64,000 nucleotides of DNA from Ancylobacter novellus DSM 506 (GTDB lineage: Bacteria; Pseudomonadota; Alphaproteobacteria; Rhizobiales; Xanthobacteraceae), in NCBI RefSeq assembly GCF_000092925.1, contig NC_014217.1, positions 1 through 64,000 on the forward strand, in the 5' to 3' direction. The notes under the pieces are model-generated. The model had not been told where the DNA came from. It searched no databases and was given only the letters and a program-made list of their open reading frames with translations. The position numbers were made by a program, and so were the translations under genes. Positions 1 through 64,000 of the stretch are shown piece by piece (position 1 is the first letter of the stretch; each line of letters starts with the position of its first letter).

Positions 1-450
1 AATATCGATGCGCTATGCACATCCGCGCATATCGAGCGCCGGATATGGCGCAATGCGGCGTGCGGGCGGCCGGTCAACGCCGAGGCGCATCTCGCCATCT
101 GCCAAGTGCTCGCCATCGACCCGGTGACGGCCGAGGCGCCGACGCCGGCGCTCTTTCTCGCCGGGCCGGTGTGCTGGGCGACGCTCGGCGCCGGGGTGCG
201 GGTGACGCGGGAGACGCGCGGGCACGGCGTGCGCGAGGCGGCCGCGGCGGCCGGGGTTTCCGCCGCCACGGTCTCGCGCTGCGAGAATGGGCGCGAGCTT
301 TCCTTCGACAGCCTTGCGCGGCTCTCGGCCTATGTCGGCCTGCACCCGCATGCCTACACGGTGAAGCCGTTTCCTGATCCCGGTTCCACGGGAAACACCC
401 ACTGTAACAGCTTGAAAACACAGGAGGCGCCCCATGATCGACATGGGTGA
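1..450 (+). CDS. HTH (XRE-like) phage protein, 5' truncated by window
   Basis: The reading frame is open from the first base, so the true start lies outside the window. The visible 149 residues contain a helix-turn-helix region in the middle (GVREAAAAAGVSAATVSRCE, followed by a second helix pair and a short tail) of the XRE/Cro type, so it probably binds DNA. The 3' end overlaps the start of the DnaA-like gene by 17 bases, suggesting translational coupling in an early operon. It could be an early regulator, but it is too short and too partial to assign as the prophage repressor. Confidence 0.6.
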   Translation, partial: NIDALCTSAHIERRIWRNAACGRPVNAEAHLAICQVLAIDPVTAEAPTPALFLAGPVCWATLGAGVRVTRETRGHGVREAAAAAGVSAATVSRCENGRELSFDSLARLSAYVGLHPHAYTVKPFPDPGSTGNTHCNSLKTQEAPHDRHG

Positions 451-1672
451 CGCGCTGCCGCCCGGCGTGCATACGGCGGCGGACCTCATGCGGCATTACG
501 AAGAGGTGCGGCGGCGGATGAAGGCGCAGACGGCGCGCCGGCGCGGCCCGCCCGTGCCGCCCCCGGTGACGGCGGCTGTAGTGCCTGCCGTTCCCGTGGC
601 TCCATCCGTCGTCGAGCCGCCTTCCTTCTCGCCGCGCGATGCCGCGCTGACCTTCGCCCGCTACTGCGTCGGCGAATGCAACCGGCTGGCGCATGCCGCG
701 GCTTGCGATGTCGCCGCAAGCGCGCCGGGCCTGATGCCACGCTTCAACCCGCTTTTCGTCCATGGCGGTACGGGGCTCGGCAAGACGCATCTGCTGCAGG
801 CGCTGGCGCAGGCGGCGGAGGAGAGCGGACGGCGCGTCGCCTACCTCACTGCCGAGCGCTTCATGTTCGGCTTCGTCGCGGCCATGAAGACCGGCACGAC
901 CGAGGATTTCCGCGCGAGGTTCGGCGAGATCGACCTTCTGCTGCTCGACGACGTGCAGGGGCTGCACGGCAAGAGCGTGCAGCAGGCCTTCTCCTCGGCG
1001 CTCAACGCGCTGATGGACGCGCACCGGCAGGTGGTGATCGCCGCCGACCGGCACCCCGGCGACCTCGACGCCTTCGACGAGCGGCTGCGCTCGCGGCTCG
1101 GCGCCGGGCTGGTGATCGAACTGCGCTCGCTCGACGACGAGGTGCGCGCCGCGATCATCGCCGCGCAGGCCGAGCGGGCGGCGGTGCTCTCGCCCGGCTT
1201 CGCATTGCCGGTGGATGTGGCGCGGTTCCTGGCCAGCGACGGGCGGATGAATGCCCGCGACCTCGCCGGGGCGGTTAACCGGCTGCTGGCGCCACACCAG
1301 TTCGGCGGCGTCGAGATTACGATGGATATGGCGCAGGCGGTCTTGCGCGACGTGATCCGCACCGGCGAGCCGCGGCGCGTGCGGGTAGACGACATTCTGC
1401 GCGTGGTGACGAAGCAATTCGGCGTGACGCTGGCCGACATCCTCTCCCAGCGGCGCACGGCCAATGTGGTGAGGCCGCGGCAGATCGCGATGTACCTCGC
1501 CAAGACGCTGACCCTGCGCAGCCTGCCGGAGATCGGCCGACGCTTCGGCGGGCGCGACCACACCACCGTGCTGCACGCCGTGCGGAAGATGGACGGGCTG
1601 CGGTCGCACGACGCGAAGCTGCGCGCCGAGCTCGACGACCTCGAGGCGAAGATCATGGAGAGGGTGGCGTGA
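434..1672 (+). CDS. Phage-encoded DnaA-like replication initiator
   Basis: A 412-residue relative of the bacterial initiator DnaA. Residues 1-65 are a short Pro/Ala-rich region that does not resemble DnaA domain I. The AAA+ core follows: Walker A GGTGLGKTH at 111-119, Walker B LLLLDD at 168-173, sensor I near IAADRHP (202-208), and an arginine-finger region FDERLRSRL around 214-222. Domain IV covers about 314-388 and ends with the DnaA signature GGRDHTTVLHAV. The last bases overlap the next gene (GTGA). Chromosomal dnaA normally sits beside dnaN; here the neighbours are HNH and methylase genes, so this is a phage copy. Inferred role: opening or loading at a phage origin, or competition with host DnaA. 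Confidence 0.88.
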   Translation: MIDMGDALPPGVHTAADLMRHYEEVRRRMKAQTARRRGPPVPPPVTAAVVPAVPVAPSVVEPPSFSPRDAALTFARYCVGECNRLAHAAACDVAASAPGLMPRFNPLFVHGGTGLGKTHLLQALAQAAEESGRRVAYLTAERFMFGFVAAMKTGTTEDFRARFGEIDLLLLDDVQGLHGKSVQQAFSSALNALMDAHRQVVIAADRHPGDLDAFDERLRSRLGAGLVIELRSLDDEVRAAIIAAQAERAAVLSPGFALPVDVARFLASDGRMNARDLAGAVNRLLAPHQFGGVEITMDMAQAVLRDVIRTGEPRRVRVDDILRVVTKQFGVTLADILSQRRTANVVRPRQIAMYLAKTLTLRSLPEIGRRFGGRDHTTVLHAVRKMDGLRSHDAKLRAELDDLEAKIMERVA

Positions 1673-2010
1673 GCGCTTATCCCTTCTCCAATCTTCCCGC
1701 CCGGCTTGCCGCCCTGGTGCTGGTGTGCCCCGAACGCGGCTGCTGGATATGGCAGGGCGCCACCAGCGGCCGCGGCCGGGGCGGCGGCTATGGCCGTGTG
1801 AAATGGGATGGCGTCACCCAGGCCGTGCACAAGGTGGTGTGGCGGATCGCCGGGCGGCGTCCGCTGCGCCGGGGCGAGCAGTTGGACCATGAGTGCCGCG
1901 TGCGGGCGTGCTGCAACCCGGCGCACCTGAAGCCGATGTACCAGCCGAAGAACATGAGGCTGGCCTATGCGCGCCGCCGCGCGGCCTTTCGGGCGGAGGC
2001 GGTGCAGTGA
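1669..2010 (+). CDS. HNH endonuclease, phage type
   Basis: A 113-residue protein of the small phage HNH family. The core is LDHECRVRACCNPAHL near residues 72-87, which supplies the metal-binding histidine/asparagine set, and it is preceded by the family's CWIWQGA and GYGRV segments. The start is a GTG overlapping the stop of the DnaA-like gene. Such genes are free-standing nucleases, sometimes homing enzymes. Here it sits inside the tightly overlapped early operon, so it may serve replication or host DNA attack rather than mobility; that is inference. Confidence 0.8.
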   Translation: MSAYPFSNLPARLAALVLVCPERGCWIWQGATSGRGRGGGYGRVKWDGVTQAVHKVVWRIAGRRPLRRGEQLDHECRVRACCNPAHLKPMYQPKNMRLAYARRRAAFRAEAVQ

Positions 2011-3509
2011 TGACGCCTGAAACCTTCCTCGACGGGCGGGTGACGCTCTATTGCGGCGACAGCCGGGATGCTCTCGATCTCATTGAGCCGAACAGCGTCG
2101 ACAATTGCGTGTGCGACCCGCCCTATGCGCTGGTTTCGATCGGCAAGCGCTTCGGCAAGGAGGGCGCCGCGCCGGCCAAGGGCGGCGTCTATCAGCGCGC
2201 CTCGGGCGGCTTCATGGGGCAGAGCTGGGACACCGGCGAAGTCGCCTTCGACGCGAAGTTCTGGCGCAAGGTTTTCCGCGCGCTGAAGCCCGGTGGGCAT
2301 GTGATCGCCTTCGGCGGGACGCGGGCCTACCACCGGCTGGCCGTCGCCATTGAAGATGCGGGTTTCGAGATCCGCGATTCCATCGGCGACCTGATCAGCC
2401 TCGATCCGATGGTGCGGGCCTTCGTCGACAGCCTCGACGAGGCGCAGCTCGACGCCTTCCTGCGCATCGCCGACCTGATCGGCTTCGAAGGGTTGCTCGC
2501 CTGGGTGTACGGCACCGGCTTTCCCAAGAGCCACGACGTGAGCAAGGCCATCGACAAGATGGCGGGCGCGGAGCGGCCCGTGGTCGGCTTCGACCCCGTT
2601 GCGGCAAAACGAACGTCGAAGTTCGGCACGAATTCCTACGGCGACTTCAAAGGCCAGAACGGCGATGTGACCGCACCGGCAACTGCTGCTGCTGCTGCTT
2701 GGCAGGGCTGGGGCACGGCGCTGAAACCGGCGTGGGAGCCGATCGTACTCGCCCGCAAGCCGCTGATTGGCACGGTGGCGGAGAACGTGCTCGAGCACGG
2801 CACCGGGGCGCTGAACGTCGACGGGTGCCGGGTCGGCGACGAGGTGCGCACTGCCGCGTTCACCTCGCTCGCCCCGTGTCACGGCAATGCCCTCGGCGCC
2901 GCAGGCACCGCGGAAGCGTGCCGTGGAACGCAGGGCGAGCCGAAGGAGTACGTCGGGCGCCATCCGGCCAACATCATCCATGATGGCACCGACGAGGTGG
3001 TGTCCGCTTTTCCGGAAACGGAGAGCGGCGCCGGCGCCGTGAAGCGCGCTACGGCGGCCGGGCATCAAGGCAACGCCCTTGGGCGCGAGTCTCGCCCGGC
3101 CGGCACGCCGATGATCAGCCACGGCGATAGCGGCTCCGCCTCCCGCTTCTTTTACTCCGCCAAGGCGGATGCCGATGACCGGCTCGGCTCCAAGCACCCG
3201 ACGGTGAAGCCTGTAGACCTGATGCAGTGGCTGGTGCGGCTGGTGACGGCCAAGGGCGGCACGGTGCTGGACCCGTTCGCCGGCACCGGCACCACCGGGG
3301 AAGCGGCGTGGCGCGAGGGCTGCAACGCCGTGCTGATCGAGCGGAACCCGCCTTACCAGGCCGATATCCGCCGCCGCATGGCGCTGTGCACCGCCGGCAG
3401 TGCGACCCGCAAGCGCGCCGCCCGGCTCGCCCGCGCCGAGGCGGAAGGAAAGGCGCCGGAATTCGGCCCGCTGTTCGGCGGCCTCACAGGACCGGAGGCC
3501 GCAGAATGA
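2010..3509 (+). CDS. Phage site-specific DNA methyltransferase (N4/N6 amino type)
   Basis: A 499-residue SAM-dependent methylase. The catalytic motif IV DPPY is at residues 36-39, and the SAM-binding motif DPFAGTGTT is near the C-terminus (about 421-429). Catalytic motif first and SAM motif last is the beta-class order. The long middle region carries the target-recognition part. The ATG overlaps the preceding stop (TGATG); longer upstream starts in the same frame would run deep into the HNH gene and lack support. No cognate restriction gene is adjacent, so it is probably an orphan phage methylase protecting phage DNA. The target sequence cannot be read from the gene. Confidence 0.87.
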   Translation: MTPETFLDGRVTLYCGDSRDALDLIEPNSVDNCVCDPPYALVSIGKRFGKEGAAPAKGGVYQRASGGFMGQSWDTGEVAFDAKFWRKVFRALKPGGHVIAFGGTRAYHRLAVAIEDAGFEIRDSIGDLISLDPMVRAFVDSLDEAQLDAFLRIADLIGFEGLLAWVYGTGFPKSHDVSKAIDKMAGAERPVVGFDPVAAKRTSKFGTNSYGDFKGQNGDVTAPATAAAAAWQGWGTALKPAWEPIVLARKPLIGTVAENVLEHGTGALNVDGCRVGDEVRTAAFTSLAPCHGNALGAAGTAEACRGTQGEPKEYVGRHPANIIHDGTDEVVSAFPETESGAGAVKRATAAGHQGNALGRESRPAGTPMISHGDSGSASRFFYSAKADADDRLGSKHPTVKPVDLMQWLVRLVTAKGGTVLDPFAGTGTTGEAAWREGCNAVLIERNPPYQADIRRRMALCTAGSATRKRAARLARAEAEGKAPEFGPLFGGLTGPEAAE

Positions 3510-3820
3510 CGCGCGAAGTGCTTCCCGCTCGGCGCTTCGCCGAAAATGTCAGCTTCTTCCTGGGCAAGATCCTCTATTCGGTGACGCTCGGCTTCTATGA
3601 CGATGGCCGTGTCGGCGAGGTGTTCATCGGCGGGCCGAAGACCGGCTCGGATGCCGAGACGAATGCCCGCGACGCCGCGGCGATCCTCTCCATTGCCATG
3701 CAGTACGGCGTGCCGCCCTCGGCGTTCAGCACGGCAGTGCAGCGCGACAGCAGCGGCGTGCCGCTCGGCCCGATCGGCGCCGTGGTGGACCTGCTCGCGC
3801 CGCAGGATGGGGGCGCGTGA
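3506..3820 (+). CDS. Stand-alone TSCPD-like domain protein
   Basis: 104 residues that read as the TSCPD-type domain found at the C-terminus of some ribonucleotide reductases: an N-terminal strand, then DGRVGEVFIGGPKTGSD, a helix RDAAAILSIAMQYGVP, and the closing GPIGAVVDLL. Here it stands alone and has no TSCPD cysteine motif. The ATG overlaps the methylase stop (ATGA), so it is the last cistron of this overlapping set. The function of the free domain is unknown; a link to nucleotide metabolism is inference from the family only. Confidence 0.7.
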   Translation: MTREVLPARRFAENVSFFLGKILYSVTLGFYDDGRVGEVFIGGPKTGSDAETNARDAAAILSIAMQYGVPPSAFSTAVQRDSSGVPLGPIGAVVDLLAPQDGGA

Positions 3821-3834
3821 TGAACACGCATTCC

Positions 3835-4488
3835 CTAGAGCGGCGGGAGCCTCTTCACGACGGATCGGCTGTGCTCGGCCATCCCCTCTATCCGGGCGGC
3901 CAGATTGAACAGCTGCATTCCTCTGCGCGAGTGAGGCCCTTCCAAGTCTTCGAACCTGAATTCGGACGGGAACAACTCCAGTTGCCGCCACAGCGCAGCA
4001 GAGGCCTCAATCGTGGGTCTTATCCCAATGACGTAGGAGAATGGAAGCGTTTCGAGTGCCAACTCGGCGTCGCGCGTCGATACTTGAACGCGATAGTTTT
4101 CCTTAAGTTCAACTATCGCCGCGTAGGCCGACGTTCGATCATTAAGGCTCTCGGATGCGGAGAATTGCTCTGCAGCGGCCCTGATCTTGGGGGCATACAC
4201 CAGAATAATTGCGCAATAGCCGATAAGGCAATTGACCCGATCTTCTCGATCTTGCTTGGCGAGCCGTCGGCGCTCGGCGATATCACGATCTACTGCAATG
4301 ATCGCTGCTGCCGCCGCCAGCACCGTGAGCATTCCGCCGACAGCCGAGCCCGTGAAACTGAGCCAGTCTCCTGCATCAGCTCCGGCCAGTATACCTTTAG
4401 CTGCCGTGACAATGGTCGCACCAAGAACCACCCCGAAGAAGACGCAGGCGATGCCGATGGCAAGAGGGTTCCAGAGGCGAGTTTCCAT
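3835..4488 (-). CDS. Two-TM membrane protein, phage cargo (moron) on opposite strand
   Basis: 217 residues, transcribed against the early operon. Two hydrophobic segments (about 9-30 and 44-66) are followed by a charged linker (RDIAERRRLAKQDREDR) and a long soluble, mostly helical domain. Codon use is less GC-biased than in the neighbours, a sign of separate acquisition. No family was recognised. A long frame also exists on the plus strand over the same bases, but it has no domain or sensible hydrophobic pattern. Opposite-strand membrane genes in prophages are often expressed from their own promoter in the lysogen, for example in superinfection exclusion; that role is only a possibility here. 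Confidence 0.6.
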   Translation of the reverse strand: METRLWNPLAIGIACVFFGVVLGATIVTAAKGILAGADAGDWLSFTGSAVGGMLTVLAAAAAIIAVDRDIAERRRLAKQDREDRVNCLIGYCAIILVYAPKIRAAAEQFSASESLNDRTSAYAAIVELKENYRVQVSTRDAELALETLPFSYVIGIRPTIEASAALWRQLELFPSEFRFEDLEGPHSRRGMQLFNLAARIEGMAEHSRSVVKRLPPL

Positions 4489-4535
4489 GCGTCAACGCTG
4501 ATCAAGCGGCCCCTCTTTGTCGAGAGGGCTTTGTC

Positions 4536-5234
4536 ATGACGGGGATTGTTGTCGACAGGTTCGCTGGCCACAACCCCGCGCCCATGCGCATCCTCATCGG
4601 TTGCGAGACGTCGGGCGTCGTCCGGCGCGCCTTCGCCGCCTATGGGCACGATGTCTGGTCGGTCGATCTGCTGCCTGCGGAGGACCGCAGCAACCGGCAC
4701 ATCATCGGCGACATTCGCGACTATCTCGGTGAAGGCTGGGATCTGCTCGCCGTCATGCATCCACCCTGCACGCGGCTGTGCAACAGCGGCGTGCGCTGGC
4801 TCCGCAAGGCGCCGCCCGGCCGGACGCTTGAGGAGATGTGGGCGGATCTGGAGGAAGGTGCGGCGCTGTTCTCCGATTGCTGGAATGCGCCGATCGAGCG
4901 CATCTGCGTCGAGAATCCGGTCATGCATCGCTATGCGCGCGAGCGCATCCGGAACTGGGCGAAGCCGCAGACGGTGCAGCCCTGGTGGTTCGGTGAGTCG
5001 GCCTTCAAGGCGACCGGGCTCTATCTGCGTGGTCTGCCGCCGCTGGTGCCGACCCGCAAGCTGGTGCCGCCGAAGAAGGGCACGGACGAACACAAGTCGT
5101 GGTCGAAGGTGCATCGCGCCTCACCCGGCCCTGAGCGGTGGAAGGACCGCAGCCGCACCTATGACGGCGTTGCCGAGGCCATGGCGGCGCAGTGGACGGC
5201 CGCCTGGGCGCGCGAGCGGGAGGCGGCGGAATGA
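4536..5234 (+). CDS. Cytosine-methyltransferase-like phage protein
   Basis: 232 residues. It begins with a Rossmann-like strand and glycine turn (MRILIGCETSGVVRRAFAA) and a VWSVDLLP second strand, then HPPCTRLCNSG, which resembles the PC motif of C5-cytosine methylases, and IERICVENPVMHRYA, like the ENV/ENP motif. It is much shorter than a full Dcm and no recognition domain is visible. The ATG at 4536 has an AGAGGG ribosome site at 4523-4528; that site is paired in a small hairpin with CCCTCT at 4511-4516. A second ATG at 4584 starts directly at the conserved region but lacks a ribosome site. Activity is uncertain. Confidence 0.65.
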   Translation: MTGIVVDRFAGHNPAPMRILIGCETSGVVRRAFAAYGHDVWSVDLLPAEDRSNRHIIGDIRDYLGEGWDLLAVMHPPCTRLCNSGVRWLRKAPPGRTLEEMWADLEEGAALFSDCWNAPIERICVENPVMHRYARERIRNWAKPQTVQPWWFGESAFKATGLYLRGLPPLVPTRKLVPPKKGTDEHKSWSKVHRASPGPERWKDRSRTYDGVAEAMAAQWTAAWAREREAAE

Positions 5235-6295
5235 GCAACTACGCGCAAGGATGGGTTGAAAACCTCGACGTCGTGCTCGGCTCCAGCACGCGCTTCGTGC
5301 TGATGGCGCTGGCGAACTATGCCAATGACGCCAATCTGGCGTGGGTCTCCCGCAGCACGATCGTCAAATACACCGAGCTGAGCCCGGCGACGGTGACGCG
5401 CGCGCTGCGCGACCTCGAGGCGCGCGGGCTGATCGAGCGCGAGGAACGCTTTCGCGACAACGGCTCGCGCACCACCGACATGATACGCCTGCTGGTCGGC
5501 TGCACACCGCGGCCGGCTACCCCCCCTGATCACAGTGATGAGGGGGGTACTGATCACCATGATGAGGCCCCCTCATCACCACGAGCAGGCCCCCTCATCA
5601 CGGTGATGAGACCTGAACCCTCACTTGAACCCTCAATTGAAGATTCCCCCCAAGCCCCCCAGGGGGCCGGGGTGGGGATTTCGAAATCCGATGGTGAAGG
5701 GGAAGGGGGCGCGCCGGACACGCAGTTCGACGTGTTCTGGGCGCAGTACGGCGCCGACCCGACCGCCAGCAAGGCGAAGGCGCTGCGGTCATGGGCGCGG
5801 CTTGGCGCCAGCGAGAGGGCGCAGGCGCTCGCCCTGCTGCCGCGCTTCCTCGACCATTGCCGGGCGAAGAGCCGCAGGATCTGCGATCCCTCGACCTACA
5901 TCGCCGAACGGCGCTGGGAAGGGCTGGCGAACGTGCCGGCACCCGCCGCCCGGGCCGAGGAGGCGCCGGCGCGGCCGGTGGAGGCCGACCCGGTGAAGCG
6001 GGCCGTGCTGTGGGCGCTGAACGACAAGGCCGACCGGGGTGAGTGGCATTTCGTCGAGCAGGGCAGCGACGCCTGGGAGGCGTGGCGGCAGGCCTTCGGC
6101 GCGGCGGGCTTCGGGCATCGCTGGATGGCAGGGCGAGTTGTGCGCGAGCCGGCGCCGGGAGGCGGCATCGTCCAGCGCCTCGGCCGCAGCTTCCCGCTGC
6201 GCTACCCGCCCAAGGCCGACGGCAGCGGCACCGGCCCGCCCGATGGCACGGTGACGGCGGACGAGATGGCGGAATTCGTGAACAGCGGCGGTTGA
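5231..6295 (+). CDS. Phage replication protein with winged HTH (HTH_36 type)
   Basis: 354 residues, start ATG overlapping the previous stop (ATGA). Residues 1-90 form a winged helix-turn-helix of the replication-initiator kind (helix SRSTIVKYTELSPATVTRAL, then LEARGLIEREE). Residues 95-160 are a low-complexity Pro/Asp/Gly linker encoded by an unusual block of DNA repeats (listed separately). The C-terminal 190 residues contain FDVFWAQYGADPTASKAKAL, like the C-terminal region of many phage replication proteins. The layout, DNA-binding head plus repeat-bearing linker plus partner-binding tail, parallels lambda O. It is probably the origin-binding initiator. Confidence 0.7.
   Translation: MSNYAQGWVENLDVVLGSSTRFVLMALANYANDANLAWVSRSTIVKYTELSPATVTRALRDLEARGLIEREERFRDNGSRTTDMIRLLVGCTPRPATPPDHSDEGGTDHHDEAPSSPRAGPLITVMRPEPSLEPSIEDSPQAPQGAGVGISKSDGEGEGGAPDTQFDVFWAQYGADPTASKAKALRSWARLGASERAQALALLPRFLDHCRAKSRRICDPSTYIAERRWEGLANVPAPAARAEEAPARPVEADPVKRAVLWALNDKADRGEWHFVEQGSDAWEAWRQAFGAAGFGHRWMAGRVVREPAPGGGIVQRLGRSFPLRYPPKADGSGTGPPDGTVTADEMAEFVNSGG
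5521..5610. repeat. Iteron-like palindromic repeat cluster, candidate replication origin
   Basis: Six copies, in both orientations, of a unit close to GTGATGAGGGG. They form a 27-base near-perfect palindrome at 5521-5547, an inverted pair at 5560-5578 (8-base arms TGATGAGG around CCC) and an exact 17-base palindrome at 5594-5610 (CTCATCAC-G-GTGATGAG). The 15-mer AGGCCCCCTCATCAC is repeated exactly at 5565-5579 and 5587-5601, 22 bases apart, about two helical turns. A further 14-base palindrome GGATTTCGAAATCC is at 5676-5689. All of it lies in the linker-coding part of the replication gene, where lambda keeps its origin. Confidence 0.6.
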
Positions 6296-6306
6296 GGAGA
6301 GGCGAG

Positions 6307-6900
6307 ATGGGAATGGTCGGTCGGCCGCGTATCGAGACGCGGGAACGGTATGCCTGCGGCAAGGCGAAGTCGAAGCCGGAGGTGGCGTCTCCCGCCATGG
6401 TTCGGCGCATCATCAACGAGGCCCGGCGCGGGGCGGCTGACCCTGCGCTCGGCTCGGTCATCGGCCAGCTTCGGCTGCGCGACATCATCGACACGCGGCA
6501 GATGAGCGCCGGCCTGCGCTATGCCGAGCTTTGCGCGGACTTCGACCGGATGAAGGGTATTCCGCGCCGTTCGGCCGCCAGCCCTTCCTACCAGGCGGGC
6601 CTGCGCCGCACGGGCGGGAATGATGCCGAAGACGAGGGCATCGTGGCCGAGCTGCTGCGCAATGGTGGCGACGTGCGCGAACTGGCGAAGAAGAATGCCC
6701 GGCTGCGTGCCCTGGTGCGGATCGTCACCGCTCACGAGGCGGCGCAGAAGGCGCTTCTGGAGTGCGGGCAGCCCGTGTGGCGGCTGGTGCGCGAGGTGGC
6801 GATATACGACCGGACCATCGACGCATGGCATCGTCCACAGCTTATACGCGGGCTGGATGCCCTCCTGGCGCACTTCGACTTGACCGGATTTCGGAAGTGA
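6307..6900 (+). CDS. Phage protein of unknown function, helical
   Basis: 197 residues, well preceded by a purine-rich ribosome site (GAGGAGAGGCGAG). The sequence is predicted by eye to be nearly all helical, with many Arg and Leu and no cysteine cluster or transmembrane stretch. No family was recognised. It is the last gene of the early block, and its stop codon lies inside a perfect 10-base inverted repeat, so transcription probably ends or is modulated here. A late-gene regulator would fit this position, but nothing in the sequence proves it. Confidence 0.6.
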   Translation: MGMVGRPRIETRERYACGKAKSKPEVASPAMVRRIINEARRGAADPALGSVIGQLRLRDIIDTRQMSAGLRYAELCADFDRMKGIPRRSAASPSYQAGLRRTGGNDAEDEGIVAELLRNGGDVRELAKKNARLRALVRIVTAHEAAQKALLECGQPVWRLVREVAIYDRTIDAWHRPQLIRGLDALLAHFDLTGFRK

Positions 6901-6962
6901 TATTCCTTCCGAAATAGAAGCTGACCTTTCTGCGCCCGGCCCCATTCAGATGCGGCCGGGCG
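6888..6962 (+). terminator. Two tandem hairpins at the early/late junction
   Basis: Hairpin 1 has perfect 10-base arms, ATTTCGGAAG at 6888-6897 and CTTCCGAAAT at 6906-6915, spanning the stop codon of the preceding gene. Hairpin 2 has 9-base arms, CGCCCGGCC at 6933-6941 and GGCCGGGCG at 6954-6962. Neither is followed by a clear U tract, so this may be a weak or factor-dependent terminator, or a regulatory RNA structure between early genes and the packaging module. Confidence 0.4.
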
Positions 6963-6983
6963 TTGTCGTTTCAGGGCATGTTC

Positions 6984-7343
6984 ATGGCGCGACTGACCAC
7001 GTTGCCGCCCCGCCTTTCGGCTCTTCCGCCTCGCCTCGCAGTACAGACGCACACCGGCCCTGATCGTGATCGGGTGCGCATGGCGGGTGCGCCGTGGCGA
7101 GCCTGGTACAAGACGGCTCGGTGGCGGGCACTTCGGCTCCGCGTGTTCACGCGCGACCTGTTCGCCTGCCAGATGAAGGACTGCGGTCGCGTCGAGGCGG
7201 ACACCTCCCTTCTGGTCTGCGACCACATACATCCGCACCGGGGCGATGAGCACCTGTTCTGGGACGAGGGCAACCTGCAGACCCTCTGCAAGCCGTGCCA
7301 CGACAGCGTGAAGCAGGCCGAGGAACGGCGCGGCGGCTGGTGA
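6984..7343 (+). CDS. HNH endonuclease next to terminase
   Basis: About 119 residues with the classic HNH fold: WRALRLRVFTRDLFACQ, then CDHIHPHRGDEHLFWDEGNL and LQTLCKPCHDSVKQ, including two CxxC-like zinc pairs. Phage HNH proteins encoded directly before terminase are known to assist cos cleavage in HK97-like packaging, and this placement fits. The ATG at 6984 is preferred because CAGGG lies just upstream; an ATG at 6978 or a TTG at 6963 in the same frame cannot be ruled out. Confidence 0.85.
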   Translation: MARLTTLPPRLSALPPRLAVQTHTGPDRDRVRMAGAPWRAWYKTARWRALRLRVFTRDLFACQMKDCGRVEADTSLLVCDHIHPHRGDEHLFWDEGNLQTLCKPCHDSVKQAEERRGGW

Positions 7344-7369
7344 GGTGGCATCTGGCGCCGCCGAGCCGG

Positions 7370-7423
7370 GAGGGGGGTCTAAAAGTCTGGAGGGCTCGCC
7401 CATCGCGGACCCGCGCCCCCCTC
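7370..7423. other. Candidate cos site between HNH and TerS
   Basis: The only gap in the packaging module, 99 bases between HNH and TerS, holds a G run GAGGGGGGTC (7370-7379), followed about 30 bases later by its imperfect complement, GACCC-GCG-CCCCCCTC (7408-7423). In HNH/HK97-type phages the cohesive end is usually in this gap. The exact nicking positions cannot be read from the sequence, so this is inference from position and symmetry. Confidence 0.35.
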
Positions 7424-7442
7424 ATTCGGAGATTTTTTTCCC

Positions 7443-7940
7443 GTGAGCGATGAAAAATCCGAAGCGCCGGGCGAAGTCGACCTGTTCGGCATGCCTGTGC
7501 GGCCGATCCGTGATCGGCGCGGGCGCCCCTGCTTCAAGAAAGACAAGGAAAACCAAGACTTTGTCGCGGTACGGATCGCGGCCGGCTGGTCGCAGGCGCG
7601 CATCGCCGAGGATATGGGCATCGACGAGAAGACGCTGCGGAAACATTTTTCCCGCGAACTGGAGAATGGCCGCGTCTTCGTCGAGGGCCTGGTGCTCGAC
7701 GTGCTGCTGAAGCAGACCCGCGAAGGGAAGTCGCCCGCGATCCGCCAGCTGCGCGAGATGCTGGAAGCGGCCGGGCCGCAGGCGCCTCGCGGCCGGTCCA
7801 AGCCGAAGTCCGACGAGGAGGAGGAGGACGAAGACGGCAAGGCCGCGCCGGTCGGCAAGAAAGAGCAGCAGATGCAGGATGCGCAGGTGGTGCCGCCTGA
7901 GTATGGCGACATCTTCGACCGGATCGACCGGCGCCACTGA
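7443..7940 (+). CDS. Terminase small subunit (TerS)
   Basis: 165 residues starting at GTG. An HTH lies at about 40-70 (VAVRIAAGWSQARIAEDMGI, then KTLRKHF), followed by a helical stretch and a very acidic tail (DEEEEDEDG). DNA-binding head, oligomerisation helices and charged tail are the usual TerS plan, and its stop overlaps the TerL start (TGATG). The family is weakly conserved in sequence, so the call rests mainly on architecture and position. TerS would recognise the packaging site just upstream. Confidence 0.7.
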   Translation: MSDEKSEAPGEVDLFGMPVRPIRDRRGRPCFKKDKENQDFVAVRIAAGWSQARIAEDMGIDEKTLRKHFSRELENGRVFVEGLVLDVLLKQTREGKSPAIRQLREMLEAAGPQAPRGRSKPKSDEEEEDEDGKAAPVGKKEQQMQDAQVVPPEYGDIFDRIDRRH

Positions 7941-9658
7941 TGCTGCCCGTATTGTTCGCCTGTCCCGACTGGTTCGAAAAGCTCCAGGCGGGCGCGACGC
8001 CAATTCCGGATCTGCCGATCGATCCGGTGCTGGCCGAGTGCGCGGTCGAACTGTTCAACAAGCTGCGCGTGCCGGACGTGCCGGGCATGCCGACCATGGC
8101 CGAGGCCGCCGGCGAGTGGATGCGCGACATCGTGCGCGTCGCCTTCGGCTCGGTTGACCGCGAGACGGGGCAGCGCTTCGTCGGCGAGATCTTCAACCTG
8201 GTGCCGAAGAAAAACGGGAAGACGACGAACGCCGCCACGCTCGGCCTGATCTGGCTGATGATGAACCGGCGCCCGAACGTCGACGGCATCATCGTCGGGC
8301 CGACGCAGGAGGTGGCCGAGAAGTGCTTCGAGCAGGCCAGCCTGATGATCGCGGCTGATGAGTACCTGGCCCGGCGCTTCAAGGTGATCGACCACAAGAA
8401 GACGATCATCGATCGTCACATCGACCGCGACACCGGCATCCGTCGGAACGCCAAGCTGAAGATTAAGAGCTTCGATCCGAAGGTGGTGACGGGCTCCATT
8501 CCGGCGTTCGCGATCCTCGACGAACTGCACGTTATGGCCCACGCGAACTTCGCCAGCCGTGTCGTCGGGCAGATCCGCGGCGGCATGATCACCAATCCGG
8601 AAAGCCTGCTGATCATCATCACCACGCAGTCGGAGGTGCCGCCCTTCGGCATCTTCAAGCAGGAGCTCGACTACGCCCGCAAGGTTCGCGACGGCGAGGT
8701 CACCGAGGACGTGCGCATGCTGCCGATCCTCTATGAGTTTCCCGAGGCGATGCAACTGGCGACGGACAAGCCTTGGCTTGATCCGAAGAACTGGCCGCTG
8801 GTGCTGCCGAACCTCGGCCGCTCGCTGACAATCGACCGCCTGCAGAAGGAATGGCGGACGGCGCAGCAGAAGGGCGAAGGCGCCGCGCGCGAATGGGCGT
8901 CGCAGCACCTCAACGTGCAGATCGGCACGGCGATGCATGGGGATCGCTGGGTCGGCGTCGACTATTGGGATGCCGCCGCCGACGACCGCATCACGCTGGA
9001 CTACATCAAAGAGAATTCCGACGTCGTGGTGACCGGCGGCGATGTCGGCGGCCTCGACGATCTCTGGGGACTGGCCGTCCTCGGACGGCACAAGGAAACC
9101 CGGCACTGGATGCTCTGGGCTAAGGCTTGGGCGCAGCGGATCGTGCTGGAGCGGCACAAGGAAGTCGCGGAGCGGCTACGCGACTTCGAGCGCGAGGGCA
9201 GCCTCGTCATCTGTGATCGGGTGACGCAGGACGCCGAAGAGGCCGCAGCGATCATCGTCAGCCTGCGCGACGCTGGCTTGCTGCCGGAGACCGGCGGCGT
9301 CGGTCTCGACCCGGCCGGCGTGACGGCCCTGCTCGAGGAGCTCGCGCTCTACGAAGTCGGCTCGCCTTGCGTGGCGGCGGTGAGCCAGGGCTATCGCCTC
9401 TCGGCGGCGATCTTCGGCACCGAGCGCAAACTGGCGGACGGCACGATGAAGCATTGCGGATCGCTGCTGCTGAACTGGTGCGCCGGCAACCTCATGGCCG
9501 AGATGCGCGGCAGCAACGTCTATATGCAGAAGCGGACTGCGAGCGCGAAGATCGACCCGATGATGGCGGCGTTCAACGCCGTCGAGATGATGAGCCGCAA
9601 CCCTGTCGCCGCCAATGGTCCGTCGGTCTACGAAGGCCGCGGCATTCTGATGGTTTGA
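7940..9658 (+). CDS. Terminase large subunit (TerL), HK97 type
   Basis: 572 residues, the full length of the family. The ATPase domain has the Walker A-like VPKKNGKTT at 88-96 and Walker B AILDELH at 191-197. The C-terminal half carries the RNase H-like nuclease, starting with the acidic strand VVVTGGDVGGLDDLWGL and a later VGLDPAGV segment. It translocates DNA into proheads and cuts concatemers. The ATG overlaps the TerS stop. No disruption was seen. Confidence 0.95.
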   Translation: MLPVLFACPDWFEKLQAGATPIPDLPIDPVLAECAVELFNKLRVPDVPGMPTMAEAAGEWMRDIVRVAFGSVDRETGQRFVGEIFNLVPKKNGKTTNAATLGLIWLMMNRRPNVDGIIVGPTQEVAEKCFEQASLMIAADEYLARRFKVIDHKKTIIDRHIDRDTGIRRNAKLKIKSFDPKVVTGSIPAFAILDELHVMAHANFASRVVGQIRGGMITNPESLLIIITTQSEVPPFGIFKQELDYARKVRDGEVTEDVRMLPILYEFPEAMQLATDKPWLDPKNWPLVLPNLGRSLTIDRLQKEWRTAQQKGEGAAREWASQHLNVQIGTAMHGDRWVGVDYWDAAADDRITLDYIKENSDVVVTGGDVGGLDDLWGLAVLGRHKETRHWMLWAKAWAQRIVLERHKEVAERLRDFEREGSLVICDRVTQDAEEAAAIIVSLRDAGLLPETGGVGLDPAGVTALLEELALYEVGSPCVAAVSQGYRLSAAIFGTERKLADGTMKHCGSLLLNWCAGNLMAEMRGSNVYMQKRTASAKIDPMMAAFNAVEMMSRNPVAANGPSVYEGRGILMV

Positions 9659-9662
9659 GCGC

Positions 9663-10994
9663 ATGCGCATCCTCGACTTTTTCCGCCGCAGCGAACCGGC
9701 CGCGGCGGCGGGGGCGCATGTCTCGCCGCAGGCGAGCGGGTCCGGCTTCCTTTCGCTGGACGATCCTCGCGTCATCGAATTCCTGCGCTTCGGTGACGTC
9801 ACGGCGACCGGCATCACGGTCAATGTCGAGCGGGCGCTGAAGAACCCCGCCATGTTCCGGGCGGTGAGCATCATCAGCTTCGCTATCGGCATGCTGCCGC
9901 TGCAGTTGATCCATGAGGAGACGAAGAAGAAGGCCACGGATCACCCGCTTTATCGGGTGCTGCATCGACGCCCGAATGGATGGCAGTCTGCCTTCGATTT
10001 CCGCACGCTCATGCAATTGCGGGCGCTGGTGAAGGGCAACGGCTATGCCCTGGTGCTGCGCTCGACGGACCTGCGGAACCGCGGCGCCGAGAAGGTCGGC
10101 GGCCTTGTGCCACTCGATCCCGACCGCATGGAACCGAAGCAACTCGACGACTGGTCGGTCGTTTATGACTACCAGCCGAAGACGGGCGCTCGGCGCCGGT
10201 ATCAGGCGCGAGACATCTTACATCTTCGGGGATTGTCGCTCGACGGCATTACGGGGCTGTCGACCGTCAAGCAGGCCGCAGAGCCTATCGCCCTCGCGCT
10301 CGCCGCCGAACTCGCCGCCGGTCGCGTGTTCAAGAATGGCGCACTTGTCAGTGGCGCGCTGAAGCACCCTGGCAAGCTCTCCGATCCGGCTTTCGAGCGG
10401 CTCAAGGCCAGCCTCGCCGAGAAGGAGGGCGCCGAGAATGCCGGCAAGAACCTCATCCTCGAGGAGGGTATGGATTGGGCGTCTGTGTCCTCCAGTGCGA
10501 AAGACGCCCAGCTGATCGAGATCCGCAAGATGCAGATCGAGGAGATCGGCCGCGCAACCGGCGTGCCGCGCCCGTTGCTGATGATGGATGACACCAGCTG
10601 GGGTTCCGGCATTGCCGAGCTCGGCCGCTTCTTCGTGCAGTTCGCGCTCACCCCGTGGTTCGAAGCCTGGCAGCAGGCCTGCGAACGCACGCTCCTCTCC
10701 GACGCGGAGGCGGACGCGCTGACGGTGAAGTTCAATGCCGGCGCCCTATTGCGCGGCAGCGTCAAGGACCAAGGCGAGTTCTTCGCCAAGGCGCTCGGCG
10801 CCGGCGGTCAGCCCGGATTCATGACGCAGAACGAAGTGCGCGACATGCTCGACATGCCTCGCGTCGAGGGCGGCGATGAACTGAGCAAGGGCGCCATGGG
10901 GCACAACGGCGGCCCGGCGCTCGACGATCCGGAAGACGACACGGCCCCAAAGCCGAAACGCTCGCCGAAGAAGGATGAAGGCGATGAAGACTGA
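9663..10994 (+). CDS. Portal protein, HK97 family
   Basis: 443 residues matching the HK97-type portal: VNVERALKNPAMFRAVSIIS near the N-terminus, the DHPLYRVLHRRPN segment, and the conserved FGVP-like region IGRATGVPRPLLMMDD followed by AELGRFFVQFALTPWFEAWQ. It forms the dodecameric ring at one head vertex through which TerL pumps DNA. The C-terminus is disordered and charged. It lies 4 bases after TerL and overlaps the protease gene. Confidence 0.94.
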   Translation: MRILDFFRRSEPAAAAGAHVSPQASGSGFLSLDDPRVIEFLRFGDVTATGITVNVERALKNPAMFRAVSIISFAIGMLPLQLIHEETKKKATDHPLYRVLHRRPNGWQSAFDFRTLMQLRALVKGNGYALVLRSTDLRNRGAEKVGGLVPLDPDRMEPKQLDDWSVVYDYQPKTGARRRYQARDILHLRGLSLDGITGLSTVKQAAEPIALALAAELAAGRVFKNGALVSGALKHPGKLSDPAFERLKASLAEKEGAENAGKNLILEEGMDWASVSSSAKDAQLIEIRKMQIEEIGRATGVPRPLLMMDDTSWGSGIAELGRFFVQFALTPWFEAWQQACERTLLSDAEADALTVKFNAGALLRGSVKDQGEFFAKALGAGGQPGFMTQNEVRDMLDMPRVEGGDELSKGAMGHNGGPALDDPEDDTAPKPKRSPKKDEGDED

Positions 10995-11865
10995 TCGTCC
11001 GCGCGTGATGGCCGCGGCGCGGCCCGATGCCATGCCCCTGCCGATTCGACAGGACGTGCACGCCTTTACCAAGCCGGAAGTGTTCGACCGCTGGTCCGAC
11101 ACCGCCGCCGGCGTGCGCGCCCTCACCGTCGGCGACAACGTCATCACCATGTTCGATGTGATCGGCGAGGACTATTGGTCCGGCGGCGGCGTCACGGCCA
11201 AGAAGGTGGCATCGCAGCTGAAGGCGATCGGCGATCGGCCCGTCGAGGTGCAGATCAACAGCCCCGGCGGCGATATGTTCGAAGGCATCGCCATCTTCAA
11301 CGTGCTGCGCGAGCACCCGCAGGACATCACGGTGAAGGTGATGGGCATGGCGGCCTCGGCGGCCTCAATCATCGCCATGGCCGGCGATCATGTCGAAATG
11401 GGCGCCGCGTCCTTCCTGATGATCCATAATTGCTGGGTGCTGGCTATCGGCAACCGGCACGACATGCGCGAGACCGCCGAGTGGCTGGAGCCCTTCGACC
11501 AGGCGATGGTCGACCTCTACGCCGCACGCACCAGCCAGAAGCCCGCCGACATCGCCAAGTGGATGGACGCCGAGACCTATATGTCGGGCTCGCAGGCCGT
11601 CGAGCGTGGCTTCGCGGACGCACTGCTGGCGTCCGACCAGATCACCACCGACGAGAAGGCGCAGTCCGCCGACCGCAACATCAACGAGCTGCGCGCCATG
11701 GAACTGCAGCTCGTCTCCGCGGGCATGTCGCGCTCTGCCGCGCGCGCCCGCATCAACAAGATCAAGGGCACGCCAGGCGCTGCCCCGAACGACCCCACGC
11801 CGGGCGCTGGGGAAGACGACTGGTCCGGCATTGCCGACCTCATCGCAACCCTCCGCACCTCATAG
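10984..11865 (+). CDS. ClpP-like prohead maturation protease
   Basis: About 293 residues. The ClpP fold is clear: PVEVQINSPGGDMFEGIAI, then the nucleophile motif GMAASAASIIAMAG with Ser125, and the catalytic histidine in MIHNCW (His148). In HK97-like phages this enzyme cleaves the scaffold part of the capsid protein during maturation. The ATG at 10984 has AAGAAGG nine bases upstream; an ATG at 10975 in the same frame is too close to that site. It overlaps the portal gene end by 11 bases and precedes the capsid gene. Confidence 0.93.
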   Translation: MKTDRPRVMAAARPDAMPLPIRQDVHAFTKPEVFDRWSDTAAGVRALTVGDNVITMFDVIGEDYWSGGGVTAKKVASQLKAIGDRPVEVQINSPGGDMFEGIAIFNVLREHPQDITVKVMGMAASAASIIAMAGDHVEMGAASFLMIHNCWVLAIGNRHDMRETAEWLEPFDQAMVDLYAARTSQKPADIAKWMDAETYMSGSQAVERGFADALLASDQITTDEKAQSADRNINELRAMELQLVSAGMSRSAARARINKIKGTPGAAPNDPTPGAGEDDWSGIADLIATLRTS

Positions 11866-11874
11866 GAGCTACCC

Positions 11875-13257
11875 ATGCGGACCTTCCTTTACGTGGCGCT
11901 TGCCTGCGCCGCGGTGCTGGCGCTCGGCCATATCCTTCCCGCCGATGCTTCCCCGCTCACCCACGGCGTCGCCATGGCGGTCTTCGCCATGCCCGCCGCC
12001 AAGCCGCGCCTGCCGCGTATCGCCGTCGAGACCACCATGCTGCGGCCCGTGCCGCGCGCGGTGAAGGCGATGCCGCGCGCCGACGTGAGCGACCCCAAGG
12101 CCATGATCGCGGCCCTGCAGAAGGCGTTCGACGACTTCAAGGCGGCGAACGACGAGAAGCTGAAGGGCAAGGCCGATGTGGTGCTCGACGAGAAGGTCGA
12201 TCGCATCAACTCGGCGGTCGACGGCTTCCAGAAGGCGATCGATGATCTCAATGCCAAGCTGGCCGCCCAGGCCGCCGGCGGCAGCGTCATCGGCGACCTG
12301 CCGGCCGACCCGGAATATGTCGCCGCCTTCAAGGCGCACATGCGCAAGGGCGACGTGCAGGCAGCCATCAGCAAGGGCGTGGATTCGGAGGGTGGCTATC
12401 TGGCCCCCGTCGAATGGGATCGCACTATCACCGGCAAGCTGAAGGAGGTCTCGCCCATCCGCGACAATGCCCGCGTGATGAGCATCACCACCTCCGGCTT
12501 CAAGAAGCTGTTCACCGATCGCGCCGTCGGCTCCGGCTGGGTCGGCGAGACGGCGGCCCGCCCGGCCACCTCGACCCCGGCCTTCGCGATCCTCGACTTC
12601 GTTCCGGGCGAGATCTACGCCAATCCGGCGATCACGCAGCAGGCGCTGGACGATGCGGCGATCGATCTGGAGCAGTGGCTCGCGGGCGAGGTCAACACCG
12701 AGTTCGCGCGTCAGGAAGGCATCGCCTTCCTCTCCGGCAACGGCACCAACAAGCCGTTCGGCATCCTCACCTATGTGACCGGCGCCGCCAACGCCGCCAA
12801 GCATCCGTGGGGTGCCATCGAGGTGGTGAACAGCGGCGCCGCCGCGGCTCTCACTTCCGACGGCTTCATCAGCCTGTTCTACAGCGTGCCGACCGCCTAT
12901 CGCTCCGGTGCCAAGCTCTACACCAACCGCCAGACCATGGCGGCGGCGCGCAAGCTGAAGGACGGCCAGGACAACTATCTCTGGCAGCCCTCCTATGCGC
13001 AGGGCCAGCCGGCGACGCTGGCGGGCGAGCCGATCGTCGAGATCCCCGACATGCCCGCCGTGGCCGCCGACGCCATCGCGGCGCTCTACGGCAACATGGA
13101 GGAGACCTATCTGGTCGTCGACCGGATCGGCATCCGCGTGCTGCGCGATCCCTACACCAACAAGCCCTTCGTGCACTTCTACACCACGAAGCGGGTCGGC
13201 GGCGGCGTCTTCAATCCGGAGCCCATGCGCGCTCTGAAGATCGCGGCTGCGGCCTAG
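11875..13257 (+). CDS. Major capsid protein, HK97 fold, with signal-like N-terminus
   Basis: 460 residues. Residues about 72-135 are the coiled-coil delta (scaffold) region, and 150-460 form the capsid domain (GVDSEGGYLAPVEW, AFLSGNGTNKPFGIL, FVHFYTTKRVGGGV). Oddly, residues 1-26 look like a secretion signal: Arg, then FLYVALACAAVLALGHIL, then ADA-S. The ATG at 11875 has an excellent ribosome site (AGGAG at 11864-11868), so the segment should be translated. Internal ATGs at 11974, 12040 and 12070 have weaker sites. The protease would normally remove everything before about residue 135. Confidence 0.95.
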   Translation: MRTFLYVALACAAVLALGHILPADASPLTHGVAMAVFAMPAAKPRLPRIAVETTMLRPVPRAVKAMPRADVSDPKAMIAALQKAFDDFKAANDEKLKGKADVVLDEKVDRINSAVDGFQKAIDDLNAKLAAQAAGGSVIGDLPADPEYVAAFKAHMRKGDVQAAISKGVDSEGGYLAPVEWDRTITGKLKEVSPIRDNARVMSITTSGFKKLFTDRAVGSGWVGETAARPATSTPAFAILDFVPGEIYANPAITQQALDDAAIDLEQWLAGEVNTEFARQEGIAFLSGNGTNKPFGILTYVTGAANAAKHPWGAIEVVNSGAAAALTSDGFISLFYSVPTAYRSGAKLYTNRQTMAAARKLKDGQDNYLWQPSYAQGQPATLAGEPIVEIPDMPAVAADAIAALYGNMEETYLVVDRIGIRVLRDPYTNKPFVHFYTTKRVGGGVFNPEPMRALKIAAAA

Positions 13258-13323
13258 TCGGCACTCGCAAGCCTTGGCGGCGGACCACGGCCCGCCGTCC
13301 TTTCCTTCCCATAGGAGGCCAAC

Positions 13324-13587
13324 ATGGCAGTAAAGAAGGCCGGCACCGCCCGGACGGTGCCCGTGACCGTCGCCGCTCCGCAGCAGGCGGCCACCATCCC
13401 CGCCGCCACATCCTTCGCGCCTTCTGGCGCGCCGGAGCAGACCGTGCCGGATGTCGACCCGAAGCACGCCGCGATCGATGACAACCCGCGAGCGAACACG
13501 TCCGTCGAACAGAACCGGATCGACTTTAACGATCCGACGCTGTCCGGCTCCGAGGCGGTCGCGAATAACCTCAAGGGCGAGGGTTGA
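13324..13587 (+). CDS. Small head-region protein of unknown function
   Basis: 87 residues with a very strong ribosome site (AGGAGG eight bases before the ATG). It is rich in Ala, Pro, Thr and Asp with no cysteine or hydrophobic core and is probably disordered. The place between capsid and head-tail connector is where head decoration or accessory proteins are often encoded. No family was recognised, so that role stays a suggestion. Confidence 0.65.
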   Translation: MAVKKAGTARTVPVTVAAPQQAATIPAATSFAPSGAPEQTVPDVDPKHAAIDDNPRANTSVEQNRIDFNDPTLSGSEAVANNLKGEG

Positions 13588-13590
13588 CCC

Positions 13591-13908
13591 ATGCCCAACG
13601 TCGTCGTCACCGAAACCGGCCCTCTGCTGTCCCTCGAAGAGGTCAAGCAGCACCTGCGCGTCGATCACGGTGACGACGACGCGCTCATCACCACGTACAT
13701 GGATGCCGCCGTCCTGCATGTGCTGATGTACTGCAACCTGTCTCTGGTGCCTCTGGGCGCCGAGGCTCAATTCAAGGTCGCTGCGCTCATGACCGCGGCG
13801 GACTTCTACGACAACCGAGCCGAGGTCGCGCCCGGCCCTGTCGCTTCGGTGCCACTGCCGGCCAGTGCGCGCCGTCTTGTCGACCCATATCGACATCTGC
13901 GAGTTTAG
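13591..13908 (+). CDS. Head-tail connector protein (HK97 gp6-like)
   Basis: 105 residues with the family's opening LLSLEEVKQHLRVDHGDDDALI and the helix VAALMTAADFYDNRAEV. This is the small helical adaptor that binds below the portal and extends the DNA channel. Length and position (first gene after the head genes) match the family. It starts 3 bases after the preceding stop. Confidence 0.87.
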   Translation: MPNVVVTETGPLLSLEEVKQHLRVDHGDDDALITTYMDAAVLHVLMYCNLSLVPLGAEAQFKVAALMTAADFYDNRAEVAPGPVASVPLPASARRLVDPYRHLRV

Positions 13909-13910
13909 CC

Positions 13911-14261
13911 ATGCCAGCCGCCGGCGACCTGCGCGAGCGGGTGCATTTCCAGTCGCGCGAGATGATCGACGACGGCTATGGCAACGAGCAATCGGGGCCG
14001 TGGACGACGCGCTTCACGGTCGCCGCCGGCTTCCGGCCGCTGCGCGGCGGCGAGGCGGTGATGGCCTCGCGGCTGGAGAGCCGGCAGCCCTACATCGTCA
14101 CCGTGCGGCAGAGCAGCGACACGCGCGGCGTGTCGACCGACTGGCGCATCGTCGACGCGCGGAACACGGGGCGGGTTTTCGCCATCAGTGCCGCGCCGAC
14201 CGATCCGGATGGAAAGCGCGCCTGGCTGGAAATACTCGCCATTGAGGGGATGCCGAGTTGA
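13911..14261 (+). CDS. Phage head closure / head-tail adaptor protein
   Basis: 116 residues, beta-rich, with the family pattern LRERVHFQSREMIDDGYGNE, then WTTRFTVAAGFRPLRGGE near residue 40 and a C-terminal LEILAIEG. Proteins of this type (SPP1 gp16-like) close the head channel after packaging and dock the tail. It starts 2 bases after the connector gene. Confidence 0.86.
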   Translation: MPAAGDLRERVHFQSREMIDDGYGNEQSGPWTTRFTVAAGFRPLRGGEAVMASRLESRQPYIVTVRQSSDTRGVSTDWRIVDARNTGRVFAISAAPTDPDGKRAWLEILAIEGMPS

Positions 14262-14455
14262 TGCCGTGGGTGCGCTTCATCGCCGACTTCGACTTCAAGC
14301 CGAAACCGGCCATCACCATCGCCTATCGCGCCGGCTTCGTCGGTTTGGTATCGCGCAGCTGTGCCGCGAAGGCCAAGGCGAGAGGGCTCGCCATCCCCGT
14401 CAGTCGACCCGGTTCGCGTCGCAACGATGAGGTCGCCGCCGATGGCAAGGTCTAG
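14261..14455 (+). CDS. Small basic phage protein, unknown
   Basis: 64 residues; the ATG overlaps the head closure stop (TGATG) and the end overlaps the next gene by 14 bases. It has an aromatic N-terminus (PWVRFIADFDFKPKP) and a basic middle (SCAAKAKARGLA). Tight coupling on both sides argues that it is real. No family was recognised. Confidence 0.55.
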   Translation: MPWVRFIADFDFKPKPAITIAYRAGFVGLVSRSCAAKAKARGLAIPVSRPGSRRNDEVAADGKV

Positions 14456-14912
14456 CATCGTCGGCCTCGCCAAGCTGCACCGGAAGATCGCAAAGCTGCC
14501 GGAACAGGCGCGCACGGATATCCGCGCGGCAATGGAGAAGGTGGCGGAGCAAATCGTGGACTTGGCCCGGTCACTCGTGCCGACCGTCAGCGGCGATCTC
14601 CGCGACAGCATCGGGTGGACGTGGGGACGTCCGCCGCGCGGGTCGATCTCGCTGGGCACGGTGGCCCGGGCAAAGCTCGGCGCCAGCATGACGATCACGA
14701 TCTATGCCGGCAATGACGAGGCCTTCTATGCCCGCTGGGTCGAGTTCGGCACGGCGGCTCACGTCAATGGAGGGTTGTTCGCCGGCACCCGCAACCCGGG
14801 CACGCAGGCCCGGCCGTTCTTCTACCCCGCCTTTCGGGCTCACCGGCGCATAGCGCGCCGCGAGGTGCGCAAGGCCATCCGTTCGGCGGCCCGCAAGGTG
14901 GCGAAGCAATGA
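14442..14912 (+). CDS. HK97 gp10-family head-tail protein
   Basis: 156 residues. The family marks are FYARWVEFGTAAH followed by GTQARPFFYPAFR; the N-terminal half is helical (LAKLHRKIAKLPEQARTDI) and contains a DLARSLVPTVSGDLRDSI turn. Members act at the head-tail or tail-terminator junction. The start at 14442 lies in the 3' end of the preceding small gene. Confidence 0.88.
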   Translation: MARSSIVGLAKLHRKIAKLPEQARTDIRAAMEKVAEQIVDLARSLVPTVSGDLRDSIGWTWGRPPRGSISLGTVARAKLGASMTITIYAGNDEAFYARWVEFGTAAHVNGGLFAGTRNPGTQARPFFYPAFRAHRRIARREVRKAIRSAARKVAKQ

Positions 14913-15331
14913 TTGACCCGGTGCTGGAGCTTCAGGGGGTGATCACCGCCCGCCTGAAGGCCAATGACGATCTGCGCGCTCTGATCGACCGCCGCGTCTA
15001 TGACAGCGTGCCCCGTGACCGCGATGGCGGCGTTACGGCCAAGTTCCCCTACGTGTCCTTCGGCCCGACGACCGAATTGCAGGACGACGCCGACTGCATC
15101 GCCGCGACCGAGTTCACGCTGCAGATCGACGCCTGGTCGCGCGAGCCCGGTTTTCCCGAGGTCCGACGGATCGCCAAGGCCGTCAAGGCGGCGCTGCACG
15201 AACAAGAGATCACCCTCGCGGAGAATGCGCTCGCCACCTTCGAATGGTGGCGGGCCGACGTGATCCGCGCGCCCGACGGCATTACCAGCCATGCCGCGAT
15301 CACCTTTCGCGGCGTGATCGAGCAGTCCTGA
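14909..15331 (+). CDS. DUF3168 protein, probable tail terminator
   Basis: 140 residues of the DUF3168 pattern: VLELQGVITARLKANDDLRALI at the start, RRVYDSVP, FPYVSFGPT, and the amphipathic helix VRRIAKAVKAALHE. These proteins cap the tail tube end that joins the head. It overlaps the previous gene by 4 bases and is followed by a terminator. Confidence 0.88.
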   Translation: MIDPVLELQGVITARLKANDDLRALIDRRVYDSVPRDRDGGVTAKFPYVSFGPTTELQDDADCIAATEFTLQIDAWSREPGFPEVRRIAKAVKAALHEQEITLAENALATFEWWRADVIRAPDGITSHAAITFRGVIEQS

Positions 15332-15353
15332 TCGATCTCACTCGATTTACTCG

Positions 15354-15375
15354 GCCCGCTTCGGCGGGCTTTTTT
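15354..15375 (+). terminator. Intrinsic terminator before the tail tube gene
   Basis: A stem GCCCGC (15354-15359), loop TTCG and stem GCGGGC (15364-15369) are followed at once by six T. This is a textbook factor-independent terminator lying between the connector genes and the tail tube gene, so the tail operon may have a separate promoter or depend on read-through or antitermination. Confidence 0.85.
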
Positions 15376-15388
15376 CATGGAGGGCCAG

Positions 15389-15835
15389 ATGGCCAAACCG
15401 ACCACCATGAAGGGCGGGCAGGTCCGCGTCCTTATCGGCAATGACGAAGATCCCATCGTCTACGCCGCGCCCTGCGGCTTCACCGAGCGGTCGGTGACGC
15501 TGTCGAAGAACCTCGAGGAGGTGGTGATCCCCGACTGCGACGATCCCGACGCGGTGGACTGGGTCGGCCGCGACGCCTCGTCGCTCAGCATGGCGATCTC
15601 CGGCGAGGGCGTCATGGCCGAGCAGTCGGTCGAGACTTGGCTCGATGCCTGGGAGAATCCGAACTCGGTTCCGGTGAAGGTCGAATGGGGGTTCCCCAAC
15701 AAGACCATCACCTGGACCGGGCTGATGCATGTCGAGAGCATCGAGGCCACCGGCGCCAACGGCCAGCGGGTGCGCAAGAGCATCAGCATGCAGTCGGATG
15801 GCGAGATGGCCCGCGTGGTCACGCCCAATGCGTGA
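15389..15835 (+). CDS. Tail tube (major tail) protein
   Basis: About 148 residues. It has the tail-tube pattern of a short N-terminal strand, AAPCGFTERSVTLSKNLEE, PDCDDPDAVDWVGRDASS and VKVEWGFPNKTITWTGLM, then a C-terminal strand. It would polymerise into the tail shaft. The ATG at 15389 has GGAGGG just upstream; an ATG at 15377 overlaps that ribosome site and is less likely. There is no sheath gene next to it, so the tail is non-contractile. Confidence 0.85.
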   Translation: MAKPTTMKGGQVRVLIGNDEDPIVYAAPCGFTERSVTLSKNLEEVVIPDCDDPDAVDWVGRDASSLSMAISGEGVMAEQSVETWLDAWENPNSVPVKVEWGFPNKTITWTGLMHVESIEATGANGQRVRKSISMQSDGEMARVVTPNA

Positions 15836-16394
15836 CGCCAGCCTGACGCTCGATTGGGCGGACGGCACCTATGCTTTCCGTCTCGGCTGGGCGGAGCTGG
15901 AGAAGCTGCAGGAGGCCTGCGACGCCGGCCCCTATGTGGTCCTCCAGCGCCTGCGCACGGGCACCTGGCGGGTCGGCGACGTCGCACATGTCGTTCGCCT
16001 CGGCTTGATCGGCGGCGGCATGACGCCTGTCGATGCCCTGAAGAAGGCGCGCGCCTATGTGGAGGCACGCCCGCCGGCAGAAAACCTCCTGCCGGCGCAG
16101 GCCATCCTCTCGGCCGGCGTGGTCGGCGCGCCGGAGGAAGACGACGGGTCCGACCGTCCGGCGCCGAACGATGCCGACCGCGTCGATGATCTGCCGAACG
16201 GCAAGATTCGCATGGCGACGGTCTACGGCCTCGGTGCCGCCATGGGTTTCACACCGCAGCAGGTCGGGGCGATGAGCCTCTGGCAGTTCATGGCCGCGGT
16301 GAAGGGCTACGCCAAGGCGAACAATCCTGACGACGGCAAATCGCTGACGGCGGCCGAGGAAGACGCTCTCTGGGCGGTAGTGGCGGAGGGCTAA
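15828..16394 (+). CDS. Tail assembly chaperone, GTA-like, two domains in one frame
   Basis: 188 residues, starting in the last 8 bases of the tail tube gene. Residues 1-80 match the GTA-type chaperone (LTLDWADGTYAFRLGWAE, LEKLQEACDAGPYVVLQRLR). After an acidic linker, residues 130-188 resemble the second small chaperone found before tape measure genes (GAAMGFTPQQVGAMSLWQF). In gene transfer agents these are separate small genes, and many phages use a frameshift; here both parts are in one frame. It would coat the tape measure during tail assembly. Confidence 0.78.
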   Translation: MRDASLTLDWADGTYAFRLGWAELEKLQEACDAGPYVVLQRLRTGTWRVGDVAHVVRLGLIGGGMTPVDALKKARAYVEARPPAENLLPAQAILSAGVVGAPEEDDGSDRPAPNDADRVDDLPNGKIRMATVYGLGAAMGFTPQQVGAMSLWQFMAAVKGYAKANNPDDGKSLTAAEEDALWAVVAEG

Positions 16395-16397
16395 GAC

Positions 16398-18404
16398 ATG
16401 GCGACCGACATCGAAAAGCTCGTGGTGCAGATGTCGGCCGACATCAAGGGTTTCGAGCGCGAGTTGCGCAAGGCGCAGGGCATCGGCGAACGGCGAGCGA
16501 CGGCGATCGAGCGGCGTTTCCAGCAGATGAACAAGCGCATCTCGGCCTCGCTCGGCTCCAGCGTCTCGCTGGGCGGCCTCGCCGGCGCGGTCGGCCTCGG
16601 CATCAGCATCGCCGACTTCGTGGAGACCACGAAGCGCATCGACAGCCTGCGCCAGAGCCTGAAGGCGATCACCGGCTCGGAAGCCGAGGCGGCGCGCGAG
16701 ATGCAGTTCGTCACCGAGACGGCCGAAAAGCTGGGTCTGGAGCTGCTATCGACCGGCGAGGCCTATGCCTCCCTCATGGCGGCGACGAAGGACACGACGC
16801 TGGAAGGCGAGGCCACCCGCGACATCTTCGTTGCCGTGGCGAACGCGATGTCGACGCTGGGCAAAAGCTCGGCCGACACCGAGGCGGCGCTGCTGGCGGT
16901 GCAGCAGATGGTGTCGAAAGGCAAGGTGTCGGCCGAGGAGTTGCGCGGCCAGCTTGGGGAGCGCTTGCCCGGCGCCTTCAAGGCGGCGGCCGATGCTCTA
17001 GGCATCACCACGGCCGAGCTCGACGAGATGTTGCAGAAGGGGCAGGTGACGGCGGAAGTGCTGCTGCCGCGGCTGGCGAAGCGTCTCGAGGAGCTCTATT
17101 CGGTTGACCGCAAGAGCACGCTCACGGCGGAGATCAACCGGCTGAACAATGCGGTAACGGATCTCTACCGCACCCTCGCGGACACCGGCGCGATCGGCCT
17201 CGTAACATCCGCGCTCAAGGATCTGGCGAACATCATCAAGGAAATCGCCGCCTACTCGCAGCTTGTCGGCCAAGGGCGGTTCGGCGAGGCCTTCGCCGTC
17301 GATCCGGCCGGTGCTGCCCGCATGAAGCTGCGCCTTGGGCAGGGCACGGCGCTTACCGACGACCAGAGCGCCGCGTGGGACCAGGCCTTCGGCATGACCG
17401 GCAGCGCGCCTTCCACCGTGACCGTCAACAAGCCGGCTCCGCCGGCGTTCGCGCCGGCGGCGGAGAAACAGCGGCTCGACAGCTACCAGCGGCTCACTGC
17501 CGCCATCAAGGAACGCACCGGCGCTATCGAGGCCGAGACCGCAGCACAGGCATCGCTCAACCCGCTGATGAACGACTACGGCTTCGCCGTCGAAAAGGCG
17601 CGTGCGGAATATGACCTGCTCACAGCGGCGCAGGAAGCGGGCCTTTCCATCACGCCGGAACTGCGCGCGCAGATCGACACACTGGCAACGGCCTATGCGA
17701 ACGCCTCGGCCGCGTCGGAACAGCTGCGCGAGAGTCAGGGGCGGCTGCAGCAGGCCGCCGCCGACTTCAATGAGATGGGGCGCGGTGTGCTCTCCGGGTT
17801 CATCGCCGATTTCACGAATGCGGAAACCCGAGCCGATGCCCTCAACAACGCCATCGGCCGCATAGTCGACAGCCTTGCTGAGATGGCCCTGAGCAGCGTG
17901 TTCAAACCGCAAGGCAGCGGTTCGGGCGGTTTGTTCGGAGCTTTCTTCAGCGCGCTGACCGGCGGCACCTCCGGCACGACGTCCGGTTATGCTGGAGCTT
18001 CTGCGCTCTACGACGAGGGTGGCTATACCGGCGATGGCGGCAAGCACGATGTCGCGGGTGCGGTGCATCGCGGCGAGTACGTTTTTTCGAAGGCTGCCGT
18101 ACAGCGGCTCGGCGCCGATAATCTCGAAATGCTCCACCTTATGGGCAAGAAGGGCTACGCGGATGGTGGTTTTGTCGGCGGCCTTTCCATGCCGCGGATC
18201 AGCCGGCGCGGCGGTGCGTCGCGCGGAGCAGGCGCGGTCCTCAGCTTCTCCCCCGTCACCAATATCGACGCCACCGGTTCGCAGGTGAGCCGGCAGGAGA
18301 TCGCCGGCATGCTGGCACAGCGTGACAAGGCGCTCATGGCAGGCGTGCAGCGGGCCATGCCGGGCTGGATCGTGTCCGCCCGCAAGCGCAACGTAGGGAT
18401 CTGA
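16398..18404 (+). CDS. Tape measure protein
   Basis: 668 residues. The N-terminal tape measure domain is clear (IEKLVVQMSADIKGFERELR, ISIADFVETTKRIDSL, VSKGKVSAEELRGQLGERLP). The middle has helical and coiled segments, and the C-terminal part is Gly/Ser-rich with GAVHRGEYVFSKAAVQRLG. Length sets tail length: at about 0.15 nm per residue this implies roughly 100 nm. It follows the chaperone by 3 bases. Confidence 0.93.
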   Translation: MATDIEKLVVQMSADIKGFERELRKAQGIGERRATAIERRFQQMNKRISASLGSSVSLGGLAGAVGLGISIADFVETTKRIDSLRQSLKAITGSEAEAAREMQFVTETAEKLGLELLSTGEAYASLMAATKDTTLEGEATRDIFVAVANAMSTLGKSSADTEAALLAVQQMVSKGKVSAEELRGQLGERLPGAFKAAADALGITTAELDEMLQKGQVTAEVLLPRLAKRLEELYSVDRKSTLTAEINRLNNAVTDLYRTLADTGAIGLVTSALKDLANIIKEIAAYSQLVGQGRFGEAFAVDPAGAARMKLRLGQGTALTDDQSAAWDQAFGMTGSAPSTVTVNKPAPPAFAPAAEKQRLDSYQRLTAAIKERTGAIEAETAAQASLNPLMNDYGFAVEKARAEYDLLTAAQEAGLSITPELRAQIDTLATAYANASAASEQLRESQGRLQQAAADFNEMGRGVLSGFIADFTNAETRADALNNAIGRIVDSLAEMALSSVFKPQGSGSGGLFGAFFSALTGGTSGTTSGYAGASALYDEGGYTGDGGKHDVAGAVHRGEYVFSKAAVQRLGADNLEMLHLMGKKGYADGGFVGGLSMPRISRRGGASRGAGAVLSFSPVTNIDATGSQVSRQEIAGMLAQRDKALMAGVQRAMPGWIVSARKRNVGI

Positions 18405-18406
18405 CG

Positions 18407-19057
18407 GTGGCCATCACCTATCCGCGCAGCCTGCCGGCCTGCGGCGCCCGTCGGGTCGCGCTCGAACTGTTCGACCCCGTGGTATCCGCCGCGAGCAAGC
18501 GGGGGCTGGTGATCAACCGCACGCAGGTAGTCGATCCGCTTTGGCGGCTGCGCGCCGAAACGCACATGTTGCGGCAGCCGGCGGAATGGATTGCTTGGGG
18601 CGCCAGTCTCGGCGGTGGCCTCCGCACCTTCCTCGCTTCCGATTCCCGTTACCGCCAGCCGCTGGCCTATCCGAACGCCGGAGTGCCCGGGGATGTCGCA
18701 GCCGGTTGGGATGGAACGGCTGATGTCACCGCGCTCGGTTCCGGCGGCGCTCTCTCGCTGGCGCTGCTTCCGTCCAGCTATCAGATCACGGCCGGGGACC
18801 GGATCGGGCTGGAGCAGGGATCGCCGCTGCGGCGCGGCTATTACATGGCGCTGGAAGATGTGACCGCGAGCGCCGGCGGCGTCGCCACGGTAACGGTCAC
18901 CCCATTCCTGCACACCGCCATCTTCACCGCGGCCGCCACGGCGAGGCTATGGCGCCCCTCCGCCGAGTTCGTCCTCGATCCCTCGACGTGGCCCGAAAAC
19001 CCCGGCGCTTTGCCGCGGTGGTCTTCCTTCAGCTTTGAAGCCTGGCAGACGATATGA
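18407..19057 (+). CDS. Tail protein, probable distal tail component
   Basis: 216 residues starting at GTG, overlapping the next gene by 4 bases. It is beta-rich with no signal or membrane segment; notable segments are YPRSLPACGARRVALELFD at the start and PLRRGYYMALEDVTA later. It sits between the tape measure and the DUF2163 hub gene, the usual place of the distal tail (Dit) or its functional equivalent. The exact family was not recognised, so the role is inferred from position. Confidence 0.7.
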   Translation: MAITYPRSLPACGARRVALELFDPVVSAASKRGLVINRTQVVDPLWRLRAETHMLRQPAEWIAWGASLGGGLRTFLASDSRYRQPLAYPNAGVPGDVAAGWDGTADVTALGSGGALSLALLPSSYQITAGDRIGLEQGSPLRRGYYMALEDVTASAGGVATVTVTPFLHTAIFTAAATARLWRPSAEFVLDPSTWPENPGALPRWSSFSFEAWQTI

Positions 19058-19680
19058 TCACGCTCCCGTCCGATGTCCTTGCTCTGCTCGACGCGGGCCG
19101 GATTTCCATCCGCGGCATGATCCGCTTCGACCTCGGCACCGGCACCTATGGCTTCATCCGCTCAGTGCAGCCGCTCACCTGGTCGGGCGTGACCTACCTG
19201 CCCGGTGGCCTGATCTCGGTCTCCGATCTCTCTGCGTCGATGGATGGCTCGGCGCAGGCCTTCACGGTCAAGCTGGCGGCATCGGCGGACGACGGGCTGA
19301 CGCCGGAGGTGCTGCTGACGATCGAAGCCGAGGATTATCGGGATCGGCCGGTGACGATCTATGACGCCTATTTCCATCCTGACACAGGCGCCCTCTTGCA
19401 CGTACAGGCCCTGAAGCGGGGCTACATCGACACGATCGACCACATCGACGATCCCGAGGACGGCTACACGCTGGAGGCCAAGTGTGAGAGCCGGGCGCTC
19501 GACTACACCCGCACAAATGGGCGCCGCCGCACCGTTGTCGACCAGGCGCGCCGCGCGCCGGGTGACCTCTTCTTCGAGCATACCGCCATGCGCGGCCGTG
19601 AAGAAATCTTCTGGGGCCGGGAGAAGGCCGCCGCGCCGCCGCCCCAAGTCCCCCGATCGACAACGCCTCGCCGGCGCTGA
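19054..19680 (+). CDS. DUF2163 tail hub protein, GTA-like
   Basis: 208 residues of the DUF2163/BR0599-type family: LLDAGRISIRGMIRFDLGTG near the start, the strand-rich YLPGGLISVSDLSASMDGSA, and a basic tail. In gene transfer agents the equivalent forms part of the baseplate hub between distal tail and tip. The ATG overlaps the previous stop (ATGA). Confidence 0.87.
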   Translation: MITLPSDVLALLDAGRISIRGMIRFDLGTGTYGFIRSVQPLTWSGVTYLPGGLISVSDLSASMDGSAQAFTVKLAASADDGLTPEVLLTIEAEDYRDRPVTIYDAYFHPDTGALLHVQALKRGYIDTIDHIDDPEDGYTLEAKCESRALDYTRTNGRRRTVVDQARRAPGDLFFEHTAMRGREEIFWGREKAAAPPPQVPRSTTPRRR

Positions 19681-19696
19681 AAGCGGATCACTCACC

Positions 19697-20101
19697 ATGC
19701 GGATCAAGGGATGGGAACGCGAGCTCCGGCTCGTGGTGGAGAAGCATATTGCCTTGCCGTCGGCCTATGGCATCTCCGACTGCTACATCATCGCCGACGA
19801 CGCCGTGGAAGCCGTCACCGGCAAGCGGATGTTCACCGGGGCGCGAGGCTACCGCACGGCGGCCGGCGCCGCGAAAAAGCTGCGCAAGCGCGGCTTCCTG
19901 ACCGTCGCGGATGCCTTCGCGGCTCGCTTCGCCGAGATCCCGGCGATGATGGCGCAGCGCGGCGACATCGGCGTCATCCACCAACCGAACGGCGACGTGA
20001 CCGGGGGCGTGTTCACCGGGCTCGGCTTCTTCACCCGCGACGGTGACCGCGCCGTGTTCCTGCCCTGCACCGATGTCGCGCGCGCCTTCCGGGTCGACTG
20101 A
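19697..20101 (+). CDS. DUF6950-type tail peptidase-like protein
   Basis: 134 residues resembling the short NlpC/P60-like proteins found before the tail tip gene. The candidate catalytic cysteine is in GISDCYIIADDAVEAVTG, and a histidine follows in GVIHQPNGDV. These proteins are thought to cut peptidoglycan during DNA entry. The ATG at 19697 is 16 bases after the hub gene; longer starts in this frame fall inside that gene. Confidence 0.78.
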   Translation: MRIKGWERELRLVVEKHIALPSAYGISDCYIIADDAVEAVTGKRMFTGARGYRTAAGAAKKLRKRGFLTVADAFAARFAEIPAMMAQRGDIGVIHQPNGDVTGGVFTGLGFFTRDGDRAVFLPCTDVARAFRVD

Positions 20102-20104
20102 CAG

Positions 20105-22708
20105 ATGCCCTTCATCGCCCCGATCATAGGAGCCGTTGGCGCCGCCATCGGCGCCGTCGGTTCGTTCGTCGGCAGCCTCGGCATCGTCGGCCAGGCGCTG
20201 CTCGGCATCGGCGCCAGCGTGCTCTCCAGCGTCATCCAGAAGGAGACGGCCGGAAAGGCGGAGAAGCAGCCCGGCGGCGTGCAGTTCGAACGGCAATATG
20301 GCGGGGACGTGCCACGGCAGGTTGCCTGCGGCCTCGTCGGCATCGCCGGCCACGACACCTATGTGAACACCTTCGGGCCGGCAAACGGCATCCTTCAGCA
20401 GATCTACACGCTGTCGGACTTCCCCTGCCACGGGCTGTCGCGCGTCGCGATCAACGGCAAATGGGTGACGCTCGGCCCGGTCGGCGAAGACGGGATGCGG
20501 AAGGTCACCAGCGGCGAGTACGCCGACCTCATCCGCGTCCAGTTCGTCGATGGCACGCAGACCGCCGCGCTGGCGGGGCTTGTCAACTCGGCAAATCCGT
20601 CCGACCGGTGGACCGCCAATCACATCGGTGCCGGCGTCGCCTACGTCTACATCGCGCTGGCCTTCACCGAACCGCTCACCAACTTCCCCGACTTCTTCTT
20701 CGAGTTCTATGGCGCCCGGTTCTACGACTGGCGCAAGGATTCGACGGTCGGCGGCTCCGGCGGGCATCGTTGGGGCAACTACGCCACCTATGAGTTCACC
20801 GAAAACCCGGTGGTGATCGAATACAACTACCGGCGCGGCATCGCGTGGAACGGCGACATGTTCTGCGGCATGGCGATGCCGGCCGCCGACCTGCCGCTGG
20901 CGAAATGGACCGCGGCGGCGAACATCTGCGACGAGACGACGGACTACGGCACGCGCTACCGCTGCTCGATCATGCTCGACTGCACCGCCATGCACGGCGA
21001 GAACATCACGTCCCTGCAGCTGTCGTGCGGGGCCAAGAAGGTCGATGCGGTGGATGGGTCCTGGCCGCTGGTTGGCCATGACCAGGCGGTGGTCGCCACC
21101 ATCACCGACGACGACCTGATCGTGGGCGTGCGGGGGCGCTGGACGGCGCGCCGTTCGATGAGCGATCTGGTCAACCGGGTCTACGGCACGTTCCCGAACC
21201 CCGACAATCTCTGGTCGCCCGCCGACTATGAACTGCAGGGCGGTGGCGCCCTGGTGGTGCTCGATCGTCGCGACCGCGATGTGCCGCTCGATTTCCCCAT
21301 GGTGCGAGTTCCCGGCCAAGCCGCACAGCTGGCCCGCATCTATCTCGAGGAGAACCGCTACGAGGCGACCGGCGACGAGGTGTGGCGCCCGCGGTTTCAG
21401 GTGCTGGAGCCCGGCGATTGGATTCGTCGCATCGGACGCACACACGGTGATCGCATCTACCAGATCACCGGCCTGTCGCTCGCCTCGCACGATGCCGACG
21501 GACCACGCAACGTCTCGGTCAGCCTGCAGGAGGTCGACGGCGCGATCTATGACGGCATCACGGCGCCGCCGATCGTTGTGCCGATGCCGCCGGGGGCGCC
21601 GGTGCTGCTCAATGAGGTGCAGGATTTCGACCTCGCGCCGGTCACCGTGCTCGGCGACGACGGCCGCTTGCTGCCGGCGATCCGGGCATCCTGGGCCAGT
21701 ATCACGGATGTGACGGTGGCCTATGTCGACCTGCAGTACTGGCCGACGGCGCAGCCGACCTCGGTATTCACCAAGCGCGTGCCGGCTACGGAGACGATCA
21801 CCGTGCTCGCCGAAGGCGTCGTCCGCGCGACCGAATACACGGTCAGGACGAGGCTGGTGACGCAGCCGCCCCGCGTCACGGTGTGGAGCGCCGGGGAAAC
21901 GGTGACCACCACCGCCATTCCTGACACGGAAATCGACGTCTACCTCGCCAACATCAAGGGCGACGCCTACGACGCGCTGCGGCGCATGCGCGAGGACCTA
22001 ACCGCCAACGTGCAGAGGATGGACATGTTCGTCCGGGACACCTCGGTCGGTCTCGGAAGGCAGGTCACCTCCACCAGCGTGGCGACGCGGCTCGGCAAGG
22101 CGAACGCGACGGCGATCCAGAGCGTTCAGTCCAGCGTGCAGGATCTGGGTGACCAGGTCCTTGCAATGGCCGAGATCATCGACGCGGTGAATGCGTCGAT
22201 CGAGAGCATAAACGGGACGCTCGCCGGGCAGGCGTCGGCGATGACCGCGCTGACCGCGCGTGTCACGGCATCGGAGGGCGGCATCAACGCCCTGGCCGCA
22301 TCGACGACGACGCTGTCCGCGACCGTCGGCGATCTCTCCGCGTCCGGCCTGCTGCGCATCGAGGCCCGTGCCGGCAGCGGCGATGTCTCCGCCCGTCTCG
22401 TCGTCCTCATGCGCGCGACGACGGGAAGCGTCTGGCGCGAGGTCGGCACGATCTGGGAGACCGGCTTCACCGGCGGCAACCCGGCTCTGCCATTCGCGCG
22501 CATCGCCAACTATGCCGACCAGTTCGTCATCATCAGCCCGATCGACGACGGCCGCCTGCCGCCCTTCGTGGTCGATACCGGGCTCGGCCAGGTCATCATC
22601 ACCGAAGCTCTGATCAAGCGGCTGATGGTGAACAACTTCACCCTCACCGGCGCGGGCAGCAAGCTGCTGATCACCAGCAACCCGGCGCGCATCAGGGCGA
22701 CGAGCTGA
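20105..22708 (+). CDS. Tail tip / host specificity protein J-like
   Basis: 867 residues, the largest gene of the phage. The N-terminus has a hydrophobic Gly/Ala-rich stretch (IGAVGAAIGAVGSFVGSLG), then a hub domain with GDVPRQVACGLVGIAGHD and later ADYELQGGGALVVLDRRD. The middle has fibronectin-like strands, and the C-terminal 250 residues are helical (VNASIESINGTLAGQASAMT) ending in a beta tip (NNFTLTGAGSKLLI). This is the GTA/lambda J-type tip that closes the tail and contacts the host. Confidence 0.88.
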   Translation: MPFIAPIIGAVGAAIGAVGSFVGSLGIVGQALLGIGASVLSSVIQKETAGKAEKQPGGVQFERQYGGDVPRQVACGLVGIAGHDTYVNTFGPANGILQQIYTLSDFPCHGLSRVAINGKWVTLGPVGEDGMRKVTSGEYADLIRVQFVDGTQTAALAGLVNSANPSDRWTANHIGAGVAYVYIALAFTEPLTNFPDFFFEFYGARFYDWRKDSTVGGSGGHRWGNYATYEFTENPVVIEYNYRRGIAWNGDMFCGMAMPAADLPLAKWTAAANICDETTDYGTRYRCSIMLDCTAMHGENITSLQLSCGAKKVDAVDGSWPLVGHDQAVVATITDDDLIVGVRGRWTARRSMSDLVNRVYGTFPNPDNLWSPADYELQGGGALVVLDRRDRDVPLDFPMVRVPGQAAQLARIYLEENRYEATGDEVWRPRFQVLEPGDWIRRIGRTHGDRIYQITGLSLASHDADGPRNVSVSLQEVDGAIYDGITAPPIVVPMPPGAPVLLNEVQDFDLAPVTVLGDDGRLLPAIRASWASITDVTVAYVDLQYWPTAQPTSVFTKRVPATETITVLAEGVVRATEYTVRTRLVTQPPRVTVWSAGETVTTTAIPDTEIDVYLANIKGDAYDALRRMREDLTANVQRMDMFVRDTSVGLGRQVTSTSVATRLGKANATAIQSVQSSVQDLGDQVLAMAEIIDAVNASIESINGTLAGQASAMTALTARVTASEGGINALAASTTTLSATVGDLSASGLLRIEARAGSGDVSARLVVLMRATTGSVWREVGTIWETGFTGGNPALPFARIANYADQFVIISPIDDGRLPPFVVDTGLGQVIITEALIKRLMVNNFTLTGAGSKLLITSNPARIRATS

Positions 22709-24039
22709 TGCCTGTCTCGTTGACCGTGACCGGTGGAGCGATGCGGCTGCGCACGGCGCTGCCGGGGCATGATCCGGAAGATGAGAATACCGACGAGCGC
22801 TACCTGACCTTCGATAGCTTCTGGGGCGGGACGCTGCGGCTTCTCGCCAACAATGTTGTGTCGGCTGCGAGCCTCGCAAACCTGACCGTAACTTATCCGG
22901 CTGGAGCCGACGGGCCGATCACGCGGCGGTGCAAGGTCCTGCCGAGCGCCGGCGAGAACGCGACGCGGCCAACACTGGCGTGGGCACGGCGCGGCGCCGG
23001 CAGCGTCACCTACAGGTCCGGCGGGGTCGACACGCCCACCGGCTACCAGCGCGGCTACCGTCAGTGCGGTGTCACGCTGCGCACCAACAGCATCCTGCTT
23101 TCGCCGCAGCTCGCCGGCGTCGACTACGTGTATTTCGTCTTCGGCAACAATGGCACGGCGGCCGAAGGCTCCGGCGGCAACGGCGTGATCATCGGAGACC
23201 ACGATCTCCACGGCGTCGGTCTTCATGCCTCGCGTCTCGGCTTCAACGTCGATACGGCAACCCTCGCCGAGATGGCGGTGTCGACCCGCAAGAACGTCTT
23301 CCAGATCTTCGAGACCGGGACGGTGACCTTGACCGGGACCGCACTGACCGACCCGCTCGCCGATCCTAACGTCAACTCCTTCGCCCTGCCGGCCGCCTTC
23401 GTCGACCTCGCGGGCTCCTATCCTCACTACCCGCCGGTGATCGCCTACTCCGTCGGGAACTCAGAACAGGTCAACTGCAGCGTCTTCTGGATCAATGCGA
23501 GCCGCCTGCTAATCCTTGGAACGGCGGATTTCTCGACGCCGGTGCGGTTCGCGGTGGTCGCGAGCGATCCGGCCTACCAGGGCGGTGTGGACAGCGCCAC
23601 GGGTATCGTCCGGCTCGACATCACCGGCGATTACGTCCGCGTCTCCAAGCACAACATCGGCATTGATGCCGCCGGCATCGCCGACCTCGTGTTTGATTCC
23701 GACCGCCTGACGCCGCGCCTCAAGGGCTTCAGCGCCGTCGGCGCCTCGCAGGGAAGCGGGTTCTTCAATCTGCCGTCGCCGCCGCCTGTCGGCGCCGGCC
23801 CGCCCTTCAACTTCTTCATCCTTTGGGACCCGCAGATCGGCGAGTGGTGGTGCGGGTGTGGGAATGTCGCCTATTTCGACGTGCTCGGATTCTTCCAGAC
23901 CGTCGGGGTCTGGGGCTATTCCGGCCACGCGCCCGCCGGATGGGTAGCGAACCGCACGCAATGCGGCTGGTTTCGGCCGGGCAGCTGGGGCAGCGCGCCG
24001 GGCTTCACTGCGACCATGAACGTCTCCGATTTCAGCTGA
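22708..24039 (+). CDS. Phage tail-associated protein, unknown
   Basis: 443 residues; its ATG overlaps the stop of the tip gene (TGATG). It is beta-rich and Gly/Ser-rich with scattered cysteines (WWCGCGNVAYFDVLG and TQCGWFRPG) and no signal peptide. Its place between the tip and the fibre suggests a surface tail component, perhaps receptor-binding. No family was recognised. Confidence 0.7.
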   Translation: MPVSLTVTGGAMRLRTALPGHDPEDENTDERYLTFDSFWGGTLRLLANNVVSAASLANLTVTYPAGADGPITRRCKVLPSAGENATRPTLAWARRGAGSVTYRSGGVDTPTGYQRGYRQCGVTLRTNSILLSPQLAGVDYVYFVFGNNGTAAEGSGGNGVIIGDHDLHGVGLHASRLGFNVDTATLAEMAVSTRKNVFQIFETGTVTLTGTALTDPLADPNVNSFALPAAFVDLAGSYPHYPPVIAYSVGNSEQVNCSVFWINASRLLILGTADFSTPVRFAVVASDPAYQGGVDSATGIVRLDITGDYVRVSKHNIGIDAAGIADLVFDSDRLTPRLKGFSAVGASQGSGFFNLPSPPPVGAGPPFNFFILWDPQIGEWWCGCGNVAYFDVLGFFQTVGVWGYSGHAPAGWVANRTQCGWFRPGSWGSAPGFTATMNVSDFS

Positions 24040-24048
24040 GGGCATTCC

Positions 24049-25224
24049 ATGCCGACTTCACCTTCGGTCTTCCGGGCCGGCGTCGTCGCCGTCACGGCGG
24101 GTTCTCCTATTGTCCTTGGCACCGGCACCGGCTTTCTTCTCAACGGCGTCACCGGCGGCATGTTCTCGCTGGCGGGTCACGCCGTCCCGGTTCTCTCGGC
24201 GGATTCGGAAACCCAGCTGACGCTCGCCTATGACTGGCCCGGGGCGACCGCCTCGGGCGTCGCGGACTATGCGATCTCGCTCGAAAGCGCGCTGGCGGCC
24301 GACGCGACCTTCGTGCACAACCGGCTGGTCAGCGTGCTCGACGCCATTGGAGCGATCGAAAATGCGCGACCGAACTATGAGGTTCTGTCGGTCGGGAGCA
24401 ATGCCCCACCGGGCTCGCCGGTGGTAGGCGGTCTCTATGTCGTCGGCACCGTACCGAATGGCGCCTGGGTGGGACAGGCTAACAACCTGGCGCAGTGGAC
24501 CGGAGCCGCTTGGCTTTTCACCGCTCCGGAGCGCGGCACGACGGTGGTGAGCGCCGCGACCGGCATAGTTTCGATCTGGAACGGTACGACGTGGGGCGCT
24601 TATGTCGCGCCGTCGTCGTTCATCGCAACCCTAATGGACGATGCTAGCGCATCGGCGGCTCTGTCGACGCTGGGTGTGTCAGATTTCGCCAAAACGATCC
24701 TCGACGACACTACCGCTGCCGAAGCCCGCACCACGCTCGGTGCGACGGCGTTTCGGGCGCTGGGCACATTGACCGGTGCTGCTGGCTCTTTCGCCCGCTT
24801 CACCGGCGCGGGCGGCGCCGATGCCGTGATGCAGGCGATCGTTGGGACGGTGAGCCAGAGCGCTGGCGTCCCAACCGGTGCGATCGTCGAAGCGGGATCC
24901 AATGGCAACGGCAACTACGTCAAATTCGCCGATGGCACGATGGTCTGCTGGGCGACCTTTGCTGTGCGGGCGATCAATATCGCCAGTTCTGCGGTTATCG
25001 GCGGCTTCCGGTCCGCTGCAATCATACCGACGTTTCCCATCGCTTTTGCCGCAGTTCCGGCGATCGTCACGTTTGCGACGGGGGGATCTGGCGCAAGTGG
25101 GTCAGCAATTACGGCATGTGACAGTAGTGCTCCGACTACCGGAAATTTCTCTTTTTACCTAGCCGCTTCGGTGAACACTACCGCGGCCGGAGCGGGATAT
25201 GTTGCCATCGGCCGCTGGTATTGA
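24049..25224 (+). CDS. Tail fibre protein with DUF2793 domain
   Basis: 391 residues. The N-terminal part holds the DUF2793 pattern (GAWVGQANNLAQWTGAAWLF, then TGIVSIWNGTTWGAYV). Repeated Ala-rich shaft segments follow (SAALSTLGVSDFAKTILDD and AEARTTLGATAF), then a fibre tip with GSNGNGNYVKFADGTMVCWA, common at the ends of prophage tail fibres. It is probably trimeric and receptor-binding. The 3' third is AT-richer than the rest, as expected of a swapped host-range module. Confidence 0.85.
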   Translation: MPTSPSVFRAGVVAVTAGSPIVLGTGTGFLLNGVTGGMFSLAGHAVPVLSADSETQLTLAYDWPGATASGVADYAISLESALAADATFVHNRLVSVLDAIGAIENARPNYEVLSVGSNAPPGSPVVGGLYVVGTVPNGAWVGQANNLAQWTGAAWLFTAPERGTTVVSAATGIVSIWNGTTWGAYVAPSSFIATLMDDASASAALSTLGVSDFAKTILDDTTAAEARTTLGATAFRALGTLTGAAGSFARFTGAGGADAVMQAIVGTVSQSAGVPTGAIVEAGSNGNGNYVKFADGTMVCWATFAVRAINIASSAVIGGFRSAAIIPTFPIAFAAVPAIVTFATGGSGASGSAITACDSSAPTTGNFSFYLAASVNTTAAGAGYVAIGRWY

Positions 25225-25242
25225 TGACTGGATAAACATCAC

Positions 25243-26691
25243 ATGCCGACTCCCTCCACCGTAATTGCCTTGGGTGCCCGCGGCACAGTCCACGAGGTCA
25301 CCGAAGACGCCAATTTCTACTACTTTCGCAGCGACAGCATGGGCTGCGCAACGCTACCATTCAAAATGAAGAAGACGGCATTCACCGATCTGGCGAAGAT
25401 CGTTGATGGTCACACAGGCACTAGGTGCTACGTCGGCTACGGGCAGTCTTGGCGGACGATGTCTGGTGGGGCTATCAAGTCGTGGGTTGCCGGATATAGC
25501 GCGGAGCCGGAATCCGCGCTCACGTTCCATCAGACCAATTCTGCCGGGGCGCGTTCGGTGCTGGGGCCAACCGTTGGTGTTTACTGGCCAGGCAGCACGT
25601 TTGTTGACGACATCTGCGGCATGTCGCTGAATGAGCCCATCACGCTCGACCGCGTGGCGGCCGTAGCCCGCGCGAGATGGCGCCGCAAGCGCGTGATCAG
25701 GCAGTTCTCCGACTTTCACTTCACATTTGGCTACCCGTCTTCAGGCTGGGATTGGGGCGGTTCAGGCGGTGCTGGCCTCAATGAAAATTCTCCGTCGTGG
25801 GCCAATGGAATCGCCGCCCTGAATCGACTGCGCACCATTTTGACCGGGTACGGTCTAAGTGTTGCGCTCGCCCCGCTGTCGTGGACGCAGGGCGGTGACC
25901 CGAATAAGAACCTAGCGGGCAATCTCGACGACTTGGCGCAGCTTCGGCACCATTGGGGTGAGGACGCCGCAGGCGGCGCTGCTCAGCCGCTGTTCATTGG
26001 CATTGCGCCCGGCGGGTCGTCGACCACGGAAATGCCTGTCGGTGCGAAGGCGCAGATCCAATACTGCCGCGACAATGTGGGGTCCGGCATACACCTCACC
26101 TTTCCGTGGTACATGTTGCGGCTGACGTCGACGGGCCCCGGAGATGATGGCAGCATCCATTTCGACAGCGCCGGCATGGTCCGCTACGGAGCCGTAGAGG
26201 GCTACGTGCAGGCCATCGTCGAGGCTGGTGTTGTTTGGACGCCATTCTGGCTTACGCGCGATGTCGACCCGGTGCGCGTCGATGGGCAGGAGGTCGTCGT
26301 CACCTTCGACGCCCCGCCAGGCGGCGACTTCGACCGGAAGGCCCCTCGCGTCATCACTCGCGACGACGAGCCCGACTTGCCGGGGCTGGCCGAAAGCCAC
26401 GGCTTCCGCGTTAAGCGGGCCGGCACGTTCCTCACACTTGGCACACCGACGTATGGGCTCAACGCATCGGGCAAGCCGGAGGCGCGCCTGCCCGTGGTCG
26501 AAACGCTCGTCTCCGGAGACGCGCTGGAGGTGTCGTACTGCGCCTATGGCACTGGCTCGGTGCCGTTCGGCCATTCCGGCGTCTGGGGGAATGTGATCCT
26601 GCGCGGCCCGCGGTGTCCGGTGCGCAAGGACGTGCCGGACCCGTTCGTAGATATGCCGCTGGTGCCGTTTATCGCTGCATCGACCGCCTAA
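25243..26691 (+). CDS. SGNH/sialate O-acetylesterase-like tail protein
   Basis: 482 residues. Three SGNH blocks are visible: GYGQSW with nucleophile Ser69, WTQGGDPN near 214-221 (like the WxQGExD block of SASA esterases), and DGSIHFDSAG with Asp302 and His306. The C-terminal 150 residues are beta-rich and may bind the substrate. It follows the fibre gene and ends just before a terminator, so it is likely a virion enzyme that removes acyl groups from surface polysaccharide during adsorption. Substrate unknown. Confidence 0.78.
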   Translation: MPTPSTVIALGARGTVHEVTEDANFYYFRSDSMGCATLPFKMKKTAFTDLAKIVDGHTGTRCYVGYGQSWRTMSGGAIKSWVAGYSAEPESALTFHQTNSAGARSVLGPTVGVYWPGSTFVDDICGMSLNEPITLDRVAAVARARWRRKRVIRQFSDFHFTFGYPSSGWDWGGSGGAGLNENSPSWANGIAALNRLRTILTGYGLSVALAPLSWTQGGDPNKNLAGNLDDLAQLRHHWGEDAAGGAAQPLFIGIAPGGSSTTEMPVGAKAQIQYCRDNVGSGIHLTFPWYMLRLTSTGPGDDGSIHFDSAGMVRYGAVEGYVQAIVEAGVVWTPFWLTRDVDPVRVDGQEVVVTFDAPPGGDFDRKAPRVITRDDEPDLPGLAESHGFRVKRAGTFLTLGTPTYGLNASGKPEARLPVVETLVSGDALEVSYCAYGTGSVPFGHSGVWGNVILRGPRCPVRKDVPDPFVDMPLVPFIAASTA

Positions 26692-26769
26692 GGGCTTGCA
26701 TCGTCTCGGGCGTGTCCGGCTAGCGGATGACGCCAGGGACCTCCAGCATCCGCGCCTCAACAGCCTCCC

Positions 26770-26967
26770 TCAGCCGCCTTCGGGCGGCTTTTTCATTTCG
26801 ACGACGTTGTTCCCGGCGCTGCGGCTTAGGCGCTCGTGCGCCTCGGCGTCCCCGGCCGCGAACCGCGCGATGCGCCGATCCATCCACCAGCAGAACAGGA
26901 CCGTGATCGCGCCGAGGGCCGCGAAGACGAGGCCGAAGCCCGTCCACCACTCGGCGCTGAACCGCAT
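26770..26967 (-). CDS. Small one-TM membrane protein, opposite strand
   Basis: 65 residues: MRFSAEWWTGFGL, then a hydrophobic helix (VFAALGAITVLFCWW), then a charged cytoplasmic tail. It lies between the tail operon terminator and the holin-like gene, convergent to the tail operon. The upstream AAGGGATCAGGCG is a modest ribosome site. Its final codons overlap the terminator stem, which may act in both directions. One helix plus a charged tail would fit a lysis or exclusion protein, but no family was recognised and it could be a chance frame. Confidence 0.45.
   Translation of the reverse strand: MRFSAEWWTGFGLVFAALGAITVLFCWWMDRRIARFAAGDAEAHERLSRSAGNNVVEMKKPPEGG
26773..26793 (+). terminator. 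Intrinsic terminator of the tail operon
   Basis: Stem GCCGCC (26773-26778), loop TTCG, stem GGCGGC (26783-26788), then five T. It ends the late structural operon. The same bases encode the last residues of a small minus-strand frame. Confidence 0.88.
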
Positions 26968-27002
26968 CGCCTGATCCCTTCCCCGACATTCTGGAGACGA
27001 GC

Positions 27003-27236
27003 ATGCGCCTCATTCCGAACTGGCGGAAGGTGCTGCTGCGCGCGTGGAGCGTGCGCCTCGGCCTGATCGCCGGCCTTTTCGAAGGCCTCAACGTCGTCCT
27101 GCAGATCACCGTCGACCGGCTGCCCGACGTCTCTCTCGGTCTGCGCCTCGCCGCCGGCGGGTGCGCCTGCCTGGCGCTGGTGTCCCGCTTCATCGCTCAA
27201 CCCAAGACCATCGGAGAATCCCATGCCGATCACTAA
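27003..27236 (+). CDS. Holin-like small protein (DUF7940 type)
   Basis: 77 residues, with NWRKVLLRAWSVRLGLIAGL followed by two hydrophobic stretches and a short polar end. This WR-LRRAWSVRL opening is typical of small membrane proteins encoded just before lysozyme genes in alphaproteobacterial phages. It has a GGAGA ribosome site and overlaps the endolysin start by 14 bases. A holin or pinholin role, triggering the SAR endolysin, is inferred from order. Confidence 0.7.
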   Translation: MRLIPNWRKVLLRAWSVRLGLIAGLFEGLNVVLQITVDRLPDVSLGLRLAAGGCACLALVSRFIAQPKTIGESHADH

Positions 27237-27813
27237 GCTGCGGCCGACCGGCCGGGCGCGGGCGGCCATTGCCGCCGTCATGGCGCTGGCCATTTCCATC
27301 GGCGGGATCTGGTACGTGCCGACGTCGAGCGGCAAGCAATATCCCGCCGCGGTGGTGCTGGCCGCCGAGCACATCATCAAGGGCTGGGAGGGCCTGCGCC
27401 TCATCGCCTATCGCGACATCGTCGGCGTGTGGACCATCTGCTACGGCGAGACGAAGGGCGTGCGCGCCGGCATGCGCAAGACGGCGGCCGAGTGCGAGGC
27501 GCTGCTCTATGAGCGCGTCTACCGCGACTTCTACATCCCGATGTCGGCATGCGCCGCGCCGGCCTTCGTGCAGGCCCCGGTGCCGGTGCAAGCGGCCATG
27601 CTCGGCGGCGGCTACAATTTCGGCGTCGGCGGATGGTGTGGCTCGACGACCGCCCGCTACATCCGCGCGAAGCTCTGGCGGCAGGCCTGTGATGCGCAGA
27701 CCGCGTGGAACCGCGCCGGCGGCAAAGTGGTGCAGGGCCTCGTGAACCGCCGCGAGATGGGCGACGCCTCTCGCATCGGCGAGGGCGAGCTCTGCGTGAC
27801 GGGGCTGCAGTGA
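27223..27813 (+). CDS. SAR endolysin, GH24 lysozyme
   Basis: 196 residues. The catalytic triad has exactly the T4 lysozyme spacing: Glu56 (KGWEGLRL), Asp65 (AYRD) and Thr71 (VWTICYG). Residues 12-32 are a weakly hydrophobic Ala/Gly-rich helix without a cleavage site, typical of a signal-arrest-release anchor, so the enzyme should be exported by Sec, held inactive in the membrane and released on triggering. It overlaps the holin-like gene and the Rz gene (TGATG). Confidence 0.92.
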   Translation: MPITKLRPTGRARAAIAAVMALAISIGGIWYVPTSSGKQYPAAVVLAAEHIIKGWEGLRLIAYRDIVGVWTICYGETKGVRAGMRKTAAECEALLYERVYRDFYIPMSACAAPAFVQAPVPVQAAMLGGGYNFGVGGWCGSTTARYIRAKLWRQACDAQTAWNRAGGKVVQGLVNRREMGDASRIGEGELCVTGLQ

Positions 27814-28172
27814 TGCTCGGCCTCCTCGACACCATCAAGATCGGCGCCGGCCTCATCGCCGGCGTCTCGCTCACCTGGGCGGCCCAGACCGCCTATGACC
27901 GGCTCGTTGACGATCCGGCCGTCGCTGCCGCCGCCCGCGAGGGCTACGTGCAGATCGCCGAGAAGACGGCTCTTCAGGCGCAACTCGCCGAACTCAGCCG
28001 CCAGCGCGCCGCTTCCGATGAAGCGCTGCGCGCCGCACTCGCCCGTGCCGAAAACGCCAAGCAGGAGGCTGCCCGTGCCCAAGCTCAATATGACGACCTG
28101 GTCGTGCAGGACAGCGGCGCTGACGGCGCTCGTGTTGACGGCTCTGATGTGCAGTGGCTGCGCGACTACTGA
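27813..28172 (+). CDS. Rz: Rz-like inner-membrane spanin
   Basis: 119 residues: an N-terminal membrane helix (IGAGLIAGVSLTWAA) followed by a long Ala/Gln/Glu-rich coiled coil (AQLAELSRQRAASDEALRAA) in the periplasm. It starts inside the endolysin stop codon, and an o-spanin gene is embedded in its 3' end in another frame. With the lipoprotein partner it fuses inner and outer membranes at the last step of lysis. Confidence 0.8.
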   Translation: MLGLLDTIKIGAGLIAGVSLTWAAQTAYDRLVDDPAVAAAAREGYVQIAEKTALQAQLAELSRQRAASDEALRAALARAENAKQEAARAQAQYDDLVVQDSGADGARVDGSDVQWLRDY

Positions 28173-28425
28173 GCGGCGCCTGACGGTCGCGGCCGGCACG
28201 ACGGGCCGCATCGCCGCCAGCGTCGACCTCCCTGACCTGCCGGCCGAGTGCCGCGCGCACATGGCCCGTGTCGTGCCCAAGGAAGGTGAGAAATGGCGCT
28301 GGGTGCAGAAGCGCTGGGAGATCGTCGCTGACACCGAGGACAAGCGCACGGCGCGCTGTGCGGCCTTCTATGACGATGTCGCGGAAGGCTTCGAGGTCAC
28401 GGGGGTTGCGGGCGATGCGGAATGA
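28090..28425 (+). CDS. Rz1: Rz1-like outer-membrane lipoprotein spanin, overlapping Rz
   Basis: 111 residues in the +1 frame relative to Rz; the first 83 bases lie inside it. The signal is short (ALTALVLTALMCSGC) with a lipobox-like end and lipidated Cys24. The rest is longer than the classical Rz1 (about 60 residues) and contains a charged domain (PKEGEKWRWVQKRWEI). The overlapping arrangement of two spanin genes is itself strong evidence. The 3' end overlaps the next gene by 11 bases. Confidence 0.75.
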   Translation: MTTWSCRTAALTALVLTALMCSGCATTERRLTVAAGTTGRIAASVDLPDLPAECRAHMARVVPKEGEKWRWVQKRWEIVADTEDKRTARCAAFYDDVAEGFEVTGVAGDAE

Positions 28426-28699
28426 GCCCAACAAATCTGTCGTCCTCTCCATCTCGCGCGACGAGCTGCGCGAGGAAATGGAGAAGGCCGTGCGTCGCGG
28501 CCTCGAGGATGTCGGGCTCTACACTGAGGATGCTGAGGACCGGCGTGAGACGCGCGAGGATATGAGGTTTGTGCGCCGGCTTCGCCGGGCGACCGACGGC
28601 ATCGCGGCCAAGGTCGGCTACACCGTGCTCGCCATCGTGACCGGCGGCTTCCTGGTGGTCATCTGGGCCGGCATCAAGGTCCATGTGCTCAAGCAATGA
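28415..28699 (+). CDS. DUF6127-type small membrane protein
   Basis: 94 residues: a charged helical N-terminus (SRDELREEMEKAVRRGLEDV), a second charged stretch (ETREDMRFVRRLRRATDG) and a C-terminal membrane helix (VGYTVLAIVTGGFLVVIWAG). This layout is common in lysis-region genes of alphaproteobacterial prophages. Function unknown; possibly holin-related. It starts inside the o-spanin gene. Confidence 0.7.
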   Translation: MRNEPNKSVVLSISRDELREEMEKAVRRGLEDVGLYTEDAEDRRETREDMRFVRRLRRATDGIAAKVGYTVLAIVTGGFLVVIWAGIKVHVLKQ

Positions 28700-28892
28700 G
28701 AGGCCCCGCCGCGCCGCCTTCCACGAGCCGACTGGCCGGCTGCTGATCAACTTCGATCATCAGTCGGGCATCGGCACGCTGGAAGAGTGGGAAACCTATG
28801 TCCGATTCATCCAGCGCGAGGTGACGCGGCAGCGTGAGCGGCAATATCAGGCCGCACATCCCTGGCACTGGCGGCCCGAACCGGAATTCTGA
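28683..28892 (+). CDS. Small phage protein, unknown
   Basis: 69 residues, starting in the last codons of the preceding gene. It has a mixed charged and aromatic sequence with GTLEEWETYVRFIQREVTRQ as the main helix and a Trp/His/Pro-rich end. There is no strong ribosome site, but reading through by coupling is plausible. It is the last gene before the late terminator. No family was recognised. Confidence 0.5.
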   Translation: MCSSNERPRRAAFHEPTGRLLINFDHQSGIGTLEEWETYVRFIQREVTRQRERQYQAAHPWHWRPEPEF

Positions 28893-28976
28893 GATCCGCG
28901 CCCGCGCGCGGATGACCGTCGGCTCCGGCCGGCGGTGACGTGCCTAGCCCTCCTTGGGCGTTCCTCCCTCATCTTG

Positions 28977-29011
28977 GCCCCGCTCTCCTCCGGGAGGGCG
29001 GGGCTCTTTTT
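28977..29011 (+). terminator. Strong intrinsic terminator after the lysis genes
   Basis: Arms GCCCCGCTCTCC (28977-28988) and GGAGGGCGGGGC (28993-29004) pair with one G-T wobble and a TCCG loop, followed by TCTTTTT. It separates the phage late operon from the AT-richer cargo genes; the rest of the 290-base gap up to 29186 shows no further feature. Confidence 0.9.
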
Positions 29012-29185
29012 GCGTTGCCGCGACAATACCGCTTCGTTGTGGATACAGCGGCCGGCCAGATGAAGCGAGGAATGTGCTTCTGGCTCAGAATTGACGGCAG
29101 CATCCACAACAAATACCTAGGCGCCGATATCGTGAGGCTCCGAGGCGGAAGCCAAGCGTGCGCGAATAGGATGACAGGGACTGAG

Positions 29186-30901
29186 ATGACCAATCGGATT
29201 TCGCGCATCGCTGCCGCTGAGACGCTGCTGTTCATTCTAATCATTGCTGTCATTTCATTTAAGCATTTCGTCCTTATTGTCCCTCATGGTCCCTCTGTAT
29301 TCATGGACGAGTTATGGTATAAAGACAATATTATCTCGCTGTTATCGAATGCCATTGCGTATAAGGCGCATTATCCTCCCGTCTATTCGGCAGTGTTAAT
29401 GCCAGCCTTTATTTTTGAGAATTGGTATGAGGCCCTTGTCGGACTCAATGCCATCTATACGTCATTATGCATTGCGGTCGTATATTTCGTTGCTCGATCG
29501 TTCGTCCGCCGCCTGCTTGCCCTTGTTGCTGCGTTGGCAGCCGCTTTATTGCCTTGGCAGGCTGTGTATCCGCTTTATATAATGAGCGAGAATGTTGCAG
29601 TACTTCTTTTCGTCCTGTCGGTATTTCTTGCCAGCCGAGGCGTCACGGATCGACCTGGTGAGGCGCTAATTTTTGGGGCCCTACTATCTACTTTGTATCT
29701 TACCAAATACTTGGCTCTGCCTGCGTTGCCGATGCTCTTTTTGGCTTGGATGGTCGGGCCCTTCCTCCAGCGCTGCCGGTATTCGCTGTCGGCATATGTT
29801 ACCAGCATCGCCGCGTGCGCTTTAGGGATGTCAATCATATTGGGCGGATGGGCTGCTTATTGCCTTTCTCGGGGAATCCCGCTGCTCAAGGCGTTCGGGC
29901 TGGCATTTGTGGATAAATACATCGACGCTGCGCCTCAATCATCTCAGTTTATGTGGTTGATTGTGTATGCAGCAGATGCTGCCCTTTCTGTCGCGCCCTT
30001 CATTTTGTTCGTGGCTCTGTGGGTAACATCTCACAGTTTTAAGAAACAAGTTCGCGAACTTAAATTCACCCAGGATAGTGTTTTTATCATCCTGTCGGCA
30101 TGTGTTGCAGCAGGCTATTGTGTGTTGAGCGCACGTCATTCATTCATTGTGCCGTATAACAGACCAAACCCATCCCATATGCAGGGCCGCTATATGATGC
30201 AGATTGGCCCAATGTTTATCATCGCGGGTGTAATTTCTTTCGAAAGACTTATAATGGATGGCCGGCTTGGATCTGGCCGAATGCGCTGGTGGATGGCGCC
30301 GCCCCTTGTAGTGGCCGCAGTTGTGCTGTCGTGGGGGATATTATTCAGAGATTTTGTCTGGTCGTTTCCCGCGTGGTTCGCGAGCATGGCGCATGTGTCG
30401 CCCAGCGTCTTTCCTTACAACAATCAGAAAGTTGCAATACTGTGCATTGCGTTGGTCGTTATAATGGCGCTCATTGTCATGATCGCGCGTGCGTCTGGAA
30501 CGATCTGGCGTATCGCGGTGCCCTCAGCAATCGTTGTTGCCATTTGTTGGCAGGCGGCGCTTTTTTGGGGTGGTGTCGAGTATGTTCGCGCACTGAGGAA
30601 CACACAGCACGGACGATATATTGCCGCGGAGGTCTTGAGCGGGCGAGTTAGTCCGAATTGTTACGAGGATATAGTCATTGATGTGCCGTTTTTGACGCCG
30701 ACTATGCTCAAAAATCAGCTGTCGTTCTGGGGAATTGATGGAAACAAATACGACATAAAAATAAGCGTTCTTGATGAGAAGAAAGAAGAAAAGGACGATA
30801 TTTACATGCTTCTAGGCGCCGCAGGGCGAAACGCTGTCGCTGTTGCCAACTACAGCCTAGACGGGCAGCAATATACTGCTTATTGCATCAATCCGGACTG
30901 A
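29186..30901 (+). CDS. Polytopic membrane glycosyltransferase (GT-C type), phage cargo
   Basis: 571 residues with about ten or more membrane helices. An Asp-Glu pair lies in the first periplasmic loop (GPSVFMDELWYKDN, Asp41-Glu42), a hallmark of GT-C enzymes that use polyprenyl-linked sugars. A soluble C-terminal domain follows (NCYEDIVIDVPFLTPTM). Base composition is visibly AT-richer than everything around it and codons differ, a clear sign of transfer. The ATG at 29186 has AGGGA upstream. It resembles serotype-converting (Gtr-like) enzymes that alter O-antigen, but the sugar is unknown and no GtrA/GtrB genes are adjacent. Confidence 0.72.
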   Translation: MTNRISRIAAAETLLFILIIAVISFKHFVLIVPHGPSVFMDELWYKDNIISLLSNAIAYKAHYPPVYSAVLMPAFIFENWYEALVGLNAIYTSLCIAVVYFVARSFVRRLLALVAALAAALLPWQAVYPLYIMSENVAVLLFVLSVFLASRGVTDRPGEALIFGALLSTLYLTKYLALPALPMLFLAWMVGPFLQRCRYSLSAYVTSIAACALGMSIILGGWAAYCLSRGIPLLKAFGLAFVDKYIDAAPQSSQFMWLIVYAADAALSVAPFILFVALWVTSHSFKKQVRELKFTQDSVFIILSACVAAGYCVLSARHSFIVPYNRPNPSHMQGRYMMQIGPMFIIAGVISFERLIMDGRLGSGRMRWWMAPPLVVAAVVLSWGILFRDFVWSFPAWFASMAHVSPSVFPYNNQKVAILCIALVVIMALIVMIARASGTIWRIAVPSAIVVAICWQAALFWGGVEYVRALRNTQHGRYIAAEVLSGRVSPNCYEDIVIDVPFLTPTMLKNQLSFWGIDGNKYDIKISVLDEKKEEKDDIYMLLGAAGRNAVAVANYSLDGQQYTAYCINPD

Positions 30902-30968
30902 CGAAGGTCGGCACGTGGATCAAATTCAGGAAAGCATTTGAGTAAGCGAAAAAGCCAGAGATACGGGA

Positions 30969-32477
30969 TCATGCTGGCGCAAGCGACATCGAAATTAGGC
31001 CAATGCCAAGGGGGCGACGGTCCACGCTGTCATCGACGTCAGGACGGAGCGGTCTCGTTAGCTCGATCTCGAGCAAGGCCTCGTCCCCCGGCGACAGCGA
31101 ATCGGGAAATGCGGCTGATATTTCGCGAACTGCTTCGATGCCATCGAGCTCAATCGATGCGACTTCTCGATCATTCAACCGAAGGGTCAGAAACCGTCTT
31201 TCGGTCGTGGGCGGCCGCACGTCGACGAACTTCAGGAGTATGCCAGCAGCACCTTCGGCCGCGCGGAACCGAAGCGCCGAGGCGAGGCCGACGGACCAAG
31301 TGAAGTCTGGGTCCGGTTCGGCCCATCCCCACCGCGTGAGTGCAGCGCCGTTGCCCCCGGGCACGAAGTGAATTGGTGCCCCGCAGGCCACCATCGGAAT
31401 TGCAGGTTCTTCGTCGGGAGCAGGAAAAGGCGAGACGAAGCTAGTGTTGCCAAGATGGGGGGCTCCGAAGTCCTGTCGGTCAGCTGAGCGAACCGCCTTC
31501 GTTGGAGTGAGACCCTCGAAGCAAATGGCTTCGCCAGGGCAGTCGTGAGAACGGAGCGGCCGCATTACCGCAATCAGCTGTGTCGGCTTGACTTGCTCGG
31601 CTCTGATGAGGTCGTCTTCGAGAGCCTTGATTTGCGAGAGAAAGTTTGCGTCGGGGGGATTGTTCGGGTCAAAATTGGGCCCAAAGCTCCTGTCGGTAAA
31701 TATCTCTGAGAGGCCACCATAGGCCAGAAATCGCTCGAACTTGAACCGCTCGAGAAGAGCCGGAAGAATATCTTGCGATCTGATGCCTTCGAACCCCTCT
31801 ATCGAGCAATCCCAGTTCTCAAACCAGCGATCGAACCGGCTGAGCTGGTGATCCCACTTCAGCCTGTCCGGCAGCGCCGGCCACAACTCCCGAATGATGC
31901 CGAGCGTCTCGGGCCACCTCATGTGGCCGTTGCGGCCGATCATGTCCATCGTGATGAAGGCGCCCTCGGGCGGCAAATAGGAATTCACCTGGTCAAATAT
32001 TCTCTCCAACTCGACCAGATGATGAAGTGAATGATGCGCCATGAACGCGGCCACATTGCCGGCGAGCGGGAGGTCGACGTTCAGGTCGACCACCTGGGCG
32101 GAGACGAAGTCTTCAAGACCCTGCTCGCGTATGGCGCGGTTTGCGCGATCGACAAGCACTGGCGACAGCTCAAAACACTTAAGGTGAAAAGCGGGCAGAC
32201 CCCGGCTGCGCGCGAGATTGATAATGTCAATTTCGAGCGACCCGTACCCAGCGCCAAGGCTGACGGCAACATCGAGGCCGGTCCTTGCGACCGCTTCCGC
32301 AATATGTACTGCGTAGAACTCTGCGACACTTTCGGTTCCGGAAACCTGACGCATCCGTGGCCGCAGGAATCGCGAATTAAACCAATTCGCAGCCGCCGCG
32401 GCGTTGTGCATGTTCTCGACGGTCGAATATTGGCCGATTTGCGATTGAACCTGTTGGTCGTATTTCGGATTCAACAT
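30969..32477 (-). CDS. SAM methyltransferase with C-terminal beta domain, phage cargo
   Basis: 502 residues from the ATG at 32477. The class I SAM-binding motif is SLGAGYGS (73-80), followed by HLKCFELSPVLVDRA, the acidic-strand VVDLNVDLPL and a catalytic-region AFMAHHSLHHLVELERI. Residues about 340-502 form a beta-sandwich-like domain (RRFLTLRLNDREVASIEL) resembling carbohydrate-binding modules. It is convergent with the glycosyltransferase gene, so the two may modify the same surface glycan. A longer frame to 32702 would run into the divergent gene. Confidence 0.7.
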   Translation of the reverse strand: MLNPKYDQQVQSQIGQYSTVENMHNAAAAANWFNSRFLRPRMRQVSGTESVAEFYAVHIAEAVARTGLDVAVSLGAGYGSLEIDIINLARSRGLPAFHLKCFELSPVLVDRANRAIREQGLEDFVSAQVVDLNVDLPLAGNVAAFMAHHSLHHLVELERIFDQVNSYLPPEGAFITMDMIGRNGHMRWPETLGIIRELWPALPDRLKWDHQLSRFDRWFENWDCSIEGFEGIRSQDILPALLERFKFERFLAYGGLSEIFTDRSFGPNFDPNNPPDANFLSQIKALEDDLIRAEQVKPTQLIAVMRPLRSHDCPGEAICFEGLTPTKAVRSADRQDFGAPHLGNTSFVSPFPAPDEEPAIPMVACGAPIHFVPGGNGAALTRWGWAEPDPDFTWSVGLASALRFRAAEGAAGILLKFVDVRPPTTERRFLTLRLNDREVASIELDGIEAVREISAAFPDSLSPGDEALLEIELTRPLRPDVDDSVDRRPLGIGLISMSLAPA

Positions 32478-32567
32478 CGAGCGTGCCGCCTGATTTCTCT
32501 TCCGATCGCTTATAGCAGGGCCGAAGCGCCACTGAAACCGCGCGACGATGTCCGCGTTGAATCCGCC

Positions 32568-32888
32568 ATGATCGCCCTTTCTCCACCCGTTCACGTCTGG
32601 GAAGCCGGTTCGCGCAAGCGCACCCTCACGACAGTCGAGGGTGCTGCGGAATTTCTTGTCGAGAAATGGCCAGAGGAGTTCGCCGGCTCGGCTCTTCACC
32701 ACGTCGCGCAGCAGACCGCGCTCGAGCTATTGGAGCGTGGCGGCAAAACGTGGCCCTTCAGGAGTACGCTGGAATGGGCAGCGGACGAAGCCGGCATATT
32801 GGCGCCGCCGGCGGCCGAGCCCGAGAAACCGCTGTCCGGCCATATCGCCGAACCCTGGCGCTACGGGAAGCGGAAGCGGCGGCGCTAG
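32568..32888 (+). CDS. DUF982 family protein
   Basis: 106 residues with the DUF982 pattern: short strand PPVHVW, LTTVEGAAEFLVEKWPEE, ALHHVAQQTALELLERG and WAADEAGI. Small proteins of this family are frequent and often multi-copy in Rhizobiales, with unknown function. It is divergent from the methyltransferase gene, with 90 bases between the starts. Confidence 0.75.
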   Translation: MIALSPPVHVWEAGSRKRTLTTVEGAAEFLVEKWPEEFAGSALHHVAQQTALELLERGGKTWPFRSTLEWAADEAGILAPPAAEPEKPLSGHIAEPWRYGKRKRRR

Positions 32889-33178
32889 CGCAAGGCTTTC
32901 AATATCTTGGCGAGGTCGCTGTAGCCGGCGAGCACCCAGACGCCGCCCTCGGCAGGCAGCAGGTCGGCCGTAAAGCTGATCCGCACGGCATCGACGCGCT
33001 TCTTGATCTCGGCCCTGTCGCCCGGCACGAAGGCAACGAAGCCGCTCCAGACGCGCATGTCGACTGGCGGCTGATCGGGGGCGATCTGCCAGTCTGGCCC
33101 GACCTTGGTGATATTTTTCCGGATAATCTCGTAGGGCTGCATGGCGGCGGTATGGGTGATTCCCATGCCGCGGCGCAA
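32885..33178 (-). CDS. Small protein of unknown function
   Basis: 97 residues from 33178; starts at Met5 or Met13 are also possible. It is a mixed alpha/beta sequence with RVWSGFVAFVPGDRAEIKKR and ends ILKALR; no signal or membrane segment. It is convergent with the DUF982 gene (4-base overlap) and divergent from the SOS-box gene on its right, so the LexA box at 33221-33235 could also affect it. No family was recognised. Confidence 0.55.
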   Translation of the reverse strand: MRRGMGITHTAAMQPYEIIRKNITKVGPDWQIAPDQPPVDMRVWSGFVAFVPGDRAEIKKRVDAVRISFTADLLPAEGGVWVLAGYSDLAKILKALR

Positions 33179-33220
33179 CCCGGCATTCGGCCGGCAGTGG
33201 TAAACGTCGCGCCACCTCTT

Positions 33221-33235
33221 GTTCCGTTTTTGTTC
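33221..33235 (+). promoter_or_regulatory. LexA (SOS) box GTTC-N7-GTTC
   Basis: GTTC at 33221-33224, seven bases, and GTTC at 33232-33235. This direct repeat is the known LexA site of alphaproteobacteria. It sits 37 bases before the ATG at 33273 and overlaps a possible -35 (TTGTTC) with TCTATG as a weak -10 further on, a normal repressor placement. It is also 42 bases from the start of the divergent minus-strand gene. Confidence 0.75.
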
Positions 33236-33272
33236 TCGTGGAATCTATGTCGGCTCGCTGAGGAAATCGAGC

Positions 33273-33494
33273 ATGACCGACAAGCCGTCACCCCATGATC
33301 CGACCGATCTGATTGAGATCACCGACGCCGATGTCGACGAGGCGATAGCGGTGTGCTCCGGCGACATGCGAGCGACCATAAGGGCGCTGCTCATTGCCAA
33401 CACTTTCACAGAGCAGATGCTCGAACTGGCGCGACGAGAGGCGAGCCCGGGGTTCCTGCGCCGGCGCCCGGTGAAGCGGGCACAAAATGGATGA
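33273..33494 (+). CDS. Small SOS-box-controlled protein, unknown
   Basis: 73 residues: an acidic start (LIEITDADVDEAIAVCSGD), a helix (MRATIRALLIANTFTEQML) and a basic tail ([11 protein letters not shown]). The ATG has GAGGAAATCGAG upstream. Similar short proteins are common in Rhizobiales genomes, function unknown. It overlaps the next gene by 8 bases. The LexA box just upstream suggests damage-inducible expression. Confidence 0.65.
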   Translation: MTDKPSPHDPTDLIEITDADVDEAIAVCSGDMRATIRALLIANTFTEQMLELARREASPGFLRRRPVKRAQNG

Positions 33495-33882
33495 ACTGCG
33501 GGTGATCTGCGTGGAGTGCACCTGCGGACGGCGCTGGTGGGGCCGCTCCAGCGAGGTCGGCTTCCGTTCGATCCAGGATCTTGCCGGGCGGATGGTCTGT
33601 CGTGGGTGTGGCGCGCGCAACGTCTCCGTCGCCTATGCGGACCACGTTGCGGTTCCGGCGCCCGAGCCGAACGAGCTCTGGGCCTCGGTTGAGATATGGG
33701 ATGACGCGGGTATCCGCATTCAGGAAACCATGGCGCGCGTGGGCAATCTCGGTGTTGGCGTCGCCGCCTACGAGCGAACGTTGCTGGAGCGCCCCAATCG
33801 CAATGTGACCTTGCGCGACCGGGCGAGGATAATCCGTAGCACGGCCCGCGACCGTGAGAGACGCGGCAAGAGGTTAGACTAG
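33487..33882 (+). CDS. Zinc-ribbon-like protein in SOS-box operon
   Basis: 131 residues. Cysteines at 8, 11 and 13 (CVECTCG) and at 38 and 41 (CRGCG) look like a zinc ribbon. The C-terminal part is helical and basic ([20 protein letters not shown]), so nucleic acid binding is possible. It is coupled to the preceding gene and shares its LexA-controlled promoter. Its end overlaps the end of the SRAP gene by 9 bases on the other strand. No named family was recognised. Confidence 0.62.
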
Positions 33883-34557
33883 AAGACGCAAATCCTCGAC
33901 CGGCGGGTCTTCCTTCGCCGCACCGCGCGCCACGATCGTCAACCCGTCATCCGCCAAGGGGCGCTGCAGCGCGCAGGCCTCGCTCCACGGCGCACGCATC
34001 CATACCTCGCGCTCCTCGGCCGTGGTGAGGATGACGGGCATCGCCTTGGGGTGGATCGGCTTCACCACCGCGTTCGGCTCGCAGGTGAGGAAGCCATAGA
34101 GGTCGTGCGGCCCGAGCACAGGGTTCGCCTTGGTGCCGCGCACGCCGTCCCACGGCGTCCAGATGCCGGCGAAGAAGGTGAGCGGCCTCTCTTCCGACAG
34201 GGCGAACCAGACGACATCCTTGCGCTTGGTGACCGGGTTCGGCTCCGGCGCGTACTCGCTGAAGCTGGTCATCGGCACCAAGCATCGGCTCGCCGGCCCG
34301 GTCCAGCGCCGCCAGTGCGGCGAGGCGACGTTGCGGATGTTGGTCACCGGCGGGCCACCGAACTGAGGCGGCGACGGCATGCCCCATCGCGCCATGGCGA
34401 GCTCGCGCTCGCCGTCCGCGCCGGTGCGGACGATCGGCGCCGGATAGTCGGGGAATATCCCGGTCTGCGGCGCCAGATTGCCGGCGAGGTTGCGCAGCGT
34501 ACCGACGAGATCGCGGATCGCCTCGACGTTGGAATGGTGGCTGTAGAGGTTGCACAT
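33874..34557 (-). CDS. SOS response-associated peptidase (SRAP; HMCES/YedK family)
   Basis: 227 residues. Cys2 after the initiator Met (MCNLYS) is the active residue that forms a thiazolidine crosslink with abasic sites in single-stranded DNA. The family's other marks are present: a RNVAS-like arginine-asparagine segment ([15 protein letters not shown]), [16 protein letters not shown] carrying the glutamate, and HPKAMPVIL carrying the histidine. It shields abasic sites at forks. It is the second gene of a pair behind a LexA box, 6 bases after the small upstream gene. Confidence 0.93.
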
Positions 34558-34563
34558 CCAAGC

Positions 34564-34791
34564 TCAGCCTTCGCCAAAGCTCGCCGGCGGGAGGGCGGCC
34601 ATGGTTTCCTTGATCTTCTCCGCGTGCGCGGCGATGGCCCGCGAGACCTTATCGTCGTGGGAATAGCAGACATACCCTTCCTCAGCGTCGAGAACGCCGA
34701 AGAGCGGAAGTCCGTCCTCATCCGAGGTCATGTTGACGGTCCAGGGCAGGGGATAATGGTCGGGCTTCGTTGTCATCATCTGTCCCATCAT
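34564..34791 (-). CDS. Small protein upstream of SRAP, LexA-box controlled
   Basis: About 75 residues: DHYPLPWTVNMTSDEDGLPL, a strand FGVLDAEEGYVCYS and a helix SRAIAAHAEKIKETMAAL. The ATG at 34791 (or 34788) has AAGGGG upstream. A longer frame to 34824 would start inside the LexA box and is rejected. It is translated just before the SRAP gene. Similar short proteins occur in phages and may bind other proteins; no function is known. Confidence 0.62.
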   Translation of the reverse strand: MMGQMMTTKPDHYPLPWTVNMTSDEDGLPLFGVLDAEEGYVCYSHDDKVSRAIAAHAEKIKETMAALPPASFGEG

Positions 34792-34807
34792 GAGCCCCTT
34801 TGCCCGT

Positions 34808-34822
34808 GAACAGAATGAGAAC
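34808..34822 (-). promoter_or_regulatory. LexA (SOS) box for the SRAP operon
   Basis: GAAC (34808-34811), seven bases, GAAC (34819-34822), read on the minus strand as GTTC-N7-GTTC. It lies 16 bases before the ATG at 34791, a position where LexA would block transcription of the small gene and SRAP. Two such exact sites 1.6 kb apart is far above chance. Confidence 0.8.
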
Positions 34823-34846
34823 AAATGGACGAGGGAGTCAAGCTGG

Positions 34847-34885
34847 AAGGGCGGCGTTCCGCCGATTGCGGGGAACGTCGCCCTT
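34847..34885. repeat. Long inverted repeat at the probable prophage/host junction
   Basis: Arms of 14 bases, AAGGGCGGCGTTCC (34847-34860) and GGAACGTCGCCCTT (34872-34885), pair with a single G-T wobble around an 11-base loop; CATTTTC follows. It could terminate leftward transcription coming from the host side, or mark the prophage edge. No matching copy can be sought on the left, because that end is outside the window. Confidence 0.45.
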
Positions 34886-35000
34886 CATTTTCAATGGCTC
34901 GCGCGACAGGGGGCGTTAAGCGGAGAGATTAGGGCGGGAGAGGGGCGTGCGCGGCGGCTTTCTAGAGGGGGCGAAGAGTGACGACGTCATTCTTCCCACG

Positions 35001-35102
35001 CGCCGTCGTCCCCGGGCTTGGCCCGGGGATCCACGACTTGGTGCCCCATGCGCGAGGTGTCGCCGAAGTCGTGGATGGCCGGGCCAAGCCCGGCCATGAC
35101 GA
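35001..35102. repeat. Paired REP-like palindromes (family A)
   Basis: Two palindromes with cores CCCCGGGCTTGGCCCGGGG and GGCCGGGCCAAGCCCGGCC face each other, joined by the outer inverted repeat CCACGACTT / AAGTCGTGG. Similar units appear at 48180-48220 and 58667-58760. This is the first host-type repeat after the prophage. Confidence 0.75.
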
Positions 35103-35167
35103 ACCGGGCAGAGGATACGAAAATCCGGGCCGCACCCTTCGCCACGAGTTGCTGAAACCCCGCAGCG

Positions 35168-35593
35168 TCACCCCTTCAGCAGCTGCTGTGCCTCGTCGAG
35201 CGCGCGGCCGCAGGCGGCGGCGTCGCCGGACTGGTCGGCGGCCTTGGCGCGGCTCATGGCGGCGCTGACCTGCTGCGACGAGGACGCGCCGCCCTGCGCG
35301 GCGGTGGCGCCGCCCGAGGTCTGCGACCGCACGTCCGCCGGCGAGGTTGCCTTGCTGCCGACGGTGGCATTCATGCCGGCGGTGCCGCCGGTGCCGGGCG
35401 TCTCGCCGGCCTTCGGCACACCAGGATTGGGCGCAGCGGTCATGGCGTCGGTGGATTTGGTGGGGCCGGAGCCGGCATCGCTGGTCGACAGCGATTTCTC
35501 CAGCGCCGAGATGCGCTCGGTACAGGGACCGGCGAAGGCGACGGTGCTCATGCTCGCGAGCGCCGCGCCGAGGATGATGGCGGTGGTTTTCAT
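35168..35593 (-). CDS. Exported low-complexity protein, EcfG-dependent
   Basis: 141 residues. A signal peptide (MKTTAIILGAALASMSTVAFA-GP) precedes a short CTERISALEKSL segment, a Gly/Thr/Pro/Ala-rich middle and an Ala-rich C-terminus with AACGRALDEAQQLL. Probably periplasmic; function unknown. The ribosome site is excellent (AAGGAGGAAGACC before the ATG), and an exact EcfG promoter lies 36 bases upstream, so it should be induced by general stress. Confidence 0.8.
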   Translation of the reverse strand: MKTTAIILGAALASMSTVAFAGPCTERISALEKSLSTSDAGSGPTKSTDAMTAAPNPGVPKAGETPGTGGTAGMNATVGSKATSPADVRSQTSGGATAAQGGASSSQQVSAAMSRAKAADQSGDAAACGRALDEAQQLLKG

Positions 35594-35628
35594 GGTCTTC
35601 CTCCTTGCCGTTGCATCGGCAAGAGGAA

Positions 35629-35653
35629 AACGACCGCCGGAAGGGGACGTTCC
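35629..35653 (-). promoter_or_regulatory. EcfG (general stress sigma) promoter
   Basis: On the minus strand GGAAC (35653-35649), 16 bases, CGTT (35632-35629). This is the alphaproteobacterial EcfG consensus. Predicted transcription start near 35622 gives a 5' leader of about 30 bases to the gene starting at 35593. Confidence 0.85.
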
Positions 35654-35682
35654 GTTGCGGTAATGGAAGGGCGGGCGCGGCG

Positions 35683-38481
35683 CTACGCCGCGTTCGCCTC
35701 GTCGTCGGCGTCGAGCACCTGCAAGAGCGCCCGGCGGATGGCGGAGTGGCGGGCGGCGCCTATGATCTTCGCGCCCATCAGGTCGGTGACGTAGAACACG
35801 TCCACCGCCCGCTCGCCGAAGGTGGCGATGTGCGCCGAGGCGATGTTGAGGTTCAGCCGCGACAGCGTCTGCGTCAGCCCGTAGAGCAGGCCGGGCCGGT
35901 CGAGGCCGGAGACCTCGACCACGGTGTGGCGGTTGGACCAGCTGTTGTTCAGCGTCACCTCGGGCTCGACGGTGAAGGCGCGCGGGCGCTTGGGGATGCG
36001 CTTGGCGACGATCTCCGGCAGCCGGATCTCGCCGGCAAGCGACTTCTGGATCGCCGCGGCGATGCGCTCGGTGCGGCGCAGCTCGTCGGAATCCTGCTCG
36101 AAGGCGCGGGTGAGCGAGATGGTGTCGAGAGCGCGCCCGTCCGTCGTCGTGCTGATCTGCGCGTCGACGATGTGCGCCCCGGCGCTGGCACAGGCCCCGG
36201 CGATGACGGCGAGCAGCTTGGGGTGGTCGGGGGCGAAGACGGTGAGCTCGGTGACGCCGCGGGCTGCATCCGTGTGGGCGGTGGTGGCGAGCGCGCGGCC
36301 CTCCGCCTCGGCGGCGCGGATGAAGCGGGCATGCTCGGCCTGCTGCTCCCGGTCGGTCTGCAGCCAGTAGGTCTGGTAGTGGCGGGAGAGATAGGCCTCG
36401 ATCTCCTCCGGCGGCCAATCGGCCATGGCGGCGCGGAACTCGGCCTGCGCGCGGGCGACGCGCTGGTTGCGGTTGCTCTCGGAGAAGCCGCCGGTGATCA
36501 CCGGCTCGGTCTCGTAATAGAGCGTGCGCAGCAACTGGGACTTCCAGTTGTTCCACACGCCGGGACCGACCGCGCGGATGTCGGCCGTGGTGAGGATGAG
36601 CAGCAGCTTCATGCGCTCGAGGTTCTGCACCACGCTGGCGAAGTTCTCGATGGTCTTGCGGTCGGAGAGGTCGCGCGACTGGGCGATGGTCGACATGGTG
36701 AGGTGCTGCTCGATCAGCCACGCCACCGTGTCGGTGTCGACCGGGCTTAGGCCGAAGCGCGGGCACAGCTTGCGGGCGACGCGGGCGCCGGCGATCGAGT
36801 GGTCCTCCGGTCGACCCTTGGCGATGTCGTGCAGGAACACCGCGACATAGAGCAGGGTGCGGTTCTTGATCTGCTGCACCAGTTCGTTGGCGAGGCCGAG
36901 GTCGGGCCGGTCGCCGCGCTCGATCTGCCCGAGCACGCCGATGGCGCGGATGAGATGCTCGTCCACCGTGTAGGAGTGGTACATGTTGAACTGCATCATC
37001 GCCACGACGCGGCCGAATTCCGGGATGAAGCGGCCGAGCACGCCGGTCTCGTTCATCCGCCGCAGCACGATTTCCGGCGTTTCGCGCGAGCACAGGATCT
37101 CAAGGAAGAGCTTGTTCGCCTCCGGGTTCTCGCGCACGCGCTGGTCGATCAGCTTCAGCGAGCGCGTGGCGAGGCGCATCGCGTCCGGATGGAAGGCGAG
37201 GCCGTGCTTGCCGGCGAGGTGGAAGATGCGGATCAGGTTGACCGGATCGCGGCCGAAGGCGCTGGCGTCGGCGACGTTGATGCGGTCATTGTCGACGATG
37301 AAGTCGGTGCTTTCCTTCAGCGCGCGGCGCGGCGAGCGGCGCAGCCGGGCGATCACCCGGTTGAGCCGCGGCACCGGCTTGTCGTGCCGTTCCTCCAGCG
37401 CCGCCGAGACGATGGCGGTGAGGTCGCCGACGTCCTTGGCCACGAGGAAGTAGTGCTTCATGAAGCGCTCGACGTCCTTCAGGCCCGGATGGGCCGTGTA
37501 GCCGAGCCGCTCGGCCATCTCGCGCTGCAGATCGAAGGAGAGGCGTTCCTCCGCCTTGCCGGCGAGGAAGTGCAGATGGCAGCGCACCGACCAGAGGAAG
37601 TCCTCGCAGCGGCGGAACACCACCGCCTCCTCGGGCGTGAACACGCCCTTGGCGACGAGGTCGCGGGTCTCGTGCACGCGGTAGACGTATTTGGCGATCC
37701 AGAACAGCGTGTGCAGGTCGCGCAGGCCGCCCTTGCCGTCCTTGACGTTCGGCTCGACCACATAGCGCGACTGGCCGGCACGCTTCAGCCGGTCCTCGCG
37801 CTCGGCGAGCTTGGCGGCGACGAACTCGACGGCGGTGCCCTGCACCACTTCCTTGTCGAAGCGGACGGTGAGTTCCTCGAACAGGCTCTTCTCGCCGAGC
37901 AGCAGCCGTGCTTCCAGCAGCGCCGTGCGGATGGTCATGTCGGCGCGCGCCTGGCGGATGCACTCGTCGACCGAGCGCGTCGCGTGGCCGACCTTCAGCC
38001 CCATGTCCCAGAGCACGTAGAGGATCGCCTCGGCGACGCTCTCGCCCCAGGCGGTCTGCTTGTAGGGCAACAGGAACAGGATGTCGGTGTCCGAGCCCGG
38101 CGCCATCAGCCCGCGGCCATAGCCGCCGACGGCGACGATGGCCATGCGCTCGGCGGTGGAGGGATTGTCGGACGGGTAGAGGAACTTCACCGCCAGCTCG
38201 TGCACGAGAGCGATGATCTCGTCCTGCAGCCGCGAGAGCCGCTCGGCGCAGCGCCGGCCCGAGCCCTCCTCCATCAGCCAGCGCTCGGCAGTCTTGTGGC
38301 CCTGCTGGTAGGCGAGCTTGAGCCGCCGGGCCATCTGGCCACGCAGCTCGATCTCGCGGCCCGCCTTGCCATTGTCCAGCACCTGCCGGGCGAGGGCGGT
38401 GAGCTCCTCGCGCAGGACGTCGATATCGAACAATTCCTTAAAGGGATGGTCGGTGCGGCGGCGTCGGCGGGTATCGGTCAT
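35683..38481 (-). CDS. glnD: Bifunctional [protein-PII] uridylyltransferase / uridylyl-removing enzyme
   Basis: 932 residues. The nucleotidyltransferase domain has GGYGRG (119-124) and SDTD (130-133). A GlnE/D linker domain is followed by an HD phosphohydrolase with FLHDIAKGRPEDHS, and two ACT domains close the C-terminus (GVTELTVFAPDHPKLLAVI and HTVVEVSGLDRPGLLYGLT). It senses glutamine and modifies PII proteins, controlling nitrogen assimilation. A start at 38535 would add 18 residues; 38481 is chosen because AGG lies about 9 bases upstream and the added segment is not conserved-looking. All catalytic motifs are intact. Confidence 0.96.
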   Translation of the reverse strand: MTDTRRRRRTDHPFKELFDIDVLREELTALARQVLDNGKAGREIELRGQMARRLKLAYQQGHKTAERWLMEEGSGRRCAERLSRLQDEIIALVHELAVKFLYPSDNPSTAERMAIVAVGGYGRGLMAPGSDTDILFLLPYKQTAWGESVAEAILYVLWDMGLKVGHATRSVDECIRQARADMTIRTALLEARLLLGEKSLFEELTVRFDKEVVQGTAVEFVAAKLAEREDRLKRAGQSRYVVEPNVKDGKGGLRDLHTLFWIAKYVYRVHETRDLVAKGVFTPEEAVVFRRCEDFLWSVRCHLHFLAGKAEERLSFDLQREMAERLGYTAHPGLKDVERFMKHYFLVAKDVGDLTAIVSAALEERHDKPVPRLNRVIARLRRSPRRALKESTDFIVDNDRINVADASAFGRDPVNLIRIFHLAGKHGLAFHPDAMRLATRSLKLIDQRVRENPEANKLFLEILCSRETPEIVLRRMNETGVLGRFIPEFGRVVAMMQFNMYHSYTVDEHLIRAIGVLGQIERGDRPDLGLANELVQQIKNRTLLYVAVFLHDIAKGRPEDHSIAGARVARKLCPRFGLSPVDTDTVAWLIEQHLTMSTIAQSRDLSDRKTIENFASVVQNLERMKLLLILTTADIRAVGPGVWNNWKSQLLRTLYYETEPVITGGFSESNRNQRVARAQAEFRAAMADWPPEEIEAYLSRHYQTYWLQTDREQQAEHARFIRAAEAEGRALATTAHTDAARGVTELTVFAPDHPKLLAVIAGACASAGAHIVDAQISTTTDGRALDTISLTRAFEQDSDELRRTERIAAAIQKSLAGEIRLPEIVAKRIPKRPRAFTVEPEVTLNNSWSNRHTVVEVSGLDRPGLLYGLTQTLSRLNLNIASAHIATFGERAVDVFYVTDLMGAKIIGAARHSAIRRALLQVLDADDEANAA

Positions 38482-38580
38482 GGGCAAGCCTGGCTGGTCG
38501 GATACCGCTTTAGCCGATCCGGCCGGCGCCGTCATCGTGCGCCGCGTGGGGACGGCGCAAAGGAGGGCTCCAAAAGCAAC

Positions 38581-38603
38581 ATGCCCGGCACTCGGCCGGG
38601 CAT
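38581..38603 (-). terminator. Hairpin terminator of the PRC-barrel gene
   Basis: Arms ATGCCCGGC (38581-38589) and GCCGGGCAT (38595-38603) with a 5-base loop; on the minus strand it is followed by GTTGCTTTTGG. It lies downstream of the gene that ends at 38689 and upstream of glnD. Confidence 0.6.
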
Positions 38604-38688
38604 GCGCTCCTGACGTCCCCGGGGGAGCCGGGCCGTCGCTAGGCGGGGCCGCGTTGGCGGCCGATCCCTTGGTCTTGGTCAGGCGCCT

Positions 38689-39270
38689 TTAGTTGGTCTT
38701 GGCGCCGGCGTCCGAGGTCTCGCTGCGCATCTGCTCCAGCGACTTGAATTCCGGCGCCGAGTTCAGTTCCTCCTTGGTGAGGGCGACCACGATCTTCTGG
38801 CCGTCGTCGGTCGGCGTCGGGGTGAGCGAGTCGAAGGACACCGCCACCGGCTTGGCGCCGATGCCGAGGAAGCCGCCGACGTCGATCACCGCGGCGATGA
38901 CGCTGCCGTCGCGCTCCAGCACCAGATCGCTGATCGAGCCGAGCTTCTCGTCGGTCGAGGTCACGACGGCGGTGCCGATCAGGTCGGAGCCGAGCCACTG
39001 GCCCGAGCTCTGGGTGCTCACGAATTTCGGCGTCGAGGGGGCGGGCTTGGCCGCGGCCGTGTCGCCCGAAGGCGGAGTGGTCGGGGTCGCGCTCGGGGTA
39101 TTGGTGTTCGGCATCTCGGAAGCCGGAGCCTGCGGGGTGCCGGCATCCGGCGCCATCGGGCTGGCGGCGGGCGGAGTGGTGGATTCCGGCGCCGGGCTCT
39201 GGCTGAATGCGACCGCCGGGGCGAGCGCCAAGGCAGCGGCGGCGGTCAGGGTCGCAAGCTTGCTGGTCAT
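38689..39270 (-). CDS. Exported PRC-barrel domain protein, EcfG-dependent
   Basis: 193 residues. A signal peptide (MTSKLATLTAAAALALAPAV) is followed by a Pro/Thr/Ser-rich linker of about 70 residues, then a PRC barrel (WLGSDLIGTAVVTSTDEKLG, SISDLVLERDGSVIAAVIDV, GGFLGIGAKPVAVSFDSL). Such proteins are common in the stress regulons of Rhizobiales; molecular role unknown. The ATG at 39270 has GGGAGAAG upstream; a start at 39348 would begin in the promoter and is rejected. Confidence 0.85.
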   Translation of the reverse strand: MTSKLATLTAAAALALAPAVAFSQSPAPESTTPPAASPMAPDAGTPQAPASEMPNTNTPSATPTTPPSGDTAAAKPAPSTPKFVSTQSSGQWLGSDLIGTAVVTSTDEKLGSISDLVLERDGSVIAAVIDVGGFLGIGAKPVAVSFDSLTPTPTDDGQKIVVALTKEELNSAPEFKSLEQMRSETSDAGAKTN

Positions 39271-39340
39271 CGTCTTCTCCCGTAGGTGTTTCACTGACTT
39301 GATGTCATGATTTGCGATCACGAAGATCGCCTGCGGAAGA

Positions 39341-39365
39341 AACGTCAAAGTCTATATTTCGTTCC
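39341..39365 (-). promoter_or_regulatory. EcfG promoter of the PRC-barrel gene
   Basis: On the minus strand GGAAC (39365-39361), 16 bases, CGTT (39344-39341), an exact match. The predicted leader to the ATG at 39270 is about 65 bases. Confidence 0.85.
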
Positions 39366-39423
39366 TTCGCGCAGAAGTTTTGCTCTCGCGAAGGATCACC
39401 TGAGCTATCTCGATATGAGCTTT

Positions 39424-39855
39424 TCAGTTCAGGCTGTTGACGATCGAGGCATCGGCCACGCAGACGGTAAGTTCTTCCGTCGCGAGGTTGGATTTCGTCA
39501 CACCCATGGCCGAAAGGCACCCCTTGGGCGTGCGCATCACCCGCGGCGGGCTCGCCGGTGCCGGCGTCGCGCTGTCCACGACCGGACGGGTTGCCGCGCC
39601 GGCCGGGGCGACGGCAGCGGGCGTGCCGGCCGGGCCGCTGTCCAGCCGCGGGCCCTTGGCGGCGCGGTTGACCACCGGCGCGCGCAGGTTTGCGGGCGGA
39701 CCCATCATCTCGATGGCGACGGGGTGCGGGGTGATGCGGGCGATAGCGCCGGCGCTGAGTGCGCCGGCCGTGACCGGCACCATGAGCGCCGCGCCGGTAA
39801 CGGCGCCGAGCAGATAGGCGGAACCCTTGAAAGCCGTGCTGACGACGCCAGCCAT
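39424..39855 (-). CDS. Membrane-anchored or exported small protein, EcfG-dependent
   Basis: 143 residues with an N-terminal hydrophobic stretch (AYLLGAVTGAALMVPVTAG), a Pro/Ala-rich middle and a C-terminal CLSAMGVTKSNLATEELTVC with two cysteines that could form a disulfide in the periplasm. Function unknown. The ATG at 39855 has GGAAGGGGAAA upstream; a longer frame to 39981 is less likely. Confidence 0.72.
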   Translation of the reverse strand: MAGVVSTAFKGSAYLLGAVTGAALMVPVTAGALSAGAIARITPHPVAIEMMGPPANLRAPVVNRAAKGPRLDSGPAGTPAAVAPAGAATRPVVDSATPAPASPPRVMRTPKGCLSAMGVTKSNLATEELTVCVADASIVNSLN

Positions 39856-40004
39856 GGTATTTCCCCTTCCGGCCGACGCTCGCGAAAGCACAGAGCATTC
39901 CTGCCTGACGAAGGTGCATACCGCGCCTCCCGCCGGATCTCTTCCGCGAGCGAATGTTCTTTTGAAAAATGACGGCCACAATTCAGCCGTCCACTCGCAT
40001 GGTT

Positions 40005-40029
40005 AACGTGTGGAAGAGATTCCGGTTCC
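40005..40029 (-). promoter_or_regulatory. EcfG promoter
   Basis: On the minus strand GGAAC (40029-40025), 16 bases, CGTT (40008-40005), exact. It would drive the gene starting at 39855 with a long leader of about 140 bases. Confidence 0.78.
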
Positions 40030-40076
40030 CTTGCGTGATCACGTTTTCGCGCGCGGCGCCCGGCGGCGCGCGGTAA

Positions 40077-41405
40077 CTAGCGGCCGGCGGTCAGGTGGTG
40101 CTCGGGCACGGTGACGTGGCAGACCAGACCGGCGGGGGCGAAATCGAGGTCGACCTCGCCGTCCAGCGCCCGTGCGAGATTGCGTTCGATGACCAGCGAG
40201 CCGAAGCCGCGCCCGCTCGGGACGGTGACCGGCGGGCCGCCGCTCTCGCGCCAGGACAGCTCGAAGCCGCCCCCGGCCTCCGCCATGCGTCGCGCCCAGG
40301 TGATGTCGACATGGCCGCTCGGCACGGACAGCGCGCCGTATTTGGCGGCATTGGTGGAGAGCTCGTGCAGGGCGAGGCCGATATTCTGCGCCGCCTCGGG
40401 CTTGAGGAAGATGTTCGGCCCGGTGACGCTGACCTGGCTGTTCTCGCGGTCGATGTGATGGCCGAGCTGCGAGCGCACCATGTCGATGAGCGCCGCGCCG
40501 TGCCAGCTCTCCTGCACCAGCAGGTCGTGCGAGCGCGACAGCGCCTGCAGACGGGCCGAGAAGATCTCCACGAACTCGTCAATCGAGCCGGCATGGCGGG
40601 CGGTCTGGCGCGCCATGGCCTGGATCACCGCGAGCAGGTTCTTCGAGCGGTGGGTCAGCTCGCGCATCAAAAGGCGCAGATGCTGCTCGTTCTCCTTGCG
40701 CTCGGTGACGTCGACCACGGCGCCGGTCAGGCCGACGGTGGCGCCGGAGAGGTCGCGCAGCGGCTCTATATGGATGTCGTACCAGAACCTGCCGCCGTCC
40801 TCGTTCACCTCGGTCTCGCCCTTGCGGGCTGCGGAGGCGGCGAGGGATTCGCGCTTGATGAGCGCAATCGGCTGCGACTGCGCGTCACCGAGCAGATCGG
40901 CGTCGGTGGAGCCCAGCACCTGCTCGACCGGATAGCCGAACAGCGGCTTGCTCACCGAGGTGTAGCGCAGGTCGCGGTCCTGGGTGAAGATCGCGACCTT
41001 CGAGCCGCGCAGCGCCATCTCGTAGCGCTGCAGGGCGGTGGCGAGCTCAAGCGTCAGCCGGCGCTGCTCGCTGGCGACATGGCCGGGCGAGGGCATGTTG
41101 ACCAGCGCCCGGAAATTGATCCACAGCGCGGTCGCGCCGACGGCGCTGAGCGCGGCGATGCCGATCCGCACCGCCGATTGCAGCCAGTCCGGGCTCATGC
41201 GGCTGCCGTTGAAGATCGCGAGCAGCATCAGCAGCGCGAACATGCTGACCAGCGCCACGAGAAGTGCCGTGAGCAGCCGCGTGCGGCCAGAGAAGTCCGG
41301 CCGCAGTTGCAGCAGGCGAACCAGCCCCACCGCGATGGCCAGCGACGACAGGATCGTTACCCATCGCGCGGCATCGTCGATGAGATCGAGCGTGAGCGGG
41401 GGCAT
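40077..41405 (-). CDS. HWE-family sensor histidine kinase, likely PhyR kinase
   Basis: 442 residues. Three membrane helices (about 15-33, 43-65, 78-98), a PAS domain (about 125-236) and an HWE/HisKA_2 kinase core: H-box ELTHRSKNLLAVIQAMARQT with His252, the N-box LHELSTNAAKYGAL, and a WRE motif near 370. It lies directly behind phyR on the same strand (7-base gap), so it very probably controls PhyR phosphorylation in response to a signal sensed by the membrane or PAS part. Confidence 0.9.
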   Translation of the reverse strand: MPPLTLDLIDDAARWVTILSSLAIAVGLVRLLQLRPDFSGRTRLLTALLVALVSMFALLMLLAIFNGSRMSPDWLQSAVRIGIAALSAVGATALWINFRALVNMPSPGHVASEQRRLTLELATALQRYEMALRGSKVAIFTQDRDLRYTSVSKPLFGYPVEQVLGSTDADLLGDAQSQPIALIKRESLAASAARKGETEVNEDGGRFWYDIHIEPLRDLSGATVGLTGAVVDVTERKENEQHLRLLMRELTHRSKNLLAVIQAMARQTARHAGSIDEFVEIFSARLQALSRSHDLLVQESWHGAALIDMVRSQLGHHIDRENSQVSVTGPNIFLKPEAAQNIGLALHELSTNAAKYGALSVPSGHVDITWARRMAEAGGGFELSWRESGGPPVTVPSGRGFGSLVIERNLARALDGEVDLDFAPAGLVCHVTVPEHHLTAGR

Positions 41406-41412
41406 CGGCGGA

Positions 41413-42216
41413 TCAGGCGGTCGCGCGCTGCTCCCGTGGACGCGCCCGGCGCTCGAAGAACAGTGCCTGGCTGATGACGGCGGCGACCGTCGAGGGCTGG
41501 AAGGGCTTGGCGATCAGGAAGGCCGGCTCCGGCCGCACGCCGGTGAGGAAGCGTTCCGGATAGGCGGTGATGAAGATCACCGGCACCTCGACCTTGGCGA
41601 TCAGCTCGTTCACGGCGTCGAGGCCGGAGGAGCCGTCGGCGAGCTGGATGTCGGCAAGGATCAGGCCCGGCGCCTTGCGGCGGGCGAGCTCGACCGCCTC
41701 GGTATGGGTGCGGGCGATGCCGGTGACGCGGTGGCCGAGGCTCTCCACGAGGCCTTCCAGGTCCAGCGCGATGAAGGGCTCATCCTCGATGATCAGGACG
41801 TCGGTGGCGATTTCCGCCGCCAGCTCGCGCCCGGCATCCTCGACGAGGTTGCGCAGGGTCGGGACATCGATCTCGAGGACCTGCGCGGCGTCCTCCTCGG
41901 TGAAGCCTTCGAGCGAGACCAGCAGGAAGGCCTGGCGGACCACCGGGGTGATGTGGCCGAGGCGGTGCTCGCCCTGGATCGCCGCCGGCGTCTGGTCGAC
42001 CTTGGCGTTCAGGGACACCGAGTCCCAAAGGCGGGTGAGGAGGCGATAGAGGGCAACGCGGGGATCGGCGTCACGGTCGAGGATGGCAGGATCGGCGATG
42101 AGGGTCTCCAGCATCGCCGTTACATAAGCGTCGCCCGCGGACTGGCTGCCGCTGAGCGCACGCGCATAGCGGCGCAGGAACGGCAGGTGCTGCGCGACAA
42201 GTTGAGAAGTGCTCAC
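41413..42216 (-). CDS. phyR: Anti-anti-sigma response regulator PhyR
   Basis: 267 residues. The N-terminal half is an ECF-sigma-like domain (LVAQHLPFLRRYARALSGSQ; ITPVVRQAFLLVSLEGFTEE). The C-terminal half is a receiver with Glu144/Asp145, phospho-acceptor Asp189 (LILADIQLADG), Thr217 (FITAYP) and Lys237 (IAKPF). When phosphorylated, PhyR binds NepR by mimicking sigma and frees EcfG. It is divergent from nepR-ecfG and has its own EcfG promoter, giving positive feedback. Confidence 0.97.
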   Translation of the reverse strand: MSTSQLVAQHLPFLRRYARALSGSQSAGDAYVTAMLETLIADPAILDRDADPRVALYRLLTRLWDSVSLNAKVDQTPAAIQGEHRLGHITPVVRQAFLLVSLEGFTEEDAAQVLEIDVPTLRNLVEDAGRELAAEIATDVLIIEDEPFIALDLEGLVESLGHRVTGIARTHTEAVELARRKAPGLILADIQLADGSSGLDAVNELIAKVEVPVIFITAYPERFLTGVRPEPAFLIAKPFQPSTVAAVISQALFFERRARPREQRATA

Positions 42217-42255
42217 ACGCGTCTCCCCGATGCTGCGATAGGTGAAGCGCTCGTT

Positions 42256-42280
42256 AACGCCCCATGAATCATTCGGTTCC
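42256..42280 (-). promoter_or_regulatory. EcfG promoter of phyR-kinase operon
   Basis: On the minus strand GGAAC (42280-42276), 16 bases, CGTT (42259-42256), exact. Leader to the phyR start is about 33 bases. Confidence 0.87.
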
Positions 42281-42321
42281 AGAGTAGGCTGAAAAAATCT
42301 GACGAAATTCGCATCAGTTCC

Positions 42322-42346
42322 GGAACCGCCGCGCCCTCCGGCCGTT
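42322..42346 (+). promoter_or_regulatory. EcfG promoter of nepR-ecfG
   Basis: GGAAC (42322-42326), 16 bases, CGTT (42343-42346), exact. The -10 element touches an ATG at 42347, which therefore cannot be the nepR start. With the phyR promoter 41 bases away it forms a divergent autoregulated pair. Confidence 0.87.
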
Positions 42347-42403
42347 ATGAGTGGGCATGAAGCGACGGAGCCGTCCTCACCTCTTCATATTCTTGGGGGC
42401 TCA

Positions 42404-42661
42404 ATGTCGGGAAAGAAGACTATGAACGACGATCAGTCCGAGGGCCAGTCCGCGACTGCGGACACCCTCTCGCATACTCCGATTCGGGGAGCCCGAACGA
42501 CCGCGCTCGGGAGCGACATACAGGCCAAGATCGGCCAGCATCTGCGCGCCATGTATGACGATGTGGTGCGCCAGGGCGTGCCGGATCGTTTCATGGACCT
42601 GCTGTCGCAGCTCGACAAGAATGCGGGACCGAAGACGTCCGAGGACGGAGGGTCTCGGTGA
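42404..42661 (+). CDS. nepR: Anti-sigma factor NepR
   Basis: 85 residues from the ATG at 42404, which has GGGGG a few bases upstream; an ATG at 42422 is the alternative. The NepR core is IGQHLRAMYDDVVRQGVPDR followed by FMDLLSQLD, the two helices that wrap sigma EcfG. The stop overlaps the GTG start of ecfG (GTGA), so anti-sigma and sigma are translationally coupled. Confidence 0.94.
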   Translation: MSGKKTMNDDQSEGQSATADTLSHTPIRGARTTALGSDIQAKIGQHLRAMYDDVVRQGVPDRFMDLLSQLDKNAGPKTSEDGGSR

Positions 42662-43209
42662 GCCAGTTCGACCCGGCGCTACGCGACGAAATCATCGCCG
42701 CGATACCGAACCTGCGTGCCTTCGCCATTTCGCTCAGCGGTAGTGTCGACCGCGCCGACGATCTGGTGCAGGAGACGCTCCTGCGCGCCTTCGCGAACAT
42801 TTCCAGCTTCCGGCCGGGCACCAACCTGCCGGCCTGGCTGTTCACCATCCTGCGCAACCTGTTCCGCTCGGAATATCGCAAGCGGCGGCGCGAGGTGCCC
42901 GATTCCGATGGCGCCTTCGCGGCCACGCTGACCACCAATCCGGATCAGGCGACGCATCTCGACTTCGAGGATTTCCGCACGGCGCTGGACAAACTGCCGC
43001 CGGACCAGCGCGAGGCGCTGGTGCTGGTGGGTGCCTCGGGCTTCTCCTATGAAGAGGCGGCCGACATCTGCCAGTGCGCCGTCGGCACCATCAAGAGCCG
43101 CGTCAACCGTGCGCGCAAGCGGCTGGGCGAACTGCTCGCCATCGAGGACGTCGAGGATTTCGGTCCCGACAAGACTACCCGCGCCGTGCTCGCCGCCGAG
43201 CGGGCCTGA
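42658..43209 (+). CDS. ecfG: ECF sigma factor EcfG (general stress response)
   Basis: 183 residues, GTG start. Region 2 includes LSGSVDRADDLVQETLLRAF and the FRPGTNLPAWLFTILRNLF turn typical of EcfG. Region 4 has LPPDQREALVLVGASGFSYE, AADICQCAVGTIKSRVNRAR as the -35 binding helix, and RKRLGELL. It recognises GGAAC-N16-CGTT promoters such as those found here. Held by NepR, released by PhyR. Confidence 0.96.
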   Translation: MSQFDPALRDEIIAAIPNLRAFAISLSGSVDRADDLVQETLLRAFANISSFRPGTNLPAWLFTILRNLFRSEYRKRRREVPDSDGAFAATLTTNPDQATHLDFEDFRTALDKLPPDQREALVLVGASGFSYEEAADICQCAVGTIKSRVNRARKRLGELLAIEDVEDFGPDKTTRAVLAAERA

Positions 43210-43255
43210 GCCTCCCTTCTCCCGATATCAATCTTATCGCTCGTCGCAAACGAGA

Positions 43256-43281
43256 ACGCCCCCGGTATGACCCGGGGGCGT
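43256..43281 (+). terminator. Hairpin after ecfG
   Basis: Perfect 10-base arms ACGCCCCCGG (43256-43265) and CCGGGGGCGT (43272-43281) around TATGAC. There is no U tract, but position and stability suggest the end of the nepR-ecfG transcript and of the convergent DUF1328 gene. Confidence 0.6.
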
Positions 43282-43314
43282 CCTACATCGCCGGTGTGAG
43301 CGGCGAGGTCCGGT

Positions 43315-43494
43315 TCACGGAACCGGGCCAGAGCGGCCGCGCAGCAACCCCACGACGGCCGATACCAGAAACAGGATGATGGCGACGAAGAAGATGATCT
43401 TGGCGATCTCGATGGCGGTGCCGGCGATGCCGCCGAAACCCAGCACCGCTGCGATCAGCGCGATCACGAGAAAGGTGAGCGCCCAACCCAGCAT
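43315..43494 (-). CDS. DUF1328 small membrane protein
   Basis: 59 residues of the DUF1328 family: [20 protein letters not shown], the conserved [15 protein letters not shown] turn and a second helix. Small inner-membrane protein, function unknown, often stress-induced in this order. The gene is convergent with ecfG, and a near-consensus EcfG promoter lies upstream. Confidence 0.88.
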
Positions 43495-43550
43495 GGTTGC
43501 CTCCACTGCTACGGTGCGGCACGCCCGGAGCGCGCCCGCGTTGCCGGAAC

Positions 43551-43575
43551 AACCGCTGAGCCGGCATAGGGTTCC
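43551..43575 (-). promoter_or_regulatory. Probable EcfG promoter (one mismatch) of DUF1328 gene
   Basis: On the minus strand GGAAC (43575-43571), 16 bases, GGTT (43554-43551) instead of CGTT. Spacing is identical to the six exact sites. The remaining bases to 43694 resemble another Rhizobiales intergenic repeat (CTCGAAGGATGAGG). Confidence 0.55.
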
Positions 43576-43694
43576 CGCGGGGGAGGGGTGATGCTTCGGT
43601 GCGCGAGAACTCACCGAGCTCCCCCGTTCTGAGGTGGTAGCGCAGCGAGCCTCGAAGGATGAGGTTCGTCGATGGATGAGAAGGAGTGGCGACC

Positions 43695-44594
43695 TCACAT
43701 CCGCGCCGCGAGCTCCGGGGCGATGGCGCGGGCTTCCGCCATCAGCGCGGTGACGATGGGGGTCAGCGGCTCGCGGTCGAGCACGACGAGGCCCATCTGG
43801 TGCAGCACCTCCGGCCCCTCGATCGGGATCGAGCGGATATTCTCCGGGAAGGCGAAGACGTCGGCCAGCGTGTTGGCGACGACGCTCGCCCATTTGCCGG
43901 TGCGCACATGCGAGAGCAAAGCGAGCGTCGAGTTCGCCTCCAGCATCGGCACCACGGCGTGGCCGGCCTCGGTGAGCTGCTTGTCGACGATGCGGCGGTT
44001 CTGCATGTCGGGGGTGAGCAGGCAGAGCGGCACCTGGCCGATCTCCTCCCACGTCACCTTGGCGCGGTCGCCGAGCGGGGCGTCGACGGCGGTGAGGAAG
44101 CGGTAGCCTTCCTGATAGAGCGGCACCGTCTTCACCCGGCCGAGCGGGTCGTTGTCGAGATAGGTGACGCCGGCATCGGCCTCGAGATTCTCGATCAGCC
44201 GCAGCACCTCGTTGGAGGAGGCCGACATCAGCGTGAAGCGCACGTCGCCATGCTTCTCGTGGAAGGGCGTCGTCAGCTCGGAGAGCATCGGCATGGCGGT
44301 CGGGATGCCGGCGATGCGCAGATGGCCGCTGAGGCCCTTGCGCATGCCGGCGATCTCCTGCCGCATGGCGCGCACGTCGCCGATCACCCGCCGCGCCCAT
44401 TGCAGCGCCCGCTCGCCCTCCGGCGTGAAGCCGATGAAGCGCGAGCCGCGCTCGACGAGGCGCACGCCGAGCTGCTCCTCGAGCTGCTTGAGGCCGGCGG
44501 AAAGGGTGGGCTGGGTGACGCCGCAGGACTCGGCGGCACGGCCGAAATGGCGCTCCTTGGCGAGGGCGAGCAGAAGTTCGAAACGGTCGATCAC
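43695..44594 (-). CDS. LysR-family transcriptional regulator
   Basis: 299 residues. The N-terminal winged HTH is typical ([59 protein letters not shown]), followed by the co-inducer-binding domain ([18 protein letters not shown]). It resembles regulators found next to formate dehydrogenase genes, but none is adjacent; the plus side holds only repeats and then rmuC. A palindromic site just upstream suggests autoregulation. Inducer unknown. Confidence 0.9.
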
Positions 44595-44627
44595 GCGGGA
44601 CGCTTCCTGACGCGGTAAGGCGGGTAC

Positions 44628-44644
44628 GATAGAAAGATTCTATC
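44628..44644. promoter_or_regulatory. Palindromic operator upstream of LysR gene
   Basis: GATAGAA-AGA-TTCTATC, perfect 7-base arms, 34 bases before the LysR start, followed by a further ACTATC copy of the half site. It fits a LysR-type binding site. Confidence 0.6.
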
Positions 44645-44719
44645 AGACTATCAGAGAACGTCGCGCCTGCGAATTGGAGGTATGTGAGACTAAGAGGCGC
44701 GTGGGTGGGGCCTCGTCCA

Positions 44720-44822
44720 CATCGTCATCCCGGACGCCCGCAGGGCGATCCGGGATCGTTATCCGAATAGAAGCGGCACGCGATCCCGGCTCTGCGGCTT
44801 CGCCTTCGGCCGGGATGACGGC
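44720..44822. repeat. REP-like palindromes (family B)
   Basis: A unit CGTCATCCCGG...GATCCGGGATCG and an inverted unit CGATCCCGGCTCTG...GGCCGGGATGACGG. Related copies are at 58543-58651 and 62049-62131. Confidence 0.72.
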
Positions 44823-44857
44823 GAGTGAAAGGCCGGATGAAGATGGCGAGCGGGGCT

Positions 44858-46054
44858 CTACTCCGCCGCACCCCTGAGACCGAGCATGGGGAGCGTGTCC
44901 GGCAGCTCCGGCTCGGTCGCCGGGATCGCCTCGCCCTCGAACTCCAACTGCTCGATGCGGGCGCCGCGCTTGGCGATCTTGTCGGCGGAGGTCAGCGCCT
45001 GCGCCACGTCCTCGTTCACCTGGCCGAAATGCTTCTGCAGATTGCCGACCCGGTCGCGCAGGCGGATCACGTCCGCGACCAGCTTGCCGCATTCGGCGCG
45101 GATGAGATCGGCCTGCTCGCGCATGCGCGCATCTTTGCAGATCGCCTGCACCACCTGCACCGCCAGCATCAGCAGCGAGGGCGACACGATGACGACGCGG
45201 GCGCGGAACGCCTGCTGGATCACCTCGTCGAAATGCTCGTGCAGCTCGGCATAGACCGACTCGGACGGCACGAACATCAGCGCGATGTCCTGCGTCTCGC
45301 CGCTGACGAGGTAGCGCTCGGCGATGTCCTTCACATGCTTGCCGACATCGCCCTTGAGCCGGGTCTGCGCCTGCTTGCGCGCGTCGTCGGTCTGCGCCTC
45401 GCGGAAGGCGGTGACGGCCTCCAGCGGGAACTTGGAATCGACCAGCAGCGGGCGCTTGTCGCCGGGCAGGAAGATGGCGCAGTCGGCGCGCCGCCCATTC
45501 GCCAGCGTGTGCTGGAAGGCGAAGCTGTCGCGCGGCAGGCCGTCGGAAACCAGCGCCTGCAGCCGCCCCTCGCCGAAGGCGCCGCGCGCCTGCTTGTTCG
45601 CCAGCGTCTCGCGCAGGCTCATCACCTGGCCGGAGAGCTCGCCGAGGCTGAGACGGGCCTGATCGACGAGGGCGAGGCGCTCATTGAGCTTGGCGAGGTT
45701 CTCGTGCGTCGCCTCGGCTGAGCGGGCGAGGCTCTCGCCCATGCGGTGGGTGGTGGCGTCGAGCCGCTCGGCGACGGCGCGGGCGAGCTCGCCCTGGCGT
45801 TGCGCGAGCACCTCGGCCATGGACTGCACACGTCCGACCGTCTCGGCCTGGGTGCGGGCGAGTTCGACGAGGCGGGTCTCCAATTCATCGGCGCGGCGGG
45901 CCTGCTCGTCGGCCTCCAGCGCGCTCTGCCTTGCATTGCGCGAGACCGCGCGCAGAACCAGCACGAGCAGGAGGAAGCCGAGCGCCGCCGCGCCGGCAAT
46001 CGCCTGCGCCAGCGTCACCGGATGCGTGCCGACGACGAAGAGGACCTGATCCAT
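44858..46054 (-). CDS. rmuC: DNA recombination protein RmuC
   Basis: 398 residues. An N-terminal membrane helix ([18 protein letters not shown]) is followed by a long coiled coil (about 40-140) and the RmuC nuclease-like domain: [33 protein letters not shown], and [20 protein letters not shown]. It limits inversions at short inverted repeats; the biochemical activity is not settled. Divergent from def with 111 bases between starts. Confidence 0.93.
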
Positions 46055-46165
46055 GGCTGCGCTTGTAGCAGATTCGAGCAATGGCGCGAACGTAAAGTGA
46101 ACATATCCAAAGGCCGGGGCGTCCGCTCCGTTGACCCGCGCGAGGCCAGCGCTTATCTGAACGGC

Positions 46166-46714
46166 ATGTCGATACGTCCCCTGGTCATCATCCCCGATTC
46201 CCGGCTGCGGCTGATTTCCGACCCCATCGTGCGGGTCGATGCGCGGGTGCGCGCCATCGTCGAGGACATGTTCGAGACCATGTACGACGCTCCCGGCATC
46301 GGGCTGGCGGCGGTCCAGGTCGGCATCCCCGAGCGCATCATCACCGTCGACGTCGTCCGGCGCGAGGAAGGCGAGGAAGAAGGCGCGGAGGAGAAGAAGA
46401 ATCCGATCGCGCTGATCAACCCGGAGATCATCTCCTCTTCCGAGGAGATCTCGGTCTATTCGGAAGGCTGCCTGTCGATCCCGGAATATTACGCCGATGT
46501 CGAGCGGCCGGCGCGGGTGAAGGTCCGCTACATGGACCTCAACGGCGAGACGCAGGAGATCGACGCCGACGGCCTTCTCGCAACCTGCGTGCAGCACGAG
46601 ATCGACCACCTGAACGGCGTGCTGTTCATCGACCACATCTCCAAGCTCAAGCGCGACCGGGTGATGAAGAAGTTCACCAAGATCGCCAAGGAGAAGGAGC
46701 GCGACGGGGTCTGA
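46166..46714 (+). CDS. def: Peptide deformylase
   Basis: 182 residues. All three motifs are present: GIGLAAVQ (44-51), EGCLS (100-104, metal ligand Cys102) and HEIDH (144-148, ligands His144 and His148, catalytic Glu145). An acidic insertion ([13 protein letters not shown]) lies between strands. It removes the formyl group from nascent proteins. The start at ATG 46166 fits the family; it is followed after 45 bases by fmt. Confidence 0.97.
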
Positions 46715-46759
46715 TCCCGGCGCTCTTCGCTTCGCCGCCTGCCGCTTTCGGGAGTTCTC

Positions 46760-47677
46760 ATGCGCATCGTCTTCATGGGCACGCCCGACTTCGCGGTCTC
46801 GACGCTCGCCGAAATCGTCGGCAGCGGGCACGAGGTAGTGGCGGCCTATACGCGCGCGCCGGCGGCTTCCGGGCGGCGCGGGCTGGAGCTGGTGCCCTCG
46901 CCGGTGCACCGCGCGGCGGAGAAGCTGGGCGTGCCCGTGCTCACCCCCTCGACATTGCGTACCGAAGAGGCGGCCGAGACCTTCGCCGCCCATGAGGCGG
47001 ATGTCGCGGTGGTGGTCGCCTATGGCCGCATCCTGCCCCAGATGATCCTCGACGCGCCGAAGCTCGGCTGTCTCAATCTCCACGCCTCGCTGCTGCCGCG
47101 CTGGCGCGGCGCGGCGCCGATCCAGCGCGCCATCATGGCCGGGGATGCCGAGAGCGGCGTCGCGGTGATGAAGATGGAGGCCGGGCTGGATACCGGCCCG
47201 GTCGGCCTCGTCGAGCGCGTCGCCATCGGCGCGGACATGACGGCGGGCGAACTGCACGACCGGCTGATGATCGTCGGCGCCGATCTGATGGGCCGTGCGC
47301 TGGCGGCGCTGGAGCGCGGGGCGCTGAATTTCACGCCGCAGCCGGAAGCGGGCGTCACCTACGCTGCCAAGATCGACAAGGGTGAGACCCGCATCGACTG
47401 GTCGAAGCCGGCGAAGCAGGTGCATGACCATATTCGCGGGCTGTCGCCCTTTCCCGGCGCCTGGTTCGAGTTCGACGGCGTGCGGGTGAAGGTGCTGCGC
47501 TCGACGCTTGTTGCCGGCGCGGGTCGGCCGGGCGAAGTGATCGACGACCAGCTCACCATCGCCTGTGCGGACGGCGCGGTGAGGCTCACTGAGGTGCAGA
47601 AGGCCGGCAGCAAGGCGATGGGCGCGGCCGACTTCCTGCGCGGCAATGAACTCACCAGGGGAACGGTGCTGGCATGA
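46760..47677 (+). CDS. fmt: Methionyl-tRNA formyltransferase
   Basis: 305 residues. The N-terminal formyltransferase domain starts [20 protein letters not shown] and contains the conserved [20 protein letters not shown] with catalytic Asn and His and the later [12 protein letters not shown]-terminal OB-like tRNA-binding domain follows ([20 protein letters not shown]). It formylates initiator Met-tRNA, paired with def. The ribosome site is GGGAG. Its stop overlaps the next gene by 4 bases. Confidence 0.97.
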
Positions 47678-48123
47678 CGACGATAAGGCGTGTCGAGGAA
47701 GCCGATCATGCGGTCTGGCTGCCGCTCTGGCAGGGCTATCTCACCTTCTACGAGGCCGAGCTGCCGGCGGCGGTGACGCGCACCACCTGGCAGCGCCTCC
47801 TCGATCCCGCCGAGCCGGTGCATGGCGCGCTCGCCTTCGACGAGGACGGCCGCGCCGTGGGCCTCGCCCACTGGCTGTTCCACCGCTCGACCTGGAGCGA
47901 GGGCAATTCCTGCTATCTCAACGACCTGTTCGTCGATCCCGGCCTGCGCGGCAAGGGCGTCGGCCGCGCGCTGATCGACCATGTCCATGCCGATGCCGCG
48001 GCCAAGGGGTCGCCGAAGGTCTATTGGCTGACGCACGAGACCAACACGACGGCGCAGCGCCTCTACAACGCCGTGGCCGAGCGCACGGGGTTCATGCAGT
48101 ACCGGAAGATGACGGGCTGCTGA
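47674..48123 (+). CDS. GNAT-family N-acetyltransferase
   Basis: 149 residues with the GNAT fold: start [19 protein letters not shown], acetyl-CoA loop [20 protein letters not shown], and C-terminal [20 protein letters not shown]. The ATG overlaps the fmt stop (ATGA), so it is co-translated with def-fmt. In many relatives truA occupies this place. Substrate unknown. Confidence 0.88.
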
Positions 48124-48179
48124 TCGGCGGGCCGGCGAGGCTACGTCCCGCCGAACGACGACGCCTTCTTCGGTCGCCA

Positions 48180-48220
48180 AAGTCGTGGATCCCCGGGTCA
48201 AGCCCGGGGATGACGGTGTT
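48180..48220. repeat. REP-like palindrome (family A)
   Basis: Single copy of AAGTCGTGGATCCCCGGG and its complementary half ending CCCGGGGATGACGG, the same unit as at 35001-35102. It lies between the convergent GNAT and peroxiredoxin genes. Confidence 0.72.
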
Positions 48221-48255
48221 CTGGCGGCACGCCGCCAGATCTCAAAAAGCCGGCC

Positions 48256-48891
48256 TCACTTTCCCGGCTGCGGCACGACGCGCAGATACGGCTTCAGCGT
48301 CTTCCACCCCTCGGGAAACTTCTCCTTCGCCGCCTCGTCGCTCACGGAGGGGACGATGATGACGTCGTCGCCGTTCTTCCAGTTCGCCGGCGTGGCGACG
48401 GCGTGGGTGGCGGTGAGCTGCAGCGAGTCGATCACCCGCAGGATCTCGTCGAAGTTGCGGCCCGCGCTCGCCGGATAGGTGAGGGAGAGCTTCAGCTTCT
48501 TGTCCGGCCCGACGATGAACACCGAGCGCACCGTCATCGTGTCGGAGGCGTTCGGGTGGATCATGTCGTAGAGGTCGGAGACCTTGCGGTCCTGATCGGC
48601 GATGAGCGGGAAGTTCGGCGCGTAGCCCTGCGTCTCGGCGATGTCCTCCGACCATTTGGCATGGGCGTCGAGCGGGTCGACGGAGAGGCCGATCACCTTG
48701 ACGTTGCGGCGGTCGAACTCGGGCTTGAGGCGCGCCACCTGGCCGAGCTCGGTGGTGCAGACGGGGGTGAAGTTCTTCGGATGCGAGAACAGCACGCCCC
48801 AGGAATTACCAAGCCACTCATGGAAGCGGATCGGACCTTCGGTGGTCTCGGCTTCGAAATCGGGAACGACGTCTCCAAGGCGGATGGTCAT
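48256..48891 (-). CDS. 1-Cys peroxiredoxin (Prx6 type)
   Basis: 211 residues. Peroxidatic Cys45 is in FTPVCTTELGQVARL, and the Prx6-specific long C-terminal part is present (NFDEILRVIDSLQLTATHAV, then VATPANWKNGDDVIIVPSVS). It reduces peroxides in the cytoplasm. Start region MTIRLGDVVPDFEAETTEGP fits the family exactly. Upstream TATAAT on the minus strand (48930-48935) may be its -10, without a good -35. Confidence 0.95.
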   Translation of the reverse strand: MTIRLGDVVPDFEAETTEGPIRFHEWLGNSWGVLFSHPKNFTPVCTTELGQVARLKPEFDRRNVKVIGLSVDPLDAHAKWSEDIAETQGYAPNFPLIADQDRKVSDLYDMIHPNASDTMTVRSVFIVGPDKKLKLSLTYPASAGRNFDEILRVIDSLQLTATHAVATPANWKNGDDVIIVPSVSDEAAKEKFPEGWKTLKPYLRVVPQPGK

Positions 48892-48986
48892 GGATGCCTC
48901 TAGCTGGCTAAGTACAGAATAGCCCTGTCATTATAGGGAGTGAGCCTCGCCGGAGGAAGCGCGATTGCGCTACTTAGGTAACGCAG

Positions 48987-49011
48987 GGAACCCGCGGCGG
49001 GCGCGGGCGTT
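48987..49011 (+). promoter_or_regulatory. EcfG promoter of the glycine-zipper lipoprotein gene
   Basis: GGAAC (48987-48991), 16 bases, CGTT (49008-49011), exact. The predicted leader to the ATG at 49112 is about 95 bases. Confidence 0.8.
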
Positions 49012-49111
49012 ACTGCTGCGGGTCAGGCCGCGCCTTCCGTGCGCTGGGTCGGGCCGGGGCCAAGGCCGCGTATCAGGGGCACCTGTACGGCCAAGTTCTG
49101 GAGAGGACATC

Positions 49112-49369
49112 ATGCTCAGGATCGTTGCTATTTCCGCCGTCGCGCTCAGCCTCGCGGCCTGCACCACCACGCAGCAGCGCACGGCGGGCGGTGCCCTGAT
49201 CGGTGCCGGTACCGGCGCGGTGATCGGCGGCATCGCCGGCGGCGGAACGGGCGCGGCGTGGGGCGCGGGCGCCGGCGCCGTGGCTGGTGGCGTGATCGGT
49301 GCCGCGACCTCGCCCGGAGACTGTTACACCTATGATCGCTACGGCCGCCGCATAGCGGTGCGCTGCTGA
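49112..49369 (+). CDS. Glycine-zipper lipoprotein, EcfG-dependent
   Basis: 85 residues. Lipoprotein signal MLRIVAISAVALSLAAC with lipidated Cys17, then a glycine zipper (GGALIGAGTGAVIGGIAGGG, repeated once) and a short end with two cysteines (GDCYTYDRYGRRIAVRC). Such small outer-membrane proteins stabilise the envelope. The ribosome site is GGAGAGGA. Stress control is inferred from the promoter. Confidence 0.88.
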   Translation: MLRIVAISAVALSLAACTTTQQRTAGGALIGAGTGAVIGGIAGGGTGAAWGAGAGAVAGGVIGAATSPGDCYTYDRYGRRIAVRC

Positions 49370-49426
49370 CGGCAGCAAGGACTTCCGGGCGGCAGTCCCG
49401 GATGACACCAAGTCTAGGGAAGAAGG

Positions 49427-49447
49427 ACGGCCCCCATGCGGGGCCGT
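49427..49447. terminator. Hairpin between convergent genes
   Basis: Arms ACGGCCCC (49427-49434) and GGGGCCGT (49440-49447). Read on the minus strand it is followed by CCTTCTTCCC, so it probably ends the S24 gene transcript. Confidence 0.6.
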
Positions 49448-49474
49448 TCGCATAGGGGGCGACACGCTATCCGG

Positions 49475-50095
49475 CTATTGGCTCGCCCACAGCACGCGGG
49501 CGATCCAGGCGATCTCGCCTTCCTGGAACACCCGGTCGGCGTGCTCGGGGTTGAGCGAGCGCAATTCGACCGTCTTGGCGGTGCGGCGCTTGAGCTCCTT
49601 GGCCATCACCTCGCCCTCGCGGGTCTTCACGATCACCCGGTCGCCGCGCCTTGTGGCCGCCGCCGGCGAGACCACGACGACGTCGCCGTCGCGGTAGAGC
49701 GGCAGCATGGAATCGCCGGCGATCTCCAGCGCATAGGCATGCTCGTCGCCGACATTGGGAAACTCGATCTCGTCCCAGGCGCCACCGACCGGGAAGCCGG
49801 CATCGTCGAAATAGCCGCCGCGGCCGGCTTGGGCGAAACCGATGAGCGGGATGGCCCGCCGCGTGCCGCCGCCGATCAGCGCCATGAAGTCGTCGAGGCT
49901 GGCGCCGGTCGCGGCGAGGATCTTGGCGATGCTCTCGGTGGAGGGCCAGCGCGCGCGCCCGTCCGGCTGCTCGCGCTTGGAGCGGTTGAAGGTGGTGGGG
50001 TCCAGCCCCGCCCGCTTGGCGAGCGCGGAGGCGCTCAGCCCGTGGCGCTCCGCCAACTGGTCGATGGCCCGCCAGATCTGGGCGTGGGTCAGCAT
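49475..50095 (-). CDS. S24-family (LexA/CI-like) repressor-protease
   Basis: 206 residues. N-terminal HTH (LSASALAKRAGLDPTTFNRS, then PSTESIAKILAATGASLDD), self-cleavage site Ala90-Gly91 (FAQAGRGG), and S24 peptidase with Ser129 (IAGDSMLPLYRDGD) and Lys166 (GEVMAKELKR). It would repress until cleaved, but with no prophage around it, it is a host regulator. It is not LexA itself: the HTH differs from the LexA winged type. Repeats upstream suggest autoregulation. Confidence 0.88.
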   Translation of the reverse strand: MLTHAQIWRAIDQLAERHGLSASALAKRAGLDPTTFNRSKREQPDGRARWPSTESIAKILAATGASLDDFMALIGGGTRRAIPLIGFAQAGRGGYFDDAGFPVGGAWDEIEFPNVGDEHAYALEIAGDSMLPLYRDGDVVVVSPAAATRRGDRVIVKTREGEVMAKELKRRTAKTVELRSLNPEHADRVFQEGEIAWIARVLWASQ

Positions 50096-50111
50096 GGGAG
50101 TCCCGCGAATC

Positions 50112-50140
50112 GGAATTATATCAGCAAAATAGGAATTATA
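50112..50140 (-). promoter_or_regulatory. Repeated operator/promoter of the S24 repressor gene
   Basis: GGAATTATA at 50112-50120 and again at 50132-50140, 20 bases apart (two turns). On the minus strand both read TATAATTCC, so they overlap -10-like TATAAT elements. This AT-rich island upstream of an S24 repressor fits a self-bound operator. Confidence 0.55.
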
Positions 50141-50226
50141 CCCTATCGCGGTTGAAGTCCAGTCGCCTCTGGACAGACCGGCCGCGCCACCTAGGATGCC
50201 CGCCCGACCAACGCAGGAGTCGCGCC

Positions 50227-51660
50227 ATGCTGGCCAAGAACGAAGAGCGCGAAGCCACCCGGGCACTGCTGGCGAGCGCCGCGCGCCATGCGAGCGCCTT
50301 CCGCGCCGCCGATCCGCTCCGCCATGCGCCGAGCTTCACCTATGAAGAGGCGGTCGTCGCCTTCGACGGCGCGCTGAGCGAAGAGGGCGAGCCGGCGGGC
50401 GAGGTGCTCGACGATCTCGTCCGCCGCGCCGGGCCGGGCTTGAGCGCGACCACCGGGCCGCGCTTCTTCGGCTGGGTGATCGGCGGCTCGCATCCCGTGG
50501 GCCTCGCCGCCGACTGGCTGACCGCCGCCTGGGGCCAGAACGCCGCCAACCATGTCGCCGCCCCCGCGGCAGCGGCGGCCGAGACTGTGGCGGCGCGTTG
50601 GCTGCTCGATGTGCTGCGCCTGCCGGAGGAGGCTTCGGTCGGCTTCGTCACCGGTGCCACCATGGCCAATTTCGTCGGCCTCGCCGCCGCCCGTGGCGAG
50701 GTGCTGCGCCGCGTCGGCTGGGACGTCGAGGAAGACGGGCTCGCCGGCGCGCCGCCGGTGCGCGTGGTCATCGGCGACGACGCCCATGCCAGCGTCTTCT
50801 CCGCCCTGCAATATCTCGGCTTCGGCCGCTCAAACCTCATTCGCGTCGCCACGGACGCGCAGGGCGCCATGCGCGCAGACGCCTTCGAACGGGCGCTGCC
50901 GGAGAGCGGCCCCGTCATCGTCGTGACGCAGGCGGGGCAGATCAACACCGGCGCCTTCGACCCGCACGAGGCGATCGTCCCGCTCGCCAAGGCGCGCGGC
51001 GCCTGGGTGCATGTCGACGGCGCCTTCGGTCTGTGGGCGCGCGCCTGCCCGAAAAAGGCCGACCTCGCGGCCGGCGTCGAGCTGGCGGATTCCTGGGCGA
51101 CGGACGGTCATAAATGGCTGCAGACTCCCTATGATTGCGGCTACGCCATCGTGCGCGACGCCGAGGCGCACCGTCGGGCGATGACGATCGCGGCGAGCTA
51201 TCTGCCGCCGGTGAGTGGCACCGAGCGCGACCCCTCCCATTATGTGCCCGAGCTGTCGCGCCGCGCGCGCGGTTTCGCCACCTGGGCGCTGCTGCGCCAT
51301 CTCGGCCGTGCCGGCGTCGCGGCGATGGTCGCGGCCAATTGCGAGCAGGCCCGGCTGATGGCCGAGCTGCTGCGCGCCGAGCCCGGCATCGCCGTGCTCA
51401 ACGAGGTGGTTCTCAATCAGGTGCTGCTGCGCTTCGGCGCGGAGGCGGACGACGCGGCGGGCGACGCACTCACCCTCGCGACCATTTCCGCCATCCAGGC
51501 GGAGGGCACCTGCTTCGCCGGCGGGGCGAAATGGCGCGGGCGCTGGGCGATGCGCATCTCCGTCAGCAATGCCGTGACCACGCAGGAGGACATCCGCCTC
51601 TCCGCCGAGGCGATCATTCGCTGCTGGCGCTCCGTTGCCAGTTCGGCCGCGCGCGGCTAA
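50227..51660 (+). CDS. PLP-dependent group II decarboxylase-family enzyme
   Basis: 477 residues. The PLP lysine is Lys296 in TDGHKWLQTPYDCG; Asp264 (WVHVDGAFGLW) binds the pyridine nitrogen, and VGFVTGATMANFVGLAAARG binds phosphate. It belongs to the aromatic/glutamate decarboxylase superfamily. Substrate not predictable. The ATG at 50227 is preferred because residues before it are not conserved-looking and upstream bases belong to the divergent S24 promoter. Confidence 0.88.
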   Translation: MLAKNEEREATRALLASAARHASAFRAADPLRHAPSFTYEEAVVAFDGALSEEGEPAGEVLDDLVRRAGPGLSATTGPRFFGWVIGGSHPVGLAADWLTAAWGQNAANHVAAPAAAAAETVAARWLLDVLRLPEEASVGFVTGATMANFVGLAAARGEVLRRVGWDVEEDGLAGAPPVRVVIGDDAHASVFSALQYLGFGRSNLIRVATDAQGAMRADAFERALPESGPVIVVTQAGQINTGAFDPHEAIVPLAKARGAWVHVDGAFGLWARACPKKADLAAGVELADSWATDGHKWLQTPYDCGYAIVRDAEAHRRAMTIAASYLPPVSGTERDPSHYVPELSRRARGFATWALLRHLGRAGVAAMVAANCEQARLMAELLRAEPGIAVLNEVVLNQVLLRFGAEADDAAGDALTLATISAIQAEGTCFAGGAKWRGRWAMRISVSNAVTTQEDIRLSAEAIIRCWRSVASSAARG

Positions 51661-51700
51661 GCGGAGGCCGGGCGCGACAGGCGCGCCGGACGGACGGGTG

Positions 51701-52054
51701 ATGACGGACAGCCTCATCTATAAGATCGCGCCGCGTGCGCTCTGGCAGGCGGCGGAAGCGGCCGGGCGCTTCGAGGGCGCGCCGGTCGACGTGGCGGACG
51801 GCTTCATCCATTTCTCCACGAGCGCCCAGGTCGCCGAGACCGCGGCGAAGCATTTCGCCGGGCAGGACGATCTCCTCTTGGTGGCGGTGCGCACCGAGCG
51901 GCTTGATCCGGCGCTTCTGCGCTACGAGCCCTCGCGCGGCGGCGACCTGTTCCCACACCTCTATGGCCCGCTCGATCTTCAGGCGGTGGCGTGGGTGCGC
52001 GAACTGCCGCTCGGCCCGCATGGCCGCCACCTCTTCCCCGCCTTCGAGGGCTGA
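51701..52054 (+). CDS. DUF952 family protein
   Basis: 117 residues with the DUF952 pattern: SLIYKIAPRALWQAAEAAGR, then DGFIHFSTSAQVAETAAKHF, VAVRTERLDPALLRYEPS, and HLYGPLDLQAV. The fold is related to ADP-ribosyltransferases; function unknown. It lies 3 bases before pyrD, so the two are co-transcribed. Confidence 0.88.
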   Translation: MTDSLIYKIAPRALWQAAEAAGRFEGAPVDVADGFIHFSTSAQVAETAAKHFAGQDDLLLVAVRTERLDPALLRYEPSRGGDLFPHLYGPLDLQAVAWVRELPLGPHGRHLFPAFEG

Positions 52055-52057
52055 ACG

Positions 52058-53149
52058 ATGAGTGCGCTGTTCGACCTCGCTCTGCCCTTCGCCCGGCTGA
52101 TGGACCCGGAGAACGCGCACCGCCTCGCCATACGCGCGCTCGCCTGCCTGCCGCCGCGCGCGCCCGAGCCCGACGATGCGCGGCTGAAGGTCGAGGCCTT
52201 CGGCCTGCGCTTCCCCAACCCGGTGGGACTGGCGGCGGGCTTCGACAAGGAGGCGGAGGTGCCGGACGCCATGCTCGGCGCCGGCTTCGGCTTCGTCGAG
52301 GTCGGCACGATCACGCCGCGCCCGCAGTCGGGCAATCCGCGCCCGCGCAATTTCCGCCTCACCGAGGACCGCGCGGTGATCAACCGCTACGGCTTCAATT
52401 CCGGCGGCCATGGCCCCGCGAAAGCGCGGCTCATCGCCCGCAAGGGCAAGAGCCGCAACTCTGCGGGCATCGTCGGGGTGAATGTCGGGGCGAACAAGGA
52501 GACGGTGGACCGCGCCGCCGACTACGTCGCCGGCATCGAGGCCTTCGCCGGGCTCGGCGACTATTTCACCGTCAACGTCTCCTCGCCCAACACGCCGGGC
52601 CTGCGCGACCTGCAGGAGGAGACCGCGCTCGACGACCTGCTCGCGCGCTGCGTGGAGGCGCGCGACCGCCATGCGCCGGGCGTGCCGCTGCTCCTGAAGA
52701 TCGCGCCCGATCTCGCGCTGCCCCATCTCGACGGCGTGGTCGAGGTGGCGCACCGACGCCGGGTCGACGGGCTGATCGTTTCCAACACCACCATCTCGCG
52801 CCCGCCCGGCCTGCGTTCTCCGCACAAGGGCGAGACCGGCGGGCTCTCCGGCCGGCCGCTCTTTGCGCTCTCCACCCGCATGCTGGCGGAGACCTATGTG
52901 CGCGCGGACGGCGCCTTCCCGATCATCGGCGTCGGCGGCATCGACAGCGCCGAGACGGCGTTCGCCAAGATCGAGGCCGGCGCCAGCCTGATCCAGCTCT
53001 ATTCCGGCCTGGTCTATGAGGGGCTGGGTCTGGTGCCGCGCATCAAGGCTGGCCTCCTCGCCCGGCTGGCGAAGGAGCACGCGACACTCGCCGAGATCAC
53101 CGGCCGGCGGGCGCGGCAGGTGGTGGCGGAGCCGTTTCCGGGCGCCTAG
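52058..53149 (+). CDS. pyrD: Dihydroorotate dehydrogenase (quinone), class 2
   Basis: 363 residues. Class 2 marks: N-terminal membrane-associating helices ([20 protein letters not shown]), [20 protein letters not shown], the FMN/substrate segment [14 protein letters not shown] with catalytic Ser, and SNTTISRP and [20 protein letters not shown] near the C-terminus. It oxidises dihydroorotate to orotate in pyrimidine synthesis, passing electrons to quinone at the membrane. Its end overlaps the convergent MATE gene by 4 bases. Confidence 0.96.
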
Positions 53150-54471
53150 GCGAAAGTCCGCCGCTCCAGCGCGGGCAGGCGCAGGGCGAGGAATATGCCA
53201 CGCCCGGCCATGAAGGAGAGGTAAGCGAGCCACAGTCCGGTATTTCCCAGCGGCAGGGTCAGCCACCAGGCAAGGAAGAACAGCAGGACCGCCGGCACCA
53301 TCAGGTTGCGCATGTCGCGTGCCCAGGTCGAGCCGGAATAGATGCCGTCATAGGCGAAGGCGGCGACGCCGAGCAGGGGCGTCGCGGCGGCCAGTGGCAG
53401 GAATTCGCGGCCGACGAGGCGCACCTCCGGATTGGCGGAGAGCAGGTCGATGAGCCCGCCGCCGCCGAACAGCAGGAGAAGGCTCGCCGGCGCAGCGAAG
53501 CCGAAGCCCCAGAACAGCACCATGCGGACGGCGCGGCGGAAGCCCGGCCGGTCCTGCGCGCCGATGCTCTGGCCGCAGATCTGCTCGGCGGCGGTGGCGA
53601 AGCCGTCGAGGAAGAACGCGCTCACCATGACCATGTTGTAGAGCACGGCATTGGCGGCGAGCGTCACGTCGTCCTGCCGTGCGCCCTGCGCGGTGAAGAA
53701 CACCAGCACCAGCATGAGCAGGCCGGTGCGGATCATGATGTCGCTGTTTACCGCGACCGTCTCGATCAGCCGCGCCCGGTCGAGCACGGTGCGCCACGGC
53801 ACATGCCAGTCGCGCCCGAGCAGGCGGAGGGCCGCCCCGAAGCCGAACAGCATGCCGACGAATTCGGCCAGCACATTGGCGGCGGCGGCGCCGGCGATGC
53901 CGAAATCCCAGTAGAGGACGAGGAGCGCCGTGGCGGCGGCGTTCACGCCGGCGATGAGGATCTGCAGGCCGAGGCCGATATCGGTGCGGGCGATGCCGAC
54001 CAGCCAGCCGAGCACGGCGAAATTGCCGATGGCAAAGGGCGCCGAGAGGATGCGCACGGAGAAATACAGCGCCGCCGCCTCGTGCACGCCCGCGCTGGCG
54101 CCCATGGCGAGGAAGGCGACATGGGCGAGCGGCAGGTGCACGAGGATCAGGGCGATGCCGATGGCGGCGGAGATCAGCAGCGCGCGGATGAGCACGGCGC
54201 GCAGCTCCACCGTCTCGCCGCGCCCGAGCGCCTGCGCGGTCAGCCCCGCCGTGCCCATGCGCAGCGAGCCGAAGATCCAGAACACGAAGTCGAACAGCAG
54301 CGCGCCGACCGCCACCGCGCCGAGCAGCACCGCGTCGCCGAGCCGGCCGATGGCGCCCGTCGCCACCAGCCCGAGCAGCGGCGTCGTCATCTGCGCCAGC
54401 GTCGCCGGCAGGGCGATGGCGAGGAAGCGCCGGGAAGTGACCTCCACCCGACCGGGAAGCGCGAGCTCCAC
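53146..54471 (-). CDS. MATE-family efflux transporter
   Basis: 441 residues with twelve hydrophobic helices in two repeats; MATE marks include [20 protein letters not shown] and, in the second half, a pair beginning [20 protein letters not shown]. It exports cationic drugs or metabolites using H+ or Na+. The GTG at 54471, six bases after the upstream gene, is chosen; a frame to 54555 would overlap that gene fully. Substrate unknown. Confidence 0.87.
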
Positions 54472-54476
54472 CGGGA

Positions 54477-54746
54477 TCAGCGCCCCCGGTTCGCCAGGCG
54501 CGTAATCAGCCAGAGCGGAATGACGATCGCTGCGCCGAGCAGGAAGTAGCGCCACAGCCGCTCGACCGTGTCGAAGCCGAAATTGAACAGATGGCGGACG
54601 AGGCGTTCCAGGCTCGAGAGGATGTTCATCGGGTCGAGCCCCAGCGCCGAGAGGATGACGCCGACCACAACCGACAACGCGATGAGGCGCAGCAGCACCC
54701 AGAAGGGCGAACCGCCCATCCAGCGGGAAAACTGGTTCTCAGCCAT
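54477..54746 (-). CDS. DUF6460 small membrane protein
   Basis: 89 residues with two membrane helices: FWVLLRLIALSVVVGVILSA, a connecting ALGLDPMNILSSLERLVRHL, then YFLLGAAIVIPLWLITRLAN. It is a conserved Hyphomicrobiales family of unknown function. It lies between the ligase gene (4-base gap) and the MATE gene in one leftward operon. Confidence 0.87.
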   Translation of the reverse strand: MAENQFSRWMGGSPFWVLLRLIALSVVVGVILSALGLDPMNILSSLERLVRHLFNFGFDTVERLWRYFLLGAAIVIPLWLITRLANRGR

Positions 54747-54750
54747 CGAC

Positions 54751-56457
54751 TCACGCTCCCTCGGCGGACGAAGGCGCTTTCCCTATCACGGCGGAAGGCT
54801 GGCGGGGAGCACGCCCTTCGTCGCCGATCATCCGCTCCAGCGTCTCCAGCCGGTCGGCCTCGCCGGGCGGCTTGTCCCAGCGCAGCCGGGCGATGCGGGG
54901 AAAGCGCATGGCGAGGCCCGAGCGGTGGCGGGTGGAGCGGGCGAGGCCCTCGAACGCCACTTCCAGCACCAGCCCTTCGGTGGGCGTGTGCACCACCTCG
55001 CGCACGGGGCCGAAGCGGTTGACGGTGTTGCGGCGCACGAAGCGGTCGATCTCCATCAGCTCGGCATCGGTGAAGCCGAAATAGGCCTTGCCCACCGGCA
55101 CCAGCTCGCCCTCTCCGGATTTCTCGCCGGTCCAGACGCCGAAGGTGTAGTCGGAATAGAAGGAGGAGCGCTTGCCGTGGCCCCGCTGGGCATACATCAG
55201 CACGGCATCGACGCTGTGCGGATCGCGCTTCCATTTCCACCACGGCCCCTTGGGCCGGCCGGGGACGTAGAAGCTGTCCACGCGCTTGAGCATGACCCCT
55301 TCCACCGCCTCGGCGTCGTCGCCGGCGCCGTGCGCGGCCGGGTCGGCGCGGGCGCTCGCGAGATCGTCCCAGCTTTCGAAGGGCACGATGGGCGAGAGAT
55401 CGAGGCGTCCGTCCTGCGGATGGGCGGCGATGAGCGCCTCCAGCCGGGCGCGGCGGGCCTCGAAGGGCAGGTCGCGCAAATCCTCGCCCGCCTCGAACAG
55501 CAGGTCGTAGGCGCGGATATGGGCGGGGAATTCCAGGATCAGCTTCGGCGAGACGACCTTTCGGTTGAGCCGCTGCTGAAGCACGTTGAAGGACTGCACG
55601 CGGCCCTCGCGCAGGATCAGCAATTCGCCGTCCACCGCGCCGTCGAAGGCGAGCGCTTCGGCAAGGTCCGGGAAGGCGCTGGAAATGTCCTCGCCGGTGC
55701 GGCTGTAGAGCCGGGTGACGTGCCGCCCGTCCGCGCCGGCGCCGCGCACCGCCTGGATGCGGATGCCGTCCCATTTCCACTCGGCGCGGAACTGGGCGGG
55801 GTCGAGGCTTTCGAAGTCCGTGTCCTCCAGCGGATGCGACAGCATCACCGGGCGGAACGGCGCGGGGTCGTCGGTCTCCGGCCGCTCGCCGCGGCCCTCT
55901 GCCCAGGCGAACAGCGCCTCATAGGGTGGCTCCAGCCCCGGCCAGACCAGTTCGATCTCGTCCGGCGTGCGTTCCCCCAGCGCCGCCACCGCGGTCTTGG
56001 CAAGGCGGGCGGAGACGCCGATGCGCAAGCCCCCGGTGATGAGCTTCAGCAGCGCCCAGCGCCCGGTCTCGTCCAGCCGGTCGAGCAGGCTCGCGAGCAC
56101 GGAGGGCAGCTCGGCCTTCCCCATATGGGTGAAGGCGTGGACGATGGCCGAGAGCGCCGGCGGCTCGGTGTCGTTGAGCCCGTGCGGCGCGGGCCACATC
56201 AGCGCCACCGTCTCGGAGAGGTCGCCGACATAGTCGTAGGACAGTGCGAACAGCACTGGGTCGGTGCGCTCGGAGATGAGCTGGCGGATCAGCCCCGGCT
56301 TGGCATTGCGGAAGGAGAGCGCGCCGGTGAGCGCGGCGAGCGCCCAGCCCCGCTCGGGATTGGGCGTATGCGCGAAATAGTCGGCGATGAGCCGGATCTT
56401 GCCGTTGCGGCGCGGCTCATAGGCGAGGCGGTCGAGCAAAGCGGCGAAGCGATTCAA
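54751..56457 (-). CDS. ATP-dependent DNA ligase (ligase-associated repair cluster)
   Basis: 568 residues starting at TTG, which overlaps the exonuclease stop (TTGA). The N-terminal DNA-binding domain (about 1-200) starts NRFAALLDRLAYEPRRNGK. The adenylation domain has motif I EWKWDGIR with Lys228, VDGELLI, the EGVMLKR motif and WWKWKR, and an OB domain follows. It seals nicks using ATP, in addition to the host NAD ligase. The cluster with exonuclease, Lhr-type helicase and PdeM is a known repair set in Proteobacteria. Confidence 0.94.
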   Translation of the reverse strand: MNRFAALLDRLAYEPRRNGKIRLIADYFAHTPNPERGWALAALTGALSFRNAKPGLIRQLISERTDPVLFALSYDYVGDLSETVALMWPAPHGLNDTEPPALSAIVHAFTHMGKAELPSVLASLLDRLDETGRWALLKLITGGLRIGVSARLAKTAVAALGERTPDEIELVWPGLEPPYEALFAWAEGRGERPETDDPAPFRPVMLSHPLEDTDFESLDPAQFRAEWKWDGIRIQAVRGAGADGRHVTRLYSRTGEDISSAFPDLAEALAFDGAVDGELLILREGRVQSFNVLQQRLNRKVVSPKLILEFPAHIRAYDLLFEAGEDLRDLPFEARRARLEALIAAHPQDGRLDLSPIVPFESWDDLASARADPAAHGAGDDAEAVEGVMLKRVDSFYVPGRPKGPWWKWKRDPHSVDAVLMYAQRGHGKRSSFYSDYTFGVWTGEKSGEGELVPVGKAYFGFTDAELMEIDRFVRRNTVNRFGPVREVVHTPTEGLVLEVAFEGLARSTRHRSGLAMRFPRIARLRWDKPPGEADRLETLERMIGDEGRAPRQPSAVIGKAPSSAEGA

Positions 56458-57512
56458 GGCTGCGCCTCCGGGCTTTCGGTCGCGCTCGTGTCCGGGGCGG
56501 CCGTGGTCTCCGCCTCTTCCTCGCCATAGCCGACCATGTGCAGCGGGCGGGCGCGTAGGCCGGCCAGCAGTGCCCAGTGGACGAGCGCGTCCTCCTGGCC
56601 GTGGGTGACCCAGAGTTCCTCGCAGCCGGTGGCGAGGATGGCGTCCTGCAAATCGTCCCAGTCGGCATGGTCGGAGATGATCAGCGGCAGCTCGACGCCG
56701 TTCTGCCGGGCGCGGGCGCGGATACGCATCCAGCCCGACGCGAAGGCCGTGACCGGATCGGGGAAACGGCGCGACCACAGGTCGGTCATCGCGCTGGGCG
56801 GGCAGATGACCACCGAGCCGGCGAGTTCGGCGGGCTTCACCTCGCGGGCGAGGCGGATGTCGCCGAGGTCGATGCCCTGCGACTGGTAATAGTCGGTCAG
56901 CCGCTCCATGGCGCCATGGATGAGGATAGGCTTCTCATGCCCGGCGGCACGGAGCAGCGCCATCACCCGCTGCGCCTTGCCGAGCGCATAGGCGCCGACG
57001 AGATGCGCCCGCTCGGGGAACAGCGCGAGCGAGGCGGTGAGCTTGGCCGTCTCCTCCGCAGGATCGGGATGGCGGAACACCGGCAGGCCGAAGGTCGCTT
57101 CCGAGATGAAGATGGTGCAGCGGATCGGCTCGAATGGCGCCGCGGTCGGGTCGGCGCCGGGCTTGTAGTCGCCCGAGGCGACGATGGTGCAGCCCTTGTG
57201 GTCGAGCGCGATCTGCGCCGAGCCGAGGATGTGCCCGGCGGGATGGAAGGTGACGCCGACGCCGTTCACCTCGACACGCTCGCCATATTCCGCGGCCTGC
57301 GTCGTGCCGGCGAAGCCCTCGCCATAGCGGATCGCCATGATGTCGAGCGTCTGGCGCGTCGCCATCACCGCGCCATGGCCGGCGCGGGCATGGTCGGAAT
57401 GGCCGTGCGTGATGAGCGCGCGCGGCACGGGCCGCGTCGGGTCGATGAAGAAATCGCCGGCCGGGGAATACAGGCCCTGCGGTGTGGAGTGGAGAAGCTC
57501 TTCCGGGCGCAT
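56454..57512 (-). CDS. Ligase-associated metallo-beta-lactamase-fold DNA exonuclease
   Basis: 352 residues. The metal motif HGHSDH is at 36-41, with later ligands in FHPAGHILGSAQIAL, GDYKPGADP and SDHADWDDL. The SNM1/CPSF-like family degrades DNA ends and is encoded beside the ATP-dependent ligase. The stop overlaps the ligase start. The C-terminal 20 residues are a disordered Thr/Ala-rich tail. Confidence 0.92.
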   Translation of the reverse strand: MRPEELLHSTPQGLYSPAGDFFIDPTRPVPRALITHGHSDHARAGHGAVMATRQTLDIMAIRYGEGFAGTTQAAEYGERVEVNGVGVTFHPAGHILGSAQIALDHKGCTIVASGDYKPGADPTAAPFEPIRCTIFISEATFGLPVFRHPDPAEETAKLTASLALFPERAHLVGAYALGKAQRVMALLRAAGHEKPILIHGAMERLTDYYQSQGIDLGDIRLAREVKPAELAGSVVICPPSAMTDLWSRRFPDPVTAFASGWMRIRARARQNGVELPLIISDHADWDDLQDAILATGCEELWVTHGQEDALVHWALLAGLRARPLHMVGYGEEEAETTAAPDTSATESPEAQP

Positions 57513-57590
57513 CGCGGAACCTATATAGGGCGGCGCGCCCGATTTTTCGCGAGAGGCACTCGCGGCGGCCGACCCTAGAGAACCACCCGC

Positions 57591-58526
57591 ATGAGTGCAG
57601 GCAGGCTCATCCTTTCCTCCGGCGACCCGACGGTCGATCGCCGGATCGAGTGGGCGCGCGCGCTGATGGAGGAAGGCAAGGCCGCGGATGCGGCGGAACT
57701 ACTCGGCGAGGCGATGGAGCGGGCGGGCGCCTATGCGCCGGGCTGGTTCCTGCTCGGCGAAGCACGCGAGGCGTCGGGGGATATCGCCGGCGCGCTCGAC
57801 GCCTACCGGCAGGCGCAGGCGCTCGACGCCGGCGACAGGCTCGGCAGCGGGCTGCGGCTCGCTCGGCTCGGCGGGGCCTCGGATGCCGAGGCCGGCATGA
57901 GCGAGGCCTATGTGCGCACCCTGTTCGACCAATATGCCGGCCGTTTCGACGCGGCGCTGGCGCGGCTGGATTATCGCGGCCCGGAGCTGATCGACGATGC
58001 GCTCGCCGCCGCGTGCGTGGCCCTCGGCCGCGCTTACGCCTTCGCGCGCGGGCTGGACCTCGGCTGCGGCACCGGGTTGGTGGCGCTGCGGCTGGCCGAG
58101 CATGTCGGGGCACTGGAAGGCGTCGACCTCTCGCCCAACATGATCGCCGAGGCGAAGAAGCGCGGGGTCTACGAGGTGCTGGTCGCCGGCGAGATGGTCG
58201 CCTTCCTCGCCGGTCGGCCGTCCGAGGATGCTGACCTGATCTTCGCCGGCGACGCCTTCTGCTACCTCGCCGACCTTCACCCGATCCTCGCCGAGACCCG
58301 CCGCGTGCTGGAGCCGGGCGGGCTCATCGCCTTCACCGTCGAGACGCATGAGGGCGAGGGCATCCTGCTGCGCGACACGCTGCGCTATGCGCATGCGGAA
58401 AGCTATGTGCGCGCGGCCCTGGCGGCGGCCGGGCTGGAACTCGTCTCCTGCGTCGCGGAGTCGACGCGGAAAGAGAAGGAGCAGCCGGTGCCTGGGCTGG
58501 TGGTGGTGGGAATGCGGGCGGATTGA
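57591..58526 (+). CDS. TPR-containing class I SAM methyltransferase
   Basis: 311 residues. The N-terminal 90 residues form TPR-like helices (AADAAELLGEAMERAGAYAP, GDIAGALDAYRQAQALDAG). The methyltransferase part has MSEAYVRTLFDQYAGRFDAA, SAM motif LDLGCGTGLVALRLAE and an EPGGLIAFTVE strand. It resembles TPR methyltransferases of unknown substrate. It is divergent from the exonuclease (78-base gap) and lies upstream of the helicase, so it splits the repair cluster. Confidence 0.86.
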   Translation: MSAGRLILSSGDPTVDRRIEWARALMEEGKAADAAELLGEAMERAGAYAPGWFLLGEAREASGDIAGALDAYRQAQALDAGDRLGSGLRLARLGGASDAEAGMSEAYVRTLFDQYAGRFDAALARLDYRGPELIDDALAAACVALGRAYAFARGLDLGCGTGLVALRLAEHVGALEGVDLSPNMIAEAKKRGVYEVLVAGEMVAFLAGRPSEDADLIFAGDAFCYLADLHPILAETRRVLEPGGLIAFTVETHEGEGILLRDTLRYAHAESYVRAALAAAGLELVSCVAESTRKEKEQPVPGLVVVGMRAD

Positions 58527-58542
58527 GACCGGTCGCCATTCC

Positions 58543-58651
58543 ATCGTCGTCATCCCGGCCGGAGGCGAAGCCGGAGAGCCGGGGTCGCGTGCCGCTCTCC
58601 AATCGGGTCACGGTCCCGCATATTGCCTGCGGCAATTCCGGGATGACGACG
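58543..58651. repeat. REP-like palindromes (family B)
   Basis: CGTCGTCATCCCGGCCGGAG at the left and the inverted CAATTCCGGGATGACGACG at the right enclose a GAGAGCCGGGGTCGC core. Same family as 44720-44822. Confidence 0.7.
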
Positions 58652-58666
58652 TATGAAGCAGAAGAC

Positions 58667-58760
58667 CGTCATGGCCGGACTTGATCCGGCCATCCACGTC
58701 TTCCTGCCCGCGCCCGGTCCCAAGGCGTGGATGCCCGGATCAAGCCCGGGCATGACGGTG
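58667..58760. repeat. REP-like palindromes (family A)
   Basis: ACCGTCATGGCCGGACTTGA and the inverted GATGCCCGGATCAAGCCCGG, joined through a CCACGTC/GGCGTGG stem, the same facing-pair layout as at 35001-35102. With the preceding repeat it fills the gap before the helicase gene. Confidence 0.72.
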
Positions 58761-58809
58761 TAAGAGCGGGACCCCTCGCAATTCGCCGGCGAGGCATTAG
58801 CTTCTCGCG

Positions 58810-61347
58810 GTGCCGATGGATGCCGCCCGCGACGACCACCTCCCCGAGCCGTTCCGAAGCTGGTTCGCCGGCCGCGGCTGGGCGCCGCGCGCGCATCAGC
58901 TCGAACTGCTGGCCAAGGCGCGGGAGGGGCGCTCCACCCTGCTGATCGCCCCGACCGGCGCCGGCAAGACGCTGGCCGGCTTCCTGCCGAGCCTCGTCGA
59001 ACTTTCCGAGCGGCCGCGTGCCCGCAACAGCGTGCGCCCGCCGGGCATCCACACGCTCTACATCTCGCCGCTCAAGGCGCTGGCGGTCGACGTCGCCCGC
59101 AATCTGGAGCGACCGGCCGACGAGATGGCGCTGCCGATCCGCATCGAGACCCGCACCGGCGACACGCCGGCCTCGCGCCGCCAGCGCCAGCGCCGCGACC
59201 CGCCGGACATCCTGCTGACAACGCCCGAGCAGATCGCCCTGCTGCTGGCCTCCGCCGATGCCGAGCATTTGTTCGGCGATCTCCGCCGCATCGTGCTGGA
59301 CGAATTGCACGCGCTCGCCGGCTCCAAGCGCGGCGACCTGCTCTCGCTCGGCCTCGCGCGGCTGAGGTGCCTCGCCCCGCAGGCGCAGACGGTGGGGCTC
59401 TCCGCCACCGTTGCCGATCCGGAAACGCTGCGCCGCTGGCTGGTGCCGCAGGCGGGGGACGGCGCGATGGGCGATGTCGTCATCGCCGAGGCCGGCGCGG
59501 CGCCGGATCTCTCCATGCTGGACAGTGTCGCCCAGGTGCCTTGGGCCGGCCACACCGCGCGGCATTCGCTGAAGGAGATCTACGCCCTCATCGAGGCCAA
59601 CACGACGACGCTGGTCTTCGTGAACACCCGCATGCAGGCCGAGTTGCTGTTCCAGGAGCTGTGGCGCATCAACGACGCCAACCTGCCGATCGCCCTGCAT
59701 CACGGCTCGCTCGACGTGTCGCAGCGCCGCCGCGTCGAGGCGGCGATGGGCGAAGGCCGGCTGAAGGCGGTGGTCTGCACCTCCTCGCTCGATCTCGGCA
59801 TCGACTGGGGCGCGGTCGACCTCGTGATCAATGTCGGCGCGCCAAAAGGCTCCTCGCGGCTGATGCAGCGCATCGGCCGCGCCAATCACCGGCTCGACGA
59901 GCCGAGCCGCGCCGTACTCGTCCCCGCCAACCGCTTCGAGGTGCTGGAATGCCGGGCCGCGCTGGAGGCGGTACGGGCAGGGGCGCAGGACAGCGCGGTG
60001 GAGCGTTCCGGCGCGCTCGACGTGCTCGCCCAGCATGTGCTCGGCATGGCCTGCGCCGGCCCCTTCGCCTCGGACGAGCTCTACGCAGAGGTGACATCCG
60101 CCGAGCCCTATGCGGGACTTTTGCGCACCGATTTCGACGATGTTGTCGCGTTTGTTGCCACTGGTGGCTATGCGCTGCGCGCCTATGAGCGCTTCGCCCG
60201 CATCAGGAAGATGAAGGACGGCCGCTGGCGCGTGACTAACCCTATGGTGGCGCAGCAATATCGGCTGAACGTCGGCACCATCGTCGAGGCGACGATGCTG
60301 AAAGTGCGCCTCGCCAGCGCGAAATCCCGCTATGGCGGGCGGGTGCTGGGCGAAGTGGAGGAATATTTCGCCGAGCAGCTAAGTCCCGGCGACACCTTCG
60401 TTTTCGCCGGCGAGGTGCTGGAGTTCCTCTCCATCGTCGAGGACGAGGTCCGCGCGACCCGTACCAGCGCGAGCGAGCCCAAGGTGCCGTCCTATGAAGG
60501 CGGCAAGTTCCCGCTTTCCACCTTCCTCGCCTCGCGGGTGCGGGCGCTGCTGGCCGAGCCGGACCGCTGGTCGAGCCTGCCGGGGCAAGTGCATGAATGG
60601 CTCGACCTGCAGAAGCTGCGCTCGCGCCTGCCGGGGCGGGCGGACTTGCTGGTCGAGACCTTTCCGCGCGGGGGGCGGCACTATCTCGTCGCCTATCCCT
60701 TCGAGGGCCGGCTCGCCCACCAGACGCTCGGCATGCTGCTGACGCGTCGGCTCGACCGCGCGAGACTGCGCCCGCTCGGCTTCATGGCCAACGACTATGC
60801 GCTTGCCATCTACGGCATCTCCGACATGTCGCGGGCCATTCAGCAGGGCCGGCTCGATCTCGACGAATTGTTCGATGCCGACATGCTCGGCGACGACCTC
60901 GAGGACTGGCTGGCGGAATCGTCGCTGATGAAGCGCACTTTCCGCAAATGCGCGGTGATCGCCGGGCTGATCGAGCGGCGCTTTCCCGGCAAGGAAAAGA
61001 ACTCGCGGCAGGTGACGATGTCCACCGACCTCGTCTATGACGTGCTGCGCCGGCACGAGCCTGGCCATGTTCTCCTGCGCGCCGCGCGGCAGGACGCGGC
61101 CACCGGGCTGTTGGACATTCGCCGCCTCTCCGACATGCTCACGCGCATAAGGGGGCGAATCGACCATGTCGCCCTGCCGCGCGTCTCTCCGCTCGCCGTG
61201 CCGGTGATGCTGGAGATCGGGCGGGAGATGGTGGCTGGCGAGGCGCATGAGGCGCTGCTCGCCGAGGCCGAGGACGAACTGGTCAGGGAGGCGATGGACG
61301 GTGCCGATGTCAGTTGGGACGGCGCTGGAGGAGATCGGCGTGGCTGA
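58810..61347 (+). CDS. Ligase-associated DEXH-box helicase (Lhr-core type)
   Basis: 845 residues. Superfamily 2 motifs: APTGAGKT (47-54), SPLKALAVDVARNLE, LLTTPEQIALLLAS, DELH (164-167), GLSATVADPE, and in the second RecA domain CTSSLDLGIDWGAVDLVIN and QRIGRANHRLDEPSRA; Lhr winged-helix and core domains follow. It moves 3' to 5' on DNA and acts in repair with the ligase, exonuclease and PdeM. The start is GTG 58810 or ATG 58816; the difference is two residues. Confidence 0.95.
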   Translation: MPMDAARDDHLPEPFRSWFAGRGWAPRAHQLELLAKAREGRSTLLIAPTGAGKTLAGFLPSLVELSERPRARNSVRPPGIHTLYISPLKALAVDVARNLERPADEMALPIRIETRTGDTPASRRQRQRRDPPDILLTTPEQIALLLASADAEHLFGDLRRIVLDELHALAGSKRGDLLSLGLARLRCLAPQAQTVGLSATVADPETLRRWLVPQAGDGAMGDVVIAEAGAAPDLSMLDSVAQVPWAGHTARHSLKEIYALIEANTTTLVFVNTRMQAELLFQELWRINDANLPIALHHGSLDVSQRRRVEAAMGEGRLKAVVCTSSLDLGIDWGAVDLVINVGAPKGSSRLMQRIGRANHRLDEPSRAVLVPANRFEVLECRAALEAVRAGAQDSAVERSGALDVLAQHVLGMACAGPFASDELYAEVTSAEPYAGLLRTDFDDVVAFVATGGYALRAYERFARIRKMKDGRWRVTNPMVAQQYRLNVGTIVEATMLKVRLASAKSRYGGRVLGEVEEYFAEQLSPGDTFVFAGEVLEFLSIVEDEVRATRTSASEPKVPSYEGGKFPLSTFLASRVRALLAEPDRWSSLPGQVHEWLDLQKLRSRLPGRADLLVETFPRGGRHYLVAYPFEGRLAHQTLGMLLTRRLDRARLRPLGFMANDYALAIYGISDMSRAIQQGRLDLDELFDADMLGDDLEDWLAESSLMKRTFRKCAVIAGLIERRFPGKEKNSRQVTMSTDLVYDVLRRHEPGHVLLRAARQDAATGLLDIRRLSDMLTRIRGRIDHVALPRVSPLAVPVMLEIGREMVAGEAHEALLAEAEDELVREAMDGADVSWDGAGGDRRG

Positions 61348-62026
61348 GGACGGCCTCGTCATCGCCGGCGCGCGCCTCGTGCTCGATCCCGCCGGCGCCC
61401 TCTGGTGGCCGGCCGAGCGCATGCTCATCGTCGCCGATTTGCATCTGGAGAAGGGCTCCTCCTTCGCCGCCCGCGGCGTGCCGCTGCCGCCCTACGACAC
61501 GCGCGCGACGCTGGCCCTGCTCACGCAGATCGTCGCGCGGCGCAATGCCCGCACCATCGTCGCGCTGGGCGACAGCTTCCACGACCGCCGCGGTGCCGAC
61601 CGCCTCGGCGAGGAGGAGCGGGCCAGCATCGCCGCGCTGATGCGCGGGCGGGAGATGATCTGGGTCGCCGGCAACCACGATCCCAACCCGATGCCGGGCC
61701 TCGGCGGCGTCCATGTCGACGAATTGCGCGCCGGTCCACTCACCCTGCGCCACGAGCCTTCGGGCGATGGCGCGGGCGAGATCGCCGGGCATTTCCACCC
61801 CGTGGCGCGTCTCGTGGTGCGCGGGCGGGGGCTGCGCCGCCGCTGCTTCGCCACCGATGGCGCCCGCCTCGTCATGCCGGCGCTCGGCGCCTATGCCGGT
61901 GGGCTGAACATCCGCGACGCTGCGCTGGCGCGCCTGTTCCCCGGCGCCTATGCGGCGCATCTGGTCGGCGGCGCCCGCATCTACCGCATCGCCCACCACG
62001 CCTGCCTGCCGGATCGCGCGGGCTGA
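61340..62026 (+). CDS. pdeM: Ligase-associated DNA-repair phosphoesterase PdeM
   Basis: 228 residues from the GTG at 61340, which has GGAGGAG six bases upstream; an ATG at 61307 is the alternative. Metallophosphoesterase motifs: IVADLHLEKG, GDSFHDRRGA, GNHDPNP and GHFHP. Manganese-dependent nuclease of the ligase-associated repair cluster. It overlaps the helicase gene by 8 bases, so the two are translated together. Confidence 0.92.
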   Translation: MAEDGLVIAGARLVLDPAGALWWPAERMLIVADLHLEKGSSFAARGVPLPPYDTRATLALLTQIVARRNARTIVALGDSFHDRRGADRLGEEERASIAALMRGREMIWVAGNHDPNPMPGLGGVHVDELRAGPLTLRHEPSGDGAGEIAGHFHPVARLVVRGRGLRRRCFATDGARLVMPALGAYAGGLNIRDAALARLFPGAYAAHLVGGARIYRIAHHACLPDRAG

Positions 62027-62048
62027 AAAGGCGTCTTCCCGGAACGGT

Positions 62049-62131
62049 CGTCAGGCCGTATCCGGGATCGTCATCTGCTCTTGCATTGGAATGCGATCCC
62101 GGCTCTCGCTTCGCTCGGCCGGGATGACGGG
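62049..62131. repeat. REP-like palindrome (family B)
   Basis: TCAGGCCGTATCCGGGATCG on the left and GCGATCCCGGCTCTCG...GGCCGGGATGACGG on the right. Same family as 44720-44822; it lies between pdeM and the convergent Sel1 gene. Confidence 0.68.
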
Positions 62132-62136
62132 ATTTC

Positions 62137-64000
62137 TCAGCGCGACGCCGTCTTGCGCGGGACCTCGTCCCAGCTCACCGACGGCATGTCGTTGGCCTTT
62201 GCGTCGACCATCAGCGGCGCCCAGCTGTCCACCGTGCTGCGCAGCGTCGCCAGCGTCTTGGCGTCGACCTTGACGGCCATCTCGTCGCGCTTCAGCGCCG
62301 CCTCGCCGTCGCCGCGGGCGGCGGCCAGCGCAAACCAGCGCCACGCCTCGGCCGGGTTCGCCGTGACGCCGAAGCCGCGGGCATAGAGCACGGCGAGGTT
62401 ATACTGGCTGTCGCGCACGCCGCGCTCGGCGGCGAGGGTGAACCAGGTCACTGCGGTCCGGTAGTCGGGCTGGCCGATGGCGCCGGAGGCGAGCATCACG
62501 CCGAGATTGTGCATGGCCGCGACATTGCCGGCATTGGCCGCCTGCTCATAGAGCTGGCGCGCCTTGGCGGGGTCGCGCGGCACGCCGTCCATGCCCTTCT
62601 CGTAGATGGTGCCGAGGCGGTAGGTCGCCGGCATGGAGCCGTTCTTGGCCGCATAGGCGAGCCATTCGGCGGCGCGCGCCGGGCTCGCCGGCACGCCCTC
62701 GCCGTCGGTGTAGCGGCGGGCAATTTCGAAGGCGGCGGCGGGATCGCCGGCGAGCGCCGCGGCGCGCAGGGTCTGGCTGGCGATGCCGCCCGGCAGTTCG
62801 GTCGGCAGCGACATGCTGGACGGGCCGATCGGCGCCGGGGCGGGCGGCATGGCGTCGGGAGTCGCCTCGGGAGCGGCGGCGGGCGCCGGCGGCTGCGGGC
62901 GTGGCGCGCTCTTGCCGACCGAGCCGGTGATGTCCTCGGGCGCCGGCAGGCTGCCGGGTGGCGTGGGCTTGGCGGCTGGGGGCAGCTTGGCGGTGTTGGA
63001 CACGGCCGGCGCGGCGGCGCGCAACTGCTGCTCGCGCATTTGCGCCAGGAAATGCCAGGAGCCATAGGCCAGCGCCGAGCCGCACAGGCCGATCAGCAGC
63101 ATGGCGCGAATGCGCGCCAGCCAGCGGGTCGGCGGACGGCGGTTGCGCTCGGTGATGTGGCTGCGCAGTTCCGGCGTGCCGGCGCCGGCCGGCAGGGTGG
63201 CGCGGCGTGCCTGGGCGATGAAGGCGGCGCGGTTGGGCGCGCCCGGCGCCGCGGCCGGAGCGGCCGGATGCACCACGTTCGGCACCGTCGGGGCATTGCC
63301 GCGCGCGGCGGCATTGGCCGCGGCCTGCGCGTCGAGGTCGACGGGCCGGAAGTCGAATTCGTCGTCGATGGGGGTGGTTGCCACCTGTTCGGGCGCAGCC
63401 GCGGCCTCGGGAGCCGGCGCGGTTTCCCCGCGCAGGGCCGCAACATCGGCGGAACGGCTCAGCTCCTCCAGCGCGGCGCGCATGAGCTGCGGCTCGAAGG
63501 GCTTGGGGATCGAGGCCGGCGGCGGCGAGAACACGGCCTCCGGCACGGCTGGGGCGGCCGCCTCGACCGGCGCCATGATGGCCGTAGCCACGGGGGCTGC
63601 GGGAGGCGCTTCGCGCTCGGCTTCCAGCGCCGCGATCTCGCGCTTGATCCGCGTCGCGCCGCCATTCGGGTTTCCGCCCGCGGGGGGGCGGGGGCGCGAG
63701 CCGGTGGCGAGGAAGGTGGCGCGGGTCTCCTCCATCTGGATGAACAGGTCGTTGACCACGCGCTCGATGCTGGCGAGCTGGCCGGCGATCTCCGCTCCCG
63801 CCACCGCCTTCTCGATCTTCTGTGTCAGCTCGGAGATTTGCCGGCCCAGCACGTCGAGGCGCAGATTCTCCTCCGGCCGCTCGATCCGCTCCATGCGATC
63901 GGCGAGGCCGCGAAGCATCGCCTCCAGCCCCGGCGGCATCTCGTGCCGGGCGCTGGCGAGGCTCGACTGGATGGAATCGAGCCGGCCAATCAGGTCGTTC
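62137..64000 (-). CDS. Sel1-repeat membrane protein (PodJ-like), 5' end outside window
   Basis: At least 620 residues; the frame is open to the window edge and the upstream codons still look like coiled coil (GRLDSIQSSLASARHEMPPG), so the true start lies beyond. From the N-terminal side: coiled coil; Pro/Ala-rich linker; membrane helix IRAMLLIGLCGSALAYGSWH; Pro-rich periplasmic linker; then at least four Sel1 repeats (AAFEIARRYTDGEGVPASPA, ATYRLGTIYEKGMDGVPRDP, AAMHNLGVMLASGAIGQPDY, SQYNLAVLYARGFGVTANPA). This plan matches polar localisation factors of the PodJ type, which organise cell poles in this order. Role inferred from architecture. Confidence 0.85.
   Translation of the reverse strand, partial: NDLIGRLDSIQSSLASARHEMPPGLEAMLRGLADRMERIERPEENLRLDVLGRQISELTQKIEKAVAGAEIAGQLASIERVVNDLFIQMEETRATFLATGSRPRPPAGGNPNGGATRIKREIAALEAEREAPPAAPVATAIMAPVEAAAPAVPEAVFSPPPASIPKPFEPQLMRAALEELSRSADVAALRGETAPAPEAAAAPEQVATTPIDDEFDFRPVDLDAQAAANAAARGNAPTVPNVVHPAAPAAAPGAPNRAAFIAQARRATLPAGAGTPELRSHITERNRRPPTRWLARIRAMLLIGLCGSALAYGSWHFLAQMREQQLRAAAPAVSNTAKLPPAAKPTPPGSLPAPEDITGSVGKSAPRPQPPAPAAAPEATPDAMPPAPAPIGPSSMSLPTELPGGIASQTLRAAALAGDPAAAFEIARRYTDGEGVPASPARAAEWLAYAAKNGSMPATYRLGTIYEKGMDGVPRDPAKARQLYEQAANAGNVAAMHNLGVMLASGAIGQPDYRTAVTWFTLAAERGVRDSQYNLAVLYARGFGVTANPAEAWRWFALAAARGDGEAALKRDEMAVKVDAKTLATLRSTVDSWAPLMVDAKANDMPSVSWDEVPRKTASR

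Follow-up and report, generated by a model that had tools for sequence, protein, structure and literature searches.

A probable replication origin inside the O-like initiator gene of an Ancylobacter novellus prophage, and a C-run/C-run/G-run box that recurs in phage replication genes

Why should the linker of a phage replication protein be encoded by an array of inverted repeats? The question is raised by a gene near the left end of the window, the 64,000-nucleotide stretch analysed here (positions 1-64000, forward, of the single 4,765,023-base contig of Ancylobacter novellus DSM 506). Origins embedded in the gene of their own initiator have been studied in depth in a few phages, lambda being one (PMC7466680, in excerpt). 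The product of the present gene finds its best PHROG matches among replication initiation and O-like families (phrog_270 at 9.8e-23, phrog_1032, phrog_391 and phrog_678). The N-terminal helix-turn-helix (HTH) DNA-binding domain, one of the marks of an initiator with a lambda-type embedded origin, is present (Pfam HTH_36, 1.3e-9). Phage_rep_O (PF04492) is not among the 15 Pfam families that match the protein at E<=0.1, and we therefore regard the initiator as an O-like protein outside that family. An AlphaFold2 model, built from 13 sequences and with an overall pTM of 0.31, consists of a confident winged helix (residues 1-96), a disordered segment (residues 98-161, pLDDT<50) and a structured, mostly helical part from residue 164 on; the disordered segment is encoded by nucleotides 5522-5713, the stretch that bears the repeats. 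Pfam and Foldseek matches indicate a MarR-like fold. At E<=0.001 Foldseek retrieved 135 viral models, among which is a phage replication protein O; its PDB matches are generic winged helices, and none reaches this threshold. A search of solved structures by sequence found no relative of the initiator. The features discussed below are collected in Table 1.

Table 1. Features of the candidate origin and its neighbourhood, in window coordinates
Feature	Coordinates	Strand	Basis or remark
Prophage DnaA paralogue (AAA+ and DnaA DNA-binding domain)	434..1672	+	possible replication partner; 418-codon frame
O-like phage replication initiator gene	5231..6295	+	354 aa; PHROG replication initiation families, Pfam HTH_36, AlphaFold2 model
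Iteron 1, CTGATCACAGTGATGAG	5526..5542	none	dyad/repeat analysis
Iteron 2, CTGATCACCATGATGAG	5550..5566	none	repeat family and genome pattern scan
Iteron 3, CTCATCACCACGAGCAG	5572..5588	none	right half-site degenerate
Iteron 4, CTCATCACGGTGATGAG	5594..5610	none	dyad exact apart from centre
A/T-richer spacer, candidate unwinding element	5611..5645	+	20/35 A or T; two GAACCCTCA-type repeats
C-C-G box (C-run/C-run/G-run), CCCCCCAAGCCCCCCAGGGGG	5646..5666	+	box type recurs in phage replication genes
GGATTTCGAAATCC palindrome	5676..5689	none	not conserved, probably incidental
Gene directly downstream of initiator	6307..6897	+	197 aa; no Pfam family, weak PHROG of unknown function

The linker DNA contains four 17-bp dyads of the form CTSATCAC-n-GTGATGAG, whose starts lie 24, 22 and 22 bp apart, and the repeat search returned a 21-nt family in four copies with the same spacing. 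In-gene iterons of the kind that mark a lambda-type embedded origin, imperfect inverted repeats some 20-24 bp apart, are thus present. Between 5521 and 5610 the unit GTGATGAGGGG occurs in three exact copies and one with a single mismatch, and these are the only sites with 0-1 mismatches among the 27 window sites that have up to two; three more sites of this kind in the linker need three mismatches. The initial annotation had spoken of six close copies: the repeats themselves are real, but the count comes to four good copies and some weaker ones. The 27-base palindrome, the 17-base palindrome and the 15-mer direct repeat that it had described are all found, the first as CCCCCCTGATCACAGTGATGAGGGGGG at 5521-5547 with one mispaired pair apart from the centre, the second as iteron 4 and the third as AGGCCCCCTCATCAC at 5565 and 5587, 22 bp apart. 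A further palindrome that it had listed, GGATTTCGAAATCC, does exist at 5676 but is broken in the homologues L012, L013 and L015, and is rejected as a part of the origin. The pattern TSATCACNRTGATGAG occurs without mismatch in this array only across the whole 4.77-Mb genome, and has four matches elsewhere when one mismatch is allowed. GC skew takes no informative turn around the locus. Rfam gave no match at cut-off and two sub-threshold matches; one of these, to sR14 (E 0.067), scores 18 bits where 38 are required and covers iteron sequence at 5531-5586.

Could the encoded peptide by itself account for these repeats? Shared 7-mers were counted in the gene and in 3000 synonymous shuffles with the protein and the codon usage of the gene held fixed. 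Between 5521 and 5610 we observe 17 direct and 22 inverted shared 7-mers, where the shuffles average 1.1 and 2.5, and no shuffle equalled either value (p=1/3001 in both cases). Repeats are not enriched over the shuffles in gene region 5700-5900 (p 0.11 and 0.80); there is a weak enrichment of direct repeats at 5900-6292 (33 vs 18, p 0.012) and one of inverted repeats in the HTH part of the gene (13 vs 5.2, p 0.017). The repeat array exceeds what the peptide explains.

The homologous genes point in the same direction. Matches were obtained in 17 of 61 genomes of relatives and, at E<=1e-6, in 25 of 296 genomes of the family. The shuffle test was applied to 18 motif-bearing genes besides that of the window, with the 95% identical L010 kept and with 10 of the 28 genes other than L011 dropped because they do not contain the searched peptide motif. 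At p<=0.05, inverted repeats are enriched in the linkers of 17 of these 18 genes and direct repeats in 12, the exceptions for the latter being L018, L022, L024, L028, L035 and L037; the corresponding numbers are 4 and 3 of 18 in the HTH window and 0 and 2 of 18 in the C-terminal window. The dyads, 1 to 6 per gene, occupy the same place, and their sequence differs between clades. The initial annotation had proposed such a comparison, with homologues that lack the repeats and keep an equivalent linker as the outcome to speak against an origin. The opposite is found, as the repeats are kept in place while their sequence and the surrounding residues vary, with the exception of L037, whose linker is not significant (0.066) and has no dyad by the criterion used. 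This agrees, together with the excess over the peptide-fixed null, with its view that the DNA and not the peptide is under selection.

A comparison of half-sites is more specific. In L012, which has 72% protein identity to the window initiator, the good half-sites read TGACRAG, and in the window TGATSAG, so that, as read off the alignment, T has changed to C in seven of seven; the same alignment reading gives TGACRAG in 7 of the 8 half-sites of L014 (48% protein identity). The peptide can hardly account for seven parallel, symmetry-related changes, since the reading frame differs from copy to copy (HSDEG, SSP, LITVMR). The half-site change between the window and L012 is concerted, which fits an embedded origin of the lambda type. 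Some genes (L021, L022, L024 and L028) encode a different N-terminal domain, of the IIRRRYNRN type. In L024 and L028 this domain is joined, near the C-C-G box, to a C-terminal part that resembles the one in L018 and L020, an arrangement that looks like a natural domain exchange.

What could be the role of such an array? We consider it probable that 5521-5666 is a prophage origin lying inside its own initiator gene, an interpretation first advanced in the initial annotation and now favoured by the matches to initiator and O-like PHROGs as well as by repeats above the peptide-fixed null; the same degree of belief extends to the mechanism as a whole. Dimers of the N-terminal winged-helix domain would bind the four dyad iterons, this binding would open the A/T-richer spacer at 5611-5645, and the C-terminal part of the initiator would recruit the replicative helicase machinery. 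The spacer is conserved in four aligned sequences and is only modestly AT-rich. Because the linker is predicted to be unstructured, its DNA would be free to track the binding specificity of the initiator. At the right edge of the putative origin, where lambda has a palindrome, lies the C-C-G box, most likely a strand-folding or boundary element at the edge of the opened region; it would also stand at or near a seam where some phages exchanged the DNA-binding domain together with the origin cassette, and may have contributed to that exchange.

Two alternatives concern the array as such. The dyads might be operators through which the winged-helix protein or a phage repressor regulates its own operon, with replication starting elsewhere. 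MarR-like proteins often bind dyads, the fold of the initiator is MarR-like, and dyads alone are no proof of an origin; however, these dyads are located some 300 bp into the coding sequence, the family annotation of the gene is replication initiation and the known iterons of lambda form the same kind of array, and we judge regulation of this sort quite improbable. The second alternative assigns the role of the real initiator to the prophage DnaA paralogue, acting at another site with the O-like protein as an accessory. In seven of seven syntenic loci the sequence upstream of the O-like gene encodes a DnaA-like protein in whole or in part, the DNA-binding region included, yet TTATNCACA-like sites occur in the window at chance level (7 against 7.4 expected) and none lies within 5 kb of the iterons, so this arrangement also appears improbable.

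The neighbourhood contains a few further peculiarities. The other DnaA match of the genome falls in a 544-codon frame at 610.9 kb (G000:C1:610883-611368), and, since coordinate 1 just precedes the prophage paralogue while the longer DnaA is found there, the zero point of the genome may be set at a prophage gene. The gene directly downstream of the initiator is 72-98% identical in three of the seven syntenic loci. In a circular chromosome the contig end would border the window; it contains an integrase-family match below cut-off and a Cro/C1-type HTH domain; also present there, at L419:14396-15730, is a match to the N-domain of the DNA polymerase III beta clamp (2e-16). Farther into the window, positions 29001-31000 form an island of about 50% GC, compared with 60-70% in most flanking kilobases; this GC-poor island contains the only exact TTATCCACA of the window (29908) and overlaps a 653-codon frame at 28940-30901.

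The conserved C-C-G box at 5646-5666, which the initial annotation had missed, deserves separate consideration. In 14 related homologous genes its proline codons are CCC in 28 of 28 cases (background 88 of 370) and its glycine codon is GGG in 14 of 14 (background 103 of 351); these genes were fetched by protein similarity and chosen by peptide motif, L010 and the motif-less genes being left out. Among viral contigs the pattern CCCCCNNANCCCCCNNGGGGG is matched at no fewer than 120 loci, and its reversed form at 39 in all. After nine loci had been dropped as repeated contexts, 111 distinct contexts remained among the matches listed, and in 103 of these the box is sense in the longest ORF, as against 14 of 39 for the reversed pattern, although the longest ORF and the gene can differ (in L207, where the gene is known, the longest ORF is antisense). 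The 111 ORFs listed have PHROG matches to phrog_270 (40), phrog_9474 (38), phrog_678 (34) and phrog_9327 (33) and Pfam matches to DUF1376 (19), HTH_36 (16) and Phage_rep_O (6), while individual ORFs match something else, for instance a terminase domain. Replication, O-like, primosomal or DnaD-like PHROGs are matched at E<=1e-5 by 24 of 30 ORFs taken at random from the 111 listed (the remainder being L064, L072, L077, L106, L147 and L148); at most 2 of the 39 control ORFs from the reversed pattern match replication families.

The reading frame of the box is variable. The 103 sense contexts among the matches listed have it in frames 1, 2 and 0 in 67, 28 and 8 cases, and nine of ten proteins chosen from frames 2 and 0 match replication PHROGs, L153 matching none. 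As the different frames encode different peptides (PLPPKG, PLTPQG, PNPPRG), it is the nucleic acid and not the peptide that is conserved. This nucleic acid might be the mRNA, in which the box would act as a stable hairpin or a pause between domains. The consensus RNA fold amounts to -14.7 kcal/mol, and frame independence fits RNA and DNA alike; the predominance of sense boxes agrees with a transcript too, but cannot separate the two roles, because a DNA origin within a gene also has a fixed orientation. Given that Rfam yields nothing at cut-off and that the neighbouring dyads and the A-rich tract are features of a DNA type, action in mRNA seems unlikely to us.

In named genomes, matches to a stricter box lie sense in the longest ORF in 40 of 48 cases and antisense in 8. 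Of the 40 sense ORFs, 35 have at least 150 codons (frames 21, 11 and 3), and the record titles include Variovorax, Paraburkholderia, Stenotrophomonas, Flavonifractor and Bacteroides. Box-like strings also occur antisense or in short frames on Bacteroidetes and cyanobacterial contigs (L374, L377, L387, L394, L397, L403, L411, L412) and are perhaps dispersed repeats unrelated to origins. The 397 genomes of the phylum hold six matches to the box pattern, in five genomes, against one for the reversed pattern; three are in initiator-like genes (the window, L207 and L208), two are in low-complexity sequence and L209 is in a short frame. The box is therefore rare in genomes at large. Are the repeats then REP-like mobile palindromes, or a product of simple low-complexity drift? 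The eight antisense C/G-run strings, which include Bacteroidetes and a cyanobacterium, could be taken in this sense; but the exact iteron pattern is unique in this genome, the box pattern occurs in it once, and the strong excess over synonymous shuffles sits in the linker, which makes either explanation scarcely credible. The string CCCCCCTACCCCCC alone was rejected as a marker of the box, being mostly random: it is found at 120 loci or more, eight of which are box loci already, and 18 of the 112 new ones listed have a G4+ within 8 bases. No description of the C-C-G box was found in one open-access library, which is a weak negative.

An AT-rich stretch ahead of the box is more evident across the wider set than in the window itself. 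In the 103 sense box genes listed, the 20 bases before it are 51% A and 66% AT, compared with 42-47% AT from 300 to 40 bases upstream. Repeats were evaluated in 82 of the 103 sense genes among the matches listed, 21 without room for all windows having been dropped. The 150 bases before the box contain direct repeats at 5.8x and inverted repeats at 4.1x the expected level, with p<=0.05 in 68 and 38 of the 82 genes; the respective ratios are 2.0 and 1.4 farther upstream and 1.5 and 0.9 downstream of the box. The strongest repeat window is centred a median of 58 bases before it.

A few gene groups show a switch of homology at the box or close to it. The 146 box loci compared include 27 pairs that strongly share 10-mers, 11 of them on both sides, 14 on the right only and 2 on the left only. 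In the 16 one-sided pairs the box is common to both members (identity 0.95-1.0) and homology stops at or near it. Similarity begins at the box or within about 10 bases of it in 11 of the 14 right-only pairs and some 20-25 bases before it in the three L157 pairs; the mirror case is that of L022 against L024 and L092, where the left sides agree fully or almost fully for 60 bases and similarity declines past the box. To the left, the right-only pairs have almost no 10-mers in common and an uncalibrated identity of 0.55-0.71 by gapped alignment. The pairs amount to three clusters plus L022, the 14 right-only pairs being the three clusters, and hence to few independent exchanges.

Such a pattern would also be produced if the box were a passive seam, conserved as shared homology for phage recombination and without any role in initiation. 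The 16 one-sided pairs, the mirror case among them, favour this explanation, as does the published ori-lambda, which ends before the palindrome in an excerpt of PMC3349717. On the other hand, the independent events are few, the stretch shared by the L157 pairs starts ahead of the box, and, given the rapid divergence of linkers, homology may start sharply with no exchange behind it; a passive seam also leaves the position of the box beside an A-rich tract and repeats unexplained. All in all, we find it somewhat unlikely.

How general is the element? A universal box is rejected, since, of loci fetched regardless of it, a relaxed box turns up in 2 of 18 for DUF1376 and in 1 of 23 framed ones for phrog_678 (of the 30 phrog_678 loci, 24 were examined, L257 being unframed, and L247 was left out as the window's own gene). 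In-gene repeats at p<=0.01 without a box characterize 13 of 18 O-like genes (L239 counts among them, but its signal stems from a masked stretch and is an artefact), 7 of 13 DUF1376 genes and 4 of 11 box-less homologues, and together with a box 13 of 16 box homologues and 57 of 88 box genes; this comparison leaves out L010, L036, the DUF1376 loci L215, L217 and L220, the two box-bearing DUF1376 loci and 11 of the 30 phrog_678 loci. Because box-less initiator genes also carry in-gene repeats, the box is unneeded for an embedded origin. Nine annotated phage genes give a similar picture, with significant in-gene repeats in eight (the exception is TL-2011b, p 0.075) and the box in those of phiES15 and a Bradyrhizobium phage; it is absent from lambda, ES18, Olaya, TL-2011b, SPN1S, Rac ydaU and 673R7, the last two having C-runs without a G-run. 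A general right-hand hairpin at the end of every embedded origin is likewise unsupported, as z<-1.64 is reached in 9 of 45 box-less genes and 6 of 44 controls, with a mean z of -0.62 in the box-less genes and -0.48 in control regions.

It is possible, even if we lean slightly against it, that an A-tract, then two C5-6 runs with a short spacer between them, then a loop of between 2 and about 8 bases and G5-6 constitute a widespread nucleic-acid element of embedded origins, occurring in HTH_36, Phage_rep_O, DUF1376 and DnaD-like initiators and in all three frames. It would fold as a G-tract structure or hairpin at the right edge of the opened region and serve as a joint for the exchange of domain and origin cassette. 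The published bounds of ori-lambda, which exclude the palindrome, lower the odds of such an element.

The wider use of these observations lies in the peptide-fixed repeat test, which finds DNA-level repeats in many phage initiator genes and thereby allows candidate embedded origins to be located from sequence alone. The C-C-G box provides a searchable landmark for some of them and makes it testable whether the element that follows the A-rich tract of lambda on its right has any effect. The seam pattern, in turn, suggests how phages may change their replication specificity with initiator and origin still matched.

Among known systems, conserved sequence block II (CSB II) of vertebrate mitochondria, an unrelated genome, offers a resemblance only: the string CCCCCCTACCCCCC turns up in papers on mitogenomes, and published abstracts describe the block as G-quadruplex-forming. 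The C6-TA-C6 likeness suggests, by analogy and not as evidence, a G-tract structure. A G-rich RNA from the box would require transcription against the gene; CSB II functions in primer formation.

Other parallels come from phages. The gene for gp59 of Salmonella phage ES18 (AY736146, annotated ‘similar to lambda ori’) has, like the window, embedded iterons and an A-rich tract, followed by a short palindrome; unlike the window, this palindrome is of ordinary sequence and there is no C-C-G box. Its right-hand hairpin is clear, with z of -3.46 against -1.47 in the control. The replication protein O gene of Cronobacter phage phiES15 (JQ780327) encodes a Phage_rep_O protein and follows the order seen in the window, with repeats first, then an A-rich tract and then the box, CCCCCCTAACCCCCCAGGGGGG; the repeat sequence, the host and the protein subfamily differ.

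The parallel with lambda O, already drawn in the initial annotation, is borne out by the annotated lambda iterons, which stand in the same arrangement. In the O gene and ori-lambda (J02459), as in the window, the origin lies inside the initiator gene, with four dyad iterons spaced 20-24 bp, an A-rich tract to their right, though only a modestly AT-rich one in the window, and an inverted repeat just after the tract; the lambda record places its four iterons 20, 24 and 23 bp apart, then the A-rich tract and then a palindrome with 12-nt arms and a 4-nt loop (L426:563-590, record 39162-39189). The right-hand hairpin of lambda has z of -2.16, which is not beyond that of its own control region (-2.85). 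An excerpt of PMC3349717 defines ori-lambda as 39034-39160, before the palindrome, and PMC7466680, also in excerpt, gives two iterons and the AT-rich region as the minimal DNA for unwinding. As both exclude the palindrome, the lambda element at the place of the box falls outside the published origin. The latter excerpt places the lambda/Stx iteron mid-way along O, describes it as an imperfect inverted repeat and reports that amino-acid-neutral iteron changes abolished transformation by a P27-derived plasmid (PMC7466680). The window differs from lambda in the sequence of the half-sites, in having no match to Pfam Phage_rep_O, in a less AT-rich spacer and in a right-hand element that is a C-run/C-run/G-run box instead of a palindrome; the gene downstream, which holds the position of lambda's helicase-loader gene, has no family match. 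In its anatomy, the putative origin of the window resembles that of lambda.
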